Assembly (NCBI RefSeq): GCF_003544835.1
Contig: NZ_CP032099.1
Location: 1 to 64,000, forward strand
DNA from: Aliarcobacter skirrowii CCUG 10374
GTDB lineage: Bacteria > Campylobacterota > Campylobacteria > Campylobacterales > Arcobacteraceae
Length of the DNA stretch: 64,000 bases
Direction: 5' to 3'
This document shows, piece by piece, positions 1 through 64,000 of the stretch; the first letter of the stretch is position 1, and each line of letters starts with the position of its first letter. The notes under the pieces are model-generated. The model was given only the letters and a program-made list of their open reading frames with translations. It had not been told where the DNA came from and ran no database searches. The position numbers and the translations under genes were made by a program.

Positions 1-1311
1 ATGACACAAAAAGAGTTTATTTTAAATATCCAAAGAGAGACAGAATCTATTGACTTTGAGAGATATTTTAGACAACTTAACTTAAAAAAACTATCAAAAG
101 ATGAAAATATCGCTATTTTTGAAGTAGCTAATAGATATATTGCATCTTGGATAAAAAATAAATATGAAAATATATTAAAAGAGTTTTTTGAAAAATATAG
201 CAATTTCAAACCAGATATTGATATTAGAGTTACTGGTGAAAAAAAACTAAAAAAACAAAATGAACTAGAAATTAAAAATCAAACTCCTGAAAGTACAATT
301 TTAAATCCATCTTATACTTTTGACTCTTTTGTTGTAGGGCCTTCAAATCAAATGGCATATAATGCTGCACTTGCTGTTTCAAATAAACCAGGAATTCAAT
401 ATAACCCACTTTTTATATATGGTGGAACTGGACTTGGAAAAACTCATATTCTTCAAGCTATTGGAAATAAAGCTTTAGAAGATGATAAAACTGTAATTTA
501 TGTAACAATTGAACAATTTATGAATGACTTTACATTTTCACTAAAAAATAAAAATATGGAGCACTTTCGTGCAAAATATAGAAATTGTGATTTACTTTTG
601 ATAGATGATGTTCAATTTTTAAGTGAAAAAGAGCTTACTCAAGAGGAGTTCTTTCATACATTTAATGAACTTCATAATGCAAAAAAACAGATAGTTATGA
701 CAAGTGATAAACTCCCTTCTCAAATTGCTGGACTTGCTGAAAGACTTAAATCAAGATTTGAATGGGGACTTACAACAGATATTCAAATTCCAAAATTAGA
801 GACTAAAATTGCAATTATTGAAAAAAAATCAGAGTTAAATGGAATAAATTTAAGCAGAGATATAATCTCATTTATAGCAACAACTCTTGATAGCTCAATT
901 AGAGAGATAGAGGGTGTTTTAATTAGAATAAATGCAAATGCTTCGCTACTTAATTTAGAGATAAATCTTGCTATGGTTCAAAATCTATTAAAAGATCAAA
1001 TTAGAGAGAATAAAGAGAATATTAAACTTCCAGATATTATAAATGTAGTTGCAAGTGAGTTAAATATTAAACCAAGTGATATTAAATCTAAAAAAAGAAC
1101 AGCAACTGTTGCAAATGCAAGAAGAGTTGTAATTTATCTAGCACGAGAGTTAACTCACAACTCAATGCCAGATATTGCAAAGTTCTTAGATATGAAAGAT
1201 CATAGCTCAATTTCTCATAATATGAAAAAGACTCAAGAGCTTATGCAAAGTGATGAAAATTTTAAACTTGTAATTCAAAATTTAAAGAATAAATTAATAA
1301 ATAAGGAGTAG
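1..1311 (+). CDS. dnaA: Chromosomal replication initiator DnaA
   Basis: DnaA binds DnaA boxes at the origin and melts the DNA as an ATP-driven filament. The protein has 436 residues, normal for the family. Walker A GGTGLGKT lies at about 141-148, Walker B with IDD at 201-203, and the C-terminal DNA-binding helix-turn-helix carries the signature DHSSISH at about 400-406. The N-terminal 90 residues form the divergent interaction domain and a lysine-rich linker. The gene begins at base 1, so its promoter and any upstream half of the origin are outside the window. dnaN follows after an origin-like spacer. Identification is certain. Confidence 0.98.
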   Translation: MTQKEFILNIQRETESIDFERYFRQLNLKKLSKDENIAIFEVANRYIASWIKNKYENILKEFFEKYSNFKPDIDIRVTGEKKLKKQNELEIKNQTPESTILNPSYTFDSFVVGPSNQMAYNAALAVSNKPGIQYNPLFIYGGTGLGKTHILQAIGNKALEDDKTVIYVTIEQFMNDFTFSLKNKNMEHFRAKYRNCDLLLIDDVQFLSEKELTQEEFFHTFNELHNAKKQIVMTSDKLPSQIAGLAERLKSRFEWGLTTDIQIPKLETKIAIIEKKSELNGINLSRDIISFIATTLDSSIREIEGVLIRINANASLLNLEINLAMVQNLLKDQIRENKENIKLPDIINVVASELNIKPSDIKSKKRTATVANARRVVIYLARELTHNSMPDIAKFLDMKDHSSISHNMKKTQELMQSDENFKLVIQNLKNKLINKE

Positions 1312-1327
1312 AAGAAGTAGCTTAATG

Positions 1328-1461
1328 TGTGAAAAGATGTGAATATGTTTTTAGTTTTATTCACTATCTCAAAGTGTTATTTATTGGCTCTTTGAACTAT
1401 ATTTTCATCTTTTCACATAGACTACTACTAATACTAAAAAAATAGAAAAATAGGAGAACAA
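1328..1461 (+). other. Origin-like region with DnaA boxes and DnaA-trio
   Basis: The dnaA-dnaN spacer holds several sequences like the epsilonproteobacterial DnaA box TTTTCACA: TGTGAAAA at 1328-1335 and TGTGAATA at 1338-1345 (both reverse orientation), TTATTCACT at 1357-1365, and TTTTCACA at 1410-1417. The last box is followed after four bases by CTACTACTAATACTA (1422-1436) and then an A-rich run. On the other strand this is a string of TAG/TAT triplets, the arrangement called a DnaA-trio, which in Bacillus subtilis guides DnaA onto single-stranded DNA. I infer a DNA-unwinding site here, like the downstream half of the bipartite Helicobacter origin. The dnaN leader overlaps it. Confidence 0.7.
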
Positions 1462-2532
1462 ATGAAGTTGGTAATAAACAAACAAGTTTTAGAAAATGTT
1501 GTTAGCTCAATGCAACCTTTTTTAGAGAAAAAAGATTCAAGTGCAATTACTTCACATATCTATCTTGAAATTTCAAATAATAGATTAATTGCAAAAGCAA
1601 CAGATTATGAAATTGGATTTGAAACTTTTGTAGAAAATATATCAAACTTTGAAGATGGAAAAACAACTGTAAATGGAGTTAATTTATTAAGTTTTATTAA
1701 AAGATTAAAAAATGAAGATATAACTTTAGAGACTACTTCTAATAATCTTGTAATTAAACAAAATAAATCAGTTTTTAAACTTCCTACTTATGATGCAAAT
1801 GAATTTCCAACAATAAACAGATATGAAAATCTAAAAGAGTTATCAATATCTATGTTAAATTTTATTAACTCTATTAAAAAAATTTCTCCAGCAATAGATA
1901 CAAATAATCCAAAATTTGAGTTAAATGGTGCATTAATTGATATTAAAAGTCAAAAAATAAACTTCTGTGCAACTGATACTAGAAGATTAGCTTTAACTCA
2001 TTTAGAAAATATATCAAATAGTGAAGCTCAATTAATAATTCCAAAAAAAGCTATATTTGAAATTCAAAAACTATTTTTAGATGATGCAAAAATATCTTAT
2101 GATAATACAAATTTAGTAATTTCAAATGAAAATAGTATCTTCTTTACAAAACTTATAAATGGAAAATATCCAGATTATGAAAGAATTATTCCAAATAATT
2201 TAAAATATAATCTTTATATTCCTAAAAATAGTGTGGTAGAATCAATAAAACTTGTAACTTCATTATCTTCAAATGTAAAAATATCTTTTACTCAAAATGC
2301 TATTTTATTTGAATCACTTGATGAAGATAGTGTAGCAAATACTCAAATTGATCTTGATTTAAATGTTGAAAAAGATTTTTATGTTGCAGTGAATGCTAAA
2401 TATCTTTTAGATTTTTTTAGTATGTCAAATAGTGAAAAGATAAAAATAGGATTTAATGAATCAAATCTACCATTTTATTTAGAAGATGGTAAGTTTATAA
2501 CAATTGTAATGCCAATTGTATTAGAAAAATAA
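1462..2532 (+). CDS. dnaN: DNA polymerase III beta subunit (sliding clamp)
   Basis: This is the ring-shaped processivity clamp that holds DNA polymerase III on DNA and recruits other replication and repair enzymes. Its 356 residues are near the usual length and contain three clamp domains. The C-terminus ends in a pattern typical of the clamp peptide-binding pocket (ITIVMPIVLEK). The ATG is preceded by TAGGAG at a good distance. It sits in the conserved dnaA-dnaN-gyrB order, with gyrB 18 bases downstream, so the two are probably co-transcribed. Confidence 0.97.
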   Translation: MKLVINKQVLENVVSSMQPFLEKKDSSAITSHIYLEISNNRLIAKATDYEIGFETFVENISNFEDGKTTVNGVNLLSFIKRLKNEDITLETTSNNLVIKQNKSVFKLPTYDANEFPTINRYENLKELSISMLNFINSIKKISPAIDTNNPKFELNGALIDIKSQKINFCATDTRRLALTHLENISNSEAQLIIPKKAIFEIQKLFLDDAKISYDNTNLVISNENSIFFTKLINGKYPDYERIIPNNLKYNLYIPKNSVVESIKLVTSLSSNVKISFTQNAILFESLDEDSVANTQIDLDLNVEKDFYVAVNAKYLLDFFSMSNSEKIKIGFNESNLPFYLEDGKFITIVMPIVLEK

Positions 2533-2538
2533 AAGTAA

Positions 2539-4872
<2,334 letters not shown>

Positions 4873-4894
4873 GCTAAAGGTTTAAACCTTTAGC
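4873..4894. terminator. Perfect palindrome, bidirectional terminator
   Basis: A 22-base perfect palindrome with arms GCTAAAGGTTT begins right after the gyrB stop. It also encodes the last residues of the convergent gene on the minus strand. It can form the same hairpin in both transcripts, but the U-tracts are weak (TATATTTTGT on the plus side). I infer a shared terminator for the two converging genes. Confidence 0.6.
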
Positions 4895-5842
4895 TATATT
4901 TTGTGCAATTAAAAATCCATGATTTAAACTACTACAAATTGATCCTTCATTTATTGAAGTTATATCCCCAGCTAAATATAAGTTTTTACAACAACACTCA
5001 AAATTTTCATCAAAAACTGGTTTTAAATTATCACTAAACTTTACACCACAAATTTTTAGAAAATCAGTAGGAGCTGTTCCACCTATTGCATAAATTACTC
5101 TATTGAAATTTTCACTCTTAGCATTCGAGAAGTTTACTTTTACAAGTCCATTATCATCTTCTAAAGAGTTTATATCACAATTTAATTTTATAGTTAATTT
5201 TTTATTAGCTTCAAACTCTTTTAACATATTTTCATTTATTTTATTTAATCTTGTAAAACTCTCTTTTCTGTATGCTAAAGTTACAATATTATCATCCAAA
5301 GCTAGAGAATATGCATACTCAGCAGCACTATTTCCACCACCAACAACTAATATTTTCTCATTTTTTGAACAGCTATCAAGATTAAAATTTACATTTTTTT
5401 GAATTTCAATAGGTATTTTATAATCTGGTTTATTTGGTTTTCCCATCTTTCCAATAGCAACTACAACATTTTTTGCTTTTAAAATATTTGATTTTAAATG
5501 AACTTCAAAAATATCATCTGAGTTTTTAATAATCTTCTCTACTTCACTGTTATATAAAGGATTTATATTATGTTTTTTTAATAGATTTTCAAAATAATCC
5601 AAAATCTCCTCTTTTAAACCACCATCAAAATCTATACTCCCCAAAAGCTCAATTATTTGGTTTCTCCAATTTTTATCAACTCTTTTTCCATCTTTGTAAA
5701 AAGTTCTAATAGTATTAAAAAAGTTATCACTTTTTTCAACAACAGCAATATTATCTATGTTTTTTATCTTTAATTCAACAGCACAACTAATTCCTGAAAC
5801 ACCAGCTCCAACAATAACTGTATCAAATATTTTTGAACTCAT
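4874..5842 (-). CDS. FAD/NAD(P)-dependent oxidoreductase, thioredoxin-reductase-like
   Basis: A 322-residue flavoprotein with two dinucleotide-binding folds: GAGVSG near the N-terminus for FAD and GGGNSA around 170 for NAD(P)H. The C-terminal region LYLAGDITSINEGSICSSL is the usual FAD-contact motif. The redox CxxC pair of true thioredoxin reductases is absent, so it is closer to YpdA-like or ferredoxin reductase-like members. Substrate cannot be told from sequence. It is a single gene, convergent with gyrB and divergent from queF. Confidence 0.8.
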   Translation of the reverse strand: MSSKIFDTVIVGAGVSGISCAVELKIKNIDNIAVVEKSDNFFNTIRTFYKDGKRVDKNWRNQIIELLGSIDFDGGLKEEILDYFENLLKKHNINPLYNSEVEKIIKNSDDIFEVHLKSNILKAKNVVVAIGKMGKPNKPDYKIPIEIQKNVNFNLDSCSKNEKILVVGGGNSAAEYAYSLALDDNIVTLAYRKESFTRLNKINENMLKEFEANKKLTIKLNCDINSLEDDNGLVKVNFSNAKSENFNRVIYAIGGTAPTDFLKICGVKFSDNLKPVFDENFECCCKNLYLAGDITSINEGSICSSLNHGFLIAQNIAKGLNL

Positions 5843-5950
5843 ATTTAGCCTTTTAAAATATATTTAAATTCTATCCTTATTTTTAGAAATTAGCTTTATA
5901 AGAGATATTTGGATAGAATATTTTCAAAAATTTTAAAAAAAAGGTTACTA

Positions 5951-6334
5951 ATGGAAATAAAATATGGTGAAAAAGAGATTTTAGAGTTTGATATAAATAA
6001 TCCTGAAAACTTTTGGCCAAATCAACATGATAAAAACTATATAATTGATATTGAGTTACCAGAATTTATGGCAAAATGTCCAAGAAGTGGTTACCCTGAT
6101 TTTGCAACTATTAAGATTCAATATACACCAAATAAAAGAGTTATTGAGCTTAAAGCACTTAAAATTTATATAAACTCATTTATGAATAGATATATCTCTC
6201 ATGAAAACTCTGCAAATGAGATTTTTGATACACTTTTTTCAAAACTAGAACCAAAATGGCTTAAAGTAGTTGCAGATTTTAAACCAAGAGGAAATGTGCA
6301 CACAGTTATTGAAATAGATAGCTCAAAACTATAA
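5951..6334 (+). CDS. queF: NADPH-dependent 7-cyano-7-deazaguanine reductase QueF
   Basis: QueF reduces the nitrile preQ0 to preQ1 in queuosine tRNA modification. The 127-residue product is the short (unimodular) type. The catalytic cysteine is C43 in AKCPRSGYPD, with the general acid D50. The QueF motif ELKALKIY is at 66-73. An in-frame TTG at 5909 would add 14 residues, but AAGG at 5941-5944 is well placed for the ATG at 5951, and the protein family starts here. No preQ1 riboswitch was recognised upstream. The HTH gene follows after 12 bases. Confidence 0.95.
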   Translation: MEIKYGEKEILEFDINNPENFWPNQHDKNYIIDIELPEFMAKCPRSGYPDFATIKIQYTPNKRVIELKALKIYINSFMNRYISHENSANEIFDTLFSKLEPKWLKVVADFKPRGNVHTVIEIDSSKL

Positions 6335-6346
6335 GAGAAAAACACC

Positions 6347-6919
6347 TTGAAGAGATTAGTTAGCACTGCAGAAGCTTCAAAGATTTTAGGTATCTCTATT
6401 CAAGGTGTTCACTATCGAATTAAAAAAAATCAACTTGAACATACAAAAAAAGATGGAAAAATTCTAGTTTATATTGATGAGATTGATCAAAAATATTCTG
6501 AAAAATTGGACGATAATCTACTTTTAAAATTAAAAGATGAACAGATTTTAATACTTAAAAAATCACTAAAATATCTAAAAAAAATGCATCAAAAAGAGAT
6601 AAAAAGATTAGAAAATAGTCATAAAATGGCAATTGATGTTTTTAATAGTGAGATAAAACTTCTTCAAAGTGCTTTTAATGAGATGAGAACAGTTTATAAA
6701 AATCAAATTGAGTATAATCAAAATGAACAAGAACAAAATCATAGTGAATTTATAACATTAAAAGAGTTTTTTGTAATATTAAAAAAATCATCAAAAAGTG
6801 ATGAACAGATAAAAGATATAATAATAAATTCTATAAAAAATGGTGATAAAAGATTTATTTACAACAAATCTACAAAGAAAATTTTGATTTATAAAGATGA
6901 TTTTAAAGATTTAATTTAA
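6347..6919 (+). CDS. HTH DNA-binding protein with coiled coil
   Basis: A 190-residue protein of unknown role. Residues 1-45 (STAEASKILGISIQGVHYRIKK) form an excisionase/MerR-like helix-turn-helix. Residues about 55-125 are rich in K, E and L and look like a long coiled coil. The tail is a small basic domain. The likely start is TTG at 6347 with a weak GAGA upstream. It sits 12 bases after queF and may share its transcript, but there is no sign of a queuosine link. It could be a regulator or a nucleoid-type protein. Confidence 0.6.
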   Translation: MKRLVSTAEASKILGISIQGVHYRIKKNQLEHTKKDGKILVYIDEIDQKYSEKLDDNLLLKLKDEQILILKKSLKYLKKMHQKEIKRLENSHKMAIDVFNSEIKLLQSAFNEMRTVYKNQIEYNQNEQEQNHSEFITLKEFFVILKKSSKSDEQIKDIIINSIKNGDKRFIYNKSTKKILIYKDDFKDLI

Positions 6920-6930
6920 GAAGTACAAAG

Positions 6931-7025
6931 TACTCCTTTCCAGATACCCAAACACAACACTAAAAAAGGTGCCTTGCTATGTTCCCATCCTGGGGCGTTG
7001 TCTTTAGAAGTGCTTGAAAGGGTCT
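6931..7025 (-). ncRNA. ffs: Signal recognition particle RNA (small, 4.5S type)
   Basis: On the minus strand the apex reads CCAGGATGGGAACATAGCAAGG. It is a GGAA tetraloop (6982-6985) closed by ATG/CAT, flanked by the CAGG/AGCA symmetric loop bound by Ffh. The outer helices pair: CCTTTC (7016-7021) with GAAAGG (6935-6940), CAAGCAC with GTGTTTG, and ACAAC with GTTGT. This gives a rod of about 95 nucleotides without an Alu domain, as in Gram-negative bacteria. It directs inner-membrane proteins to the translocon together with Ffh and FtsY. The exact ends are uncertain by several bases. Confidence 0.88.
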
Positions 7026-7032
7026 AAAAAGG

Positions 7033-7064
7033 AGCATTCAAAACACTTTTGTGTTCTCAATGCT
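7033..7064. terminator. Hairpin with U-tracts on both sides, next to ffs
   Basis: AGCATT (7033-7038) pairs with AATGCT (7059-7064) and AACAC (7042-7046) with GTGTT (7051-7055), around a TTTT loop. T-runs follow on both strands: TTTT at 7067-7070 on plus, five T opposite 7026-7030 on minus. On plus it could terminate the HTH gene transcript. On minus it lies directly before mature SRP RNA, with no gene upstream, so it may instead be a leader or processing stem of the SRP RNA precursor. Confidence 0.5.
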
Positions 7065-7121
7065 ACTTTTAAAGATTGAGATTTTATCTAATGTAACTTT
7101 AATATATAATAAAAGAGAAAA

Positions 7122-7529
7122 ATGACATATTTAATACTTTTTATTTCAGCTTTTGCATCTGCAACTTTGCTTCCACTTGGAAGTGAAGCTTTGCTTATTT
7201 ACAATATTAAAGAGGGTTTTAATATCTATGCTCTTTTATTAATTGCAACTTTTGGAAATGTTTTAGGCTCAATTTTGAACTACTATTTAGGTTTAAAAGG
7301 CGAAGAGTATTTAGTAGATAAAAAATTGGTTAAACAAAAATATATAGATAGTTCGAAAAGATATTTTGATAGATTTGGAGCTTTCTCTTTACTTTTTGCA
7401 TGGTTACCAATAATTGGTGATCCAATCACTTTTATAGCAGGAGTTTTGAGATATGATTTTAGGAAATTTCTTGTTTTAGTAGTAATTTCTAAGTTCTCAA
7501 GATATCTTTTTATAGCTTTAATAGTTTAA
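7122..7529 (+). CDS. Small DedA/YqaA-family membrane protein
   Basis: A 135-residue protein with the short YqaA-type form of the DedA/SNARE-associated fold. It shows hydrophobic segments at about 1-20, 35-55 and 80-135, the conserved FGNVLGSILNYYLG region, and the motif FDRFGAFSLLFAWLPIIGDP, in which F/G, R and the PxxGDP loop are typical. It is likely in the inner membrane and may affect lipid or polyprenyl carriers; the substrate is unknown. TATAAT at 7105-7110 lies only about 12 bases before the ATG, so the leader is very short. Its end overlaps the convergent methyltransferase gene by four bases. Confidence 0.8.
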   Translation: MTYLILFISAFASATLLPLGSEALLIYNIKEGFNIYALLLIATFGNVLGSILNYYLGLKGEEYLVDKKLVKQKYIDSSKRYFDRFGAFSLLFAWLPIIGDPITFIAGVLRYDFRKFLVLVVISKFSRYLFIALIV

Positions 7530-8338
7530 ATTTTATAACTCTTCTGCCAAGAGATAAATGCCCAAGTTAAACTCTCTTTATCTTTTTTATTTTTATAAGT
7601 AGTATTAAAATACTCTCTTAATATTCTCTCCTCTTTTTTAGATATTTCTCCTAAACTCCATTTTAAGCTTTGAATAAATTCATCTTCATCTGCAGTATCA
7701 AATTTTGAAGATTTTGTCTCAATAAAATCAACCTTTGCATAAATTCCCATACTATGAAGAGTATTTACTAAATAGATATAATCAGGTCGTGGAATAATAT
7801 CTCTTTTTATTTGAGCTAAAATCTCTTTATCTATAAAACTTCCTCCCACTTTTGTTGTTATATAGACTCTTTTATTTGCTTTTTCATCTAATTTTTTTAA
7901 AGCTTTTTTTATATCTTTTACTTCCATAGACCTACTTGCAACTACAATATCAGCATTTGGAACATCTTCCCAAGAGTCATACCAAGATTTATGAATGCTT
8001 ACTAAATTATCAATTTCTTTGTTTTTTGCATTTTGTTGTGCATAATTTAACATCTCTTTTGAATAATCAAGAGCATAAACAGTTTTTAATTTTTTTGCAA
8101 GAGCTAAACTAATAGTAGCAGGTCCACTTCCCACATCAAGCAAAGTTTTACAATCGCTTATATCAACTCTTTTTGTAAACTCTTTTGTATATGGACTATT
8201 TAAAACATTTTGACTAAAATGCAAAGCCTTTTTATCCCAATCACTACTACTTTTACTTTTAAAAGTAGAGTTATTCATCTGTATTTTATATAGTTTTGAA
8301 AAGTTCAATTTATCTAAATTTGTTTTTACAAGTGACAT
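7526..8338 (-). CDS. Class I SAM-dependent methyltransferase, last gene of mod cluster
   Basis: A 270-residue protein with a Rossmann methyltransferase core. Motif I is LLDVGSGPATISLAL at about 67-81, followed by the acidic end of strand 2 (YALDYSKEML) and VVASRSMEV as a motif IV region. The target is not identifiable. It lies 10 bases after modC in the same direction, so it is probably co-transcribed with the molybdate genes. That suggests a link to molybdenum use, but nothing in the protein shows it. The start ATG has AAGGAT upstream. Confidence 0.75.
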   Translation of the reverse strand: MSLVKTNLDKLNFSKLYKIQMNNSTFKSKSSSDWDKKALHFSQNVLNSPYTKEFTKRVDISDCKTLLDVGSGPATISLALAKKLKTVYALDYSKEMLNYAQQNAKNKEIDNLVSIHKSWYDSWEDVPNADIVVASRSMEVKDIKKALKKLDEKANKRVYITTKVGGSFIDKEILAQIKRDIIPRPDYIYLVNTLHSMGIYAKVDFIETKSSKFDTADEDEFIQSLKWSLGEISKKEERILREYFNTTYKNKKDKESLTWAFISWQKSYKI

Positions 8339-8348
8339 TTTTAATCCT

Positions 8349-9203
8349 TTAAATCTTTTTGATAGTTGGAGAAAATGCTTTTGTACTTACATTTACTTTT
8401 TCTCCAATTATTAAATCTTGAGCTTCTATATTTGAAATTACAACTTCTACAATTTGCTGACCAATAGCTACAATAGCGATATTTATAACATCAACTTTTA
8501 TAATATCAAGTAGAACACCCTCAAAACTAAATTTTTGGCTTCCTTGAGTTTTAAGTAAAATATCTTTTGGTAAGCCATCATCTATAATTTTTCCATCTTT
8601 TAAAACTAAAACTCTAGATGCTAATTTATACATCTCACTTGGATCATGGCTCACCATAATAGTTGTAGTTTCAAACTCTTTATGAAGTGTTAAAATCTCA
8701 TCTTGAAGTTTTAATCTCATGTGAGGATCAAGAGCTGAAAGTGGTTCATCCATAAGAAGTATTTTTGGTCTTTTCATTAAAGCACGACAAAGACTAACAC
8801 GCTGTTTTTGACCACCACTTAAAGAGCTTGGATATCTATTTTTAAGCTCATACAAATCTGTTAAGCTTAGAAGTTGTTTAGCTAAATCTTTATCTTTTTT
8901 TACATAAAGCAAATTATCAATTACACTTAAATTTTCAAATAGTGCATAATCTTGAAAAACAAATCCTATATCTCTTTTTTGAATAGGTTTTTTAATCTTT
9001 TCATTTAACCAAATTTCACCATCTACAATAATCTCTCCAAAAGCTTCTTCAAGACCAGCAAGAACTCTTAAAAGTGTAGTTTTTCCACTTCCACTATCTC
9101 CACTTAATGCTACAAATTCGCCATTTTGTAAAGATAGATTTATATCTAAATTCATAACTCCATTTGAACCGTGAAGCTCTTTTTTTATATTTAAACTAAT
9201 CAT
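8349..9203 (-). CDS. modC: Molybdate ABC transporter ATP-binding protein ModC
   Basis: This is the ATPase that powers molybdate import with ModA and ModB. It has 284 residues. Walker A GDSGSGKTT is near residue 34, the Q-loop region is VFQDYALF, the ABC signature is LSGGQKQR, Walker B is LLMDEPLSALD, and the switch histidine is in MVSHD. The last 65 residues form a TOBE/Mop domain that can bind oxyanion. Its start overlaps the end of modB by four bases, indicating translational coupling. Confidence 0.93.
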   Translation of the reverse strand: MISLNIKKELHGSNGVMNLDINLSLQNGEFVALSGDSGSGKTTLLRVLAGLEEAFGEIIVDGEIWLNEKIKKPIQKRDIGFVFQDYALFENLSVIDNLLYVKKDKDLAKQLLSLTDLYELKNRYPSSLSGGQKQRVSLCRALMKRPKILLMDEPLSALDPHMRLKLQDEILTLHKEFETTTIMVSHDPSEMYKLASRVLVLKDGKIIDDGLPKDILLKTQGSQKFSFEGVLLDIIKVDVINIAIVAIGQQIVEVVISNIEAQDLIIGEKVNVSTKAFSPTIKKI

Positions 9204-9895
9204 TTCACAATTCCAATCTTCTTTTGTTTTCCATTGAAAATGTAAACTGCAAGCAAAGTTATGAAACTAAGAATAATCATAATTAAACTATAAATATGGG
9301 CATTTTTATAATCCATGATTTCAACAAACTCATAAATTGCAATTGCTGCTACTCTTGTCTCATTTGGAATGCTTCCACCAATCATTAAAACAACTCCAAA
9401 CTCTCCAACAGTATGGGCAAAAGTTATTATTAGAGCTGTTAAAAGTGAAGGTTTTATATTTGGTAGAGCAATAAATAAAACAGTTCTAAATTTGCTTTTA
9501 CCACTAATATAACTAGCCTCAAGCATATTTTTATTTAAGCTTTCAAAACCACTTTGAAGCGGTTGAACCATAAATGGAAGACTATAAATACAACTTGCAA
9601 TAATAATTCCATATAGATTAAATACTAAACTAATACCAAAATGCTCTTGAAAAAATTGACCAATAATTGAGTTATGTGATAATCCCCAAAGAAGATAAAA
9701 TCCTAAAACAGTTGGAGGAACAACAAGCGGCATTGTGCAAAGTGCTTCTAAAAATGGTTTTATTTTTGATTTACTTTGCGATAAGTACCAGCTAAGTGGC
9801 AAACATAGCACAAACAAAATCAAAGTTGTTATAAATGCCAATTTAAATGAGAGCAAAAATGGAGCATAATCAACATTTAATAGATAATCAATCAT
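9200..9895 (-). CDS. modB: Molybdate ABC transporter permease ModB
   Basis: A 231-residue inner-membrane permease with about five to six membrane helices. It carries the cytoplasmic EAA loop (EASYISGKSKFRTVLFIALPNIKPSL) that docks on ModC, and the family segment MPLVVPPTVLGFYLL. It forms the molybdate channel. Its start overlaps the end of the Mop gene by eight bases and its end overlaps modC, so the cluster is tightly coupled. Confidence 0.93.
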   Translation of the reverse strand: MIDYLLNVDYAPFLLSFKLAFITTLILFVLCLPLSWYLSQSKSKIKPFLEALCTMPLVVPPTVLGFYLLWGLSHNSIIGQFFQEHFGISLVFNLYGIIIASCIYSLPFMVQPLQSGFESLNKNMLEASYISGKSKFRTVLFIALPNIKPSLLTALIITFAHTVGEFGVVLMIGGSIPNETRVAAIAIYEFVEIMDYKNAHIYSLIMIILSFITLLAVYIFNGKQKKIGIVK

Positions 9896-10280
9896 TTAAA
9901 ACCTTTAAAATTGATAGGTCACTAGCTTTTATTAAGATATATACCTTATCATCTATTTTAAGATTTAATCTTATAAAAGAGTCTTTTGTGATTATACTTT
10001 CAAAAATTGTATTGTTTAATTCTAAAGTTATACTACATAGAAGTTCACCACAATTTATATCTACTATTTTTGCAAGAGTTTGGTTTGATAAACTAATATC
10101 TTCTATAAAATTTTTAGAGATAATTATATTTGTTGGTTTTACTATAAGTTCAACTTTTTTACCAATAGTTATATCTTTATTCAGCTCTAAACTCATCATT
10201 TTTAAAGTTATATTATTAAAATCAAACTCTACGATATTTAAACTATCTTTTGTTCTAATCTCTTTTACTCTTGCAATCAT
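9888..10280 (-). CDS. Stand-alone di-Mop (TOBE) molybdate-binding protein
   Basis: A 130-residue protein made of two Mop/TOBE repeats of about 65 residues (1-65 and 66-130), each with the pattern of alternating short strands ending in VxxIVKxTNI or VYILIKASDL. Such molbindins bind molybdate or tungstate in the cytoplasm and are thought to store or buffer it. It has no DNA-binding or ATPase domain. Its position between modA and modB is unusual but clearly part of the operon. Confidence 0.82.
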   Translation of the reverse strand: MIARVKEIRTKDSLNIVEFDFNNITLKMMSLELNKDITIGKKVELIVKPTNIIISKNFIEDISLSNQTLAKIVDINCGELLCSITLELNNTIFESIITKDSFIRLNLKIDDKVYILIKASDLSILKVLND

Positions 10281-10291
10281 AATCTCTTCTT

Positions 10292-11038
10292 TTATTTAAC
10301 TAAGTATCCAAATTTTACAAAAATATCTTTTGCTTTTTTACTTAGAATAAAATCATAAAAAGCTTTTGCTTCACTATCTCCTTGAGCTCTTTTTAATATT
10401 ACTATACCTTGATCAATTGGAGTATAAAGCTTAGGATCTACACTTACCCAGTGAATATTCTCTTTGTATTTTGACATCTTTTCATCATATAAAGATGATT
10501 TTGCTATAAATCCAATATCAGTTGCTGTTATAGCATAAGTTACAGTTTGAGAGATAGATTCAGCATATACAAGTTTATTTTCAATCTTCTCTTTTAGATT
10601 TGCATTTTCAAAAGCTTCCATAGTTGCTCTTCCATAAGGGGCTGTTTTTGGATTTGCAATAGCTATTTTATTTATATTTGAATCCTCAACTATGCTAATT
10701 CCTTTTTTTAAATCTAACTCTTTAGAGCTTAACATTGCTAAACTTCCTTGAGCATAAATAACAGGTTTTGTGATAGTTAAATTCTCTTTTTCTAAAGCTT
10801 GTGGAAATTTCATATCAGCACTTAAAAAAATATCAAATGGTGCACCATTTTGAATTTGAGCTGTAAATTTACCACTACTTCCTAAAGTTACTTGAATTTT
10901 AGTATCTGGATTTGTTTTATTAAACTCTTTTATTAAATCATTAATTGCATAACTTACATTTGCTGCAACTGCTACATTTATTGTTCCTGCAAAAGCAGTT
11001 GAATATAAAATCGCAAGTGTTAAAATAATTTTTTTCAT
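10292..11038 (-). CDS. modA: Molybdate ABC transporter periplasmic binding protein ModA
   Basis: A 248-residue periplasmic protein that captures molybdate and delivers it to ModBC. It starts with a signal peptide (MKKIILTLAILYSTAFAG). The mature part has the family patterns VTLGSSGKFTAQIQNGAPFDIFLSAD and IANPKTAPYGRAT. An in-frame ATG at 11059 would add seven polar residues, but AAGGAAG is better placed for the ATG at 11038 and gives a clean signal peptide. It follows modE, whose end overlaps the longer reading. Confidence 0.93.
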   Translation of the reverse strand: MKKIILTLAILYSTAFAGTINVAVAANVSYAINDLIKEFNKTNPDTKIQVTLGSSGKFTAQIQNGAPFDIFLSADMKFPQALEKENLTITKPVIYAQGSLAMLSSKELDLKKGISIVEDSNINKIAIANPKTAPYGRATMEAFENANLKEKIENKLVYAESISQTVTYAITATDIGFIAKSSLYDEKMSKYKENIHWVSVDPKLYTPIDQGIVILKRAQGDSEAKAFYDFILSKKAKDIFVKFGYLVK

Positions 11039-11048
11039 AATATCTTCC

Positions 11049-11831
11049 TTATCTTCCAATCATAATATCAGACTCTTTTATAATAGCATCAACTTTACTT
11101 CCAACTTCTAATTTCATATTGTTTATAGATTCAGTAGTTATAACTGCAACAACTTTATCTTCATTTCCAATATTTATTATAACTTCTGAGTTTACCTTAG
11201 ATAGATTGATTTGCTCTATCTCTCCTTTTAATATATTTCTAGCACTAATTTTAAATTCACTTTGATTTGATATTAAAACATTACTAGATTTTATAACAGC
11301 AACAACCTCATCAAAAAGCTCTAAACCAAGATTTTGTACAGCACTATTTGTTATAGTTGAAGTTAAAATATTTCCACTTTTTAGTTTTAAACTAATTTGA
11401 GCATTAACTTCTCCTAAAACTATATCTTGTACAACACCAACTATTTGATTTCTAGCACTAATTTGCATTGATAATCTCCTTATTGTTTTAAGTGTTCCAC
11501 TATTTAAATCTGTAATTCGATTTAAATTTTCAATAAATTTTTTATGCTCCTCTTTTAGTAAAGAGTAAGTTTGTAAAATCTTCTCTCCATACTCCGTAAG
11601 GGTTGTTCCACCACCACCAGCTCCTCCTGTTTCTCTTAAAACAATAGCACTGTTGGCTAAATTATTCATAGCTTCAATAGCTTCCCATGCTCCTTTATAG
11701 CTCATAGGAACTACTTTTGCTGCTTTATTTATAGATCCTGTTTGTTTAATAGCTTTTAAAAGTTCAATTCTTTTTTCAAGTAAAAAAGGTTTATTTAAAA
11801 GCTCAAAAGTTAAAGTAGATGAAACTGGCAT
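11049..11831 (-). CDS. modE: Molybdate-responsive regulator ModE with di-Mop domain
   Basis: A 260-residue regulator. Residues about 15-110 form the winged helix of the LysR-like ModE type, including AIKQTGSINKAAKVVPMSYKGAWEAIEAMN and the glycine-rich wing ETGGAGGGGTTLTEYG. Residues 120-260 are two Mop domains that bind molybdate. In other bacteria molybdate-bound ModE represses the mod operon. It is the first gene of the cluster and so probably controls itself. AGGAG precedes the ATG. Confidence 0.92.
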   Translation of the reverse strand: MPVSSTLTFELLNKPFLLEKRIELLKAIKQTGSINKAAKVVPMSYKGAWEAIEAMNNLANSAIVLRETGGAGGGGTTLTEYGEKILQTYSLLKEEHKKFIENLNRITDLNSGTLKTIRRLSMQISARNQIVGVVQDIVLGEVNAQISLKLKSGNILTSTITNSAVQNLGLELFDEVVAVIKSSNVLISNQSEFKISARNILKGEIEQINLSKVNSEVIINIGNEDKVVAVITTESINNMKLEVGSKVDAIIKESDIMIGR

Positions 11832-11838
11832 ATTTCTC

Positions 11839-11865
11839 CTTGTTATTTTTGTAATATATAACGAG
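11839..11865 (-). promoter_or_regulatory. Candidate ModE operator
   Basis: CTTGTTAT (11839-11846) and ATAACGAG (11858-11865) form an inverted repeat with one mismatch, around an 11-base spacer. The right half, TATATAACG at 11855-11863, matches the half-site of the E. coli ModE box. Two further TATATAAC/TATATAATG sequences occur at 11881-11888 and 11893-11901, overlapping the likely modE promoter. I infer autoregulation of the mod cluster; no binding has been shown. Confidence 0.4.
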
Positions 11866-11962
11866 CAAGAATTCTATCTTTATATAACTTAATATATAAT
11901 GATTTTTTATAAACTCTTCAATTATGATATTATTATAAAATTTTTTAAAAGGGGATGATTAT

Positions 11963-13210
11963 ATGCAAATAAATGAGCTATTGCTATATTTCTTAGCTAC
12001 AGTAGTTTTTAGTTTTTTAATAGGTTTAGAAGTTAGAGCATATTTGTCCAAATTTCATGAAAATGATTCAAAAATATTTTTAGGAACAATAAGAACATAT
12101 ACATTTTTGGGAATTATAGGATTTATTTTATATAAACTTGAACCAGATAATTTTACTCTATACTTAGCTGGATTTTTATCTTTTACACTACTTTACTCTT
12201 TACTTTTTTATAAACTTTTAGAAGACAAAAAGAGCAGTATTTTATTATATTTAGTTGCAATTATTGTATATAGTTTTGCCCCCTTAATAAATCTTTTTCC
12301 TTTTTGGTTAAGCTCTTTAATATTTGTTGTTACAATATTTTTATTAAATGCTAAAAATAAATTCTTAAAATTTAAGATAAATATAAATATCTATGAGCTT
12401 GAAACTTTAAGTAAAATTATACTTCTAACAGCTGTTGTTTTACCACTTCTTCCTCAAGATAAAACAATTCCATATCTAGGAATATCTTTATATAAAATTT
12501 GGCTTACAGTTGTTGTAATATCTTCAATATCATACTTTAGTTATCTTCTTCAAAAATATATTTTTCCTTCAAAAGGGATACTTTTAACTGGAATTTTAGG
12601 AGGTCTTTACTCTTCAACTGCAACAACAGTTGTTTTATCAAAAAAATCTCAATCTTTAGAAAATAGCGATATGTTTACAGCTTCTATAATTTCTGCAACT
12701 TTAATGATGTATTTAAGAATTACAGTAATAGCTGCACTATTTAATATGGAAGTTTTCAAAATATTGGTTTATCCATTTCTAATATTTTCATTAATTTGTA
12801 TAGTTATAACTTTTGTATATTATAAAAAAGCATCAAATGGTTTAGCAAATATTGAACTAACAGATTCAAATCCATTAGAATTGGGAACTGCTTTTATTTT
12901 TGCTTTTTTATTTATAGTTACTATGATTATTACAAGTTTTGTAGTTGATTCTTATGGGACAACAGGTTTAAATATCTTATCTATGATTATTGGATTTACA
13001 GATATTGATCCATTTATTCTATCACTATTAGCAGGAAATTATAATATTGATATATCTTCTGTAGCTTCAGCTATTATTATTGCAACTGGAAGTAATAATA
13101 TTTTAAAGGCTGTATATACATTTTGGTTTGCAAAGAGAAAAGCAATATCTAGTTTTGTTTTATTAACAACTCTTGGAGTTTTAACAATAATGGTAGGATT
13201 AATCTTATGA
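11963..13210 (+). CDS. MgtC/SapB-type membrane protein with DUF4010
   Basis: A 415-residue polytopic protein. The first about 130 residues resemble the MgtC/SapB domain (FLIGLEVRAYL, GTIRTYTFLGIIGF), and residues about 180-415 match DUF4010, including GGLYSSTATTVVLSKKS and GFTDIDPFILSL. Roughly 12 hydrophobic segments place it in the inner membrane. The function is unknown; the MgtC domain is linked elsewhere to magnesium and acid stress. GGGGAT precedes the ATG. It is divergent from modE and monocistronic. Confidence 0.8.
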   Translation: MQINELLLYFLATVVFSFLIGLEVRAYLSKFHENDSKIFLGTIRTYTFLGIIGFILYKLEPDNFTLYLAGFLSFTLLYSLLFYKLLEDKKSSILLYLVAIIVYSFAPLINLFPFWLSSLIFVVTIFLLNAKNKFLKFKININIYELETLSKIILLTAVVLPLLPQDKTIPYLGISLYKIWLTVVVISSISYFSYLLQKYIFPSKGILLTGILGGLYSSTATTVVLSKKSQSLENSDMFTASIISATLMMYLRITVIAALFNMEVFKILVYPFLIFSLICIVITFVYYKKASNGLANIELTDSNPLELGTAFIFAFLFIVTMIITSFVVDSYGTTGLNILSMIIGFTDIDPFILSLLAGNYNIDISSVASAIIIATGSNNILKAVYTFWFAKRKAISSFVLLTTLGVLTIMVGLIL

Positions 13211-13285
13211 TTTTCTTACTTATTGTTACATTTTGATTAAATTTTTAAATAAGTTTTTAAAATAAATCTAAATGAAATAAATTTT

Positions 13286-13370
13286 TGCTATAATTTTCGC
13301 TTTAAAATGATTTATAATTGATGAGTATAAAACTTACAGAAAAGTTTAACTAAAACACTATACTCATCAC
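13286..13370 (+). ncRNA. Candidate small RNA: orphan promoter plus hairpin
   Basis: TGCTATAAT at 13286-13294 is an extended -10 element with no plus-strand gene behind it. About 25 bases after the predicted start, GATGAGTATA (13320-13329) pairs perfectly with TATACTCATC (13359-13368); inside, AAACTT pairs with AAGTTT. The stem ends just before the stop of the convergent LysR gene. It could be a small RNA of about 70 nucleotides, or only a terminator of the lysR gene preceded by a chance promoter. No U-tract follows the stem on the plus strand. Confidence 0.35.
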
Positions 13371-13373
13371 TTA

Positions 13374-14210
13374 TTAATCATCTAAACTCATCTTTCTTAA
13401 ATAATCACTAATTTTTGGAATATTATCAACTCTACAAACTAAACATGTTGGTATATAAGCCTCTTCTTTTGGTAAAACAGTAATTTTTATATCTTTATCA
13501 TATCCCATTTTTTTTACTATACTTATTGGTAGCAATGATTTACCCATACCAACTTTTATGCAAGATAAAATTGTTTCTAAATTTCCAAATGGAAGACTCT
13601 TTTGTACAAAAATATTTTTTTGTTGGTAATAGCTTTTTAAAAATTCATCATAAACACAACCCTCTTTAAATGTTAAAGTTACATTTGGAACATCATCTTT
13701 TTGAGGTTCAAGAATTGCAATTTCCTCTTCAAATTTTTTTAAAACTACTAAAGAATCATTTGTAGGTTCACCACTTATAAATGCTATATCAACTCTATAA
13801 TCAAGAATTAATTCATATATATCTTTTGTTGTTCCAGTAAATAGCTCAAGATGTAAATTTGGAAAATCTTTATGAAGTTTTAATAAAAATGGCGAAATTC
13901 TAACAGCTGCATTACAATCTGTTGAACCAATTTTTAAAGTTCCAGTTTCAATATTGTTATTAGAAATAGAATCGATACAATTTTGCATTTTATGTATTAA
14001 CTCAAGAGCTTGAGGGTATAGTTTTTCGCCCTCTTTTGTCAAAATTACACCTTTTGGAACTCTAAAAAAAAGTTCAACTTTTAAATTCTTTTCTAGCTGT
14101 TTTATTCTTGAAGTTACATTTGATTGGGCACATTTTAGCTCATTTGCTGCTAGTGAAATACTCTTTTTATTTGCAACAGTTACAAAAACTTTTAATAAAT
14201 TTAGATCCAT
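13374..14210 (-). CDS. LysR-family transcriptional regulator
   Basis: A 278-residue regulator. The N-terminal winged helix-turn-helix has the family pattern MDLNLLKVFVTVANKKSISLAA, followed by an oligomerisation helix. Residues about 90-278 are a periplasmic-binding-type effector domain (TLKIGSTDCNAAVRISPFL). The ATG at 14210 follows AAGGAGAG; an upstream start at 14237 would add nine residues unlike the family. It is divergent from an MFS transporter gene with about 95 bases between starts and so probably regulates it. The effector is unknown. Confidence 0.88.
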   Translation of the reverse strand: MDLNLLKVFVTVANKKSISLAANELKCAQSNVTSRIKQLEKNLKVELFFRVPKGVILTKEGEKLYPQALELIHKMQNCIDSISNNNIETGTLKIGSTDCNAAVRISPFLLKLHKDFPNLHLELFTGTTKDIYELILDYRVDIAFISGEPTNDSLVVLKKFEEEIAILEPQKDDVPNVTLTFKEGCVYDEFLKSYYQQKNIFVQKSLPFGNLETILSCIKVGMGKSLLPISIVKKMGYDKDIKITVLPKEEAYIPTCLVCRVDNIPKISDYLRKMSLDD

Positions 14211-14243
14211 ATCATCTCTCCTTATATCACATATCATTATAAA

Positions 14244-14261
14244 TTATTTGACATAAAATAA
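14244..14261. promoter_or_regulatory. Candidate LysR-type operator
   Basis: TTATTT (14244-14249) and AAATAA (14256-14261) form an inverted repeat around six bases, fitting the T-N11-A rule for LysR-type sites. It lies between the divergent lysR and MFS genes. The AT-rich background makes such motifs easy to find by chance, so confidence is modest. Confidence 0.3.
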
Positions 14262-14305
14262 CTTTTAGTGATATCATAACAAAAATTTGGTTTTTGAGGC
14301 AAAAT

Positions 14306-15487
14306 ATGTTGAAGCTTTTTGATAGAAATAATAATATCTCAATTTTAATTGCTGGAATTTTCTCTATAATTATTGGTATTGGTGTTGCAAGATTTGCATT
14401 TACAGGATTAATTCCTCCTATGCTCGATGATTATTTAACTATTAAATTTGTTGGAATTTTGGCCTCTTTAAATTTTGCTGGATATTTAAGTGGATCACTA
14501 TTTTCAATCTTTATAAAAGATATAAATGTAAAGGTTTATTTGTATAGGTTTGGTGTTGTTTTGGCAATTCTTACAACTTTTGTTTTAGTTTATAGCACAA
14601 ACGATACAGTTTGGATGGTATCAAGAGTATTAGCAGGGTTTGCTGGAGCTATGTGTTTAATAGTTGGAACTGCAATTGTTATGCAAAAACTTACAATAAA
14701 AAGTAAAACAAAAGCTATGGGAATTCACTTTAGTGGAATTGGATTTTCTATTTTAACTACAGATTTAATTGCAAGATTTGTTTTGAGTTTAGATTATAGC
14801 TGGAGAGATTCATGGTTTGTTTTAGCTATTTTTGCAATAGTTTTGTCATTTTATAGTGTTTATATTCTATCATTTGACAAAGAGGTAAAACAAAATCAAG
14901 TAAAACAGAAATTTGATTTTACAATTTTTACACCATTTGTAATAGTTTTAATTATGGCATATTTTGCAGAAGGTGTTGGATTTGTAGTTCAAGCTACATT
15001 TTTACCAGACATTATAAACAACCTTTCTGGACTTGAAGGTTATGGAAGTCTTACTTGGACACTTGTAGGAGTTGCTGGAATTCCATCTTGTATTATTTGG
15101 ATGTTATTGGCACATAAATTTGGAAGCTCAAACATAATAATAATTGCACTTTTACTTCAAGCTGTTGGAATTTTAATTCCAGCTTTTACAAGTGATATAT
15201 ATCTAAATTTATTAAGTGGAGTTTTATATGGAGGCACTTTCATAGGACTTGTTGCACTGTTTATGAATTTAGGTGGGCAGTTATCAAAAGGAAATCCAGT
15301 TGTTTTAATGGGAGCTTTAACAACATCTTATGGAGTTGGTCAAGTAATAGCTCCACTTTATAGTGTATATTTTATTGAAAAATATGGAAACTATGATTAT
15401 GCTTTATATTTAACAGCTATTATTGTAATTGGTGGAGCTATTTTACTTTTTATGGCAAAAAAATTTGAGCCAAAAGATATTTGCTAA
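14306..15487 (+). CDS. MFS transporter, YbfB/YjiJ type
   Basis: A 393-residue inner-membrane transporter with about 12 helices. The opening IGIGVARFAFTGLIPPML is typical of the YbfB/YjiJ branch of the major facilitator superfamily (the pattern GxGxxRFxYTPLLPxM). The substrate is unknown. GAGG at 14296-14299 fits the ATG at 14306 better than an in-frame TTG at 14294. Its expression is probably controlled by the divergent LysR protein. Confidence 0.85.
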   Translation: MLKLFDRNNNISILIAGIFSIIIGIGVARFAFTGLIPPMLDDYLTIKFVGILASLNFAGYLSGSLFSIFIKDINVKVYLYRFGVVLAILTTFVLVYSTNDTVWMVSRVLAGFAGAMCLIVGTAIVMQKLTIKSKTKAMGIHFSGIGFSILTTDLIARFVLSLDYSWRDSWFVLAIFAIVLSFYSVYILSFDKEVKQNQVKQKFDFTIFTPFVIVLIMAYFAEGVGFVVQATFLPDIINNLSGLEGYGSLTWTLVGVAGIPSCIIWMLLAHKFGSSNIIIIALLLQAVGILIPAFTSDIYLNLLSGVLYGGTFIGLVALFMNLGGQLSKGNPVVLMGALTTSYGVGQVIAPLYSVYFIEKYGNYDYALYLTAIIVIGGAILLFMAKKFEPKDIC

Positions 15488-15490
15488 ATT

Positions 15491-16393
15491 TTATTTTATC
15501 TGCTCTAAAATCTCTTGATTTTTTGAGTAGATTTTGTAAGTTACACCTTTATATGGGAATTCAAGATGATTTGCATGAAGCCAAAGTCTGCTTGAACCTG
15601 TAATTTTAAATCTATCCTCTTTGCTTAGAGTTTTATTTAAGTAATTTTCAGCATTCTCATCATCAACACCATAAATAGGATCTCCTAAAATTGTATGTCC
15701 AATTGAGTGAAGATGGACTCTTATTTGATGTTGCCTTCCTGTTAGTGGAATTGCTTCAATGAGTGTCAAATCTTTTTCTTTATTATATTTTATTGGTTTT
15801 ATGATTGTAGTTGATTCTTTTCCATTCTCATTTTCAGAGCAAACCTTCATTCTGACACCTATTAATAAACCTTCTTTATCAATAGCTTTATCAATTTTTA
15901 TCTCTTTTTTTATCTCACCATTTACAATTGCTAAATAAGATTTATGATATTTTTTTTCTTGAAACATATCTTTTAGCTCAATTTCACTCTTTTTATTTTT
16001 CCCAACTATTACTAAACCACTTGTTTCAGCATCAATTCTATGAATTAAATTTGCATTTTCTCCAAAGTGATATCTTATTTCATCAAGTAAAGAGTAAGGA
16101 GTGTTTTTAGAAATTGGGTGTACCATAAGATGAGTTGGTTTATCAAAAATTGCAAAATCTTGAAATTCTAATAAAGGTTTTAATCCTTTGGAATTGCCTT
16201 CAAAAAGTGCTATAAAGATATGATTTGTTGGTATTATTTCGCCTGTGTTTATATTATTATTATTTTCATCAAAAACTCTTCCTTTTGATACAAGTCTTTG
16301 TGCTACTTTGCCTTCTATACCGAGGTTGTGAACTAGAAATGCTTGAATTTTTTTATCTTTTATCGCTTCATATTTCTTTAGTGTAAATGCCAA
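15491..16393 (-). CDS. RluA/RluD-family RNA pseudouridine synthase
   Basis: A 300-residue enzyme that isomerises uridine to pseudouridine in RNA. The N-terminus has an S4-like RNA-binding segment (FLVHNLGIEGKVAQRLVSKGRV). The catalytic motif HRIDAETSGLVIVGK contains the essential aspartate, and GRQHQIRVHLHSIGHTILGDPIYG is the other family signature. It belongs to the RluC/RluD group; the target position cannot be told. The start appears to be TTG at 16393 with AAGGAA upstream. It is convergent with the MFS gene, with only three bases between. Confidence 0.88.
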   Translation of the reverse strand: MAFTLKKYEAIKDKKIQAFLVHNLGIEGKVAQRLVSKGRVFDENNNNINTGEIIPTNHIFIALFEGNSKGLKPLLEFQDFAIFDKPTHLMVHPISKNTPYSLLDEIRYHFGENANLIHRIDAETSGLVIVGKNKKSEIELKDMFQEKKYHKSYLAIVNGEIKKEIKIDKAIDKEGLLIGVRMKVCSENENGKESTTIIKPIKYNKEKDLTLIEAIPLTGRQHQIRVHLHSIGHTILGDPIYGVDDENAENYLNKTLSKEDRFKITGSSRLWLHANHLEFPYKGVTYKIYSKNQEILEQIK

Positions 16394-16465
16394 ATTTATT
16401 CCTTAGATTTTATCTTATATTTTGCTCTAGTTAGGTATAGTTCAAATTCAATTTTAAAGCAATTT

Positions 16466-16471
16466 TATAAT
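16466..16471 (+). promoter_or_regulatory. purB promoter -10 box
   Basis: TATAAT at 16466-16471 lies 34 bases before the purB ATG, in a T-rich context without a clear -35 box, as is usual for sigma-70 promoters in Campylobacterota. Confidence 0.5.
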
Positions 16472-16505
16472 AAAAAAGATAGAAATACGATTAGAAGGGT
16501 AATTT

Positions 16506-17834
16506 ATGGTAGAAAGATACGCAAGAAAAGAGATGAGCTCAAAATGGACACAAGAAGCAAGATATGCAGCTTGGTTGGAAGTAGAAAAAGCAGCTGTAAA
16601 AGCTTGGAATAAATTAGGTCTTATACCAGATAGTGATTGTGAAAAAATAGTAAAAAATGCAAAATTTTCAGTAGAGAGAATTGAAGAGATAGAGGCTATT
16701 ACTAAACATGATTTAATAGCATTTAATACAAGTGTAAGTGAGAGTTTAGGAGAAGAGTCAAGATGGTTTCATTATGGAATGACATCTTCAGATGCCGTTG
16801 ATACAGGTGTTGCTTTACAAATGAGAGACTCTTTACAAATTATTATTGATGATGTAAAAATGCTACTTGAATCAATTAAAAAAAGAGCTATGGAACATAA
16901 ATATACTCTAATGGTTGGAAGAAGCCACGGTATTCATGGAGAGCCAATAACTTTTGGACTTACATTAGCTGTTTGGTATGATGAAGTTAAAAGACATCTA
17001 AAAAATCTTGAAGAGACTATGGAGGTTATTGCAGTTGGTCAAATTTCTGGAGCTATGGGAAATTTTGCTCATGCACCTTTAGAGCTTGAAGAGTATGCAA
17101 TGGCTGAGCTTGGTCTTAAACCTGAACCTTGTTCTAATCAAGTTATTCATAGAGATAGATATGCAAGACTTGCTACAACTTTAGCACTTCTAGCTTCTAG
17201 TGTTGAAAAATTTGCAGTACAAGTTAGACATCTTCAAAGAACTGAAGTTTATGAAGCTGAGGAGTATTTTGCAGCTGGACAAAAGGGAAGTTCTGCTATG
17301 CCACACAAAAGAAACCCTATTTTAACTGAAAATATAACTGGACTTGCAAGAATAATTAGAGCTTATGTAACACCTGCTTTAGAAAATGTTGCTTTATGGC
17401 ACGAAAGAGATATCTCTCACTCTTCAACAGAGAGATTCTGGTTACCAGATGCATTTATTACAACAGACTTTATGCTTCATAGAATGAATAGCGTTATTGC
17501 AAATCTTACAGTTATGCCTGAAAATATGATGAAAAATCTAAATTTAACAGGTGGACTTGTATTTTCTCAAAGAGTTTTACTAGAGCTTCCACTTCAAGGA
17601 GTTAGTAGAGAAGATGCATATAAAATAGTTCAAAGAAACGCAATGAAAGTTTGGCAAGAGATTCAAAAAGGAAAACCAACTACAAATGAAAAAGGTGAGT
17701 CTTTATATCTTCAATATCTTTTAGCAGATGAAGAGTTAAGAAAATCTTTAAGTGAAGATAAGATAAGAGAGTGTTTTAATTTTGACTACTATACAAAAAA
17801 TGTAGAGAAAATTTTCAGCAGAGTTTTTAACTAA
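16506..17834 (+). CDS. purB: Adenylosuccinate lyase
   Basis: PurB makes two beta-eliminations in purine synthesis: SAICAR to AICAR and adenylosuccinate to AMP, both releasing fumarate. The protein has 442 residues. The superfamily signature GSSAMPHKRNP starts at G261 and contains the mobile catalytic serine loop; the catalytic histidine regions TSSDAVDTG and GRSHGIHGEPITFG are present. AAGGG precedes the ATG. nrdA follows after 13 bases, so nucleotide genes purB-nrdA-nrdB probably form one operon. Confidence 0.96.
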   Translation: MVERYARKEMSSKWTQEARYAAWLEVEKAAVKAWNKLGLIPDSDCEKIVKNAKFSVERIEEIEAITKHDLIAFNTSVSESLGEESRWFHYGMTSSDAVDTGVALQMRDSLQIIIDDVKMLLESIKKRAMEHKYTLMVGRSHGIHGEPITFGLTLAVWYDEVKRHLKNLEETMEVIAVGQISGAMGNFAHAPLELEEYAMAELGLKPEPCSNQVIHRDRYARLATTLALLASSVEKFAVQVRHLQRTEVYEAEEYFAAGQKGSSAMPHKRNPILTENITGLARIIRAYVTPALENVALWHERDISHSSTERFWLPDAFITTDFMLHRMNSVIANLTVMPENMMKNLNLTGGLVFSQRVLLELPLQGVSREDAYKIVQRNAMKVWQEIQKGKPTTNEKGESLYLQYLLADEELRKSLSEDKIRECFNFDYYTKNVEKIFSRVFN

Positions 17835-17847
17835 TAGGGGATTTTAA

Positions 17848-20232
17848 ATGGCAATAATGATTCAAAAAAGAAATGGTCGAAAAGAGGTTTTGGATATTAC
17901 AAAAATACAAAAAATGACTATTGAAGCAACAGCTGGACTTGATGGTGTTAGTCAAAGTGAGTTAGAGCTTGATTCTCATATAAAATTTGTTGATGGAATG
18001 AACTCAAGTGATATTCAAGATGCTTTAATTAAAACGGCTGTTGAGAAGATTGATATTGATGTTCCAAACTGGACTTTTGTTGCTGCTAGACTATTTTTAT
18101 ACGATTTATACCATAGGGTTGGGATTGCAACTTGTGGAGTAAAAGGCGAAGCATATAGAGACTTAAAAGAGTACATTAGCTTTGGAATTGAGGCTGGAAG
18201 ATTAATACCAAATTTAGCAAGTGGTTATGATTTAGATGATTTAAACTCATATATTGACCCAAGTAGAGACTTTTTATTTAACTATTTAGGAATTAAAACT
18301 CTATATGATAGATATTTGATTAAAAACTCTAAAGGTGAACCAATAGAACTTCCTCAACAAATGTTTATGGCAATTGCTATGTTCTTAGCTCAAAATGAAG
18401 ATAATAAACAGGAAAAAGCAAAAGAGTTTTATGATGTTATCTCTAAATTTGAAGTTATGCTTGCAACTCCAACTTTAAGCAATGCTAGAACAAATAGACA
18501 TCAATTAAGCTCTTGCTATATTGGTTCAAGTCCTGATAATATTGAAGGTATCTTTGATGGCTACAAAGAGATGGCACTATTATCTAAATATGGTGGTGGA
18601 ATTGGTTGGGATTGGAACCAAATAAGAAGTTTAGGTGGAGCTATTGATGGTCATAAAAGTGCAGCTGGTGGAACTGTTCCATTTTTGAAAATCACAAATG
18701 ATATTGCAATTGCTGTTGATCAATTAGGTACAAGAAAAGGTGCAATTGCTGTTTATCTTGAGACTTGGCATATGGATATTATTGATTTTATTGATTTAAA
18801 GAAAAATAGTGGAGAAGAGAGACGAAGAGCTCATGATCTTTTCCCAGCTCTTTGGATTAGCGATCTATTTATGCAAAGAGTTTTAGAGGACTCTTATTGG
18901 ACTTTATTTGATCCAGCTGAAGTAAAAGATTTAAGTGAGTGCTTTGGTGATGAGTTTACTGCCAAATATATAGCTTATGAAAATAGTGACAAAGTTACAA
19001 AAAATAGAATAAAAGCAAAAGATTTATGGAAAAAAGTGTTAACTTCATATTTTGAAAGTGGAAGCCCATTTTTATGTTTTAAAGATACTGCAAATAGAGT
19101 TAATCCAAATCAAAATAGTGGAATTATTAGAAGTTCAAATTTATGTACTGAGATATTCCAAAATACAAATCCAAATCACTACTTAATTAAAGTAGAGTTT
19201 GAAGATGGAACTATTGAAACTTTTGAGGAGAATGATGTTTTAAAACTAGATAGTGGAATTTCAAAAAAAGCAAATAAAGTAACTGCACTTGATAGTATAA
19301 ATGGTAAAAAAATCTTTATAGTTGAAAAAGAGAAAATAGATGGAGATACTGCTGTTTGTAATTTAGCAAGTGTAAATCTATCAAGAATCAATAGTTTTGA
19401 AGATATAAAAAGAGTTGTTCCAATAGCTATTAGAATGCTTGATAATGTAATAGATTTAAATTTTTATCCACTTAGAAAAGTAAAAGCAACAAACTTAAAA
19501 ACAAGAGCAATAGGTCTTGGAGTTATGGGTGAAGCTGAAATGTTAGCAAGTCATAAAATATCTTGGGGAAGCGTTGAGCATTTCAAAAAAATTGATGAAA
19601 TTATGGAAGCTATTTCATACAATGCAATAGAATCAAGTTCAAATTTAGCTCTTGAAAAAGGGTCATATAGTTTATTTGAAGGTTCAAATTGGAGCAAAGG
19701 GGTTATGCCTCAAGACCATACTCCTCAAGCTGTAAATGCTTTAGTTGAGAAAGATTTATTTGATAGCTCTTGTGATTGGGAATCTTTGAGAGAAAAAGTG
19801 AAAAAAGATGGTATGAGAAATGGTTACCTAATGGCTATTGCTCCAACATCATCTATCTCAATTTTAGTTGGGACAACTCAAGCAATAGAACCTGTTTATA
19901 AAAGAAAATGGTTTGAAGAGAACTTAAGTGGATTAATTCCAGTAGTTGTGCCAAAATTAAGTCCTGAAACTTGGGAGTATTATACACCTGCATTTGAGAT
20001 TGATCAACTTCAAGTTATAAAAGCAGCAGCAATTAGACAAAAATGGATTGACCAAGGACAAAGTACAAATATTTTTATGAGTTTAGATAAAGCAAGTGGA
20101 AAATATCTGCATGAAATTTATACTTTAGCTTGGAAACTAGGTCTTAAATCAACTTATTATTTAAGAAGTCAAAGTCCTGAAGCAAAAAATGATGTAGAAG
20201 ATAGAAGTATGGAGTGCGCTGGTTGTCAATAA
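17848..20232 (+). CDS. nrdA: Class I ribonucleotide reductase alpha subunit
   Basis: NrdA reduces ribonucleoside diphosphates to deoxy forms using a radical from NrdB. The protein has 794 residues: an N-terminal ATP-cone (about 1-95), the active-site cysteine in SSCYIGSS, the NLCTEI and TAVCNLASVNLS motifs, and a C-terminal CAGC redox pair at the very end. About 50 residues (around 440-500) are inserted between NLCTEI and CNLAS compared with E. coli. The insert lacks intein splice residues and I believe it is normal for this phylum. nrdB follows 33 bases downstream. Confidence 0.96.
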   Translation: MAIMIQKRNGRKEVLDITKIQKMTIEATAGLDGVSQSELELDSHIKFVDGMNSSDIQDALIKTAVEKIDIDVPNWTFVAARLFLYDLYHRVGIATCGVKGEAYRDLKEYISFGIEAGRLIPNLASGYDLDDLNSYIDPSRDFLFNYLGIKTLYDRYLIKNSKGEPIELPQQMFMAIAMFLAQNEDNKQEKAKEFYDVISKFEVMLATPTLSNARTNRHQLSSCYIGSSPDNIEGIFDGYKEMALLSKYGGGIGWDWNQIRSLGGAIDGHKSAAGGTVPFLKITNDIAIAVDQLGTRKGAIAVYLETWHMDIIDFIDLKKNSGEERRRAHDLFPALWISDLFMQRVLEDSYWTLFDPAEVKDLSECFGDEFTAKYIAYENSDKVTKNRIKAKDLWKKVLTSYFESGSPFLCFKDTANRVNPNQNSGIIRSSNLCTEIFQNTNPNHYLIKVEFEDGTIETFEENDVLKLDSGISKKANKVTALDSINGKKIFIVEKEKIDGDTAVCNLASVNLSRINSFEDIKRVVPIAIRMLDNVIDLNFYPLRKVKATNLKTRAIGLGVMGEAEMLASHKISWGSVEHFKKIDEIMEAISYNAIESSSNLALEKGSYSLFEGSNWSKGVMPQDHTPQAVNALVEKDLFDSSCDWESLREKVKKDGMRNGYLMAIAPTSSISILVGTTQAIEPVYKRKWFEENLSGLIPVVVPKLSPETWEYYTPAFEIDQLQVIKAAAIRQKWIDQGQSTNIFMSLDKASGKYLHEIYTLAWKLGLKSTYYLRSQSPEAKNDVEDRSMECAGCQ

Positions 20233-20265
20233 AGACACCATTTACATTTTTTTAAAGGAAAATAG

Positions 20266-21288
20266 ATGGAAAGAAAAATTATATATAACCCAAATTCAAA
20301 AGAATCGTTAAACGAAAGAAGAGTTTTTGGTGGAAATAGTGATGGAATGATTAACTTCACTAAAATGAAATATCAATGGGCATTAAATCTTTGGGATACT
20401 ATGGAAGCTAATACTTGGTTTCCTAGAGAAGTTCAAATGACACAAGATGCAAAAGATTATAAGTATCTAACACCAGCTGAAAAAAGAATGTACGATTTGG
20501 TTTTAAGCCAACTTATTTTTATGGATAGTTTACAAACAAATAACCTAATGGATAATATAAATCCATATATAACAGCACCTGAGATAAATGCTTGTTTATC
20601 TAGACAATCTTATGAAGAGGCAAATCATAGTAAATCTTATGCTGTTATGGTTGAATCAATCTCTGATAACACAGATTTAATCTATGATATGTGGAAAACA
20701 GATGCAAAATTAAAAGAGAAAAATACTTATATTGCAGAAGTTTATAAAAACTTATCTCAAGGTGAATTAACAGATGAAAAACTTCTTTTAGCACTATTTG
20801 CTAATCAAATTCTTGAAGGTTTATATTTTTATGCAGGTTTTGCAGCTATTTATGCACTTGGAAAAAGTGGTAAGATGCTTGGAAGTTCACAAATGATTAG
20901 ATTTATTCAAAGAGATGAAGTTACTCATCTATTACTATTTCAAAATATGATAAATAGTGTAAGAAAGGAAAGACCTGATCTATTTACAACTGAGCTAGAG
21001 CAAAAAGTAAGAGCAATGTTTAGAAAAGCTGTTGAACTTGAATCTTCTTGGGGAGCATATATTACTCAGGGGCAAATTTTAGGTTTTACAGATGCAATAA
21101 TCACACAATATATTCAATATTTAGCAGATAGAAGACTTGAAGCTGTTGGATATAAAGCAGAATACAGTGTAAAACACCCTATTCCTTGGGTTGATGGTTA
21201 TGCTTCATTTAATGATCAAAGAACAAATTTCTTTGAAGGAAATGTTGTAAACTATTCAAAAGGAAGCATTGATTTTGATGATTTTTAA
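20266..21288 (+). CDS. nrdB: Class I ribonucleotide reductase beta subunit
   Basis: A 340-residue di-iron protein that holds the tyrosyl radical for NrdA. Ligand motifs are visible: the EEANHSKSY segment, the E in [14 protein letters not shown], and [10 protein letters not shown]. The C-terminal tail ends [11 protein letters not shown], acidic and flexible as needed to bind the alpha subunit. TTAAAGGA precedes the ATG. It lies directly after nrdA in the same direction. Confidence 0.96.
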
Positions 21289-21294
21289 TTAAAT

Positions 21295-21813
21295 ATGTCA
21301 AATTTTAGAAAAATATATTTATTGGTTATATTTACAATTTTATTAAACTTTATAGCTATTTATAGTTTTGATTATAAAGAGTTTTTCAGTGATAAAAATG
21401 AGTTTAAAATCAGTGATGTAGATGATTTTAGTAATATTTTTTTTGGAAAAAAATATCTCTATTCTGACTATACAATTTTAAAACAAAATAATATTCTTGT
21501 ACTGAGTGGAACATTTAGTACAAATGCCGTTTTAGAAGAGTTTAAAACGGCTCTTAAAATAAATTTAGATGAAAATATTACTATTGATAAAAGTAGAAAA
21601 ATAGATTTTGAAACTGCAAATAGAGTTTATAAGATAATAGATTTCTTAAAAGAGTATATGGAAAATGGTTCAAAAATAGTAGTAAAGAATAATAATATAA
21701 TTTTTGAAGGTGCAGTTAAATATAAAAGATACGCAAGATTAGTTCAAATTTTAGAAAATGAGTTTGAAAGTGATACTTTTTTTGTAGATATTGATACTTT
21801 AGAGTTTAATTAA
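21295..21813 (+). CDS. Membrane-anchored protein of unknown function
   Basis: A 172-residue protein not recognised. Residues about 7-25 are one hydrophobic segment near the N-terminus (IYLLVIFTILLNFIAIYSF), followed by a mixed alpha/beta domain exposed probably to the periplasm. The region FETANRVYKIIDFLKEYM followed by KIVVKNNNIIFEGAV has an alpha-beta-beta rhythm somewhat like BON or secretin-type domains, but the match is weak. Its start is six bases after nrdB, so it may be read through from that operon. No clear Shine-Dalgarno sequence. Confidence 0.6.
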   Translation: MSNFRKIYLLVIFTILLNFIAIYSFDYKEFFSDKNEFKISDVDDFSNIFFGKKYLYSDYTILKQNNILVLSGTFSTNAVLEEFKTALKINLDENITIDKSRKIDFETANRVYKIIDFLKEYMENGSKIVVKNNNIIFEGAVKYKRYARLVQILENEFESDTFFVDIDTLEFN

Positions 21814-21888
21814 AGATTTAAATACCATTTTAATTTAAAATAATATAGAATATTACCAATTTATTAAAATAAACACAGGGGATATTTT

Positions 21889-22362
21889 ATGATAGAAGTT
21901 TATGAATATATAGTTTCAAAACCATTTCTTGTTTTGTTAATAGGAATTTTAATTGGATATTTCATTTCAAGGGGACAAAAAGAGAGATTTAAACCTATAT
22001 CTAACTCTTCAAGTACACAAGAAATAGAAGAAAAAAGAGTTAAAATAAATCCAATTTTTAACAAAAATGCCTCTCTTGATGCAAAACCAATGGTTCTTAG
22101 TGCTTCAACAAAAAAAGATAGTTTTATTAAAATTAAAGGTATTAATGAAGATTTAGAAAAGAGGCTTTATGATTTGGGTATTTATCAATATGATCAGATT
22201 GCTACTTGGACAAGTAAAAACTGTGATTGGGTTGAGAGTTTTTTACAACTTCCAGGATATATTAGATCAAATCAATGGGTAGAACAAGCAAAAATTCTAA
22301 AAACAGGAAGAGAGACAAGCTATAGCCAAAAGCTTTTAGATGAAGAGATTTCAGAAAATTAG
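21889..22362 (+). CDS. Membrane-anchored helix-hairpin-helix protein
   Basis: A 157-residue protein. Residues about 10-27 form a membrane anchor (KPFLVLLIGILIGYFIS). After a low-complexity linker, residues 85-150 (FIKIKGINEDLEKRLYDLGIYQYDQIATWT, VESFLQLPGYIRSNQWVEQAKIL) match the small helix-hairpin-helix domain often labelled 'flap-endonuclease-1-like 5' DNA nuclease'. No nuclease active-site residues are visible, so the label probably reflects only DNA or protein binding. Role unknown. AGGGGA precedes the ATG. Confidence 0.65.
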   Translation: MIEVYEYIVSKPFLVLLIGILIGYFISRGQKERFKPISNSSSTQEIEEKRVKINPIFNKNASLDAKPMVLSASTKKDSFIKIKGINEDLEKRLYDLGIYQYDQIATWTSKNCDWVESFLQLPGYIRSNQWVEQAKILKTGRETSYSQKLLDEEISEN

Positions 22363-22372
22363 TAAAAATAGA

Positions 22373-23356
22373 TTAATCTATCTTTACTAAATATCTTCCA
22401 ACAGCTTTTGAATTTAGAATATTTGAATAGGCATCCTTTATATCATTTAGTTTTATCTCTTTAGTAATTAAATTTAAATTACCAACTTTATATATTGATG
22501 CCAATTTTTCCCAAGCATCTTGTTTTTTATCTAAACTACACTCAACACTATCAATCCCAATTAATCTAACACCTCTTAAAATAAAAGGGAATACATTTGT
22601 ATGTAAATCGCTTGATGATGTAAGTCCACAACAAGTAACAACTCCATCATAGTTTGTCTGTTTTAAAGCTGTTGATAAAATTTCTCCGCCAGTTGTATCA
22701 ATTACAGCACTATATTTTGTAGGTAAAAGAGCTTTTTGACTATCTTTTAGGAAATCATTTCTTAAAATAACCTCTTTTGCTCCAATATCTTTTAGAAATT
22801 CAATGCTACTCTCTTTTCCTGTAACTGCCGTGACATAAAATCCTAAATTATTTAAAATAGTAACCGCTAAAGAACCAACTCCACCTGTGGCACCTGTAAC
22901 TAAAATATGGCTACCTTTAAAATTTTTAATATGATTTGTAATCTCATTGATACTTAGTGCTGCAGTTAATCCTGCTGTACCATAAATCATTATATCTTTA
23001 TCACTTAATTTATCAGAAGTTTTTGCTACCCAGTTTGATGGTACTTTTACATATTGACTATGTCCACCATTACTATTCATTCCAAAATCATAACCAGTTA
23101 CTAATACTCTATCCCCTACTTTAAATTTTAAAGATTTAGTTTCAACTATTATTCCAGCAACATCTACTCCAGTAATATGAGGAAATTTTTTTGTAACTCC
23201 AGGGTGCCCAATTGAACTAAGAGCATCTTTATAATTTAAAGATGAATATGTAGCTTTTATAATAACTTCATTTTCACCACATATTGGTTTTTCTATCTCT
23301 TTTACACTTGAAGAGATGTTTCCATTTTCATCTTTTTCTACTACAAAAGCTTTCAT
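22373..23356 (-). CDS. Zinc-free MDR oxidoreductase, AcuI/YhdH type
   Basis: A 327-residue member of the medium-chain reductase family. The NADPH-binding motif is TGATGGVGSLAV, preceded by the YGTAGLTAALSI helix, and the N-terminal domain has SSLNYKDALSSIG as in AcuI (acrylyl-CoA reductase) and YhdH. Zinc-binding cysteines of alcohol dehydrogenases are absent. Likely activity is NADPH-dependent reduction of an enoyl-CoA or quinone-like enone. It is first in the written order but downstream of gpsA in transcription, 10 bases away. Confidence 0.85.
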   Translation of the reverse strand: MKAFVVEKDENGNISSSVKEIEKPICGENEVIIKATYSSLNYKDALSSIGHPGVTKKFPHITGVDVAGIIVETKSLKFKVGDRVLVTGYDFGMNSNGGHSQYVKVPSNWVAKTSDKLSDKDIMIYGTAGLTAALSINEITNHIKNFKGSHILVTGATGGVGSLAVTILNNLGFYVTAVTGKESSIEFLKDIGAKEVILRNDFLKDSQKALLPTKYSAVIDTTGGEILSTALKQTNYDGVVTCCGLTSSSDLHTNVFPFILRGVRLIGIDSVECSLDKKQDAWEKLASIYKVGNLNLITKEIKLNDIKDAYSNILNSKAVGRYLVKID

Positions 23357-23366
23357 TTTAACTCCT

Positions 23367-24263
23367 TTAGTTTTTTAATAAATCCTTTAGGCTATCTTGA
23401 GGTTTTTTACCATCTAAAATTAGTTTTATCTCTTTTGCTATTGGTGTATAAATATTATGTTTATTGGCAAGTTTATCAATAGCATAAGCTGTTTTAACAC
23501 CCTCTGCAACCTCCCCTAATTCTTCTAAGATATCTTTTAGCTCTTTATTTTTTGCTAAGCCTAAACCTACTCTAAAGTTTCTACTCATAGTTGAATTTGC
23601 TGTTAAAAATAGATCTCCAGCACCACTAAGACCTAAAAATGATGAGTTTTTTGCTCCAAAATATTTTCCAAATCTTTGCATCTCTACTAAACCTCTTGCA
23701 ATTAAAGATGCTTGAGCATTTTTTCCAAGATTTAAACCTTCACAAATTCCACTTGCAATTGCAAGAACATTTTTATAAGCTCCTGCAATTTCAGCTCCTA
23801 TTACATCAGAGCTATAGTAAGTTTTTATAAAATTTGGGAAAAAAGGGCTAAATTGTCTATATAGTTTTTTTGATTTTGAGTTTATTACAAGGGCACAAGG
23901 AAGAGCTTGTATAACCTCAGCAGCAAAGGATGGTCCTGAGATAAATCCAATATTTTTATCTGGAACAAAAGATTCATAGATTTCATTTAAAAAATCTCCA
24001 CTTGAAGCCTCTATTCCTTTACTCGCAACTAATATTTTTTGATTATTAAAAACAAAGTTGTTTTCTAACCAAGCTCTTATCTCTTGAGCTGGGATTGCAA
24101 TTACTAAATATTCACAAGATAGTGCAAACTCTAAATCAACAAAGTTTTTAATCTCTCTTTTTGTTCTTGAAGTAATATAACAATCTTGTTTAGCACTTAG
24201 TGCAAAATGAAGAGCTTGTCCCCATTTTCCAGCACCTATAACTGCAATCTTACCTTTTTGCAT
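23367..24263 (-). CDS. gpsA: Glycerol-3-phosphate dehydrogenase [NAD(P)+]
   Basis: GpsA converts dihydroxyacetone phosphate into sn-glycerol-3-phosphate for phospholipid synthesis. The 298-residue protein has the N-terminal nucleotide motif IGAGKWGQALH, the ISGPSFAAEV segment, the catalytic lysine region GAYKNVLAIASGICEGL, and the substrate loop GLSGAGDLFLT. It is slightly shorter than the E. coli enzyme (339). Its start touches the end of gatB (shared base 24263), so the two are coupled. Confidence 0.95.
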   Translation of the reverse strand: MQKGKIAVIGAGKWGQALHFALSAKQDCYITSRTKREIKNFVDLEFALSCEYLVIAIPAQEIRAWLENNFVFNNQKILVASKGIEASSGDFLNEIYESFVPDKNIGFISGPSFAAEVIQALPCALVINSKSKKLYRQFSPFFPNFIKTYYSSDVIGAEIAGAYKNVLAIASGICEGLNLGKNAQASLIARGLVEMQRFGKYFGAKNSSFLGLSGAGDLFLTANSTMSRNFRVGLGLAKNKELKDILEELGEVAEGVKTAYAIDKLANKHNIYTPIAKEIKLILDGKKPQDSLKDLLKN

Positions 24264-25705
24264 TATTTTGATAATCTCTCTTTAATTAGTTCATTTACTT
24301 TTTGAGGATTTGCACTCCCTTTAGATGCTTTCATAGTTTGACCTACAAAAAATGCAAACATCTTCTCTTTTCCAGCTTTGTACTCTGCTACTTTATCTGC
24401 ATTTGAAGCTAAAATTTCATCAATAATAGTTAATATTGCTCCATCATCACTTACTTGCTTTAAACCTAACTTCTCAATTGTTTCATCAACATTTTTTGAA
24501 CTATTCTCAATTAAATAATCTAAAACCTCTTTAGCGGCTTTTCCAGAGATTGTACTATCTTCTATTCTTTTTACAATTGTAGCTAGTGTTTTTGCATCAA
24601 TTGGTGATTGCTCAATAGTAATCCCCTCTTTTAATCTTCCTTGAAGTTCAACAGTAAGCCAAGTTGTAGCATTTTTAGCACTAATTCCTTCACTCATCAT
24701 CTCATCAAAATAGTTTGCCATCTCTAAAGATGAAGTTATAACAGACGCATCATACTCTTTTAGTCCATACTCTTTTACAAATCTCTCTTTTTTCTCATCT
24801 GGAAGTTCTGGAATTTTAGAGTACTCTTTAATCATCTCATCACTAATAATTAAAGGAAGCAGATCTGGATCTGGGAAATATCTATAATCAGCAGCATCCT
24901 CTTTTCCTCTCATAGATCTTGTCTCTCCTGTAGCTGTGTCAAAAAGTCTTGTCTCTTGAACAATTTTTTCCTCATACTCTCCATCTTCCCAAGCCTCTAT
25001 TTGTCTATTTACCTCATATGCAATTGCTTTTTCAATAAATCTAAATGAGTTCATATTTTTAATTTCACATCTTGTGTAAAATTTAGTATCCCCTTTTGGT
25101 CTTATAGATACGTTAACATCACATCTAAAACTTCCTTCTTGCATATTTGCATCACTAATTCCTAAATATCTTACAATTGAGTGAAGTTTTTTAAGATATA
25201 AAATAGCTTCCTCAGCACTTCTCATATCAGGCTCACTAACAATTTCAAGCAAAGGTGTTCCTGCACGATTTAAATCAACTTGTGAGTGATTACCACTATG
25301 GATATTTTTTCCAGCATCATTTTCTAAATGAGCTCTTGTAACTCCAATAGTTTTACTTCTTCCATCAGCAAAATCAATAGTTAATTCACCAAGCCCAACA
25401 ACTGGGATGCTTAATTGTGATATTTGATAACCAGTTGGTAAATCTGGATAAAAATAGTTTTTTCTATCAAAAATTGAGACTTTGTTTATCTTTGATTTAA
25501 GAGCAGTTCCAAGCATAATAGCCTTATGAACAGCCTCTTTATTTAATACAGGAAGTCCTCCTGGAAGTGCTAGACAAGTTGGACAAGTATTACTATTTGC
25601 CTCTTCTCCAAAACTTGTTGCACATGAACAAAAAAGTTTTGTTTTTGTATTTAATTGTACGTGAACTTCTAATCCTATAACTATTTCAAACATATTATTT
25701 GACAT
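24263..25705 (-). CDS. gatB: Asp/Glu-tRNA amidotransferase subunit B
   Basis: GatB activates and amidates Glu-tRNA(Gln) and Asp-tRNA(Asn) within GatCAB. The protein has 480 residues. The kinase-like domain shows [24 protein letters not shown], the [10 protein letters not shown] loop and [15 protein letters not shown]-type residues ([16 protein letters not shown]); a YqeY-like tRNA-binding tail ends the protein. Two ATGs lie 12 bases apart; the first has GGAG upstream and is chosen. gatA and gatC are not in the window. Confidence 0.96.
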
Positions 25706-25717
25706 CTAATTTACTCC

Positions 25718-26542
25718 TTATCTTATTACTTTAATATCTGCTGTTAATTTCTGTTTTTCAAAATGTTGTTCTAAAAACACTTTTTCTCTTTGTTCCATAA
25801 TTTCATTAAAAATTCTATCTTTTACAATATCAAAATTTATAGCCTCATTTCCTTCTCTATTCTTTATATATAAAGATATATATTGATTATTCAATGTAAA
25901 TATTGGAGTAAAAGATCTATTTTTAGTAGTAGTTAAAACATATTGTAGTTGTGCATTAATATCTTTACTATCAATTTTTAGTTCACTTACTGTTACAGAT
26001 GGTATAACCTTCATTGGTGTTGAAATTTTTTCAATTAAATCCTCTTTATTTGAAGAGCTATATTGAGTCACATAAAAATATTTTGAAGTTTGATATTGTG
26101 AAATATTTTTTTCATAATATAACTTTACATCATCAATTGTAGCAATAGCAAGTTGCCCACGAACAAGTTTTTTGATTAGTTTTTGTCTAATAACACTATC
26201 TTTTACTTCATTTTCAAAATCATTATAGTTTGGATATTTTTGTTTAATAATTGATTTAAAACTATAAACATCCATTCCATTTGAATTTGCAAGGTTTTCA
26301 ATCTGTTCATTAATATCAAATATATCAGCACTTATATTGTTTTGTTTTACAAGTTGCTCAAAAAGAGTTTTATCTATTAAATAAGAGACAGAGCTATTTT
26401 CATCAACTCCTCTTTTTTTCATATCCTCTTTTATATCATATATAGTTATTGGATCTTCATTTACTAATACAGCTATTCCATTTATAGTATTAGCTAAAGT
26501 AAAACCAATAAAAAGAGAAAAAATTAATAAAATTTTTTTCAT
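25718..26542 (-). CDS. Periplasmic SurA-like chaperone/PPIase-related protein
   Basis: A 274-residue secreted protein with a signal peptide (MKKILLIFSLFIGFTLA). Residues about 20-150 resemble the SurA N-terminal chaperone domain (GIAVLVNEDPITIYDIKEDM). Residues 150-255 look like a degenerate parvulin domain; the usual catalytic residues are not obvious. It probably helps outer-membrane protein folding, like the SurA-like proteins of Campylobacter. It lies 12 bases upstream of gatB in the same direction. Confidence 0.75.
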   Translation of the reverse strand: MKKILLIFSLFIGFTLANTINGIAVLVNEDPITIYDIKEDMKKRGVDENSSVSYLIDKTLFEQLVKQNNISADIFDINEQIENLANSNGMDVYSFKSIIKQKYPNYNDFENEVKDSVIRQKLIKKLVRGQLAIATIDDVKLYYEKNISQYQTSKYFYVTQYSSSNKEDLIEKISTPMKVIPSVTVSELKIDSKDINAQLQYVLTTTKNRSFTPIFTLNNQYISLYIKNREGNEAINFDIVKDRIFNEIMEQREKVFLEQHFEKQKLTADIKVIR

Positions 26543-26598
26543 AGTGAGAATTTTCCTTTTTAAATAAAGATATTATTTTATCAAAACACTCTTAAGTT

Positions 26599-27033
26599 TT
26601 AGGAAATTTGCTCTATTTTTACCCCATTGTCTTCTAAAAATTTTGAAACTATATCTGAATTTGTGTGTTCATAAGATTTTTCATAAACAATTCTTTGAAT
26701 ACCACAAGCAATAATATTTTTAGAGCATTCACTACAAGGCTCAAGTGTTACATATATTGTTGCTCCTTCTATTGCTATTCCTTTTCTTGCAGCCCAAATA
26801 ATTGCATTCATTTCAGCATGAATTTCATAAGTCTTAGACCATTCGTGATGATCTTTTGTATATTCGTCATTCCAATAATTACAACAATTTTGATATCCAG
26901 CTGGCGTTCCATTGTAGCCAGTTGATAAAATTCTTCCATCTTTTACAATAACAGCTCCAACTTGTTTTGATACACATTTTGAAGCCTTTGCAATCTCTTT
27001 TGCAATATTTATGAAATTTTTATCACTTATCAT
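26599..27033 (-). CDS. dCMP deaminase (cytidine/deoxycytidylate deaminase family)
   Basis: A 144-residue zinc enzyme. H72 and E74 in IHAEMNAI and C100/C103 in EPCSECS are the zinc ligands and catalytic glutamate. The insert with GYQNCCNYWNDEYTKDHHEWSKTYE is typical of dCMP deaminases (ComEB type), which make dUMP for thymidylate synthesis. The substrate is inferred from this pattern. It is divergent from accB. Confidence 0.88.
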   Translation of the reverse strand: MISDKNFINIAKEIAKASKCVSKQVGAVIVKDGRILSTGYNGTPAGYQNCCNYWNDEYTKDHHEWSKTYEIHAEMNAIIWAARKGIAIEGATIYVTLEPCSECSKNIIACGIQRIVYEKSYEHTNSDIVSKFLEDNGVKIEQIS

Positions 27034-27091
27034 CTTTTATCCTAAATTTTTTTGGTATTTTAGCTATTTTTCTTAAAAAAAGCTTATTTTT

Positions 27092-27097
27092 TATAAT
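27092..27097 (+). promoter_or_regulatory. accB promoter -10 box
   Basis: TATAAT at 27092-27097 is preceded by T- and A-runs, the periodic AT pattern used in place of a -35 box in Campylobacterota. It lies 64 bases before the accB ATG. Confidence 0.5.
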
Positions 27098-27160
27098 AAA
27101 AGAATTAAAATTAGAAATATTTTGATATTATTTGAGAAATTTTTGAAAAAAAGGGATCAA

Positions 27161-27643
27161 ATGGATTTTAAAGATATCAAAGAACTAATTAGAGTTTTTG
27201 ACAAAAGCGAACTTAATAAGTTAAGAATAAAAGAGGCAGATTTTGAAATCTCTATGCAAAGAGGTTTTGAAGGAGGAGTTACAACTGTAGCTACAACTCC
27301 AATGGTATCTGCACCTGTTGCTTCTATTGCACCTACTTCTTCTGTTACAACATCTTCTGTTGCACCTGAAATAGCAAAAGATGATAGCAATGCTAATTCA
27401 AATGGAATTACAATAAACGCTCCAATGGTTGGAACTTATTACTCTGCTCCATCTCCAGATGCTCCACAATTTTGTGCAATTGGTGATATAGTTAGAAAAG
27501 GTCAAACTTTATGTATTCTTGAAGCAATGAAAATTATGAATGAGGTTGAAGCTGAATTTGACTGCAAAATTATAGATATATTAGTACAAAATGGATCACC
27601 TGTAGAGTACGATATGCCAATTTTTGTTGTAGAAAAAATATAA
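27161..27643 (+). CDS. accB: Biotin carboxyl carrier protein of acetyl-CoA carboxylase
   Basis: AccB carries the carboxyl group on biotin during malonyl-CoA formation. The 160-residue protein has a short N-terminal domain, a Ser/Thr/Ala/Pro-rich hinge (about 40-75) and the biotinyl domain with EAMKIMNEV; the biotinylated lysine is K124. An upstream TTG at 27122 is open, but AAGGGA at 27151-27156 fits the ATG at 27161 and the family starts there (MDFKDIKELIRVFD). accC follows nine bases downstream. Confidence 0.95.
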   Translation: MDFKDIKELIRVFDKSELNKLRIKEADFEISMQRGFEGGVTTVATTPMVSAPVASIAPTSSVTTSSVAPEIAKDDSNANSNGITINAPMVGTYYSAPSPDAPQFCAIGDIVRKGQTLCILEAMKIMNEVEAEFDCKIIDILVQNGSPVEYDMPIFVVEKI

Positions 27644-27652
27644 GAGCTTAAA

Positions 27653-29005
27653 ATGGCAGAAATTAAAAAAATATTAATTGCAAATAGAGGAGAGATTGTT
27701 CAAAGAGCTATTAGAACAATCAGAGAGATGGGGAAAAAATCTGTTGCAATATATAGTGCTGGTGATAAAAATGCCTCTTATTTAAAGCATGCTGATGAAG
27801 CTGTTTGTATTGGTGGAGCAAAATCAAGTGAATCTTACTTAAATATTCCAGCAATCATAACTGCAGCTGAGATGACAGGTTGTGATGCAATTTTCCCTGG
27901 ATATGGATTTTTATCTGAGAATCAAGATTTTGTTGAGATTTGTAAACTTCACAATATTAAATTTATTGGTCCATCTTCTGAAGTTATGGAAAAAATGGCT
28001 GATAAATCAAAAGCTAAAGAAGAGATGGTAAGAGCTGGAGTTCCTGTTGTACCTGGAAGTAAAGGTGCTGTTAGAACTTTAGAAGAGGGTAAAAAGATTG
28101 CAAGAGAGATTGGGTATCCAATTATGGCTAAAGCTGCTGCTGGTGGTGGTGGAAGAGGTATGAGACTTATTAAAGAGGAAAAAGACTTTGATCACCAATA
28201 TTTAGCGGCTTCTAGTGAAGCATTAGCAGCTTTTGGTGATGGAACAATGTATTTAGAGAGATTTATAAACAATCCAAGACATATTGAAGTTCAAGTTTTA
28301 GGTGATTCTCACGGAAATGCAATTCATGTTGGTGAGAGAGATTGCTCTTTACAAAGAAGACATCAAAAAGTAATAGAAGAGTCACCTGCAATTTTGTTAA
28401 ATGATGAAACTAGAGCAAAACTTCACGAAGTTGCTGTAAAAGCAACTAAATATTTAAAATATGAAGGTGCTGGAACTTTTGAGTTTTTAGCAGATGATAA
28501 ACAAAATATCTATTTTATGGAGATGAATACAAGACTTCAAGTTGAGCATCCAGTTTCAGAGATGGTTTCTGGAATAGATATTGTTGAGTGGATGATAAAA
28601 GTTGCACAAGGAGAAGAGCTACCTTCTCAAGATAGTATTAAATTTAGAGGTCATGCAATTGAGTGTAGAATTACAGCCGAAGATCCAAATACATTCTTAC
28701 CATGTCCTGGAAAAATAACTCAATGGATGGTTCCTGGTGGAAGAAATGTAAGAGTTGATTCACATATCTATGCAAACTATATTGTTCCTCCATATTATGA
28801 CTCAATGATAGGAAAACTTATTGTTTGGGGAAGAGATAGAGAAAAAGCTATTAATATTATGAAAAGAGCTTTAAATGAGTTTGAAGTTACTGGAATTAAA
28901 ACAAATATTCCATTCCATCAAAAAATGATGCTTAACAAAGATTTCATAAATAATAACTACGATACAAAATACCTTGAAGATTATAAAGGTTTAGATAGTA
29001 TCTAA
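27653..29005 (+). CDS. accC: Biotin carboxylase of acetyl-CoA carboxylase
   Basis: AccC carboxylates the biotin on AccB using ATP and bicarbonate. The 450-residue protein shows KILIANRGEIVQRAIRT at the start, the ATP-grasp glycine loop KAAAGGGGRGMR near 163-174, and the biotin-carboxylase signatures ERDCSLQRRHQKVIEE and FMEMNTRLQVEH. The length is normal. It is co-transcribed with accB; accA and accD are elsewhere. Confidence 0.97.
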   Translation: MAEIKKILIANRGEIVQRAIRTIREMGKKSVAIYSAGDKNASYLKHADEAVCIGGAKSSESYLNIPAIITAAEMTGCDAIFPGYGFLSENQDFVEICKLHNIKFIGPSSEVMEKMADKSKAKEEMVRAGVPVVPGSKGAVRTLEEGKKIAREIGYPIMAKAAAGGGGRGMRLIKEEKDFDHQYLAASSEALAAFGDGTMYLERFINNPRHIEVQVLGDSHGNAIHVGERDCSLQRRHQKVIEESPAILLNDETRAKLHEVAVKATKYLKYEGAGTFEFLADDKQNIYFMEMNTRLQVEHPVSEMVSGIDIVEWMIKVAQGEELPSQDSIKFRGHAIECRITAEDPNTFLPCPGKITQWMVPGGRNVRVDSHIYANYIVPPYYDSMIGKLIVWGRDREKAINIMKRALNEFEVTGIKTNIPFHQKMMLNKDFINNNYDTKYLEDYKGLDSI

Positions 29006-29008
29006 AAA

Positions 29009-29033
29009 TTTAAGAGAGATTTTCTCTCTTAAA
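29009..29033. terminator. Hairpin after accC
   Basis: TTTAAGAGAGA and its exact complement (11-base stem, TTT loop) begin four bases after the accC stop. No U-tract follows on the plus strand, so termination may be inefficient. The rest of the 210-base spacer to 29215 is AT-rich leader of the helicase gene, with a GATAAAAT -10-like sequence near 29055. Confidence 0.5.
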
Positions 29034-29180
29034 GCAAAACTTAATATAAACTTAGATAAAATCCGCCAATTTATACACATTTATATGCCTATCTTTTTTT
29101 AAGATTTAGTAATTTTATACTAATAACTTACATAATTTTTATATTTGATTATCCATTATAGGAAGGTTTTTTAATATAAG

Positions 29181-29203
29181 AGTGTATATTTAAAATATAT
29201 ACT
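29181..29203 (+). promoter_or_regulatory. AU-rich hairpin before the helicase ribosome site
   Basis: AGTGTATA (29181-29188) pairs with TATATACT (29196-29203, with one G-U pair) around a seven-base loop. The hairpin ends two bases before AAGGA (29205-29209), the Shine-Dalgarno of the DEAD-box helicase gene. Such a weak stem next to a ribosome site could make translation temperature-dependent, but this is speculation. Confidence 0.25.
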
Positions 29204-29215
29204 TAAGGATAAAAA

Positions 29216-30703
29216 GTGACTTTTCAAGATTTTAATTTTAAAGAAAAATTACAAAAAGCAATAGACGAAGCTGGTTTTAAAGAACCAAGCCCAATACAAG
29301 TTGATGCAATACCACATATTTTAGCAGGTAAAGATATTGTTGGACAAGCTCATACAGGAACAGGTAAAACTGCAGCATTTGGATTGCCAGTTTTAAACCA
29401 ATTAACAGGTAAAAATGCTGAAGCAGTTGTTATAGTTCCAACAAGAGAACTTGCAATGCAAGTCTCAGATGAGTTATTTAAATTTGGAAAACTTTTAGGA
29501 ATTAATACTGCAACTGTTTATGGTGGACAATCATATTCAAGACAATTAAAATTAATTGAAACAGCAAGTATTATTGTAGCAACTCCAGGAAGATTTTTGG
29601 ATTTACTAAGAAGTGGACAAATAAAAATTCAACCAAAATTTGTAATTTTGGATGAAGCTGATGAGATGCTTGATATGGGATTTTTAGATGATATCAAAGA
29701 GATATTTACATTTTTACCAAGTGAGAGACAAACTCTACTTTTCTCTGCAACAATGCCAGTAGCAATAAGAAATCTTGCAAAAACAATTTTAAAAGAGCCA
29801 GAGTTTGTAACAATTACGAAATCAGATGTTACAAATAAAAATATTACGCAAACTTTTTATGTTGTAGATGAGAGAGAAAGAGATGATGCACTAATAAGAC
29901 TTTTTGATTATAAAAATCCAAAAAAATCTATTATATTTTGTAGAACAAAAAAAGATGTTGATAGATTATCTACATTTTTAATCTCTCAAGGTTTTATGGC
30001 TAAATCTCTTCATGGAGATATGGAGCAAAAACAAAGAGAAGAGGCAATTAAAGCATTTAAAACTTCTAAACTTGAAATTCTAATTGCTACAGATGTTGCA
30101 GCACGTGGATTAGATGTTAATGATGTAACACATGTATTTAATTATCATTTACCATTTGATGGTGAGTCTTATGTTCATAGAATTGGAAGAACTGGACGAG
30201 CAGGTAAAGAAGGAGTTGCAATATCTATTGTAACTCCACATGAGTTTAAAACTCTTCAAAGAATTGAACATACTATTGGAACTAAGCTTGAATCAAAAGT
30301 TGTACCAAATATTAGTACAGTAAAAGAGAAAAAAATAGATGATTTAAAAAAATCTATTATTACTCAAGAGATAAAAGATTATGCAATTGAATTAGTTGAA
30401 AGTTTAAAAGAAGAGTTTGATGTTTCAACAATTGCATTTAAATTAGCTTCAATTATTGCATCAAAAACTTATGTAAAAGGTAACAACAATATTGGTAAAA
30501 ATGAAGTTGATTTAAAAAGATTAACTGAAATGTTATCAAAAGTTACAGATAGAAATGATGATAGAAGAGGACATAGAGGCAGAGGTCAAGGAAATAGAAA
30601 TAGTAGAGGTGCTGGAGCTTCAAGATCAAGACAAAGAAGCTCAAGTGGTTCTAAAGAGAGATCAGGATCAAATAGATCTCCTAGAAGTAGAAGAGCCGAT
30701 TAA
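29216..30703 (+). CDS. DEAD-box ATP-dependent RNA helicase
   Basis: A 495-residue RNA helicase. Motif Q and I are visible (PSPIQVDAIP, AHTGTGKT at 45-52), DEAD at 146-149, SAT in FSATMPVAIR, and motif VI HRIGRTGRAG. After the two RecA domains, the last about 45 residues are rich in R, G, S and N, an RNA-binding tail. It likely acts in ribosome assembly or RNA decay, as DeaD/CsdA/RhlE proteins do. The start is GTG at 29216 with AAGGA upstream. The 210-base leader suggests regulation at the RNA level. Confidence 0.93.
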   Translation: MTFQDFNFKEKLQKAIDEAGFKEPSPIQVDAIPHILAGKDIVGQAHTGTGKTAAFGLPVLNQLTGKNAEAVVIVPTRELAMQVSDELFKFGKLLGINTATVYGGQSYSRQLKLIETASIIVATPGRFLDLLRSGQIKIQPKFVILDEADEMLDMGFLDDIKEIFTFLPSERQTLLFSATMPVAIRNLAKTILKEPEFVTITKSDVTNKNITQTFYVVDERERDDALIRLFDYKNPKKSIIFCRTKKDVDRLSTFLISQGFMAKSLHGDMEQKQREEAIKAFKTSKLEILIATDVAARGLDVNDVTHVFNYHLPFDGESYVHRIGRTGRAGKEGVAISIVTPHEFKTLQRIEHTIGTKLESKVVPNISTVKEKKIDDLKKSIITQEIKDYAIELVESLKEEFDVSTIAFKLASIIASKTYVKGNNNIGKNEVDLKRLTEMLSKVTDRNDDRRGHRGRGQGNRNSRGAGASRSRQRSSSGSKERSGSNRSPRSRRAD

Positions 30704-30758
30704 AAAGAGTTTCCCATAAAATATTTTAATAAGGGTATTTATTATATAATCCCTTATT

Positions 30759-30776
30759 ATTACAATTTGATTACAA
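30759..30776 (+). promoter_or_regulatory. PhoB-type direct repeat in front of the Pit gene
   Basis: ATTACAA at 30759-30765 is repeated at 30770-30776, with a four-base spacer and an 11-base period, the geometry of a Pho box. It lies between TATAAT (30745-30750) and the ATG at 30786, overlapping the Shine-Dalgarno, so a bound regulator would block transcription. The reverse complement TTGTAATCAA also occurs upstream of pstS. Confidence 0.45.
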
Positions 30777-30785
30777 GGAAATTTT

Positions 30786-32369
30786 ATGGATATTAAAACT
30801 ATAAAGACCATTGAAAGTGCCACCGAAAAGTCTCTTTCAAGTTTTGCTAAATTAACTCTCTCTTTGCTATTTTTACTAGCAGTTTTTCTTTGGACATACT
30901 CTTCTCACGGTACAGTTCCTGATAATACTTTCTTAATTATTGGTGCAATTTTTGGCGCTTACATGGCTTTAAATATTGGTGCAAACGATGTTGCAAACAA
31001 TGTTGGACCAGCAGTTGGAGCTAAAGCTTTAACTTTAACAGGTGCAATTATAATTGCAGCTATTTTTGAAAGTGCTGGTGCAATTATTGCTGGAGGAGAT
31101 GTTGTTAATACTATTAAAAGTGGTATTATAAATCCAGATTTAATAACAAGTAAAGACTCATTTATTTGGGCTATGACAGCTGGTCTTTTAGCAGCTGCTA
31201 TTTGGTTAAACTTTGCCACATCTATTGGAGCACCTGTTTCTACAACTCACTCAATTGTTGGTGGAGTTATGGGAGCTGGAATTGCTAGTGCTGGATTTGC
31301 TATATTAGATTGGGGTAGTTTAGCAGAGATTGCATCTTCATGGGTAATATCTCCAATTTTAGGTGGAATTGTAGCCGCAGCATTTCTATTTTTCATAAAA
31401 AAACAGATTATTTTTAAAGAGAATATGTTGGAGCAAGCTAATAAGTTTGTTCCATATTTGATTGCTATTATGACATGGGCATTTACAACTTATTTAATTT
31501 TAAAGGGTTTAAAACAGCTAATAAACATAGGTTTTTGGGGAGCTTCATTTATTGGTATATTATTTGCTGTAGTCTCTTATTTTTTAATGAAAAAATATGT
31601 CTCACAAGCATCTAAAAATCTAACGAATGATAGAGCAAGTATAAATGCTTTATTTACTATTCCATTAATCTTTGGTGCTGCTTTATTATCTTTTGCACAT
31701 GGTGCAAATGATGTTTCAAATGCTATTGGTCCACTTGCTGCTATTAATGATGCAATAATGTCAGGTGGAACAGGAGTTAAAGCTTCAGTTCCATTTTGGA
31801 TACTTTTTGTTGGAGCAATTGGTATTGTAATTGGTCTTTTACTTTATGGTCCAAGACTTATTAAAACTGTTGGTAGTGAGATAACTGAACTTGATCAAAT
31901 GAGAGCTTTCTCTGTTGCTATGGCAACAGCAGTTACAGTTATTTTTGCTAGTCAATTAGGACTTCCTGTATCTTCAACTCATATTGCAATTGGTGGTGTA
32001 TTTGGAGTTGGTTTTTTAAGAGAGGCTTTAGATATTACTGAGAAAAAATTTCTTCAAGATATCAGAGAGAAGTTTAAAAAACATAAAAAAGATTTAGAAA
32101 GATCTCAACAAGAACTTGCAAAATTAGAGGCTGTAAAAGACAAAACTAAAAACACTTATATTAAAATTGTTGACCTTTTCAAAAAAATCGATGATATTGA
32201 AGCACAAGTTAAGCAAGAGAAAAAAGATTTCAAAAAAGCTAAAGGTGCAAAATATGTTAAAAGAGATGCAGTAAAAAGAATTATTGCTGCTTGGCTTATT
32301 ACGGTTCCAACTTCAGCTCTTTTAGCTGCAGGAATTTACTATATGATTAAAGGTATAGTTGCAGTATAA
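30786..32369 (+). CDS. pit: Inorganic phosphate transporter, PiT family
   Basis: A 527-residue inner-membrane carrier for low-affinity phosphate uptake, usually with a cation. Both copies of the family signature are visible: GANDVANNVGPAVGAKALT near 62-80 and the second one, GANDVSNAIGPLAAIN, near 306. The motifs SIGAPVSTTHSIVGG and LGLPVSSTHIAIGG complete the internal repeat. Residues about 420-490 form a charged coiled-coil insertion before the last helix, longer than in E. coli PitA. It is monocistronic between its own promoter and a strong terminator. Confidence 0.93.
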   Translation: MDIKTIKTIESATEKSLSSFAKLTLSLLFLLAVFLWTYSSHGTVPDNTFLIIGAIFGAYMALNIGANDVANNVGPAVGAKALTLTGAIIIAAIFESAGAIIAGGDVVNTIKSGIINPDLITSKDSFIWAMTAGLLAAAIWLNFATSIGAPVSTTHSIVGGVMGAGIASAGFAILDWGSLAEIASSWVISPILGGIVAAAFLFFIKKQIIFKENMLEQANKFVPYLIAIMTWAFTTYLILKGLKQLINIGFWGASFIGILFAVVSYFLMKKYVSQASKNLTNDRASINALFTIPLIFGAALLSFAHGANDVSNAIGPLAAINDAIMSGGTGVKASVPFWILFVGAIGIVIGLLLYGPRLIKTVGSEITELDQMRAFSVAMATAVTVIFASQLGLPVSSTHIAIGGVFGVGFLREALDITEKKFLQDIREKFKKHKKDLERSQQELAKLEAVKDKTKNTYIKIVDLFKKIDDIEAQVKQEKKDFKKAKGAKYVKRDAVKRIIAAWLITVPTSALLAAGIYYMIKGIVAV

Positions 32370-32388
32370 GTAGATTTTCTACTTATAC
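32364..32388 (+). terminator. Strong terminator after the Pit gene
   Basis: GTATAAGTAGA (32364-32374) pairs exactly with the sequence at 32378-32388 around a TTT loop; it overlaps the stop codon and is followed by a run of seven T. A typical intrinsic terminator. Confidence 0.8.
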
Positions 32389-32410
32389 TATATTTTTTTA
32401 GGATTTTAAA

Positions 32411-33322
32411 ATAGAAGCTATTTTTTCGGTTCTTCCAATATATTTTTTTATTTTATTAGGTTTTTTTGCAAAGAAAAGACTACAAACTCAAATAGATGAA
32501 AAATCATTAGTTCTACTATCTTTATATTTTCTTCAGCCAATTATGATTTTTTGGGGATTAACAAAAGAGCCAATTAATTATGAGTTTGTATTGTCTCCAC
32601 TATTTTTTCTTTTATCAATGTTAATATCTCTTAGTTTTATGCTTATGTATTCAAAATTTCTCTTCTCTTCAAAAACAGATGAAAATATATTTTTAGCAAC
32701 AGCATTAATAGGAAATACAGGAAACTTAGGAATTCCTCTAGGAATTGCTTTATTTGGTGTTGAATCAGTTCCTTATACAAGTATAATCAATATTGCAAAT
32801 ATATTTTTTATGTACACAATATCTATCTATTTTTTTGCACGAGATAAGTTTAATTTTAAAGATTCAGTTAAATCTATCTTTAAAATTCCAGTTATCTGGT
32901 TTGCAATTTTTGCTTTAGCCTTTAACTATTTTGAGTTTAAAATTCCAAAGGAGTTTGATTTTGCTTTAGAAATGGGAGCTTATACATCTTTAACTCTTCA
33001 ATTAATCATTTTTGGAACATATTTGTATAGTGTGAAGGTTAAAACAATTCCTTGGAGATTATCCCTACAAATAAGTTTTGCAAAACATATTCTACTTCCA
33101 GTTGTAGGTATTGTAGTTATTGTAGGATTTACAAATTTAAATTCTATGATAGCATCAATTTTAATTATGGAGCTAATGATGCCTCTAGCAGTAAATAATG
33201 TAAATTTTTCTGTTGTTTATAATACTAAGCCAAGTGAAGTTGCAGCCACAATTTTAGTTTCATCTGCTATTTTTGTAGGAATTTTACATTTTTATATAGA
33301 GATTATTGAGTATTTTATATGA
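32411..33322 (+). CDS. AEC-family (auxin-efflux-carrier-like) transporter, apparent ATA start
   Basis: An inner-membrane carrier of the AEC family; related bacterial proteins move malate or other organic acids, but the substrate here is unknown. The first in-frame ATG (32543) would give 259 residues and lose helix 1. Reading back, 44 sense codons continue to an in-frame TAG at 32399 and encode a typical AEC opening (IEAIFSVLPIYFFILLGFFA). No ATG, GTG or TTG exists there. AGGA at 32400-32403 is seven bases before ATA at 32411, so ATA is the likely start, giving 303 residues, the family length. Its end overlaps the next gene by ATGA. Confidence 0.8.
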   Translation: MEAIFSVLPIYFFILLGFFAKKRLQTQIDEKSLVLLSLYFLQPIMIFWGLTKEPINYEFVLSPLFFLLSMLISLSFMLMYSKFLFSSKTDENIFLATALIGNTGNLGIPLGIALFGVESVPYTSIINIANIFFMYTISIYFFARDKFNFKDSVKSIFKIPVIWFAIFALAFNYFEFKIPKEFDFALEMGAYTSLTLQLIIFGTYLYSVKVKTIPWRLSLQISFAKHILLPVVGIVVIVGFTNLNSMIASILIMELMMPLAVNNVNFSVVYNTKPSEVAATILVSSAIFVGILHFYIEIIEYFI

Positions 33323-34911
33323 AAAAATTAGATACAGAACTATTAACTATATATTTTGAAGGTGAAATATATAATAAAAACTCTTTTAATTTAAGTGATA
33401 ATCTTTTATTGTTAGAAGATTTTTATTTAAAGTATAAATATGATTTTTTAACAAAACTTGATGGAATTTTTGCTTTTTGTATTTATGATAAGCGAGATAA
33501 TAGATATTTTTGTGCTAGAGATAGATTTGGTAATATTCCTTTATACTACTATATAAAAGAGGATAAATTCTATTTTTCAACTCAAATAAGAGATATATTA
33601 AATAGTTTATCAAATATACCAAAAATGAATAAAGTTGCTTTAAGTAAATATATTCAATATTTTTCTACTTTTGGCGAGGATACTTTTTATCAAGATATTT
33701 ATAAACTAGAAGATAGTACCTATATTGTATATGAATTAAATAAAGAGCTAATCAAAAAAAGATATTATAAAATCAACACATATAAAACCATAAATGATGA
33801 AAATACAGCTTTAAAGAGTTTAGAAGAGCTTTTATATTCAAGTATTGAAAAGCGTCTTAAAAACTCTCCTTGCTCACTTTTAAGTGGAGGAGTTGATAGC
33901 TCTTTGATTGCATCAATTTATACTAAGATTTCTGGAAGAAAAATAGATACATTCTCAATTGGTTATAGTGAGTTTAAAAACTATTGTGAACTTCCATATG
34001 CCAAAATTACTTCAAATTTTATAAATTCAAATCATCATGAAGTTATTTTAGATAAAAAAACTTATATTGATAATTTCTATAGTTCACTTGATAATTTTGA
34101 TGAACCTCACGCTGATAGTGCATCAACTCCTTTAAATATCTTATTAAAGAGTATTAAAGAGTTTGGTGCTACTGATATCTTATCTGGAGAAGGAGCTGAT
34201 GAGCTATTTTTTGGTTACGATAACTATTCAAAATTTTTAAGATACTATAATTTTCAAAAATCTTTGACTAAAAATCAGTTTGATTTTTTAGATGAGATAA
34301 TAGGTGCACTACAAAACAACACAAAAGAGAGTGAATATTTAAGAAGAGTTGTAAAAAAAGAGACTATTTATAACTCATTTGGTGAAGTTTTCAATGATAT
34401 TCAAAAAAGAAAGTTATTTAAAAAAGTTCCAACATTTAAAGGTGAAACATCAAAACAGGATTTTATAGATAATATGAGCTATACAGATTTAAAAATTTGG
34501 GTTTCAAATGCAGTTTTAACAAAAACTTATAGAGTTACAAAAGCAAATAATTTGCAATTACACACACCTTTTTTGGATAATGATATATTAAAATATGTTT
34601 TTAGTATAGATAGTAGTCTGAAAATGGGAGATACAAATAAATATTTGCTTAAGAAAATTGCTCAAAATCATATTCCAGTTGAAATTATAAATAGAACAAA
34701 AAAAGGTTTTAATTCTCCATTTAATGAGTGGCTTCAAGATGAATTTGGAATTTATATTTTAGAAGTTATTTTAGAAGTTAATAAAAAGACAGATTTATTT
34801 AATGATGATTATCTAAAACATATATTTAATCTAGCAAGTTCAAATAAATTTAAACAACATTTGTATTCAATATTTATATTCTCTTTGTGGTATAAGAGAG
34901 TCTATCTATAA
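33319..34911 (+). CDS. Asparagine-synthetase-like protein lacking the glutaminase nucleophile
   Basis: A 530-residue protein related to AsnB. The C-terminal synthetase domain is intact: the PPi loop SGGVDSS starts at S189, with DEPHADSASTPL and SGEGADELFFGY following. The N-terminal glutaminase domain begins in the middle: YFEGEIYNKNSF matches the usual FNGEIYN, so about 70 residues with the catalytic Cys2 and the HRGPDD and RRLSIID motifs are missing. The start overlaps the AEC gene (ATGA), so no upstream extension exists. It may use ammonia, or amidate another substrate. Confidence 0.8.
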   Translation: MKKLDTELLTIYFEGEIYNKNSFNLSDNLLLLEDFYLKYKYDFLTKLDGIFAFCIYDKRDNRYFCARDRFGNIPLYYYIKEDKFYFSTQIRDILNSLSNIPKMNKVALSKYIQYFSTFGEDTFYQDIYKLEDSTYIVYELNKELIKKRYYKINTYKTINDENTALKSLEELLYSSIEKRLKNSPCSLLSGGVDSSLIASIYTKISGRKIDTFSIGYSEFKNYCELPYAKITSNFINSNHHEVILDKKTYIDNFYSSLDNFDEPHADSASTPLNILLKSIKEFGATDILSGEGADELFFGYDNYSKFLRYYNFQKSLTKNQFDFLDEIIGALQNNTKESEYLRRVVKKETIYNSFGEVFNDIQKRKLFKKVPTFKGETSKQDFIDNMSYTDLKIWVSNAVLTKTYRVTKANNLQLHTPFLDNDILKYVFSIDSSLKMGDTNKYLLKKIAQNHIPVEIINRTKKGFNSPFNEWLQDEFGIYILEVILEVNKKTDLFNDDYLKHIFNLASSNKFKQHLYSIFIFSLWYKRVYL

Positions 34912-34945
34912 ATAGTAAATGTTTCCCGTGAAACATCTACTATTT
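34910..34945. other. parS-like site within a terminator-like palindrome
   Basis: TGTTTCCCGTGAAACA at 34920-34935 differs in one base from the bacterial ParB-binding consensus TGTTTCACGTGAAACA. It forms the core of a longer inverted repeat (34910-34945; outer arms AAATAGTA/TACTATTT with T-run after) between two convergent genes, so it could also be their shared terminator. The two roles are not exclusive. No parA or parB gene lies in the window. Confidence 0.55.
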
Positions 34946-35323
34946 TTCCCAAAAATCATTCAATTTTTGATTTGTTTCAACTAATTCATTATCAAATTTT
35001 GATTCACTATTAGCTGATAACTTCTCAATCTCTTTTAAAGCAATTTGAAAATCATCTTGTGAAATTTCATTATCACCAATTTTGTTTATTTTCTCTATTT
35101 TATCAGAAGTTTTTCCAGTTGTATTTGATTTTAAACTTAAATACTCTTTCATGATTTTTTCATACTCTGTAAAATCAAATATTATTGCAGATGGTTTACC
35201 ATCTCTCAAAATTATAGCTTTTTGAATCTCTTTTGATTGTATTTTGTCAAAAATATATTTATTTTTTCTAACTAAATCAGTTGCTGAGAACATTTCATCT
35301 GAAGTGTACTGGATTAAAGACAT
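34940..35323 (-). CDS. Phd/YefM-like antitoxin-type protein, no toxin beside it
   Basis: A 127-residue protein. Residues about 1-60 resemble the Phd/YefM antitoxin fold (FSATDLVRKNKYIFDKIQSKEIQKAIILRDGKPSAIIFDFTEYEKIM). The tail (65-127) is acidic and probably flexible. In toxin-antitoxin pairs the toxin would follow; here the next sequence is a convergent gene, and upstream is phoH, so it is an orphan. It may serve as a plain DNA-binding regulator. The stop lies inside the parS-like palindrome. Confidence 0.65.
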   Translation of the reverse strand: MSLIQYTSDEMFSATDLVRKNKYIFDKIQSKEIQKAIILRDGKPSAIIFDFTEYEKIMKEYLSLKSNTTGKTSDKIEKINKIGDNEISQDDFQIALKEIEKLSANSESKFDNELVETNQKLNDFWEK

Positions 35324-35394
35324 TTTGTATTCCTTTACAAAAAATATTATGTATTATAACACAATATTTTAAGTTTAGGTTTTAAAATAGTTTA

Positions 35395-36792
35395 TTAAAA
35401 AATTGATTCGGCCCACTCTGTAATTGGACCTCTTAATACCTTTTCAAGTTTTATTGCAAAAATATTTACAAAATTATTCTCATTTTTAGTAGATTTTAAA
35501 AGAGTTGTTAATGAGTTTGTATATCTGTTTACATAGAAATTATCTATTTGTTTATTTGAACCCAAAATTACAACTTTGCAAGAGTTATCAACCCTTGACA
35601 GAACCATTTGCATTGTTTTATTGGACATATTTTGAGCTTCATCAATAATTATAAAACTATTTGATAAAGTTCTTCCTCTCATCTCTCCAACCCACATAGT
35701 CTCAATACCGTAGTTTGAAATCATCTGCTCAATTCTTGCTGTTACTTCACTATCTTCAAGAGGTGTGTAAGCAGTATCAGATTTTTTATTTCTTCTTTTT
35801 TTGTGCTCACTTCTAATTATATAATCTAAACTATCCATTAAAGGGTGATTATATATTCTAAATTTCTCTTCAAGGCCTGGTAAATATCCAACATCCTCAC
35901 CTTTATCTAAAGATTCAATTGAGTTTCTTATATATATAATTTTTTGAAAATGTTTTTGGCGTACTAGTTTCAATGCTCCACTTAAAGCTAGAAGAGTTTT
36001 TCCACTCCCTGCTTTTGCTTCAACAATTAAAACATTGAAAAAGTGAGTCATAATTGCATTTGAAAAAAATAGTTGCTCTTTATTAAGAGGTGTTATTGTT
36101 TGATTTCTAATCTCTTCTTCATCTAAAATAACTATTTTTTTATTTTGAATAGAGGCTAAAACTATTTGATCTGAATTTTTAACTTTAAAGCAATATGAGT
36201 AATCACTTGATTTATACTCTTTATCAAATTTTGATATATTTTGATTGTTTATAAACTCCAAATCTTCGAAGTTTATATCAATTTCTTTAATAAAATTTTG
36301 ATTAAACTCTATATTGTCTTTACCATGAAGTGCATCAGTTTTTAAATCCAAACTTACAGCTCTTGTTCTTGCCATAATATCCATTGATATAAAAATAACT
36401 TCTGTTTTGTAGTAATCTTTTATCTCAACAGCTAATTCAAGTATCTTTCTATCATTTAAAATATTACTTGATACATTTTTGCTAGATACTCTATATTCAT
36501 CTTTTGAAACTATATCTATGATGGTTTCATATCTGTTTTTTATCTTTAATCTTACTATTTTTTTATCTTGATATTTTATTGATTCAATAATATTTGAATT
36601 TTCAAGTATTCTTGCAAACTCTCTAGCTTGAAAGTTAATCTCATCAAAACCACTCTTTTTGCTATCAATCTCATCTAAAACAGTCTCTGTTAAGATAATT
36701 AAATTCTTTGATTCATCACTAAGTTTAAAGATATTTGTAGCATCTTCTAAAAGGATATTTGTATCCAAAAGGTAGTATTTTTCAAATTTCAT
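35395..36792 (-). CDS. PhoH-family ATPase with N-terminal PIN domain
   Basis: A 465-residue protein with a PIN RNase fold (about 1-150; LLDTNILLED gives a catalytic aspartate pair) and a PhoH ATPase domain (about 240-465; Walker A EAKAGSGKTLLAL near 259, Walker B FIIIDEAQNM). The PIN-PhoH fusion is called PhoH2 in other bacteria, where it acts as an RNA helicase and ribonuclease. The physiological role is unclear. It overlaps hemJ by four bases and ends the rsmA-phoH block. Confidence 0.88.
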   Translation of the reverse strand: MKFEKYYLLDTNILLEDATNIFKLSDESKNLIILTETVLDEIDSKKSGFDEINFQAREFARILENSNIIESIKYQDKKIVRLKIKNRYETIIDIVSKDEYRVSSKNVSSNILNDRKILELAVEIKDYYKTEVIFISMDIMARTRAVSLDLKTDALHGKDNIEFNQNFIKEIDINFEDLEFINNQNISKFDKEYKSSDYSYCFKVKNSDQIVLASIQNKKIVILDEEEIRNQTITPLNKEQLFFSNAIMTHFFNVLIVEAKAGSGKTLLALSGALKLVRQKHFQKIIYIRNSIESLDKGEDVGYLPGLEEKFRIYNHPLMDSLDYIIRSEHKKRRNKKSDTAYTPLEDSEVTARIEQMISNYGIETMWVGEMRGRTLSNSFIIIDEAQNMSNKTMQMVLSRVDNSCKVVILGSNKQIDNFYVNRYTNSLTTLLKSTKNENNFVNIFAIKLEKVLRGPITEWAESIF

Positions 36793-37301
36793 GATTTAAC
36801 CTTTTTAGGTTTTAAAATCATATAAGAGATAAACGCAAATAGTGCAATAATTATAAATGAAAAAAGTATTGAGAAGTTTTTAGTAATTACATAAGTAACT
36901 ATTAAAATAGCTAACATTGTGGGCATTTCATTGTACATTCTAAAAAATTTACCACTTTTACTGCATCTATCTTCATATAAAGCCTTTCTATAATACTCTA
37001 AAGATAAAGAGTAAGCTACAAGTAAAATAAGCATAAATATCTTTGCAATAAACCAATCTTGAGAAAGGAGTGCTTTATTCAAAGTTATCATTGCTACTCC
37101 ACTAAATATTGTTACCCACATTGCTGGATGACCAATATATTTATATATTTTAAACTCTTGAATTTTTACAACTTCAACAAACTCTTTTTTATCAATATTT
37201 TCAACATGATAAACAAAAAGTCTTGGAAGATAGAATAGCATTGCCATCCATGATAAAACTGCTATTATATGCAAACTTAATATCCAACTGTAATACTCCA
37301 T
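36789..37301 (-). CDS. hemJ: Protoporphyrinogen oxidase HemJ
   Basis: A 170-residue inner-membrane protein with four or five helices. The opening YYSWILSLHIIAVLSWMAMLFYLPRLFVYH has the conserved histidine (about residue 11) and the LPRLFVYH motif of HemJ (UPF0093), the haem-pathway enzyme used by bacteria without HemG or HemY. It was formerly labelled CopD-like. It lies between rarA and phoH and overlaps phoH. Confidence 0.87.
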   Translation of the reverse strand: MEYYSWILSLHIIAVLSWMAMLFYLPRLFVYHVENIDKKEFVEVVKIQEFKIYKYIGHPAMWVTIFSGVAMITLNKALLSQDWFIAKIFMLILLVAYSLSLEYYRKALYEDRCSKSGKFFRMYNEMPTMLAILIVTYVITKNFSILFSFIIIALFAFISYMILKPKKVKS

Positions 37302-37310
37302 AATCTTCTC

Positions 37311-38498
37311 CTATTTCGCTATATTTTTTATCTTTGATATCCACTCATTTAGAGTTTTTTCATAAGCAATATTTAGATTTTCATAAAGTTTCAAATCCTC
37401 TTTTAAATACTCTTGCTCTACATAACCACCAAAATCATGTGGATATAGGTATCCAATATGTTGTGAATCTAAATGTTTTGGAATATCTAATATTTTACCA
37501 TTTTTAATCAGTTCAAGTGCTTTATTTACAGCTTTATACGCACTATTTGATTTAGGGCTAGAGGCTAGGTATATTGCACATTGAGCTAAAATAATTCTAG
37601 ATTCTGGATAGCCTATTTTATTGCAAGCTAGCATTGTACTTGTTGCAAGATTTAAAGCATTTGGATTTGCATTTCCTATATCTTCACTTGCAAAAATTAC
37701 AAATCTTCTAGTTATAAAATCAACACTCTCTCCACCATCAATTAATCTTGCCATATAATATAATGCAGCATCAATATTTGAACCTCTTAAAGATTTAATC
37801 ATTGCACTTGCTAAATCATAGTGAGAACTACTAGAACTTACACCATCTCCTATTACATTTGCTCTTAATTGTTTTAAAGTATCTATTGAAATATTTTGAT
37901 TTACTTTATATGCAAAGTTTAATAGAGTAAGCATAGCTCTGGCATCTCCAGAGCTTGAATATATCAAGTAATCTTTAACTTCACTTGATAAATTAATATC
38001 AATATCTTTTAAAACACTCTTTAAAATATTTTCCATCTCATCATAAGTAAATGGTAAAAACTCATATAAAAATGATCTTGAACGAATTGCAGATGTTAAA
38101 GTAAAAAAAGGATTCTCTGTACTTGCTCCAATTATAGTTGCATTATAGTTTTCCATTATTGGAAGAAGAACTTCTTGTTGATTTTTTGATAATCTATGAA
38201 CTTCATCAATAAATATTAAAGGCTTAATAAAACTATTTTTATATCTTTCAAATACCTTTCTTAAATCTTCAATTTTAAATGTTGTTGCATTAAAGTAGTA
38301 GTAATCTGTTCCAACTTCTTTTGCAATGATTTTAGCTAATGTAGTTTTTCCAGTTCCAGGTTTTCCATAAAAAAATAGATGTGGAATATCTTTGTTTTTA
38401 ATAAGTTGATAAAGTGCTTTATCTTTACCAATTATATGGGATTGACCAACAAAATTCTCAAGATTTGTTGGTCTGTATCTATTTGACAAATCAGTCAT
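37311..38498 (-). CDS. rarA: Replication-associated recombination protein A (MgsA/RarA)
   Basis: A AAA+ ATPase of about 395 residues related to clamp-loader subunits. It acts at stalled replication forks. Walker A is GKPGTGKTT (about 45-53 from this start), Walker B LIFIDEVHRL, and sensor STENPFFTL is typical for RarA/Mgs1. The C-terminal half has the tetramerisation region with YPHDFGGYVEQEYL. Two ATGs (38510 and 38498) both overlap the end of rluB; the second has GAAGAGAA upstream and matches the family start MTDLSNRYRP. Confidence 0.93.
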   Translation of the reverse strand: MTDLSNRYRPTNLENFVGQSHIIGKDKALYQLIKNKDIPHLFFYGKPGTGKTTLAKIIAKEVGTDYYYFNATTFKIEDLRKVFERYKNSFIKPLIFIDEVHRLSKNQQEVLLPIMENYNATIIGASTENPFFTLTSAIRSRSFLYEFLPFTYDEMENILKSVLKDIDINLSSEVKDYLIYSSSGDARAMLTLLNFAYKVNQNISIDTLKQLRANVIGDGVSSSSSHYDLASAMIKSLRGSNIDAALYYMARLIDGGESVDFITRRFVIFASEDIGNANPNALNLATSTMLACNKIGYPESRIILAQCAIYLASSPKSNSAYKAVNKALELIKNGKILDIPKHLDSQHIGYLYPHDFGGYVEQEYLKEDLKLYENLNIAYEKTLNEWISKIKNIAK

Positions 38499-39297
38499 TA
38501 TTCTCTTCATTTAGGAAAATTCTAAGATTTTTATACTCCTCTTTTGTCAAAAATCTTGATTTTCCACTAGGAAGGTTATTGAGGCTAACTCCTCCATACT
38601 CTAATCTTTTAAGATCCATAACAGTTAGTCCAAAATGTGCAAAAAATCTTCTTAATTCTCTATTTTTACCCTCATTTATTACAACTTTTATTTTAGAAGT
38701 TTTCTCTGTATTTGTTTGTATATCATAAGCTAAAAATGGTGAAAACTGCATAGATTTTATCTTTGTATTTTTATATGCACCTTTTGTTGCATCCTCAATT
38801 GTAATTCCACTTTGCATAGCTTGTTCAACTTTAGGAGTTATAAAACCATTTACTTTAATCTTATAGACTCTCTCTAAATTTGAGTGCATTAGTGTATTTA
38901 CAACCTCTACACTGTCACTTAAAAGCAAAAGTCCTTCACTAGCATAGTCAAGTCGCCCTACGCTCATAAAGTGCTTATATTTGCTCTCTAAGCTATCATA
39001 AATAGTTCTTCTTCCTTGAGGATCACTTTTGCTTACAATTTCACCTTTTGGTTTATTGTAAACGATTACAGTGTACATTCTATTTTTATCTTCTTTGATT
39101 ATTTTTTTACCAATTTCAACTTTATCTGTTGTTTTTACTTTTGTAGCTAAATCGCTTACAACTTTATTGTTTACTCTAACTTTACCTTCAGCAATAAGAG
39201 TATCGGCTTCTCTTCTTGAATAGCCACTATTATGAGATATAAACTTATTTAATCTCATAATTTCATAAGGCTCTTTTTTATCTAACTCTTTTTTCAT
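38491..39297 (-). CDS. rluB: RsuA/RluB/RluE-family pseudouridine synthase
   Basis: A 268-residue rRNA-modifying enzyme. The N-terminal S4 domain (MRLNKFISHNSGYSRREADTLIAEGKVRVNNKVV) binds RNA; the catalytic motif is GRLDYASEGLLLLS with the essential aspartate. EGKNRELRRFFAHFG is another RsuA-type motif. RluB, RluE and RluF are hard to separate; RluB (23S U2605) is the usual single member. It overlaps kdsD by four bases and rarA at the other end. Confidence 0.85.
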   Translation of the reverse strand: MKKELDKKEPYEIMRLNKFISHNSGYSRREADTLIAEGKVRVNNKVVSDLATKVKTTDKVEIGKKIIKEDKNRMYTVIVYNKPKGEIVSKSDPQGRRTIYDSLESKYKHFMSVGRLDYASEGLLLLSDSVEVVNTLMHSNLERVYKIKVNGFITPKVEQAMQSGITIEDATKGAYKNTKIKSMQFSPFLAYDIQTNTEKTSKIKVVINEGKNRELRRFFAHFGLTVMDLKRLEYGGVSLNNLPSGKSRFLTKEEYKNLRIFLNEENND

Positions 39298-40256
39298 TTT
39301 ATACCAGCCTCTAATAAATCGTGGATATGTAAAACTCCTAGAAGTTTCTTATTTTTATCTGTGATAATTAATTGTTGAATTTTATAGTTTTCAATAATTT
39401 GTAAAGCATCACTTGCCAAAAGATTTTCATCTTCAAAAGTTTTAGGATTCATTGTTGCAATAGTTTCAACTGTGCAATCTATAGAGAAGTCAGACTTCAT
39501 AAGTGCTCTTCTTAAATCCCCATCACTTAATAATCCAACAACTTTTTCATCTTTATCAACAATAATTACTGAACCCAATCTTCCTTCACTCATTGTAATA
39601 ATTGCATCTTTTAAAATAGTTTCACGTGAAACTATAGGTAAATTATCTTTTCTTAAAAGGTCATTTACTTTCACAAAAAGTTTTTTTCCAAGACTTCCAC
39701 CTGGATGAAAAGAGGCAAAATCCTCTTTTTTGAAATCTCTTCTTTTCATAAGGCATACAGCAAGAGCATCACCCATAGCCATAGTTAAAGTAGTTGATGA
39801 AGTTGGAGCAGTATCAAGAGGACAAGCCTCTTTTGTAACAGCTATATTTATAAAATAGTCTGCATATTTAGCTAAAGTTGAGTTAGGATTTTTTGCCATA
39901 GCAATTAGTGGAATATTAAATCTTTTTAAATGAGGTAAGATTTGAATTAGCTCTTCACTCTCCCCGCTATAAGAGATTCCAAGAACAATATCCTCTTTTC
40001 CTATCATTCCTAAATCTCCATGCATAGCCTCTGTTGGATGTAAGAAAAATGAGCTAGTTCCTGTACTTGCAAGTGTTGCAGCAATTTTTGCACCAACTAG
40101 ACCAGATTTTCCAACGCCAGTTACAATTAATTTACCTTTAGACTTTACAATTAATTCAACAATCTCTTCTATCTCAAAAAAAATAGAGTTTGAAGCTAAC
40201 TCTAACTCTTTAGCTTCAGTTAGTAAAACATCTTTTACTATCTCTTTATAGTTCAT
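39294..40256 (-). CDS. kdsD: Arabinose-5-phosphate isomerase, KpsF/KdsD
   Basis: This 320-residue enzyme interconverts ribulose-5-phosphate and arabinose-5-phosphate, the first step to Kdo for lipopolysaccharide. The SIS domain (about 25-175) has GVGKSGLVGAKIAATLASTGTSSFFLHP; two CBS domains follow (about 200-320). The gene contains a perfect 20-base palindrome with a parS-like core at 39616-39635, coding for VSRET in the linker. It lies between rnj and rluB, a conserved arrangement in Helicobacter-like genomes. Confidence 0.93.
   Translation of the reverse strand: MNYKEIVKDVLLTEAKELELASNSIFFEIEEIVELIVKSKGKLIVTGVGKSGLVGAKIAATLASTGTSSFFLHPTEAMHGDLGMIGKEDIVLGISYSGESEELIQILPHLKRFNIPLIAMAKNPNSTLAKYADYFINIAVTKEACPLDTAPTSSTTLTMAMGDALAVCLMKRRDFKKEDFASFHPGGSLGKKLFVKVNDLLRKDNLPIVSRETILKDAIITMSEGRLGSVIIVDKDEKVVGLLSDGDLRRALMKSDFSIDCTVETIATMNPKTFEDENLLASDALQIIENYKIQQLIITDKNKKLLGVLHIHDLLEAGIK
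39616..39635. other. parS-like palindrome inside kdsD
   Basis: ATAGTTTCACGTGAAACTAT is a perfect 20-base palindrome. Its central 14 bases equal the core of the bacterial parS consensus; only the outermost consensus bases differ. It is in the linker between the SIS and first CBS domain of KdsD. I infer a ParB-binding site. Confidence 0.6.
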
Positions 40257-40265
40257 TTTATTTCC

Positions 40266-42254
40266 TTATTGAACAAATATAGTAGGAACAATCATTGGGT
40301 ATTTTTTGTATTTTCTTACACAATGTTTTCTAACAACTTTTCTCAGTTCATCTTCTAAAATTCTACTATTTTTAAAGATTCCTGGTTTTGCATTGGCTAA
40401 GAATACAGCTAAAATATCTTCAATCTCTTTTTCAAAATTTCTATCTTGTTTACTATCTGAAAGAAGTCCAAATGATGCAACTTTTGGTTTACCAGCAACT
40501 GTTCTATCATTTTCATTTATTTGGGCAACAATCATAACAATACCCTCTTTTGCCATTGTTTGTCTATCTATTACGACATCATCAGATATTTTATGATTTA
40601 GTTGATTATCAATATAAACTTTACCACTTTTTACAGCTCTTACTTTTTTAAGATATTTTGGAGTTACTTCAACTTGTTCACCATCACTCATAATATATAC
40701 ATTTCTCTCTAAAATTCCACAATCAATTCCTGTTTGTGCGTGTTTTAAAGCATGATTATACTCTCCATGAACTGGTAAGAAGAACTTAGGCTTAACAAGT
40801 CTTAGCATAAGCTTTTGTTCCTCTTGAGCAGCATGTCCAGAAACATGAATATCAGTATGATCTTGATATGCAACATTTGCTCCAGCTTTTAGTAGATGAT
40901 TTATTATCTCAGATACACTTCCCTCATTTCCAGGAATTGCTTTTGCAGATAATATTATTTGATCTTCAGGTTTTATTTTTATATGTCTGTGTTCATGAAT
41001 TGCCATTCTATATAGAGCACTCATTGATTCACCTTGACTTCCTGTTGTCACTATCATTACTTCATTATCATTATATTTACCAACTTCATGTGCTTCAATA
41101 AATTGATCTTTAGGGAATTTTACATATCCTAAGCTCATAGCAATATCTAAATTTTTTTCCATAGATCTACCAATAACACAGATTTTTCTACCATATTTTA
41201 AAGCTTTTTCAATAGCTTGAGCAACTCTGTGAATATTTGAAGAGAATGTACTCATAATAACTCTTCCTTTTGCTGTTGAAAAAATTCTTTCAAAAGTAGG
41301 AGAAACAGCTTTCTCTGTTTTTGTAAACCCTGGAGTATGAGAGTTTGTTGAATCAGATGTTAAAACTAAAACCCCCTCTTCTCCATAGTGAGCAAGTCTG
41401 TGAATATCTGTTGGAAATCCATCATATGGTGTGTGATCTATTTTAAAATCACCTGTGTGAATCATAGTTCCAGCGGCTGTTTTAATTGCAATTGCAGATG
41501 AATCAATAATAGAGTGAGTAATATGCATCCACTCAATCTCAAAATCATTTCCAATTTTAATAGGAACTCTTTTTGAAATAGCTCTAAATAGTGATCTATG
41601 CTCTCTCATTTTATGCTCATCAAATTTTGAACCAATCATCTCCAAAGGAAGTGCAGATCCATAAATAGGAAACTGCATCTCTTTAAATAGATATGGCATA
41701 GCTCCAATATGATCTTCATGACCATGAGTAATAATTACTGCAACAATTTTATCTTTTATCTCTCTAAGATATGAGAAATCTGGAATTAAAATATCAACTC
41801 CATGCATCTCACCATCAGGGAAACTCATACCAACATCTACAACGATTGCTTCATTCTCAGTCTCTACAACCATCATATTTCCACCAATTTCATTTAATCC
41901 ACCAAGTGGAGTAATTCTAAGTTTGGCATTTGTGTTTAAATTGAGCTTATAGTGAGGATTTAATCTATCTTTGTGGATTTTTTCATTTATAAGATAAGAT
42001 TTTTTAAGATCATTTGTCCATCCATCACCACTTGTTGGCATATCTTTATTAATAAATCTAGGTTTATTATTTGGTCTTTTCTTTTTGAAATGAGGTTTTT
42101 TATCACCATTTTGTTCAATTGAACCACTGTTTTCTTGATTTTCTTTGTTATTTTGATGTCTAGGAGCTCTTGGTTTAAACTCTCTTTTTTTAACTTCAAC
42201 TGAAGAAGTTTCTTGTTGTGTAGCGCTATTTTCTTCTTTTTTTATCTCTTCCAT
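40266..42254 (-). CDS. rnj: Ribonuclease J
   Basis: A 662-residue metallo-beta-lactamase/beta-CASP nuclease that degrades and processes RNA 5'-to-3' and endonucleolytically. The metal motif HGHEDHIG is at 177-184, with further ligands in HSIIDSSAIAI and HTGDFKID. HVSGHAAQEEQKLML belongs to the beta-CASP region. The first about 110 residues are a basic low-complexity extension (many K, N, E, P), also seen in Helicobacter RNase J. Its start overlaps rsmA by 13 bases. It is likely the main mRNA decay enzyme here. Confidence 0.95.
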   Translation of the reverse strand: MEEIKKEENSATQQETSSVEVKKREFKPRAPRHQNNKENQENSGSIEQNGDKKPHFKKKRPNNKPRFINKDMPTSGDGWTNDLKKSYLINEKIHKDRLNPHYKLNLNTNAKLRITPLGGLNEIGGNMMVVETENEAIVVDVGMSFPDGEMHGVDILIPDFSYLREIKDKIVAVIITHGHEDHIGAMPYLFKEMQFPIYGSALPLEMIGSKFDEHKMREHRSLFRAISKRVPIKIGNDFEIEWMHITHSIIDSSAIAIKTAAGTMIHTGDFKIDHTPYDGFPTDIHRLAHYGEEGVLVLTSDSTNSHTPGFTKTEKAVSPTFERIFSTAKGRVIMSTFSSNIHRVAQAIEKALKYGRKICVIGRSMEKNLDIAMSLGYVKFPKDQFIEAHEVGKYNDNEVMIVTTGSQGESMSALYRMAIHEHRHIKIKPEDQIILSAKAIPGNEGSVSEIINHLLKAGANVAYQDHTDIHVSGHAAQEEQKLMLRLVKPKFFLPVHGEYNHALKHAQTGIDCGILERNVYIMSDGEQVEVTPKYLKKVRAVKSGKVYIDNQLNHKISDDVVIDRQTMAKEGIVMIVAQINENDRTVAGKPKVASFGLLSDSKQDRNFEKEIEDILAVFLANAKPGIFKNSRILEDELRKVVRKHCVRKYKKYPMIVPTIFVQ

Positions 42255-43036
42255 TCTTTTACCTTTGTATGCATTTGGCTATACAAAGATGATGAAAGTT
42301 CATGAGGTCGTATATTGTCGTTTATTGATAACTCTTCAAATAGAGTCTCAATTTGAGATTTATCTAAGATTGAGTTTAGATTTTTTGATAGTTTTTTTCT
42401 TGGTTGCACAAAACAAACTTTTAGAAATCTATTTAAATCCTTATCAATCTTTTTAGTTAAATCTTTTTTTATATAAAGAATTGAAGATGTAACCTTAGGC
42501 ATTGGGTCAAATGCTTCACGTGGAACATCAAAAAGAATTCTTGAATCTTTAGAGATAAGTTCAGTAATTATCCCTAAAGATGAGAACTCTTTATCATTTA
42601 CTTTTGCAGTAAATTTCTCTGCTACCTCTTTTTGAACCATTACAATAATGTGTTCGCAAAGTTCATCTTCAAAAGCTCTTAATATAATATTTGTTGCGAT
42701 ATAGTATGGTAAGTTTGCTATTAAATCATATTTACCATCATGTAAAGATTTCAGCTCGTCCCAAGCTCTTAAAACATCTATATGTTTAAGGGTGAATCTA
42801 TTACTCTCTATCTCTTTTGCAAATTTCGACTTTAAGATACCGATTAAATCGGTATCAACCTCATAAGCTGTCACATCTTTGTATTTAACTAAGTTCTTAG
42901 TTAAATCACCTAAGCCAGGCCCAATTTCTACAATATGATTATTGTTATGGGGCATCGATTGGATGATTTTATCTAAAACGGTACTATCTTTTAAGAAGTT
43001 TTGACCAAACTCTTTTTTTGCTTTTACTTTTTCCAT
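42242..43036 (-). CDS. rsmA: 16S rRNA dimethyladenosine transferase RsmA (KsgA)
   Basis: RsmA dimethylates two adjacent adenosines in helix 45 of 16S rRNA late in 30S assembly. The 264-residue protein has KKEFGQNFLKD, SAM motif I VEIGPGLGDLTKNL and the catalytic IANLPYYI. The ATG at 43036 is preceded by an in-frame TTG, with no clear Shine-Dalgarno for either. It is the first gene of the minus-strand block and divergent from hisF. A weak parS-like sequence lies within it at 42512-42527. Confidence 0.95.
   Translation of the reverse strand: MEKVKAKKEFGQNFLKDSTVLDKIIQSMPHNNNHIVEIGPGLGDLTKNLVKYKDVTAYEVDTDLIGILKSKFAKEIESNRFTLKHIDVLRAWDELKSLHDGKYDLIANLPYYIATNIILRAFEDELCEHIIVMVQKEVAEKFTAKVNDKEFSSLGIITELISKDSRILFDVPREAFDPMPKVTSSILYIKKDLTKKIDKDLNRFLKVCFVQPRKKLSKNLNSILDKSQIETLFEELSINDNIRPHELSSSLYSQMHTKVKEWKR
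42512..42527. other. Weak parS-like sequence inside rsmA
   Basis: TGCTTCACGTGGAACA matches the parS consensus TGTTTCACGTGAAACA at 14 of 16 positions and keeps the CACGTG centre; the two mismatches are symmetric. It codes for part of the conserved VPREAF stretch of RsmA, so it may be a coding coincidence. Confidence 0.35.
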
Positions 43037-43107
43037 CAAGTTGGGAGTATATCTTTTTTTAACTTACATTTAGGTAATATTTATTACTAATTTTTAAGGA
43101 ATTTTAC

Positions 43108-43869
43108 TTGAATAATCTAACAAAAAGAATAATCCCATGTTTGGATGTAAATAATGGAAGAGTAGTTAAAGGTGTAAACTTTGTAGGATTAAAAGATGCA
43201 GGAGATCCTGTTGAAATTGCAAAAAGATACAACGATGAAGGCGCTGATGAGTTAACATTTTTAGATATTAGTGCAAGTGTTGAAAATAGAGGAACTATTG
43301 TAGATATTGTTAAAAATGTTGCACGTGAGGTATTTATTCCACTAACTGTTGGTGGAGGAATACGAAATTTAGATGATATTTATGCACTTTTAAATGTTGG
43401 TTGTGACAAAATCTCTATAAATTCAAGTGCTGTTAAAACTCCAAACTTAATAGATGATGGAGCTAAAAGATTTGGAAGCCAATGTATTGTTGTGGCAATT
43501 GATGTTAAAAAAGTATCAGATGGTTCATACCATGTTTTTGTAAAAGGTGGAAGAGAAGATACAGGACTTGATGCAATTTCTTGGGCAAAAGAGGTAGAAA
43601 GTAGAGGTGCTGGAGAGATTTTATTAACTTCTATGGATACAGATGGAGTTAAGAGTGGTTTTGATTTAGAAATTACAAAAGAGATTTCAAAAATTGTAAA
43701 TATTCCAGTAATTGCAAGTGGTGGAGCTGGAAATATGAGACATTTTAAAGATGCTTTTGAAGCTGGTGCTGATGCTGCATTGGCTGCTTCAATTTTTCAC
43801 TTTAAAGAGGTTGATATTATGGAGTTAAAAAAATATCTAAAAGAGAATAATGTAAATGTTAGGTTATAG
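43108..43869 (+). CDS. hisF: Imidazole glycerol phosphate synthase, cyclase subunit HisF
   Basis: HisF closes the imidazole ring of histidine using ammonia from HisH. The 253-residue TIM barrel has [17 protein letters not shown] with a catalytic aspartate (about D13), the second aspartate in VVAIDVKK, and phosphate loops TVGGGIRNL and [10 protein letters not shown]. The start is TTG at 43108 with AAGGA seven bases upstream. hisH is not in the window. The next gene starts right after the stop. Confidence 0.95.
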
Positions 43870-44550
43870 ATGAAAAGAGTATCAAAGCTTCTACTTCTTT
43901 TGCCTATTTTTGCTCTCTCTTATGAATTAAACTTTAATAATAGTTTTTCAAAGAGTTTAAAGCCTGATATATTATCATCAACAGTAAATATAAGTGTTAC
44001 AAAAGAAAATGAGAACAGTGCAAATAAAGAGATAGAGAAATTTAATTATTTCTTAAAGAATACAAAAAATATTACATTAAAAAATACAAATTATAATTTG
44101 ACACCAAAATATGAGTACATAGAGAATAAGCCATATTTCAAAGGTTTTATAGCAACTATAAATTTTGTAGTAGAATCAAAAGAATCATCTATAATAAATA
44201 GTTTTTTATCCGATTTATTGGCATTTAAAGATAGTCAAAAAAAGAGTGATATAAAAATAAATATATCTAATTTATCTTGGGATGTTAGTGAAAAATTACA
44301 AAATAAAATTATTGATAACTTAAGATTAGAATCTATACTTTGGATTGAAGATTATGCAAAAGAGATATCTAAAAAGAGCTCAAAAAAATGTGAAATAAAA
44401 AGTGTAATAATTAATGAAGATGGTAATTATAATTTTTCTAGAGTAAAAGCTGTAGCATTTTCAACAAATAGTGAAAATATGGATATCTCACCAATAAGAA
44501 GTGAACAAAATATTAAAATTAATACAAATTATATTTTGGATTGTAAATGA
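43870..44550 (+). CDS. Secreted SIMPL-domain (DUF541) protein
   Basis: A 226-residue protein with a signal peptide (MKRVSKLLLLLPIFALSYE). The body follows the SIMPL/DUF541 pattern: an N-terminal oscillating strand region with V-N-V repeats, SANKEIEKFNYFLKN, and a C-terminal AKEISKKSSKKCEIKSVII. It is likely periplasmic or surface-associated. The function is unknown; related proteins are oligomeric periplasmic rings. It abuts hisF (start directly after its stop) and overlaps the next gene by four bases. Confidence 0.7.
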   Translation: MKRVSKLLLLLPIFALSYELNFNNSFSKSLKPDILSSTVNISVTKENENSANKEIEKFNYFLKNTKNITLKNTNYNLTPKYEYIENKPYFKGFIATINFVVESKESSIINSFLSDLLAFKDSQKKSDIKINISNLSWDVSEKLQNKIIDNLRLESILWIEDYAKEISKKSSKKCEIKSVIINEDGNYNFSRVKAVAFSTNSENMDISPIRSEQNIKINTNYILDCK

Positions 44551-45092
44551 TAGTTAGTGCAGGAAAACAAGAGAGCTTTCCTTTTACAAAAGCAATTGGA
44601 GTTGGTTTGGTTGAAAGCGCAATGAACTTAACAAAAATTTGTCTATTTAATAGACCTGAGTTTATTTTATTTATTGGAAGTGCTGGAAGTTATGGAAATC
44701 ACAATATTTTTGATATTGTAGAGTCAAAAAACTCTTCAAACATAGAGTTAAGCTTTTTGCAAAATTTTGCATATACACCAATAGATAATGCAGTTAGAAT
44801 TGATACAGCTTTGACAAATAGTGAAGTTATTGTAAATAGTTCAAACTATATAAGTACAAATCAAATTTTATCAAAAGATTTTTTACAATACAATGTCGAA
44901 CTTGAAAATATGGAGTTTTTTTCTGTATTAAGTGTTGCAAAAGAGTTTGAAATACCAGCTTTTGGTATTTTTGTTGTTACAAACTATACAAATGAGAATG
45001 CACATAGTGATTTTATAAAAAATCATAAAGAAGCAATGAACAGATTAGTAAAATATTTAGAAGATAAAAATATAATAAAAGAGGCAAAATAG
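44547..45092 (+). CDS. Nucleoside phosphorylase-superfamily protein, short
   Basis: A 181-residue protein resembling the MTAN/purine nucleoside phosphorylase fold: GVGLVESAMNLTKI, FILFIGSAGSYG, then NVELENMEFFSVLSVAKEFEIPAFGIFVVTNYTNENA, which matches the VxDMExxA region and the catalytic-acid loop. It is about 50 residues shorter than usual, with the N-terminal strand reduced. The substrate is unclear, possibly methylthioadenosine or another purine nucleoside. It overlaps both neighbours (ATGA with the SIMPL gene, one base with rlmN). Confidence 0.7.
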   Translation: MIVSAGKQESFPFTKAIGVGLVESAMNLTKICLFNRPEFILFIGSAGSYGNHNIFDIVESKNSSNIELSFLQNFAYTPIDNAVRIDTALTNSEVIVNSSNYISTNQILSKDFLQYNVELENMEFFSVLSVAKEFEIPAFGIFVVTNYTNENAHSDFIKNHKEAMNRLVKYLEDKNIIKEAK

Positions 45093-46186
45093 TGGCAAAA
45101 TTTGATGAGTCATCAATATATGACTACACACTAGATGAATTAAAAGAGATATTAAAGCCATCATTTAGAGCAAAACAGGTTTATAATTGGCTTTATAAAA
45201 AATATGCAAACTCTTATGAAGATATGAAAAATCTTCCTAAAGAGTTGATTGAAGATTTAAAAACAAACTATCCAATTGATATTTTAAAAGTTATAAAAAA
45301 AGAGCAAAGTAGTGATGGAAGCATAAAATATCTTTTTAAATTAAGAGATAATCATACAATTGAAGCAGTTTTACTCTTGATGAAAGATAAAAAAATTGAT
45401 GAAGATGGACAAATTGTAAGAAGTGAAAAATATACAGTTTGTATCTCTAGTCAAGTTGGATGTAAAGTTGGATGTAGTTTTTGTTTAACGGCACGTGGTG
45501 GATTTGTGCGAAATCTTACAGTTGGAGAGTATATAGCTCAAATTGTTCATATAAAAAGAGATAATGAAATAGCTGAAAACAAGGCTTTAAATATTGTTTA
45601 TATGGGAATGGGTGAACCTCTTGATAATTTTGATAACTTTGTAAAAGCTGTTGAGATTTTCTCAGAACTTGATGGTTTAGCAATAAGTAGAAGAAGACAA
45701 ACGGTTTCAACTTCAGGAATTGCAAGCAAGATTAAAAAATTAGGTGAAAAAGATTTACAAATACAACTTGCTATTTCACTTCATGCTGTTGATGATGAGT
45801 TAAGAAGTGAGCTTATTCCTATGAATAAAGCTTATAATATTGCATCTATTATTGAAGCTGTAAAAGAGTTTCCAGTTGATACAAGAAAAAAAGTTATGTT
45901 TGAATATTTGGTTATAAAAGATAAAAATGATAGTTTAGATGCTGCAAAAAAACTTGTAAAACTACTAGATGGAATTCAAGCAAAAGTAAATCTAATATAT
46001 TTTAATCCATATGCTGGAACTTCATATCAAAGACCTCTTGAAACTGATATGATGAGATTTAAAGATTTTTTAAATAGCAAAGGTGTTATTTGTACAATTA
46101 GAGAGTCAAAAGGTTTAGACATAAGTGCAGCTTGTGGACAATTAAGAGAGAAAGATATTAAAAAGGATGAAAATGGCAATTCTTGA
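45092..46186 (+). CDS. rlmN: 23S rRNA/tRNA adenine C2-methyltransferase RlmN
   Basis: A radical-SAM enzyme of 364 residues that methylates A2503 of 23S rRNA and A37 of some tRNAs. The [4Fe-4S] motif CKVGCSFC is at C124, C128 and C131. YMGMGEPLDNFD binds SAM, and the C-terminal AACGQL contains the catalytic cysteine. The start is GTG at 45092, one base overlapping the previous stop. A very small membrane-protein gene overlaps its end. Confidence 0.95.
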   Translation: MAKFDESSIYDYTLDELKEILKPSFRAKQVYNWLYKKYANSYEDMKNLPKELIEDLKTNYPIDILKVIKKEQSSDGSIKYLFKLRDNHTIEAVLLLMKDKKIDEDGQIVRSEKYTVCISSQVGCKVGCSFCLTARGGFVRNLTVGEYIAQIVHIKRDNEIAENKALNIVYMGMGEPLDNFDNFVKAVEIFSELDGLAISRRRQTVSTSGIASKIKKLGEKDLQIQLAISLHAVDDELRSELIPMNKAYNIASIIEAVKEFPVDTRKKVMFEYLVIKDKNDSLDAAKKLVKLLDGIQAKVNLIYFNPYAGTSYQRPLETDMMRFKDFLNSKGVICTIRESKGLDISAACGQLREKDIKKDENGNS

Positions 46187-46283
46187 GATAGGTTTATTAA
46201 TTTTTATAATAGTAGTAGTAGTTTCAAGTGGAATTGGATTTTATATACATAATAAAAAAAATGAAAAAGATGAGGAGAATTAA
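46173..46283 (+). CDS. 36-residue single-pass membrane protein
   Basis: An open reading frame too short for most gene callers. It encodes a hydrophobic helix (residues about 4-23, AILEIGLLIFIIVVVVSSGI) with an early acidic residue, then a charged tail rich in K, N, E and D. AAGGATG lies about seven bases before its ATG at 46173. It overlaps the last 14 bases of rlmN and stops one base before the gltX ATG, so it fills the gap exactly. Function unknown. Its own tail sequence (GAGGAG) supplies the gltX ribosome site. Confidence 0.6.
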   Translation: MAILEIGLLIFIIVVVVSSGIGFYIHNKKNEKDEEN

Positions 46284-46284
46284 T

Positions 46285-47694
46285 ATGACAGTTACAAGAT
46301 TTGCACCAAGTCCAACAGGATATTTACATATTGGTGGATTAAGAACAGCTTTATATAGTTATTTATGGGCAAGAAAAAATGGTGGAACTTTTAGACTTAG
46401 AATTGAAGATACAGATTTAGCAAGAAATAGTGAAGAGGCATTGGGTGCTATTATAGAAGCTTTTAATTGGGTTGGTTTATCTTATGATGGAGAGGTTGAG
46501 TATCAATCAAAAAGAACAGAGATTTATAAAGAGTATATAAACAGACTACTTGAAAATGGAAATGCTTATAAATGTTATATGAGCAAAGAAGAACTTGATA
46601 GCTTAAGAGCAAAACAAGAAGCTGCAAAACAAACTCCAAGATATGATGAGACATGGAGACCTGAAGATGGAAAAGTTTTACCACAAATTCCAGAGGGAAT
46701 TGAGCCAGTTATTAGAATCAAAGCTCCAAAAACAGGAGAGATTAGATTTGTTGATGGTGTAAAAGGTGATATGAAGTTTGATGCCTCGTTTGTTGATGAC
46801 TTTGTAATTGCAAGATCAAATGGAATGCCTACATATAACTTTGTTGTAACTATTGATGATATGTTAATGGAGATGACAGATGTAATTAGAGGCGATGATC
46901 ATCTATCAAATACTCCAAAACAGATTGTTATTTATAATGCTTTAGGTGTAAAACATCCAAACTTTTATCATGTACCTATGATAAATAATCCAGAAGGTAA
47001 AAAGCTCTCAAAAAGAGATGGTGCTATGGATGTTATGGAGTATAAAAGACTAGGATATTTACCAGAAGCTTTATTAAACTTCTTAGTAAGACTTGGTTGG
47101 TCAAATAAAGATCAAGAGATATTTAGCATGAAAGAGATGCTAGAACTATTTGATCCAAAAAATATAAATAAATCAGCATCAGCATATAATGCTGAAAAAC
47201 TTTTATGGTTAAATAGTGAGTATATAAAAACTGTTTCAAATGATAGATTAGTTGAAGAGTTGAAATTTTTTGATTTAGATTTAACTAATTATTCTAAAAA
47301 AGATGAGATTTTAAACCTTGCAAAACAAAGAGCAAACACACTATTGGAACTAAAAAAATCAATTTTAGATATTAAAGATGAGCCTACTTTATATGAAGAG
47401 GCTGGAGTTAAAAAATTTATCAAAGATGATACAAGTGAAGTTTTAAAAGAGTATTTAGAACTTTTAGAAAAAAATCTAAACTCTTTTGATAGTGTTGAAA
47501 AATTAGAAGCAATTACAAAACCTTTTATAGAAGAAAAAAGTCTTAAATTTCCACAAATTTTTCAACCAATAAGATTGGCTTTGACAGGTACTACACAAGC
47601 ACCTTCTGTATATGATATAATTTTTGTTTTAGGCTTTGAAGAGGTGAAAATAAGAATTTTAAAAGCTTTGGAAAAAAATTTTAAAAACTCTTGA
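46285..47694 (+). CDS. gltX: Glutamyl-tRNA synthetase
   Basis: GltX charges tRNA(Glu), and in bacteria with GatCAB also may charge tRNA(Gln). From the ATG at 46285 the protein has 469 residues and starts MTVTRFAPSPTGYLHIGG with the HIGH-type motif at 15-18; KLSKR (the KMSKS motif) is at 240-244. An upstream in-frame ATG at 46228 lies within the overlapping small gene and would add 19 unrelated residues; GAGGAG just before 46285 decides the start. Campylobacterota often have two GltX copies; only one is in view. Confidence 0.95.
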   Translation: MTVTRFAPSPTGYLHIGGLRTALYSYLWARKNGGTFRLRIEDTDLARNSEEALGAIIEAFNWVGLSYDGEVEYQSKRTEIYKEYINRLLENGNAYKCYMSKEELDSLRAKQEAAKQTPRYDETWRPEDGKVLPQIPEGIEPVIRIKAPKTGEIRFVDGVKGDMKFDASFVDDFVIARSNGMPTYNFVVTIDDMLMEMTDVIRGDDHLSNTPKQIVIYNALGVKHPNFYHVPMINNPEGKKLSKRDGAMDVMEYKRLGYLPEALLNFLVRLGWSNKDQEIFSMKEMLELFDPKNINKSASAYNAEKLLWLNSEYIKTVSNDRLVEELKFFDLDLTNYSKKDEILNLAKQRANTLLELKKSILDIKDEPTLYEEAGVKKFIKDDTSEVLKEYLELLEKNLNSFDSVEKLEAITKPFIEEKSLKFPQIFQPIRLALTGTTQAPSVYDIIFVLGFEEVKIRILKALEKNFKNS

Positions 47695-47746
47695 TTTAGA
47701 AAAAATATTAAGGCATAATAACTAACTTTTTCAAAGGATTAAAAAT

Positions 47747-48028
47747 ATGAACATTTACGTAGGTAATTTATCGTACAGAATGAACGATAAAGATTTAGAA
47801 GCAACATTTGCTAAGTTTGGTGCAGTTAAAAGTGCAAAAATTATTATGGATAAAGAGACAGGAAGATCGAAAGGTTTTGCATTTGTTGAAATGGAAGATT
47901 CTGCTGCTGGTAATGCTGCTATTGAAGCATTAAATGGTAAAGAAGCAGAAGGAAGAACTCTAAGAGTTAATGAGGCAAAACCTAGAGAGGATAAGCCAAG
48001 AGATAGTAGACCAAGAAGAAGCTTCTAA
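47747..48028 (+). CDS. RRM-type RNA-binding protein
   Basis: A 93-residue protein with one RNA-recognition motif: RNP2 IYVGNL at 3-8 and RNP1 KGFAFVEM near 44-51. The last 20 residues are basic and proline-rich (REDKPRDSRPRRSF). Similar small proteins in cyanobacteria and epsilonproteobacteria are sometimes cold-induced and bind RNA in general; the target is not known. AAAGGA precedes the ATG. A GC-rich hairpin follows it. Confidence 0.88.
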   Translation: MNIYVGNLSYRMNDKDLEATFAKFGAVKSAKIIMDKETGRSKGFAFVEMEDSAAGNAAIEALNGKEAEGRTLRVNEAKPREDKPRDSRPRRSF

Positions 48029-48041
48029 TCCTACTTTTTTA

Positions 48042-48058
48042 ATGGGGCTATGCCCCAT
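48042..48058 (+). terminator. GC-rich hairpin between RRM gene and response regulator
   Basis: ATGGGGC (48042-48048) pairs with GCCCCAT (48052-48058) around TAT. It is unusually GC-rich for this genome. T-runs lie before it and only CTTT after it. It probably ends the RRM transcript, and ends 12 bases before the regulator ATG at 48071. Confidence 0.5.
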
Positions 48059-48070
48059 CTTTACAAAAAT

Positions 48071-48727
48071 ATGAAAATATTACTTTTAGAAGATGATTTA
48101 ATCTTAAATGAAATTCTTGAAGAACACTTAATAAAACAAGAACATCAAATCACTACAACTTTTTCTTCAAATGAAGCTGTAAAAGAGCTATATTCACAAA
48201 CTTTTGATTTACTTTTATTAGATGTAAATGTGCCAGATTTAAATGGTTTTGAACTATTAAAAGAGCTAAGAGATAATAATATTTTAACTCCAACAATATT
48301 TATAACATCTTTAAATATGGTCGAAGATATGCAAAAAGGGTTTGATAGTGGATGTGATGACTATATTAGAAAACCTTTTGAGCTAAAAGAGCTTGATATT
48401 AGAATAAATAATATAAAAAGGCTTTTTAATATAGATATAAAAATTATAAAAATCGATGAAAATAGTTATTTAGATTTACAAAATTTGGAGATAAATTTAA
48501 ATAAAAAAAGTTTTGTAATATCAAAAAAAGAGTCTGAAATTCTTGCATATTTATTAAATAATCCAAAAAAAACTATCAGTATTGAAGAGATTATAAATAA
48601 TATTTGGTCATATGAAGATAGTGTAGAAAGCTCTACAATTAGAACTTATATAAAAAATCTGCGAAAAATATTGGGAGAAGATAAAATATTAAATATAAGA
48701 GGAGTTGGATATAGATTTAACTTCTAG
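48071..48727 (+). CDS. OmpR-family response regulator, next to metal efflux genes
   Basis: A 218-residue two-component regulator. The receiver domain (1-115) has the acidic pocket E7-D8-D9, phosphoacceptor D51 in LLLLDVNVPDLNG, and the conserved K in IRKPFELKEL. Residues 125-218 are the winged-helix DNA-binding domain. The ATG at 48071 gives the family start MKILLLEDD; an ATG at 48050 lies within the terminator hairpin. It overlaps the histidine kinase gene by 23 bases. It likely controls the efflux operon downstream. Confidence 0.9.
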   Translation: MKILLLEDDLILNEILEEHLIKQEHQITTTFSSNEAVKELYSQTFDLLLLDVNVPDLNGFELLKELRDNNILTPTIFITSLNMVEDMQKGFDSGCDDYIRKPFELKELDIRINNIKRLFNIDIKIIKIDENSYLDLQNLEINLNKKSFVISKKESEILAYLLNNPKKTISIEEIINNIWSYEDSVESSTIRTYIKNLRKILGEDKILNIRGVGYRFNF

Positions 48728-49856
48728 TGAAAAAAAAAGTTTTTTTAGCTTTTTAGCTCTTTATTTAGGATCCTCTTTTATATTAATGTTAATTGCTCTA
48801 TTTTTCTATTATCAAAATGAGAAAACACTTTATTTGGATTTAGTAAAATCAAATATGCAAAATATAGTATCTAAAGTTTCAAATAAAATAATAATGTCAC
48901 ATATGTTGGATGTTGAATTTGATAAAAATATATATTTGAATAATCAAGATTATAAAATCTCTTTTTATGATAAAGATAAAAATTTATTATTTGGAAATTT
49001 AAACGAAAAGTTAAATTTTGAACAAAATTTTTATAATGATGAAGAGAAATTAATTATTGTTGATAGTTCAACTGTAGGACATTTAGGAATTTGGTATATA
49101 GCTTTAAAAGACAATAGCTTAAAAGAGAAAATATCAAATTTAAAATTAAATATTTTTCTTATTTTTTTAATATTTTATACAATAATTGCTATTGTTAGCT
49201 GGTCTTTAGCAAAACTATTTCTAAAACCAATAAAAAATGAGAGAGAAAGATTAAATAACTTTATAAAAGATACTACTCATGAGTTAAATACTCCAATAAG
49301 TGCAATAATTATGTCTTGTGAAGATGATAATTTGACTAAAAAGCAAATAGATAGAATAAAATTTAGTGCAAAAAGAGTTAGTGAGATTTATAAAGATTTG
49401 ACGTATATATTTTTAGGAAATATTGAAAAAAAAAGTTTAAATAAAATAGATTTATCAAAAGTTATTAAAGAAGAGATTATAAATTTTGAGCCAATGATTG
49501 CTAGAAAAAGATTAAAAATCAACCTTAATATAGAAGAGTTCTTTTATGAGATAAATAAAGATGATTTTATAAGACTTTTTAATAATCTATTCTCAAATGC
49601 TATAAAATATAATAAAACTGATGGAAATATAGATATTATCCTGCAAAATAGCGAGTTAATAATAAAAGATAGTGGTATTGGAATATCAAAAGATAAAATA
49701 AAAGATATTTTCAACAGATATTATAGAGCAACAAATCAAAGTGGAGGCTTTGGTTTAGGACTTAATATTGTAAATATGATTTGCAAAACTTACAATATCA
49801 AAATAGATGTTCAATCTTCTGAAAATATAGGCTCAACTTTTACTTTAAAACTCTAA
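48705..49856 (+). CDS. Sensor histidine kinase
   Basis: A 383-residue kinase with a membrane helix at about 15-38, a sensor region to about 145, a second helix about 147-168, then the H-box DTTHELNTPISAI, N-box LFSNAIKYNKT, and ATP-lid motifs IKDSGIGIS and GGFGLGLNIV. The start is ambiguous: TTG at 48705 is the only standard start, but GGAG ends immediately before it. It partners the regulator it overlaps. The signal is unknown; copper or silver is a fair guess from the pump downstream. Confidence 0.88.
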   Translation: MDIDLTSSEKKSFFSFLALYLGSSFILMLIALFFYYQNEKTLYLDLVKSNMQNIVSKVSNKIIMSHMLDVEFDKNIYLNNQDYKISFYDKDKNLLFGNLNEKLNFEQNFYNDEEKLIIVDSSTVGHLGIWYIALKDNSLKEKISNLKLNIFLIFLIFYTIIAIVSWSLAKLFLKPIKNERERLNNFIKDTTHELNTPISAIIMSCEDDNLTKKQIDRIKFSAKRVSEIYKDLTYIFLGNIEKKSLNKIDLSKVIKEEIINFEPMIARKRLKINLNIEEFFYEINKDDFIRLFNNLFSNAIKYNKTDGNIDIILQNSELIIKDSGIGISKDKIKDIFNRYYRATNQSGGFGLGLNIVNMICKTYNIKIDVQSSENIGSTFTLKL

Positions 49857-49866
49857 AAATATAAAT

Positions 49867-49884
49867 CTACACACAAACTACACA
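49867..49884 (+). promoter_or_regulatory. Tandem OmpR-type repeat before the efflux operon
   Basis: CTACACA at 49867-49873 is repeated exactly at 49878-49884 with spacer CAAA, an 11-base period as used by OmpR/PhoB-type regulators that bind as head-to-tail dimers. It lies between the kinase gene and the FixH-like gene, about 45 bases upstream of the ATG and about 30 before a CATAAA -10-like sequence. I infer a site for the adjacent response regulator. Confidence 0.5.
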
Positions 49885-49924
49885 AAGCTTTTGGTAAATT
49901 TTCATAAATCAAAATAAAGGATTA

Positions 49925-50314
49925 ATGAAAATGAAAAAAGTATTAAAAGCTTTTGTAGTTATGTTTCTAATGGCTACGGTGTTAAATGCAAACTCACTAA
50001 AAGAGAGTTTAAATGTTGATGGATACAATCTTGAACTTACAAGCAAAAGAGATTTAAGTGCCGGAAGTAATGAGTTTTTTGTAAAAATTACAAAAGATGG
50101 AAAAGAAGTAAATGATGCAAAAATAAAAGCTAAGTTTTTTATGCCAGAGATGCCAGGAATGCCATATATGGAGCATGAAGGTGAAGGAAAATTTGAAAAT
50201 GGCATTTATAGTTTTATAATTAATTTCTGTATGGATGGAACTTGGCAATATAATATCAGATTTAAAACAGCTGATGATAAAGTTCACTCTGTAAAAAGTA
50301 GCGTGAGCTTCTAA
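49925..50314 (+). CDS. Secreted FixH/YtkA-like protein in efflux operon
   Basis: A 129-residue protein with a signal peptide (KKVLKAFVVMFLMATVLNA). The mature part is a small beta-sandwich with the YtkA/FixH pattern: GYNLELTSKRDLSAGSNEFFVKI, then a methionine-rich stretch FFMPEMPGMPYMEHEGEGKFENG. Methionines at MPEMPGMPYM could bind Cu(I), which would suit a periplasmic copper carrier like CusF, but it is a different fold. It is the first gene of the operon with the channel, fusion protein and pump. Confidence 0.75.
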   Translation: MKMKKVLKAFVVMFLMATVLNANSLKESLNVDGYNLELTSKRDLSAGSNEFFVKITKDGKEVNDAKIKAKFFMPEMPGMPYMEHEGEGKFENGIYSFIINFCMDGTWQYNIRFKTADDKVHSVKSSVSF

Positions 50315-50315
50315 A

Positions 50316-51506
50316 ATGAAAAAAGTAGTTTTTACTTCACTAATTCTCGCAATTTATTCATTTGGAACTTCGATTGAAGATATAGTACAAAAGAGTTTAC
50401 AAAATAATTTTGATATAAAAAGTCTTGAAAACTCTATTGAAATTGCTAATTTTCAAATAAAACAGGCTAAAAATTGGGAAAATCCAATGATAAGCTTTAA
50501 AGTAAATGATATTATGCTGAATAAAAACTATTTAAATAAGCAAAAAGAGTATGGAATTGAGTTATCTCAAGCCATACCTATTGGTAAAAAACTTGAACTG
50601 GAAGAGAGTATTGCAAAAAAAGATAAATTATTAAAAGAACAAACGCTACAGGATATAAAGCTAGAATTTGAATCAAAAATTTATCTATATTCATACACTA
50701 TTTTAATTTTAGAAAATAGATTAAAACTACTAAATGAATATCAAAAAAATTTAAATCGCCTAGAAGAGCTTTATACAAAACTATATTCATATGATAAAGT
50801 ATCTTTAAATGAGATATTAAATACACAAATTTCAAAATATGATTTACAAATGAAAATAAATGAACTTCAAATAGCAAAAGATAATTTATATCTAAGTTTA
50901 GAGCAAATAAGTTATGAGAAGATTGATAAAATTGATGATAGCTTAGTATTAAAAGATATAAACAGACAACAAATTGAAGAACAATTAATATTTCATCCAA
51001 AGATACAAACACTTCGAACAACAAGCCAAAAGTATAAAGATACTGCACAACTTGAAGACGCAAAAAAGTTTTCAAGTATAACTTTAGCTTTAGAATATAT
51101 GCAAAATAAAGAGCAAGATTATGCAAATATTACAATGTCTATGCCTCTACCAATTTATAATACAGAAAATATTAATAAATTAAAAGCAAATTTAAATACA
51201 AATGAAACTAATAATAAACTAGATAGTCAAATTCATAATTTAAGATTACAAACAAAAATATATCTAAATAATTTAGAGCAATATAAAACAAATTATAAAA
51301 TCCTTCAAGAAAAGATTGTACCTATAAAACAAAAAATACAAAAGGTTTTAGAAGAGTTTGTAGGATTTGATAAAGAGAGTTTAAAAGAGAATCTAAATAG
51401 TTTAAATGAATTGATTGATTATGAAATGAAAGCAAGTGAACAACTTGAAAAATATTTTGAAAACTACAGTGAACTTATATATTACTCAAATAAAGGTGTA
51501 AAATGA
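50316..51506 (+). CDS. TolC-family outer-membrane efflux protein
   Basis: A 396-residue protein, with a signal peptide of about 17 residues (MKKVVFTSLILAIYSFG). It is largely helical with the two repeats of outer-membrane factors; NWENPMISFKVN and SITLALEYMQNKEQDYANITMSMPLPI are typical of the CusC/CzcC branch. It should form the exit channel for the CusA-like pump. It starts two bases after the FixH-like gene and overlaps the fusion protein gene by four bases. Confidence 0.88.
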   Translation: MKKVVFTSLILAIYSFGTSIEDIVQKSLQNNFDIKSLENSIEIANFQIKQAKNWENPMISFKVNDIMLNKNYLNKQKEYGIELSQAIPIGKKLELEESIAKKDKLLKEQTLQDIKLEFESKIYLYSYTILILENRLKLLNEYQKNLNRLEELYTKLYSYDKVSLNEILNTQISKYDLQMKINELQIAKDNLYLSLEQISYEKIDKIDDSLVLKDINRQQIEEQLIFHPKIQTLRTTSQKYKDTAQLEDAKKFSSITLALEYMQNKEQDYANITMSMPLPIYNTENINKLKANLNTNETNNKLDSQIHNLRLQTKIYLNNLEQYKTNYKILQEKIVPIKQKIQKVLEEFVGFDKESLKENLNSLNELIDYEMKASEQLEKYFENYSELIYYSNKGVK

Positions 51507-52483
51507 AAAAAATATTCTTATCGCTAATACTTATAGCTATAGCTCTTAATTCCAATCCAATAGATGCTAAACAACTATTTAATATTGAAAAAGTTAAAGT
51601 AAAAAAAGAGAATTTTAAAGAATCAAAAGAGTTTTATGGAATTACAAAACTAAATGAGAGTAAAACGATAGATATTGTAAGCAGATTTGATGGATATATT
51701 ACACATTTAAGTGCAAATAAAAATTATATGAATATTAAAAAAGGTGAAAGTTTATATACAATTTATTCAAGCGATATTGCATCAATAAAAGTTGAGATTG
51801 AAATAGCAAAAGATTTAAATAAAAATTTATATGATAAAGCAAATAGTAAATTAGAAAACTTTGATATAAAAAATGCTAAGTTTTTAAATAATGAAGTAGT
51901 TGTAAGTTCACCAATATCAGGAATAATCACACAAAAAAATGTAAATAATAAATCTTATGTAGAAAAAGGAAAAACTCTTTTTCAAATTTCATCACTTGAA
52001 GATATTTGGTTTATAGCTTCTATATATCAAGAGGATTTGAGTTTTATAAAAGCAAATATGAATTCTGTAATTAAACTTGATGGAGTAGAGAATCCAATTT
52101 TAGCAAAAGTTGATTTTATATATCCCGTTTTTAATGAAGAGAAAAAAACAGTAGATATTAGATTTGTTATAGAAAATTCACAAAATAAGATTTTGCCTTC
52201 AATGTTTGGGAAAGTAAAAATAGAAAAAGAGAGTAAAGAGATTTTAGTTTTACCAAAAAGTGCAGTTATAAAAAAATCAGACTCTTATTATGTTTTTATT
52301 CCAAAAGAAAATGGAGAATTTACACCTAAAAAAATAGAGGCAAAAAGAGTAAGTGGTGATAAATATGAAATTTTAAGTGGTTTAACTCTTGATGAGGAAG
52401 TTATAAATAATGCCCTATTCTTATATGATGCTGATGCTATGACAAATAGACTTTATGATGAAACTTCTGATGAGGAGTGGTAA
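51503..52483 (+). CDS. Periplasmic adaptor (membrane fusion protein), CusB-like
   Basis: A 326-residue secreted adaptor with a signal peptide (MKKIFLSLILIAIALNSNP). It shows the lipoyl/barrel-sandwich halves (GYITHLSANKNYMNIKKGESLYTIYS and VSSPISGIITQKNVNNKSYVEKGKTLFQIS), then a beta-barrel domain (WFIASIYQEDLSFI) as in CusB and CzcB. It is short and lacks the long N-terminal extension with metal sites known from E. coli CusB. It links pump and channel. Confidence 0.88.
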   Translation: MKKIFLSLILIAIALNSNPIDAKQLFNIEKVKVKKENFKESKEFYGITKLNESKTIDIVSRFDGYITHLSANKNYMNIKKGESLYTIYSSDIASIKVEIEIAKDLNKNLYDKANSKLENFDIKNAKFLNNEVVVSSPISGIITQKNVNNKSYVEKGKTLFQISSLEDIWFIASIYQEDLSFIKANMNSVIKLDGVENPILAKVDFIYPVFNEEKKTVDIRFVIENSQNKILPSMFGKVKIEKESKEILVLPKSAVIKKSDSYYVFIPKENGEFTPKKIEAKRVSGDKYEILSGLTLDEEVINNALFLYDADAMTNRLYDETSDEEW

Positions 52484-52485
52484 AA

Positions 52486-55400
52486 ATGGTTGAAAGAATA
52501 ATAGACCTAAGTGTAAAAAACCGTTTTATTGTAATTTTTATTACTCTACTATTAGCTTTTGGCTCAATATATGCTATAGAAAATACAAGTTTAGACGCTA
52601 TTCCTGATTTATCTGCAAATCAAGTAATCATTGAAGTTGAATGGAGCAATCAAAGTGCAAAAACTATTGAGGAGCAAATCTCTTATCCACTAATTTCAAA
52701 TCTTATGAGTCTTCCTAAAATAGAGACAATAAGAGCTATGAGCAGTTTTTCAACTTCTATGATATATGTAATTTTTAAAGATGGAGTTGATTTATACGAT
52801 GCTAGAAGTAGAATTTTAGAACAACTATCAACTTTGCAAGGAACATTCCCCTCTTTAGCAAAAGTAAAATTAGGTCCTGATGCTTCAGGTGTTGGTTGGG
52901 CTTATGAATATGCATTAAAATCAAAAAATAGAAGCCTTGATGAGCTTAGAACTTTGCAAGACTATTTTTATAAATTTGCACTTTTAGGAGTTGATGGAGT
53001 TAGTGAGGTAGCATCAGTTGGTGGATTTGTACGAAACTATGAAATTACTCTAAATCAAGATAGATTAATTCAATATGATTTAGATATAGAAGAGATTAAA
53101 GAGGCAATTGTTAAAAATAACAATGATAGTGGAGCAAGAGTAATACTTGAAAATGGTTATGAACAAATTATTAGTGCAAGAGCATATTTAAAATCAAAAA
53201 AAGATATTGAAAATATAACTATAAAGACTCAAAATAATATCCCTTTGAAAATAAAAGATATAGCAGAAGTTAATCTTACTTCAAATGATAGAAGAGGTAT
53301 TGCTGAGTTAAATGGTGAAGGTGAAGTTGTTGGAGGAATTGTAGTAACTAGATATGGTGTTGATGTTCATAGTGTAATTAAAAATGTAAAAGCTAAATTA
53401 AATTCACTTAATGTTGATGATGTTGAAATAGTTGAGGTTTATGATAGAACCTCTTTAATTGATGCTGCAATTGACACTTTAAAAAGAACTTTGATTGAGG
53501 AGTCTATTATTGTTATGTTAATAGTTGCAATATTTTTATTCCATTTTAGAAGTGCTTTAATTATAATTATTACCCTTCCTTTAACTGTGATGATTAGTTT
53601 TTTACTTATGAAGATCTTTAATATTGGCTCAAATATTATGAGTTTAGGTGGAATTGCAATTGCAATTGGAGCAATGGTTGATGCAACAATTGTAATGGTT
53701 GAAAATGCTCATAAACATCTTCAAGGAAAAGAAAATATAACAAAAGAGGAGAGGATAGAGATAATATTATCTTCTGCAAAACAAGTTGGACGACCTATTT
53801 TCTTTGCCCTACTTTTGGTTGTAGTATCATTTTTACCTATATTTGCACTAAGTGGACAAGAAGGAAAACTATTTTCACCACTTGCATTTACAAAAACATT
53901 TGCAATGCTTTGTGGAGCAATACTTTCAATTACCCTAGTTCCTATTTTGATGATATATTTTATAAAAGGTAAAATCATTCAAGAGGATAAAAATATCTTA
54001 AATAGTTTTTTTATAAAAATTTATTCACCAATATTACGATTGAGTTTAAAATTAAAATACTTTGTGGTTACTATATTTTTTATAATTATAATTTCTGCCT
54101 TATATACATATTCAAAACAAAAATGGGAATTTATGCCCACACTAAATGAAGCAACATTTATGTATATGCCTGTAACTCCTTATGGAATTGGAGCTGATTT
54201 AGCAAAGCAGTTGGCACAAAAAACCAATATGGTTATAAAATCTTTTCCAGAAGTGCAAAATACTTTTGCAAAAGCTGGACGAGCAGCAACAGCAACTGAT
54301 CCAGCACCACTTGCAATGATTGAAACAATTATTACTTTTAAACCACAATCACAGTGGAGAGAAGGAATGACTTATAAAAAATTAATTGATGAGATGGATA
54401 AAAAACTTCAAATTCCAGGTCTTATAAATACATGGACATATCCAATTAAAGGTAGAATTGATATGTTACTTACAGGAATTCGAACACCTTTGGGAATAAA
54501 ACTTTATGGTAAAGATTTAGAAATTTTACAAGAAGAGAGCTCAAAAATAGAGAACATATTAAAAAAATATGAAGGCTCTATGAGTGTTAGCGCAGATAAG
54601 ATAAATCAAGGATATTATTTAAATATAAAAATAGATGATGAAGCAATAAGTAGATATAACATAAGCAAAAATACTATTTTAGAAACTTTAAGTATAGGAG
54701 TTGGAGCTGTTCAATTAACTCTCTTTTTAGATAATTTAGAGAGATATCCAATAAGCTTAAGGTATGAATCAAATCAGAGAGAAGATATAAAAGCATTAGA
54801 AAATCTACAAATAAAAACTAATTTAGGATTTAAACCACTTAAAACATTTGCCACTTTGTCTTATGAAGAGAGTCCTTCAATAATTCAATCGGAAAAAGCA
54901 CTTAAAGTTGCTTATGTTTATATTAGCCCAAAAAGTGATTTTTCTATACAACAATATAAAGATGATGCAAATAAACTTTTAAAAGATTTAAAACTTCCAG
55001 ATGGTTACTATTTTGAGTGGTCAGGACAAAGTGAGTTTTTACAACAAGCAATGTCAAAATTAAGTTTTATTATTCCAATAGTTTTAATGTTTATATTCAT
55101 TTTGATTTATTTAGCACTAAAGAATTTAAAATATACATTGATAATATTTTGTACACTTCCTTTTGCTTTAAGTGGTGGAGTATTTTATATAGAATATTTA
55201 GGATTTAATATCTCTATTGCTGTTATTGTTGGATTTATGGCACTTTTAGGAGTTGCTGCTGAAACTTCTATAGTTATGATGTTATATTTGGATGAAGCAT
55301 ATAAAAATATTAAAGAAAAAACAGATATTGCACTAAAAAATGCAATATATCATGGAGCTGTTTTAAGACTTCGACCAAAGCTGATGACACTTTTTGCAAT

Positions 55401-55557
55401 ACTTGGAGGACTTATTCCTATTATGTATATAAACTCTATTGGAAGTGAAGTTATGCAAAGAGTTGCAGCTCCTATGATTGGTGGAATAATTAGTTCAGCT
55501 TTTTTAACACTTTTTGTTATTCCATCAATTTTTTATATTGTAATGAGAAATAGATAA
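52486..55557 (+). CDS. cusA: CusA-type copper/silver RND efflux pump
   Basis: A 1023-residue RND transporter with 12 helices and two large periplasmic loops. It belongs to the CusA branch: helix 4 reads GGIAIAIGAMVDATIVMVENAHKHL. The three metal-binding methionines of E. coli CusA (573, 623, 672) are matched by M561, M611 and M660 in FMYMP, LAMIET and RIDMLLTG with identical spacing. It likely exports Cu(I)/Ag(I) through the TolC-type channel. GAGGAG fits the ATG at 52486; a GTG at 52477 lies within that ribosome site. Confidence 0.92.
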   Translation: MVERIIDLSVKNRFIVIFITLLLAFGSIYAIENTSLDAIPDLSANQVIIEVEWSNQSAKTIEEQISYPLISNLMSLPKIETIRAMSSFSTSMIYVIFKDGVDLYDARSRILEQLSTLQGTFPSLAKVKLGPDASGVGWAYEYALKSKNRSLDELRTLQDYFYKFALLGVDGVSEVASVGGFVRNYEITLNQDRLIQYDLDIEEIKEAIVKNNNDSGARVILENGYEQIISARAYLKSKKDIENITIKTQNNIPLKIKDIAEVNLTSNDRRGIAELNGEGEVVGGIVVTRYGVDVHSVIKNVKAKLNSLNVDDVEIVEVYDRTSLIDAAIDTLKRTLIEESIIVMLIVAIFLFHFRSALIIIITLPLTVMISFLLMKIFNIGSNIMSLGGIAIAIGAMVDATIVMVENAHKHLQGKENITKEERIEIILSSAKQVGRPIFFALLLVVVSFLPIFALSGQEGKLFSPLAFTKTFAMLCGAILSITLVPILMIYFIKGKIIQEDKNILNSFFIKIYSPILRLSLKLKYFVVTIFFIIIISALYTYSKQKWEFMPTLNEATFMYMPVTPYGIGADLAKQLAQKTNMVIKSFPEVQNTFAKAGRAATATDPAPLAMIETIITFKPQSQWREGMTYKKLIDEMDKKLQIPGLINTWTYPIKGRIDMLLTGIRTPLGIKLYGKDLEILQEESSKIENILKKYEGSMSVSADKINQGYYLNIKIDDEAISRYNISKNTILETLSIGVGAVQLTLFLDNLERYPISLRYESNQREDIKALENLQIKTNLGFKPLKTFATLSYEESPSIIQSEKALKVAYVYISPKSDFSIQQYKDDANKLLKDLKLPDGYYFEWSGQSEFLQQAMSKLSFIIPIVLMFIFILIYLALKNLKYTLIIFCTLPFALSGGVFYIEYLGFNISIAVIVGFMALLGVAAETSIVMMLYLDEAYKNIKEKTDIALKNAIYHGAVLRLRPKLMTLFAILGGLIPIMYINSIGSEVMQRVAAPMIGGIISSAFLTLFVIPSIFYIVMRNR

Positions 55558-55622
55558 TATGATTAATCTAATATTAACTATAAATATATAAGATTTAATT
55601 TATTTAAATATAAGGAGCAAAA

Positions 55623-56186
55623 ATGAATTTATTAACAAAAATAACAGGTAGTTTAGTATTAGCAACTGCTTTATTGGGAGCTGCAGAGTATAAAGTAGAT
55701 AATGCACACTCAAATGTAGGATTTACAGTAAAACATATGATGATTACAAATGTTCATGGTAATTTCAAAACTTATGATGCAATAATGGATTTTGATGAGA
55801 AAAATAGAACTTTTAAAAATTTGAAAGCTACTATTGATACAACATCAATTTATACTGGGATTGAAAAAAGAGATGATCATTTAAGAAGTGATGATTTCTT
55901 TGCTAGTGATAAATTTCCTAAAATGACATTTGAGATGACATCATATAAAGCAGATGGTGATGATGGAAAAATGACTGGAAATCTAACTATTAGAGGAGTT
56001 ACAAAGAAAGTAACTTTAGAGGTTGAAGATATAGCTATTTTAGGAGATAAAATTGGTTTTTCTATGGAAGGAAAAATAAATAGAACTGATTTTGGTCTAA
56101 AATGGAACAAGGCTATTGAACTTGGTGGTGTTGCAGTTGCTGAAGAGGTAAAAATTAAAGTTGATGTAGAGGCTCAAAGAAAGTAG
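55623..56186 (+). CDS. Periplasmic YceI-family protein
   Basis: A 187-residue protein with a signal peptide (residues 1-20, cleaved after LLGAA). The mature part has the lipocalin-like YceI pattern: YKVDNAHSNVGFTVKHMMITNVHGNFKTYDA, a central DDHLRSDDFF, and MTGNLTIRGVTKKVTLEVE. Family members bind polyisoprenoid lipids. It is downstream of the cusA gene but 65 bases away with its own Shine-Dalgarno AAGGAG, so it may be independent. It ends in a shared terminator. Confidence 0.9.
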   Translation: MNLLTKITGSLVLATALLGAAEYKVDNAHSNVGFTVKHMMITNVHGNFKTYDAIMDFDEKNRTFKNLKATIDTTSIYTGIEKRDDHLRSDDFFASDKFPKMTFEMTSYKADGDDGKMTGNLTIRGVTKKVTLEVEDIAILGDKIGFSMEGKINRTDFGLKWNKAIELGGVAVAEEVKIKVDVEAQRK

Positions 56187-56193
56187 CTTTTGT

Positions 56194-56222
56194 AAGAGTT
56201 AAGATTTTTAATCTTAACTCTT
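56194..56222. terminator. Bidirectional terminator between yceI and hom
   Basis: AAGAGTTAAGAT (56194-56205) pairs exactly with 56211-56222 around a five-base loop, with T-runs after it on plus and A-rich arms that give T on minus. A 12-base-pair stem between convergent genes. Confidence 0.8.
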
Positions 56223-56232
56223 TTTTATGTAA

Positions 56233-57495
56233 TTAATCCTCTATTCTTATCATAGCTGGTTTTGTTAAAACCACTTTTGAGTGTTCAAGTTCATCAATAG
56301 CTTTTTTAATATCTTTTTCTACACAAGTGTGAGTTGTTAGAAGTAGATTCGCTTTTTCACGCTTAAGAGATTTTTGCATCATATTCTCTATAGATATATC
56401 ATTATCACCAAATATTTTTGCAACTTTTGCCAAAGTTCCACTTTTATCAGCTACTTCAAGTCTTAAGTAATATTTTGTTTTAATATCATCTTTTGCCATT
56501 AAAGTTGGTTGAGTTCCTACTTGTTTTTCAAAACCAAGCATAGGAGAGCCTTTCCCTCGTCTAGCAATATCAATTATATTTGCAATAACAGCACTAGCAG
56601 TTGCATCACCACCAGCTCCTGCTCCATAATACATAGTCTCCCCTACTTTATCTCCAACAACAGAAACACCATTCATAACACCATCAACTTTTGCAATCAT
56701 CTTATCAAGAGGAACTAAAACAGGATGAACTCTTAACTCTATTTCATTTCCTACTTTTTTTGCAATTCCAAGCAGTTTTATATTGTATTCAAACTCTTTT
56801 GCAAACTCTATATCAATTTTAGAGATATTTTGAATACCTTCAATTAAAATCTCCTCAGGTTTTACATCAATTCCATAAGCAATTGAACCCAAAATTAAAA
56901 GTTTATGAGCTGTATCAAATCCACCTACATCAAAAGTAGGATCTGCTTCTGCATAACCTAGCTCTTGAGCCTCTTTTAAAATTTGGTCATAACTAGCACC
57001 CTCGTTTATCATTTTTGTAAGCATAAAGTTACAAGTTCCATTCATAATCCCTTGAATAGATTTGATATTATTTGCACTTAAACCATCTCTTAAAGCATTT
57101 ATTATTGGAATTCCACCAGCAACAGCTGCTTCAAACTCAAATGGCGTATCACTTGCAAGCTCTTGTAACTCATATCTATGATAAGCAAGAAGTGCTTTAT
57201 TTGCTGTAACTACCGCTTTACCATTTTCTAAAGCTCTTTTTACAATCTCATAAGGTTTTTCAATTCCACCCATAAGCTCAACTACAATATCAATGCTATC
57301 ATCTTCTAAAACTTCATTTATATCTGTAGTTAATTTAATACTAACATCTCTTTTTTTATCTAAATTTGAAACTACTCCAATGTGTGGAACAATCTCAACT
57401 CCAGCTCGTGCTGTTATAATATTTTTATTATCTATTAAAATATTTGCAACACTTGTTCCAACTGTTCCAACACCAATAATTCCAACTTTAAGCAT
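56233..57495 (-). CDS. hom: Homoserine dehydrogenase
   Basis: This 420-residue enzyme reduces aspartate semialdehyde to homoserine for threonine and methionine. The N-terminal nucleotide motif is GVIGVGTVGTSVA; GGIPIINALRDGLSANNIKSIQGIMNGTCNFML and the catalytic-lysine region AEADPTFDVGGFDTAHKLLIL follow. The last 80 residues form an ACT domain (YYLRLEVADKSGTLAKVAKIF), which allows threonine feedback. It is downstream of the aminotransferase gene, 57 bases away. Confidence 0.95.
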   Translation of the reverse strand: MLKVGIIGVGTVGTSVANILIDNKNIITARAGVEIVPHIGVVSNLDKKRDVSIKLTTDINEVLEDDSIDIVVELMGGIEKPYEIVKRALENGKAVVTANKALLAYHRYELQELASDTPFEFEAAVAGGIPIINALRDGLSANNIKSIQGIMNGTCNFMLTKMINEGASYDQILKEAQELGYAEADPTFDVGGFDTAHKLLILGSIAYGIDVKPEEILIEGIQNISKIDIEFAKEFEYNIKLLGIAKKVGNEIELRVHPVLVPLDKMIAKVDGVMNGVSVVGDKVGETMYYGAGAGGDATASAVIANIIDIARRGKGSPMLGFEKQVGTQPTLMAKDDIKTKYYLRLEVADKSGTLAKVAKIFGDNDISIENMMQKSLKREKANLLLTTHTCVEKDIKKAIDELEHSKVVLTKPAMIRIED

Positions 57496-57552
57496 TTACC
57501 TATCCTTTTGACTAGTTCCTATTTTAAAGGAACCTAATATTCTAATAATTTT

Positions 57553-58764
57553 TTACTCTAATGTTTTTAAATATCTTTTTATATTTTTTGCAGCTTGTCT
57601 AATTCTTTTTTCATTTTCAATCAAAGCAATTCTTACATACTGGTCACCATAGTGACCAAATCCAATTCCAGGACTAACTGCAACTTGAGCCTCTCTTAGA
57701 AGTTGTTTAGAGAACTCTAAGCTTCCTAAATGTTGTGCTTTTTCAGGAATTTTCGCCCAAATAAACATAGATGCATTTGGTTTATCCATAACCCAACCAG
57801 CTTCTGCAAATGCTTGAATCATAACATCTCTTCTTTTTTCATATTTAGCAACTATCTCATCAACACAATCTTGTGGACCATCAAGTGCAACAGTTGCAGC
57901 AATCTGAATTGGAGCAAACATTCCATAATCAAGCCATGATTTTATTCTTTTTAAAGCACCTACAAGTTTTTCATTTCCAACAACAAAACCAACTCTCCAT
58001 CCTGCCATATTGTATGATTTACTTAAAGTAAAGCACTCAACAGCAACATCTAAAGCACCCTTGGCTTGGAAAATTGAAGGAGTTTTATATCCATCAAATG
58101 TAATATCAGCATAAGCAATATCAGAGATTATATAAAATCTCTCTTTTTTAGCCATAGCTACAAGTTTTGTATAAAACTCAGGAGTTACAGTTGCACAAGA
58201 TGGATTGTGTGGGAAGTTTACAACTACATATTTTACTTTTGGAATTGACTCATCAATTGTTTTTTGAAGATTTTTAAAAAACAACTCTTCATCTACTTTA
58301 AACTCATTATCAAATACTAACTCAAATTTATGAATAGCTGCACCATTTAACATAAAAGCATAAGAGTGAATTGGATAAGTAGGATCTGGAACAACAGCAA
58401 CATCTCCAACATTTACAATAGCTTGAACTAAATGAACATAACCCTCTTTTGAACCCATTGTTGCACAAGCGTGTTTATCTGGGTCTAAGAAATCTACATT
58501 ATATTTTCTTTTGTACCAGTTGCAAATAGCAAGTCTTAATTTATATATTCCAATACTAGCACTATACCCATAGTTTTTTGGTTTACTAGCTGCATCTTTT
58601 AATTTATCAACAATATGTTTTGGAGTCTCTCCATCTGGATTTCCCATAGAAAAATCTATAACATCAACACCAGCACGTCTAGCTTCCATTTTAATAGCAT
58701 TAACTTCTGCAAATACATAGTTTGGAAGTCTTTTCATTCTTTCAAATTCAATTTCGTCAAACAT
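57553..58764 (-). CDS. Class I/II aminotransferase, AlaC/LL-DAP-aminotransferase-like
   Basis: A 403-residue pyridoxal-phosphate enzyme. The lysine-binding motif is TLSKSYNMAGWRVGFVVGN; NFPHNPSCATV binds substrate and DPTYPIHSY contacts the cofactor. It resembles AlaC (glutamate-pyruvate) and LL-diaminopimelate aminotransferases; the true substrate is undecided. AAGGAG precedes the ATG at 58764; an upstream start at 58794 would add ten residues inside the previous gene. hom follows, suggesting an aspartate-family role. Confidence 0.85.
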   Translation of the reverse strand: MFDEIEFERMKRLPNYVFAEVNAIKMEARRAGVDVIDFSMGNPDGETPKHIVDKLKDAASKPKNYGYSASIGIYKLRLAICNWYKRKYNVDFLDPDKHACATMGSKEGYVHLVQAIVNVGDVAVVPDPTYPIHSYAFMLNGAAIHKFELVFDNEFKVDEELFFKNLQKTIDESIPKVKYVVVNFPHNPSCATVTPEFYTKLVAMAKKERFYIISDIAYADITFDGYKTPSIFQAKGALDVAVECFTLSKSYNMAGWRVGFVVGNEKLVGALKRIKSWLDYGMFAPIQIAATVALDGPQDCVDEIVAKYEKRRDVMIQAFAEAGWVMDKPNASMFIWAKIPEKAQHLGSLEFSKQLLREAQVAVSPGIGFGHYGDQYVRIALIENEKRIRQAAKNIKRYLKTLE

Positions 58765-58768
58765 CTTA

Positions 58769-59575
58769 TTACTCCTTAGTAATATTAAGCCCATTTCTTA
58801 TATTTGTTAGGGCATAAAAATCATCAATTTTTACAAACCTAGCCTCACTAGGAACATTTAATCTTAAATTAGAATATCTTTTCTCTTTTTCAAAAACTCT
58901 TAAAATATTTAATTCATCATCATAGAAAACAACATTTGGATGCCAAATTGTTCCGTTGTTTGTCTCTATAGATAAAATCTCTGAGTTTGAAAGCTCAATC
59001 ATATATGGCTTTGTTGGCTTTCTTAATGATAAAGAGCTATTATTTACTAAATCTTCAACCTTATATAGTGTTGAGTTACTTGAATCTATAAAATAACTCC
59101 ACTTATCCTCAGCCTCTCTTCTTATTTTTAAAACTCTACAATTTGCATTTTGAAGCTCTAAAGATAATCTAAGAGGATTAATGGCGGCTGCGGTTTTTAA
59201 CTTTATACTCCAAAAAAGTTGTTCACCATTTGTTGCTTGATTTTTTGTTATAAAATGTTGATTTCCAATAGCTTTTAAGATATCAGTTATATTTTTAAAC
59301 GATTTTTTTGGACTTGAGTTAAATGTGAAAGTTACTTCAATATCTTTAATCTCATCATAATTTAGTTTTAAAAGTCCATTTTTATCTAACTCTTCACTAA
59401 TTTTTATATAATCAATATTTCCATCTTTATAAAAGTTGCTTTGATCTTTGAATATATGATTAATTAGGTTTAGATGAGTATTATAATCTTCACTATCTAT
59501 CATATTATAAATAGCTTGGTTTACATCTGCTTTTAAACTTAGTGCTAGAATAATCGTAAATAGTATTTTTTTCAT
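58769..59575 (-). CDS. Conserved secreted protein of unknown function
   Basis: A 268-residue protein with a signal peptide (MKKILFTIILALSLKA). The rest is a mixed alpha/beta periplasmic protein without a recognised domain; the C-terminal part (PYMIELSNSEILSIETNNGTIWHPNVVFYDDELNILRVFEKEKR) is beta-rich and may be a small sandwich. It sits between rlmB and the aminotransferase in a tight minus-strand row (11 and four bases from its neighbours). I think it is conserved among Campylobacterota but cannot name a function. Confidence 0.65.
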   Translation of the reverse strand: MKKILFTIILALSLKADVNQAIYNMIDSEDYNTHLNLINHIFKDQSNFYKDGNIDYIKISEELDKNGLLKLNYDEIKDIEVTFTFNSSPKKSFKNITDILKAIGNQHFITKNQATNGEQLFWSIKLKTAAAINPLRLSLELQNANCRVLKIRREAEDKWSYFIDSSNSTLYKVEDLVNNSSLSLRKPTKPYMIELSNSEILSIETNNGTIWHPNVVFYDDELNILRVFEKEKRYSNLRLNVPSEARFVKIDDFYALTNIRNGLNITKE

Positions 59576-59586
59576 AATAAATCTTC

Positions 59587-60276
59587 CTATCTTTTTAGGT
59601 TATAAATTAAAATAGCAGCAGCTGAACTTACATTTAGTGAGTCAAACTCATGCTCCATTTTTATTGAAACTTTAAGGTCTAATTTTTTTGCAACTTTTGG
59701 ACTTATTCCTTCACCCTCATTTCCTAAAAATAGTGCAACTTTATCTGTTTGCTCTATTTTTCCATATTTTTTTAGATCAACTCCATCCATTGTTGCACCA
59801 ATTAGTGTAAATCCAGCATCTATTAATTCACTTGCTAAATCAACACTTCTTGGATGAATACAAAATGGTAAATCAAGAAGTGCTCCAGCGCTTGTTCTTA
59901 TTGTTCCAGAGTTATTTACTGTTTTTATATTTGAAGCAATTAAACCTTGCACTCCTAAAGAGTAAGCAGTTCTTGCAATTGCTCCAATATTTCCAACATC
60001 AGTTAGACCATCTAAAACAACTATAAAATTCATATTTTTTATATCTTTTAGAGGTGTATAAACATAATCACTAAGTTTTAAAATAAGCCCTTGATGATTT
60101 CCACCTTTTGCCAAAGCTTGAGCTTTTTGATTATCAACTCTATGAATTTTTTTATTTAGTTTTGCAAATCTTGAAAAAAGTTTACTATCAATCTCTTTTG
60201 ATAAAAAAATCTCTTCTATTAAATCTTGATGTTTTTCTAGTACATATAAAACTATCTGTTTTCCGTAAATTATCAT
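59587..60276 (-). CDS. rlmB: 23S rRNA 2'-O-methyltransferase, RlmB/TrmH family
   Basis: A 229-residue SPOUT methyltransferase. The N-terminal substrate-binding part is about 1-75; the knot region has VLDGLTDVGNIGAIARTAYSLG (motif 1), FLGNEGEGIS (motif 2) and LNVSSAAAILIYNL (motif 3). RlmB methylates G2251 of the 23S rRNA P-loop; a tRNA target cannot be excluded from sequence alone. It follows rsmI by 15 bases. Confidence 0.88.
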   Translation of the reverse strand: MIIYGKQIVLYVLEKHQDLIEEIFLSKEIDSKLFSRFAKLNKKIHRVDNQKAQALAKGGNHQGLILKLSDYVYTPLKDIKNMNFIVVLDGLTDVGNIGAIARTAYSLGVQGLIASNIKTVNNSGTIRTSAGALLDLPFCIHPRSVDLASELIDAGFTLIGATMDGVDLKKYGKIEQTDKVALFLGNEGEGISPKVAKKLDLKVSIKMEHEFDSLNVSSAAAILIYNLKR

Positions 60277-60291
60277 TTTGTCTCGTTTAAA

Positions 60292-61113
60292 TTAATTTTG
60301 GATTTTATCCAATATTTCTTGATAAACCTCTTTTACACTTGCTCCTGTAAGCTTTGCAATTAGCTTTGCTTTTATTTTTGGAGCAATTTCAAGTGGAAGA
60401 ATATCATCTAAGTCTAAATTAAAACCAACTTTCTCTTTGGCTTCAATTACAACAACCCATTCACCTTTTATCTCACAGTTTTTTAGCTCTTCATATAGCT
60501 TTTTAGCACTATTTTTATAGCTTTTTTCATAAAACTTACTAATCTCTTTTACTAAAAATATTGTTCTATCTGGCTCTTTTGTATTTAACTCTTCAAGTAG
60601 TTTTAAAAGTCTATGTGGAGATTCATACAAAATTGATACTCTAGGACTTCTTAAAACCTCTTCTAGTTTTGATGCCCTACTTGCACCTTTGTGATCTAAA
60701 AAACCAAAAAATGTAAACTCACTACTTGAAAATCCGCTCATAGCAAAAGCTGTTAAAAGTGCATTTGCTCCAGCAATTACTTCATAAGAAACACCATTTT
60801 TTATACACCACTCAACCAAAGTTGAACCAGGATCACTAATACAAGGCATTCCAGCATCACTACAATAAACAACATTTTTAGAAAAAGTATCTTTTGAAAT
60901 AGTTTTTAAAACATCAGCTTCATTGTGAGAGTGAAAAGATTTGAACTCTTTATTTGAAAAATCTAAGTTATATTTTTCACTTAGAAGATTTAGAAGTTTT
61001 TTTGTGACTCTTGTATCTTCACAAAAAATTAGTTCCGCTTCCAATAGTGCATCAAGAGATCTTTTTGAAATATCATCAAGATTTCCTATTGGTGTTGGAA
61101 CTAAGCGCAACAT
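60292..61113 (-). CDS. rsmI: 16S rRNA (cytidine-1402-2'-O)-methyltransferase RsmI
   Basis: A 273-residue tetrapyrrole-methylase-fold enzyme that modifies C1402 in the 30S decoding centre. It starts LRLVPTPIGNLDDIS and has the EDTRVTKKLL segment, CSDAGMPCISDPGSTLV and the YESPHRLLKLLEEL motif. It is downstream of rpmE by nine bases, forming a ribosome-related row (rpmE-rsmI-rlmB). Confidence 0.95.
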   Translation of the reverse strand: MLRLVPTPIGNLDDISKRSLDALLEAELIFCEDTRVTKKLLNLLSEKYNLDFSNKEFKSFHSHNEADVLKTISKDTFSKNVVYCSDAGMPCISDPGSTLVEWCIKNGVSYEVIAGANALLTAFAMSGFSSSEFTFFGFLDHKGASRASKLEEVLRSPRVSILYESPHRLLKLLEELNTKEPDRTIFLVKEISKFYEKSYKNSAKKLYEELKNCEIKGEWVVVIEAKEKVGFNLDLDDILPLEIAPKIKAKLIAKLTGASVKEVYQEILDKIQN

Positions 61114-61122
61114 AATATAGAA

Positions 61123-61326
61123 CTATTTTGCCATATTATATTTAGCTTTGAATTTCTCAACTCTTCCAGCAGCATCAACAAGTTTTTGCTCTCCTGTGAA
61201 GAATGGGTGACAAGAAGAACAAATATCAACTCTTAGAGTTTCAGTATTTGATTTTGTCTCAAAGCTATTTCCGCATGCACAAGAAACTTGACATACTTTG
61301 TAATCTGGATGAATATCTTTTTTCAT
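61123..61326 (-). CDS. rpmE: 50S ribosomal protein L31 (zinc type)
   Basis: A 67-residue ribosomal protein starting [11 protein letters not shown]. Cysteines in VCQVSCACG and [11 protein letters not shown] form the zinc-binding (C+) type, so no zinc-free paralogue is implied. AAGGAAAATGG precedes the ATG at 61326; an upstream in-frame ATG at 61368 falls within the structured leader and is rejected. The leader hairpin may take part in autoregulation. Confidence 0.96.
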
Positions 61327-61411
61327 TCCATTTTCCTTTTTAAAATTAAGCGTTTGGAAAAAGATCAAGTCCTTGCAAGTCCTTTACCAAACTTTTGAAC
61401 TTGCGATTATA
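61327..61411 (-). promoter_or_regulatory. rpmE promoter and structured leader
   Basis: TATAAT on the minus strand (61406-61411) overlaps the miaA stop and predicts a start near 61399, giving a leader of about 73 nucleotides. In it GTTTGG (61387-61392) pairs with CCAAAC (61352-61357), enclosing a repeat AAGGACTTGCAAGGACTTG. Ribosomal L31 mRNAs of several phyla have autoregulatory leaders; this one may be another, but I know no matching family. Confidence 0.4.
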
Positions 61412-62282
61412 TCTTAAAATACTTAATAATCTCTGAATTTAAGCTAGAAATTATGTTTGAAACTCTATTTTCAAATTGACCTTTATTAAAAGTGTTTTGT
61501 CGTTTTGCAAGTTTTAAGGTATTTTGAATAATTTTATCTTCAAGCCTTTTTTTATCAATTTTTCCATCAAGATATTGTAAAGTTTCAACAATTCCAATAC
61601 TAGACATACAATTTGGCAATCTTGTATATTTTTTCTCTAAATATATAATCTCATCAATTAAGCCAGCTTCTATCATAGCTTTTGTTCTCAATGCAACTCT
61701 ACTTGCAAGGTCTTCTTTTTCCCATAAAATCTCAAATATTTTTAAATCTGCACTTAGTGTAACTTTTGGATTCTCTTTGAAGTATTGACTTGGGATTAAA
61801 CCACTTTGTTTATAAATAGAGTAGGCTTTTTGAACTCTATATCTATCATTTGGATCAATTTTTTGCATATACTCTTTATCTAAACTATAAAGCAAATTAT
61901 AAGTATCATTTAAACTCATATCTAACTCTACATTTGAGTTAAAACCAAGGCTTAAACCATCTGTTAAAGCTTTTAAGTAAAAACCAGTTCCACCAACAAT
62001 TATTAGATTTTTTAAGTTCTCTTGTGCAAATTTTTTTGCATTTTGATACAAATTTAAAAACTCAACAACATCAAACTTCTCATTTGGAAAAACTTCATCT
62101 ATCCCAAAATGAACTATATCACCTCGCTCTTTTTTTGTTGGTTTTGCACTTGCAATATCTATCTCTTTATATACACAAAGAGAGTCAAGCGAGAGTATTA
62201 TTGAGTTTGTTTTGTCTGCAAGTTCAAGTGATAGAGCTGTTTTACCAGATGCTGTTGTTCCAATAATTGCAATCTCTTTCAT
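61407..62282 (-). CDS. miaA: tRNA dimethylallyltransferase MiaA
   Basis: MiaA adds an isopentenyl group to A37 of tRNAs reading U-starting codons. The 291-residue protein has Walker A GTTASGKT at 8-15, SLDSLCVYKEIDIASAKPT, GGTGFYLKALTDGL and DPNDRYRVQKAYSIYKQSG. The C-terminal part has the KRQNTFNKGQF tRNA-contact motif. It is three bases downstream of a lipoprotein gene. Confidence 0.95.
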   Translation of the reverse strand: MKEIAIIGTTASGKTALSLELADKTNSIILSLDSLCVYKEIDIASAKPTKKERGDIVHFGIDEVFPNEKFDVVEFLNLYQNAKKFAQENLKNLIIVGGTGFYLKALTDGLSLGFNSNVELDMSLNDTYNLLYSLDKEYMQKIDPNDRYRVQKAYSIYKQSGLIPSQYFKENPKVTLSADLKIFEILWEKEDLASRVALRTKAMIEAGLIDEIIYLEKKYTRLPNCMSSIGIVETLQYLDGKIDKKRLEDKIIQNTLKLAKRQNTFNKGQFENRVSNIISSLNSEIIKYFKI

Positions 62283-62285
62283 TTT

Positions 62286-62471
62286 TTAATCAACTTTTTT
62301 ATAAGTTTCAATCTCAAGTTTTAGGCTATTTATCTCTTTCTCTTTTTCAACTAAAATTTTTATTAGTTCAGAGTTTGTCTTTTTGTTTGTAGCATTTTGT
62401 TCATTTTCAATTTTTGTTGCACAAGATGTGAAAAAAAGTATAAAAAGAGTTAAAGTAAGATATTTTTTCAT
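62286..62471 (-). CDS. Small lipoprotein with coiled-coil tail
   Basis: A 61-residue protein with a lipoprotein signal: MKKYLTLTLFILFFTSC, with the lipidated cysteine at 17. The rest is polar, ending in a heptad-like stretch ELIKILVEKEKEINSLKLEIETYKKV that should be a short coiled coil. An ATG at 62522 would add 17 residues that spoil the signal peptide. Function unknown. It lies just upstream of miaA. Confidence 0.65.
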   Translation of the reverse strand: MKKYLTLTLFILFFTSCATKIENEQNATNKKTNSELIKILVEKEKEINSLKLEIETYKKVD

Positions 62472-62542
62472 AAATTTGCCTTTTTTGCTTGGATTATAAC
62501 GAAAAAGCATTAATTTAATCATTATTAGATAATATTTTGCCC

Positions 62543-63418
62543 ATGGAAAAATTAATAAAAAAAATAAAAGATTTTAGTGAACTTGTAGTGTTTCAGCACT
62601 CTGTTTTTGCTTTGCCATTTATATTTATAGCAATGGTTGTATCATCTTCACAGATAAATCAGACACCTTGGTTTGGGTTTAAGCTTTTGGTTTTGGGAAC
62701 TTTGTGTGCAATATTTGCAAGAAACTTTGCAATGGGATTTAATAGATACATGGATAGAGATATCGATGGTTTAAATCCAAGAACTTCAAATCGTCCAAAT
62801 GTAGATGGAAGAATTAGTGCAAACTCAATGTTGGCATTTGTTATTTTTAATGCAATAGCATTTATTGTTGTAGCATACCTTGTAAATAGTTTGGCACTTA
62901 TTTTATCTGTTCCAATTTTAGTAATTATTGGTTCATACTCATACTTTAAAAGATTTTCATATTTAGCACATATAATTTTGGGAATATCTTTGGCTCTTGC
63001 ACCAATTGCTGGAGTTGTTGCTGTTAGTGAATCTATTCCTTTTTGGGTGATACTTTTAAGTATTGGAGTTATGTTTTGGGTTGCTGGGTTTGATTTACTT
63101 TACTCACTACAAGATATTGATGTGGATAAAAAACTAGGACTTCACTCTATTCCTTCAAAATTTGGTGCAAAAAAGACAATGCTATTTTCAAAAGTTTTTC
63201 ACTTTTTCACAGTTTTATTTTGGCTTTTGTTTGTGATTTATTCATCTGGTTCATATTTTGCATATTTCGCAGTTGTTATAAGTGCTTTGATGCTTAGTTA
63301 TGAACACTATTTAGTAAATAAAGATTTTAGAAAAATAGATAGAGCATTTTTTACTGTAAATGGATACTTGGGGATTGTATTCTTCTTTTTAATCGTTTTA
63401 GATAATATCTTCTTCTAA
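62543..63418 (+). CDS. mqnP: Menaquinone prenyltransferase MqnP (UbiA family)
   Basis: A 291-residue inner-membrane prenyltransferase with about eight helices. The two aspartate-rich Mg-prenyl-diphosphate motifs are NRYMDRDIDGLNPRT and SLQDIDVDKKLGLHS. UbiA enzymes prenylate 4-hydroxybenzoate or naphthoates; Campylobacterota make menaquinone by the futalosine route and lack ubiquinone, so MqnP is the likely role. A TTG six bases upstream is less likely than ATG at 62543. A terminator follows. Confidence 0.88.
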   Translation: MEKLIKKIKDFSELVVFQHSVFALPFIFIAMVVSSSQINQTPWFGFKLLVLGTLCAIFARNFAMGFNRYMDRDIDGLNPRTSNRPNVDGRISANSMLAFVIFNAIAFIVVAYLVNSLALILSVPILVIIGSYSYFKRFSYLAHIILGISLALAPIAGVVAVSESIPFWVILLSIGVMFWVAGFDLLYSLQDIDVDKKLGLHSIPSKFGAKKTMLFSKVFHFFTVLFWLLFVIYSSGSYFAYFAVVISALMLSYEHYLVNKDFRKIDRAFFTVNGYLGIVFFFLIVLDNIFF

Positions 63419-63430
63419 AAATTTTAAGCA

Positions 63431-63458
63431 AAATTAGGATAAACTTCAATCCTAATTT
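63431..63458 (+). terminator. Terminator after mqnP
   Basis: AAATTAGGAT (63431-63440) pairs exactly with ATCCTAATTT (63449-63458) around an eight-base loop, six bases before tRNA-Arg. The U-tract is contained in the 3' arm. Confidence 0.65.
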
Positions 63459-63464
63459 TAAAGT

Positions 63465-63541
63465 GCGTCTGTAGTTCAACTGGATAGAATACTCGGTTTC
63501 GACCCGAGGGGTTGTGGGTTCGACTCCTACCAGGCGTACCA
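63465..63541 (+). tRNA. tRNA-Arg (anticodon UCG)
   Basis: A 77-base cloverleaf: acceptor GCGTCTG pairs with CAGGCGT (two G-U), the anticodon stem CTCGG/CCGAG encloses the loop TTTCGAC with anticodon TCG (codon CGA), and the T-arm is GTGGG-TTCGACT-CCTAC. Discriminator A and an encoded CCA end it. No other tRNA is in the window. Confidence 0.97.
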
Positions 63542-63610
63542 TTTTCTAATATAAACTCTTAATATTTTAAAAATACAATCTTAAATTTCTATTTAGCTTT
63601 TTATATAAAT

Positions 63611-63630
63611 TTAGTAACCATTTTGTAATC
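63611..63630 (+). promoter_or_regulatory. PhoB-type direct repeat upstream of pstS
   Basis: TTAGTAACC (63611-63619) and TTTGTAATC (63622-63630) form an imperfect direct repeat with an 11-base period. TTGTAATCAA at 63623-63632 also occurs, inverted, in front of the Pit gene. It lies 46-65 bases before the pstS ATG, upstream of a likely -10 (GTAAAT near 63652), a position for activation. The regulator would be a PhoB-like protein not in the window. Confidence 0.45.
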
Positions 63631-63675
63631 AACAAATTTTAAACTTCCATTGTAAATAAATTTAATGGAGAAAAA

Positions 63676-64000
63676 ATGAGTTTAAAAAGAACATCAATTG
63701 CTTTAATAGCAAGTACCCTAATCGCTACAACTTTGAGTGCTAGAGATCAAATCAAAATTGTTGGTTCATCAACAGTTTATCCTTTTTCATCTTCAGTTGC
63801 TGAAGAGTTTGGAGCTACTACAAAATTCCCAACTCCAGTAGTTGAATCAACAGGAACAGGTGGAGGAATGAAACTATTTTGTAGTGGAATAGATATAAAC
63901 ACTCCTGATATTGCAAATGCTTCAAGACAGATGAAAGCTAGTGAGTTTAAAATGTGTCAAGAAAATGGTGTAACAGATATCACTGAAGCACTAATTGGAT
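63676..64000 (+). CDS. pstS: Phosphate ABC transporter substrate-binding protein PstS (partial)
   Basis: The first 108 codons of a phosphate-binding protein; the gene runs off the window. It has a signal peptide (MSLKRTSIALIASTLIATTLSA), then QIKIVGSSTVYPFSSSVAEEF and VVESTGTGGGMKLFCSGID, where the TGTGGG loop binds phosphate. GGAG precedes the ATG. It should be the first gene of a pst operon, the high-affinity partner to the Pit carrier at 30786. Confidence 0.93.
   Translation, partial: MSLKRTSIALIASTLIATTLSARDQIKIVGSSTVYPFSSSVAEEFGATTKFPTPVVESTGTGGGMKLFCSGIDINTPDIANASRQMKASEFKMCQENGVTDITEALIG

Follow-up and report, generated by a model that had tools for sequence, protein, structure and literature searches.

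The closest described counterpart of the locus studied here is oriC2 of Arcobacter butzleri, the spacer between dnaA and dnaN. In a P1 nuclease study of A. butzleri, W. succinogenes and S. denitrificans, Jaworski et al. (2016; PMC5043019) saw DnaA-dependent opening of this spacer alone, with none upstream of dnaA. The same work reported footprinted boxes and a DnaA-trio for all three species, defined the box consensus HTWTTCACW by footprinting in A. butzleri, and captured DnaA-mediated looping of the two halves of the A. butzleri origin by electron microscopy. In H. pylori, triplets are required for melting (PMC8235120). Most bacterial origins are predicted to contain the BUS / DnaA-trio system. 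Its trio rule calls for a row of three or more NAN triplets, with 3'-GAT-5' preferred, at 0-16 nt from a box. A GC-rich stretch between box and triplets is common in the BUS but not obligatory, and C. jejuni has a box-triplet spacer without it.

We analysed a stretch of 64,000 bases from Aliarcobacter skirrowii (the window). Its base 1 is the first base of dnaA and base 1 of the complete 1,969,846-base chromosome. From sequence and from the relatives, we infer that the dnaA-dnaN spacer is very probably oriC2, the half of a bipartite chromosome origin that DnaA unwinds. An earlier note on this DNA had placed the melting site downstream of dnaA, an inference that is right and is supported by conservation and by P1 mapping in relatives, but one already established in the close relative A. 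butzleri in 2016. The locus thus extends a published origin mechanism to a further species and is a well-conserved but ordinary example of it. The elements that appear to be new are modest comparative details (a half-site conserved as strongly as the main box, the order of the boxes, a relaxed fourth triplet and Thr178 of DnaA), part of which may already show in the epsilonproteobacterial trio alignment of Figure S8 in PMC8235120.

Organization of the dnaA-dnaN spacer

The dnaA gene (1-1311, + strand) is a 436 aa ORF, and dnaN, encoding the DNA polymerase clamp, is an ORF at 1462-2532 (+ strand). Nearly all relatives likewise have it downstream of dnaA; in L158, the one Helicobacter-like genome sampled, the two genes are not adjacent. 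The main DnaA box, CTTTTCACA (1409-1417, + strand), is of R1 type, is an exact match to the consensus and, as in A. butzleri, is oriented toward the triplets, on the side of the predicted melting site. Its 8-mer TTTTCACA (1410-1417) is followed by the 4-nt spacer TAGA (1418-1421), the DnaA-trio run CTACTACTAATACTA (1422-1436, + strand) and an A-rich run ahead of the dnaN ATG at 1462; the coordinates that the earlier note gave are all exact to the base. The run reads CTA CTA CTA ATA CTA, so that the bound strand would be 3'-GAT GAT GAT TAT GAT-5'. With four GAT among its five NAN triplets, 4 nt from the box, the run agrees with the BUS rule.

The earlier reading of five DnaA-trio-type triplets is correct; strictly taken, triplet 4 (ATA; bound strand 3'-TAT-5') has the central A but lacks G or A as its first base. 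Order and side are those of B. subtilis, but TAGA is not GC-rich (one G/C in four bases), and the box adjacent to the triplets is the better match. The likeness to the B. subtilis BUS (boxes 6/7 plus DnaA-trios) otherwise extends to a box with a candidate second box in tandem, a short spacer, 3'-GAT-5'-type triplets and the dnaA-dnaN location (PMC8287927, PMC10721633). The box core differs (TTCAC in A. skirrowii, TCCAC in B. subtilis), and there are five triplets here, the fourth relaxed in relatives. With A. butzleri oriC2 (PMC5043019) the locus shares gene order, box consensus and spacer boxes; there, melting and the DnaA-trio come from experiment and report, whereas A. skirrowii is a different species, known here from its sequence, and individual triplets vary among the relatives.

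Three further sequences that had been called box-like are each full matches to the A. butzleri consensus. Two are in reverse orientation, CTTTTCACA (1328-1336, - strand) and ATATTCACA (1338-1346, - strand), and the third, TTATTCACT (1357-1365), is on the + strand. Across 78 family spacers, their mean commonest-base frequencies are 0.93, 0.92 and 0.82, respectively. Within the spacer, the 26 bp of lowest stability are 1428-1453, the predicted melting region, which a nearest-neighbour calculation puts at the 98.3rd percentile of the window. The A-rich DNA adjoins the dnaN ribosome-binding site and leader (1451-1461, + strand; AGGAG ahead of the ATG, 0.79 conserved), and its A-richness is partly explained by this leader.

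Chance expectation

Over the whole window, HTWTTCACW occurs 27 times against 23.8 expected, which is chance level. Single boxes thus carry little weight, but the cluster of four within 90 bases of the spacer (1328-1417) does carry weight. The sequence CTACTACTANTACTA occurs once in the genome, and the box with the exact five-triplet pattern is absent from 3 Mb of first-order Markov sequence. For a looser pattern (box, 2-8 nt and three CTN), the chance expectation is 0.02 matches per 64 kb. The loosest literature rule (box, 0-16 nt and five NTN triplets) gives 1.6 chance matches per 64 kb, and is therefore weak, non-discriminating evidence when taken alone. The strong evidence for the trio is its conservation, not the loose rule.

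Conservation in the Arcobacteraceae

We gathered dnaA-dnaN spacers from genomes of the genus, family and class; DnaA was found in 96 of the 99 family genomes. The pattern TTTWCATCTWTTCACNNN{2,5}CTACT, which runs from the tandem box into the triplets, is present once each in 84 of the 99 Arcobacteraceae genomes, and its reversed control has no match in the same 99. Conservation of the triplets among close relatives, which the earlier note had set beforehand as a test, is borne out across the spacers of the family.

In 78 aligned family spacers, which include many close relatives and therefore count non-independent events, the half-site TTTTCATC next to the main box carries 1.79 bits per column, TTTTCACA 1.82 and the 4-nt spacer 0.64. 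Triplets 1-2 carry 1.89, triplet 3 1.10, triplet 4 1.23 and triplet 5 1.90, against 0.55 in the middle of the dnaA-dnaN spacer. The box and triplets 1, 2 and 5 are thus among its best-conserved bases (commonest-base conservation is 0.96 for the main box and 0.58 for TAGA). Of the 78 spacers, 70 have 4 nt between box and triplets, and 5 have 5 nt. The central T of triplets 1-5, equivalent to the central A of the bound strand, is found in 76, 78, 67, 41 and 76 spacers, and triplet 4 is CCA in 37. On these alignments, the box, the spacer length and triplets 1, 2 and 5 are strongly conserved across the family, and triplet 4 and the sequence of TAGA are free.

In a few loci (L226/L108, L073, L234, L148), one extra base splits the triplet run (CTACTA-T-CTACTACTA; CTACTACTA-T-CTACTA; CTACTACTA-C-CTACTA). 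An extra base at this place would break the three-base register of a DnaA oligomer.

A half-site in tandem with the main box

The earlier list of boxes lacked TTTTCATC (1402-1409, + strand), a weak box-like half-site that directly abuts the strong box and is conserved to the same degree (0.97 in the 78 family spacers); the pattern present in 84 of the 99 genomes includes it. It is off consensus, but matches the box at 6 of 8 positions, in the same orientation and at an 8-bp pitch. We consider it a candidate low-affinity DnaA box, comparable to B. subtilis box 6 or H. pylori ts1. In the H. pylori ts1-ts2 and DnaA-trio arrangement, too, a weak distal box abuts a strong proximal box and about five triplets follow (PMC8235120), although ts1 is TCATTCCAT where A. 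skirrowii has TTTTCATC, and the H. pylori spacer is GC-rich.

Another protein may have kept TTTTCATC in place, such as the orphan regulator HP1021/Cj1608/CemR, a reading that is compatible with a melting site at this position. In H. pylori, the weak box ts1, which corresponds to TTTTCATC, is overlapped by a site for HP1021 (PMC8235120), and DMS footprinting detected no double box in A. butzleri, although its authors warn that weak boxes are easily missed by this method. The 6/8 match, orientation and pitch speak for DnaA instead, as does the presence, in most families of the class, of a second box in tandem at this position. We therefore regard a role for a protein other than DnaA as rather unlikely.

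A tandem box pair and triplets precede dnaN in most of the other Campylobacterota sampled. Taking box strength as sequence similarity to TTTTCACA rather than measured affinity, the better-matching box is the triplet-adjacent one in 72 of 78 Arcobacteraceae spacers and the distal one in 26 of 37 class spacers outside the family. Divergent spacers (e.g., L066, L106, L108, L111, L139, L140, L142) were placed by a stricter box-trio rule, and for six class rows the labels used on the tree were assigned by eye. On a quick DnaA tree with several long branches, the box-order states need three changes. These would fit the branch to the Arcobacteraceae, a deep group inside the family (G036-G039) and the H. 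pylori-like row, whose boxes follow the ts1-ts2 order known from publication.

We tentatively suggest, as a possibility that we rate at somewhat below even, that the Arcobacteraceae use a variant module. In it, a conserved low-affinity (perhaps ATP-only) TTTTCATC would lie distal to the strong box, the reverse of most of the class, together with a DnaA that has Thr at the Ile190 position and with tolerance of a broken fourth triplet. The difference in box order between the Arcobacteraceae and most of the class, set on the DnaA tree, offers a natural experiment for asking how DnaA passes from tandem boxes to single-stranded DNA.

DnaA protein

A cryo-EM complex of B. subtilis DnaA defines the residues that capture the triplets (PMC10721633). 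We aligned A. skirrowii DnaA to the B. subtilis protein of PDB 8btg, and the corresponding residues are N175, L181, R190, K210, E211 and E216, with R252 as arginine finger. Most of the residues that contact ssDNA in B. subtilis are thus present. For the set N187, I190, I193, R202, K222 and E228, the A. skirrowii protein has kept or similar residues at N175, L181, R190, K210 and E216, and I190 is replaced by T178. Thr occupies this position in 59 of 63 family DnaAs and in 10 of 23 others.

The B. subtilis variant I190A gives no strand separation, and Thr178, like the low GC content of TAGA, counts against the oriC2 reading. However, A. butzleri DnaA melts oriC2 in vitro, and thus Thr178 is probably compatible with function, provided that the A. 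butzleri protein also has Thr.

Origin position and bipartite layout

Local GC skew within the window swings with gene strand, and for this reason stretches were sampled genome-wide. The cumulative skew, a noisy curve from forty 20-kb stretches (about 40% of the genome), is lowest at the end of the record (about 1.95-1.97 Mb) and peaks near 0.89 Mb. The minimum lies beside dnaA, where the earlier note expected it, and the skew fits an origin at this gene.

The opposite end of the record, just upstream of dnaA, has five forward HTWTTCACW boxes within 98 bases (L032, 2651-2748). The whole 2,847-base stretch L032 holds six boxes against 1.04 expected, a number reached in none of 200 shuffles. The five boxes share a single orientation, as do those of A. 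butzleri oriC1. Box clusters therefore lie on both sides of dnaA, five boxes upstream (oriC1) and four at 1328-1417 (oriC2), which is the bipartite epsilonproteobacterial layout. The earlier note had also considered melting confined to the region upstream of dnaA; the published P1 data from the same genus and class place unwinding in the dnaA-dnaN spacer instead (PMC5043019).

By analogy with the relatives, from which its steps are taken, initiation in A. skirrowii would begin with DnaA binding the double-stranded boxes of the dnaA-dnaN spacer. An ATP-DnaA oligomer could then extend from the tandem pair TTTTCATC-TTTTCACA, in which the role of the half-site is our own inference, onto the strand complementary to CTACTACTAATACTA (lower strand, 1422-1436). 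By capturing two bases per triplet, the oligomer would stretch this strand, and the A-rich stretch at about 1428-1450 would open so that the helicase can be loaded. The divergent boxes at 1328-1346 and the forward oriC1 boxes upstream of dnaA probably serve DnaA looping of the two halves. The features on which this scheme draws (sequence, uniqueness, conservation, spacing, DnaA residues and skew) are direct observations.

Other readings of the spacer

The conserved block sits in the dnaN leader, with the A-rich run abutting the ribosome-binding site, and could in principle be a regulatory or transcription element of dnaN (a promoter or leader RNA) rather than a melting site. We consider this very improbable, given that conservation falls on the box and on triplets 1, 2 and 5 with free bases between, that melting maps to the dnaA-dnaN spacer in relatives, and that the + strand has no promoter-like site in 1250-1500. 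A promoter or terminator reading was rejected, as no terminator was identified in addition to the lack of a + strand promoter-like site in that interval.

Equally improbable is a divergent second unwinding module made of the boxes at 1346-1328 and a minus-strand CTACTTCTTCTACTCCTTATT (about 1320-1300): 1309-1346 and 1399-1436 do form a 38-nt, 71% inverted repeat with the mirror pattern present, but the minus-strand triplets overlap the dnaA 3' end and keep neither their phase nor their distance in even the nearest relatives (L003, L004, L006), and published melting in relatives is in the dnaN-side AT-rich region (PMC5043019). The mirror-image trio was rejected as present but not conserved; the two reverse boxes are conserved.

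Several relatives (L013, L016, L023 and others) have an AT-rich inverted repeat, CTTTAAAAC...GTTTTAAAG, in the first 30 bases past the dnaA stop, between dnaA and the reverse boxes. It is absent from the A. skirrowii window. The 3' end of dnaA (1296-1311 in the window, and family loci) contains a conserved AAGGAG (AATAAGGAGTAG / AATAAGGAGTGGTAA) that resembles a ribosome-binding site, with no ORF evident behind it. Two public genome records titled Helicobacter pylori and Desulfosporosinus (L067, L069) have an Arcobacteraceae-like dnaA region and look like mislabelled or contaminated metagenome bins. The two dnaA-dnaN regions of one further bin (G042; L234, L235) differ, one of them being Arcobacteraceae-like and the other grouping with Sulfurovaceae; this bin is probably mixed.
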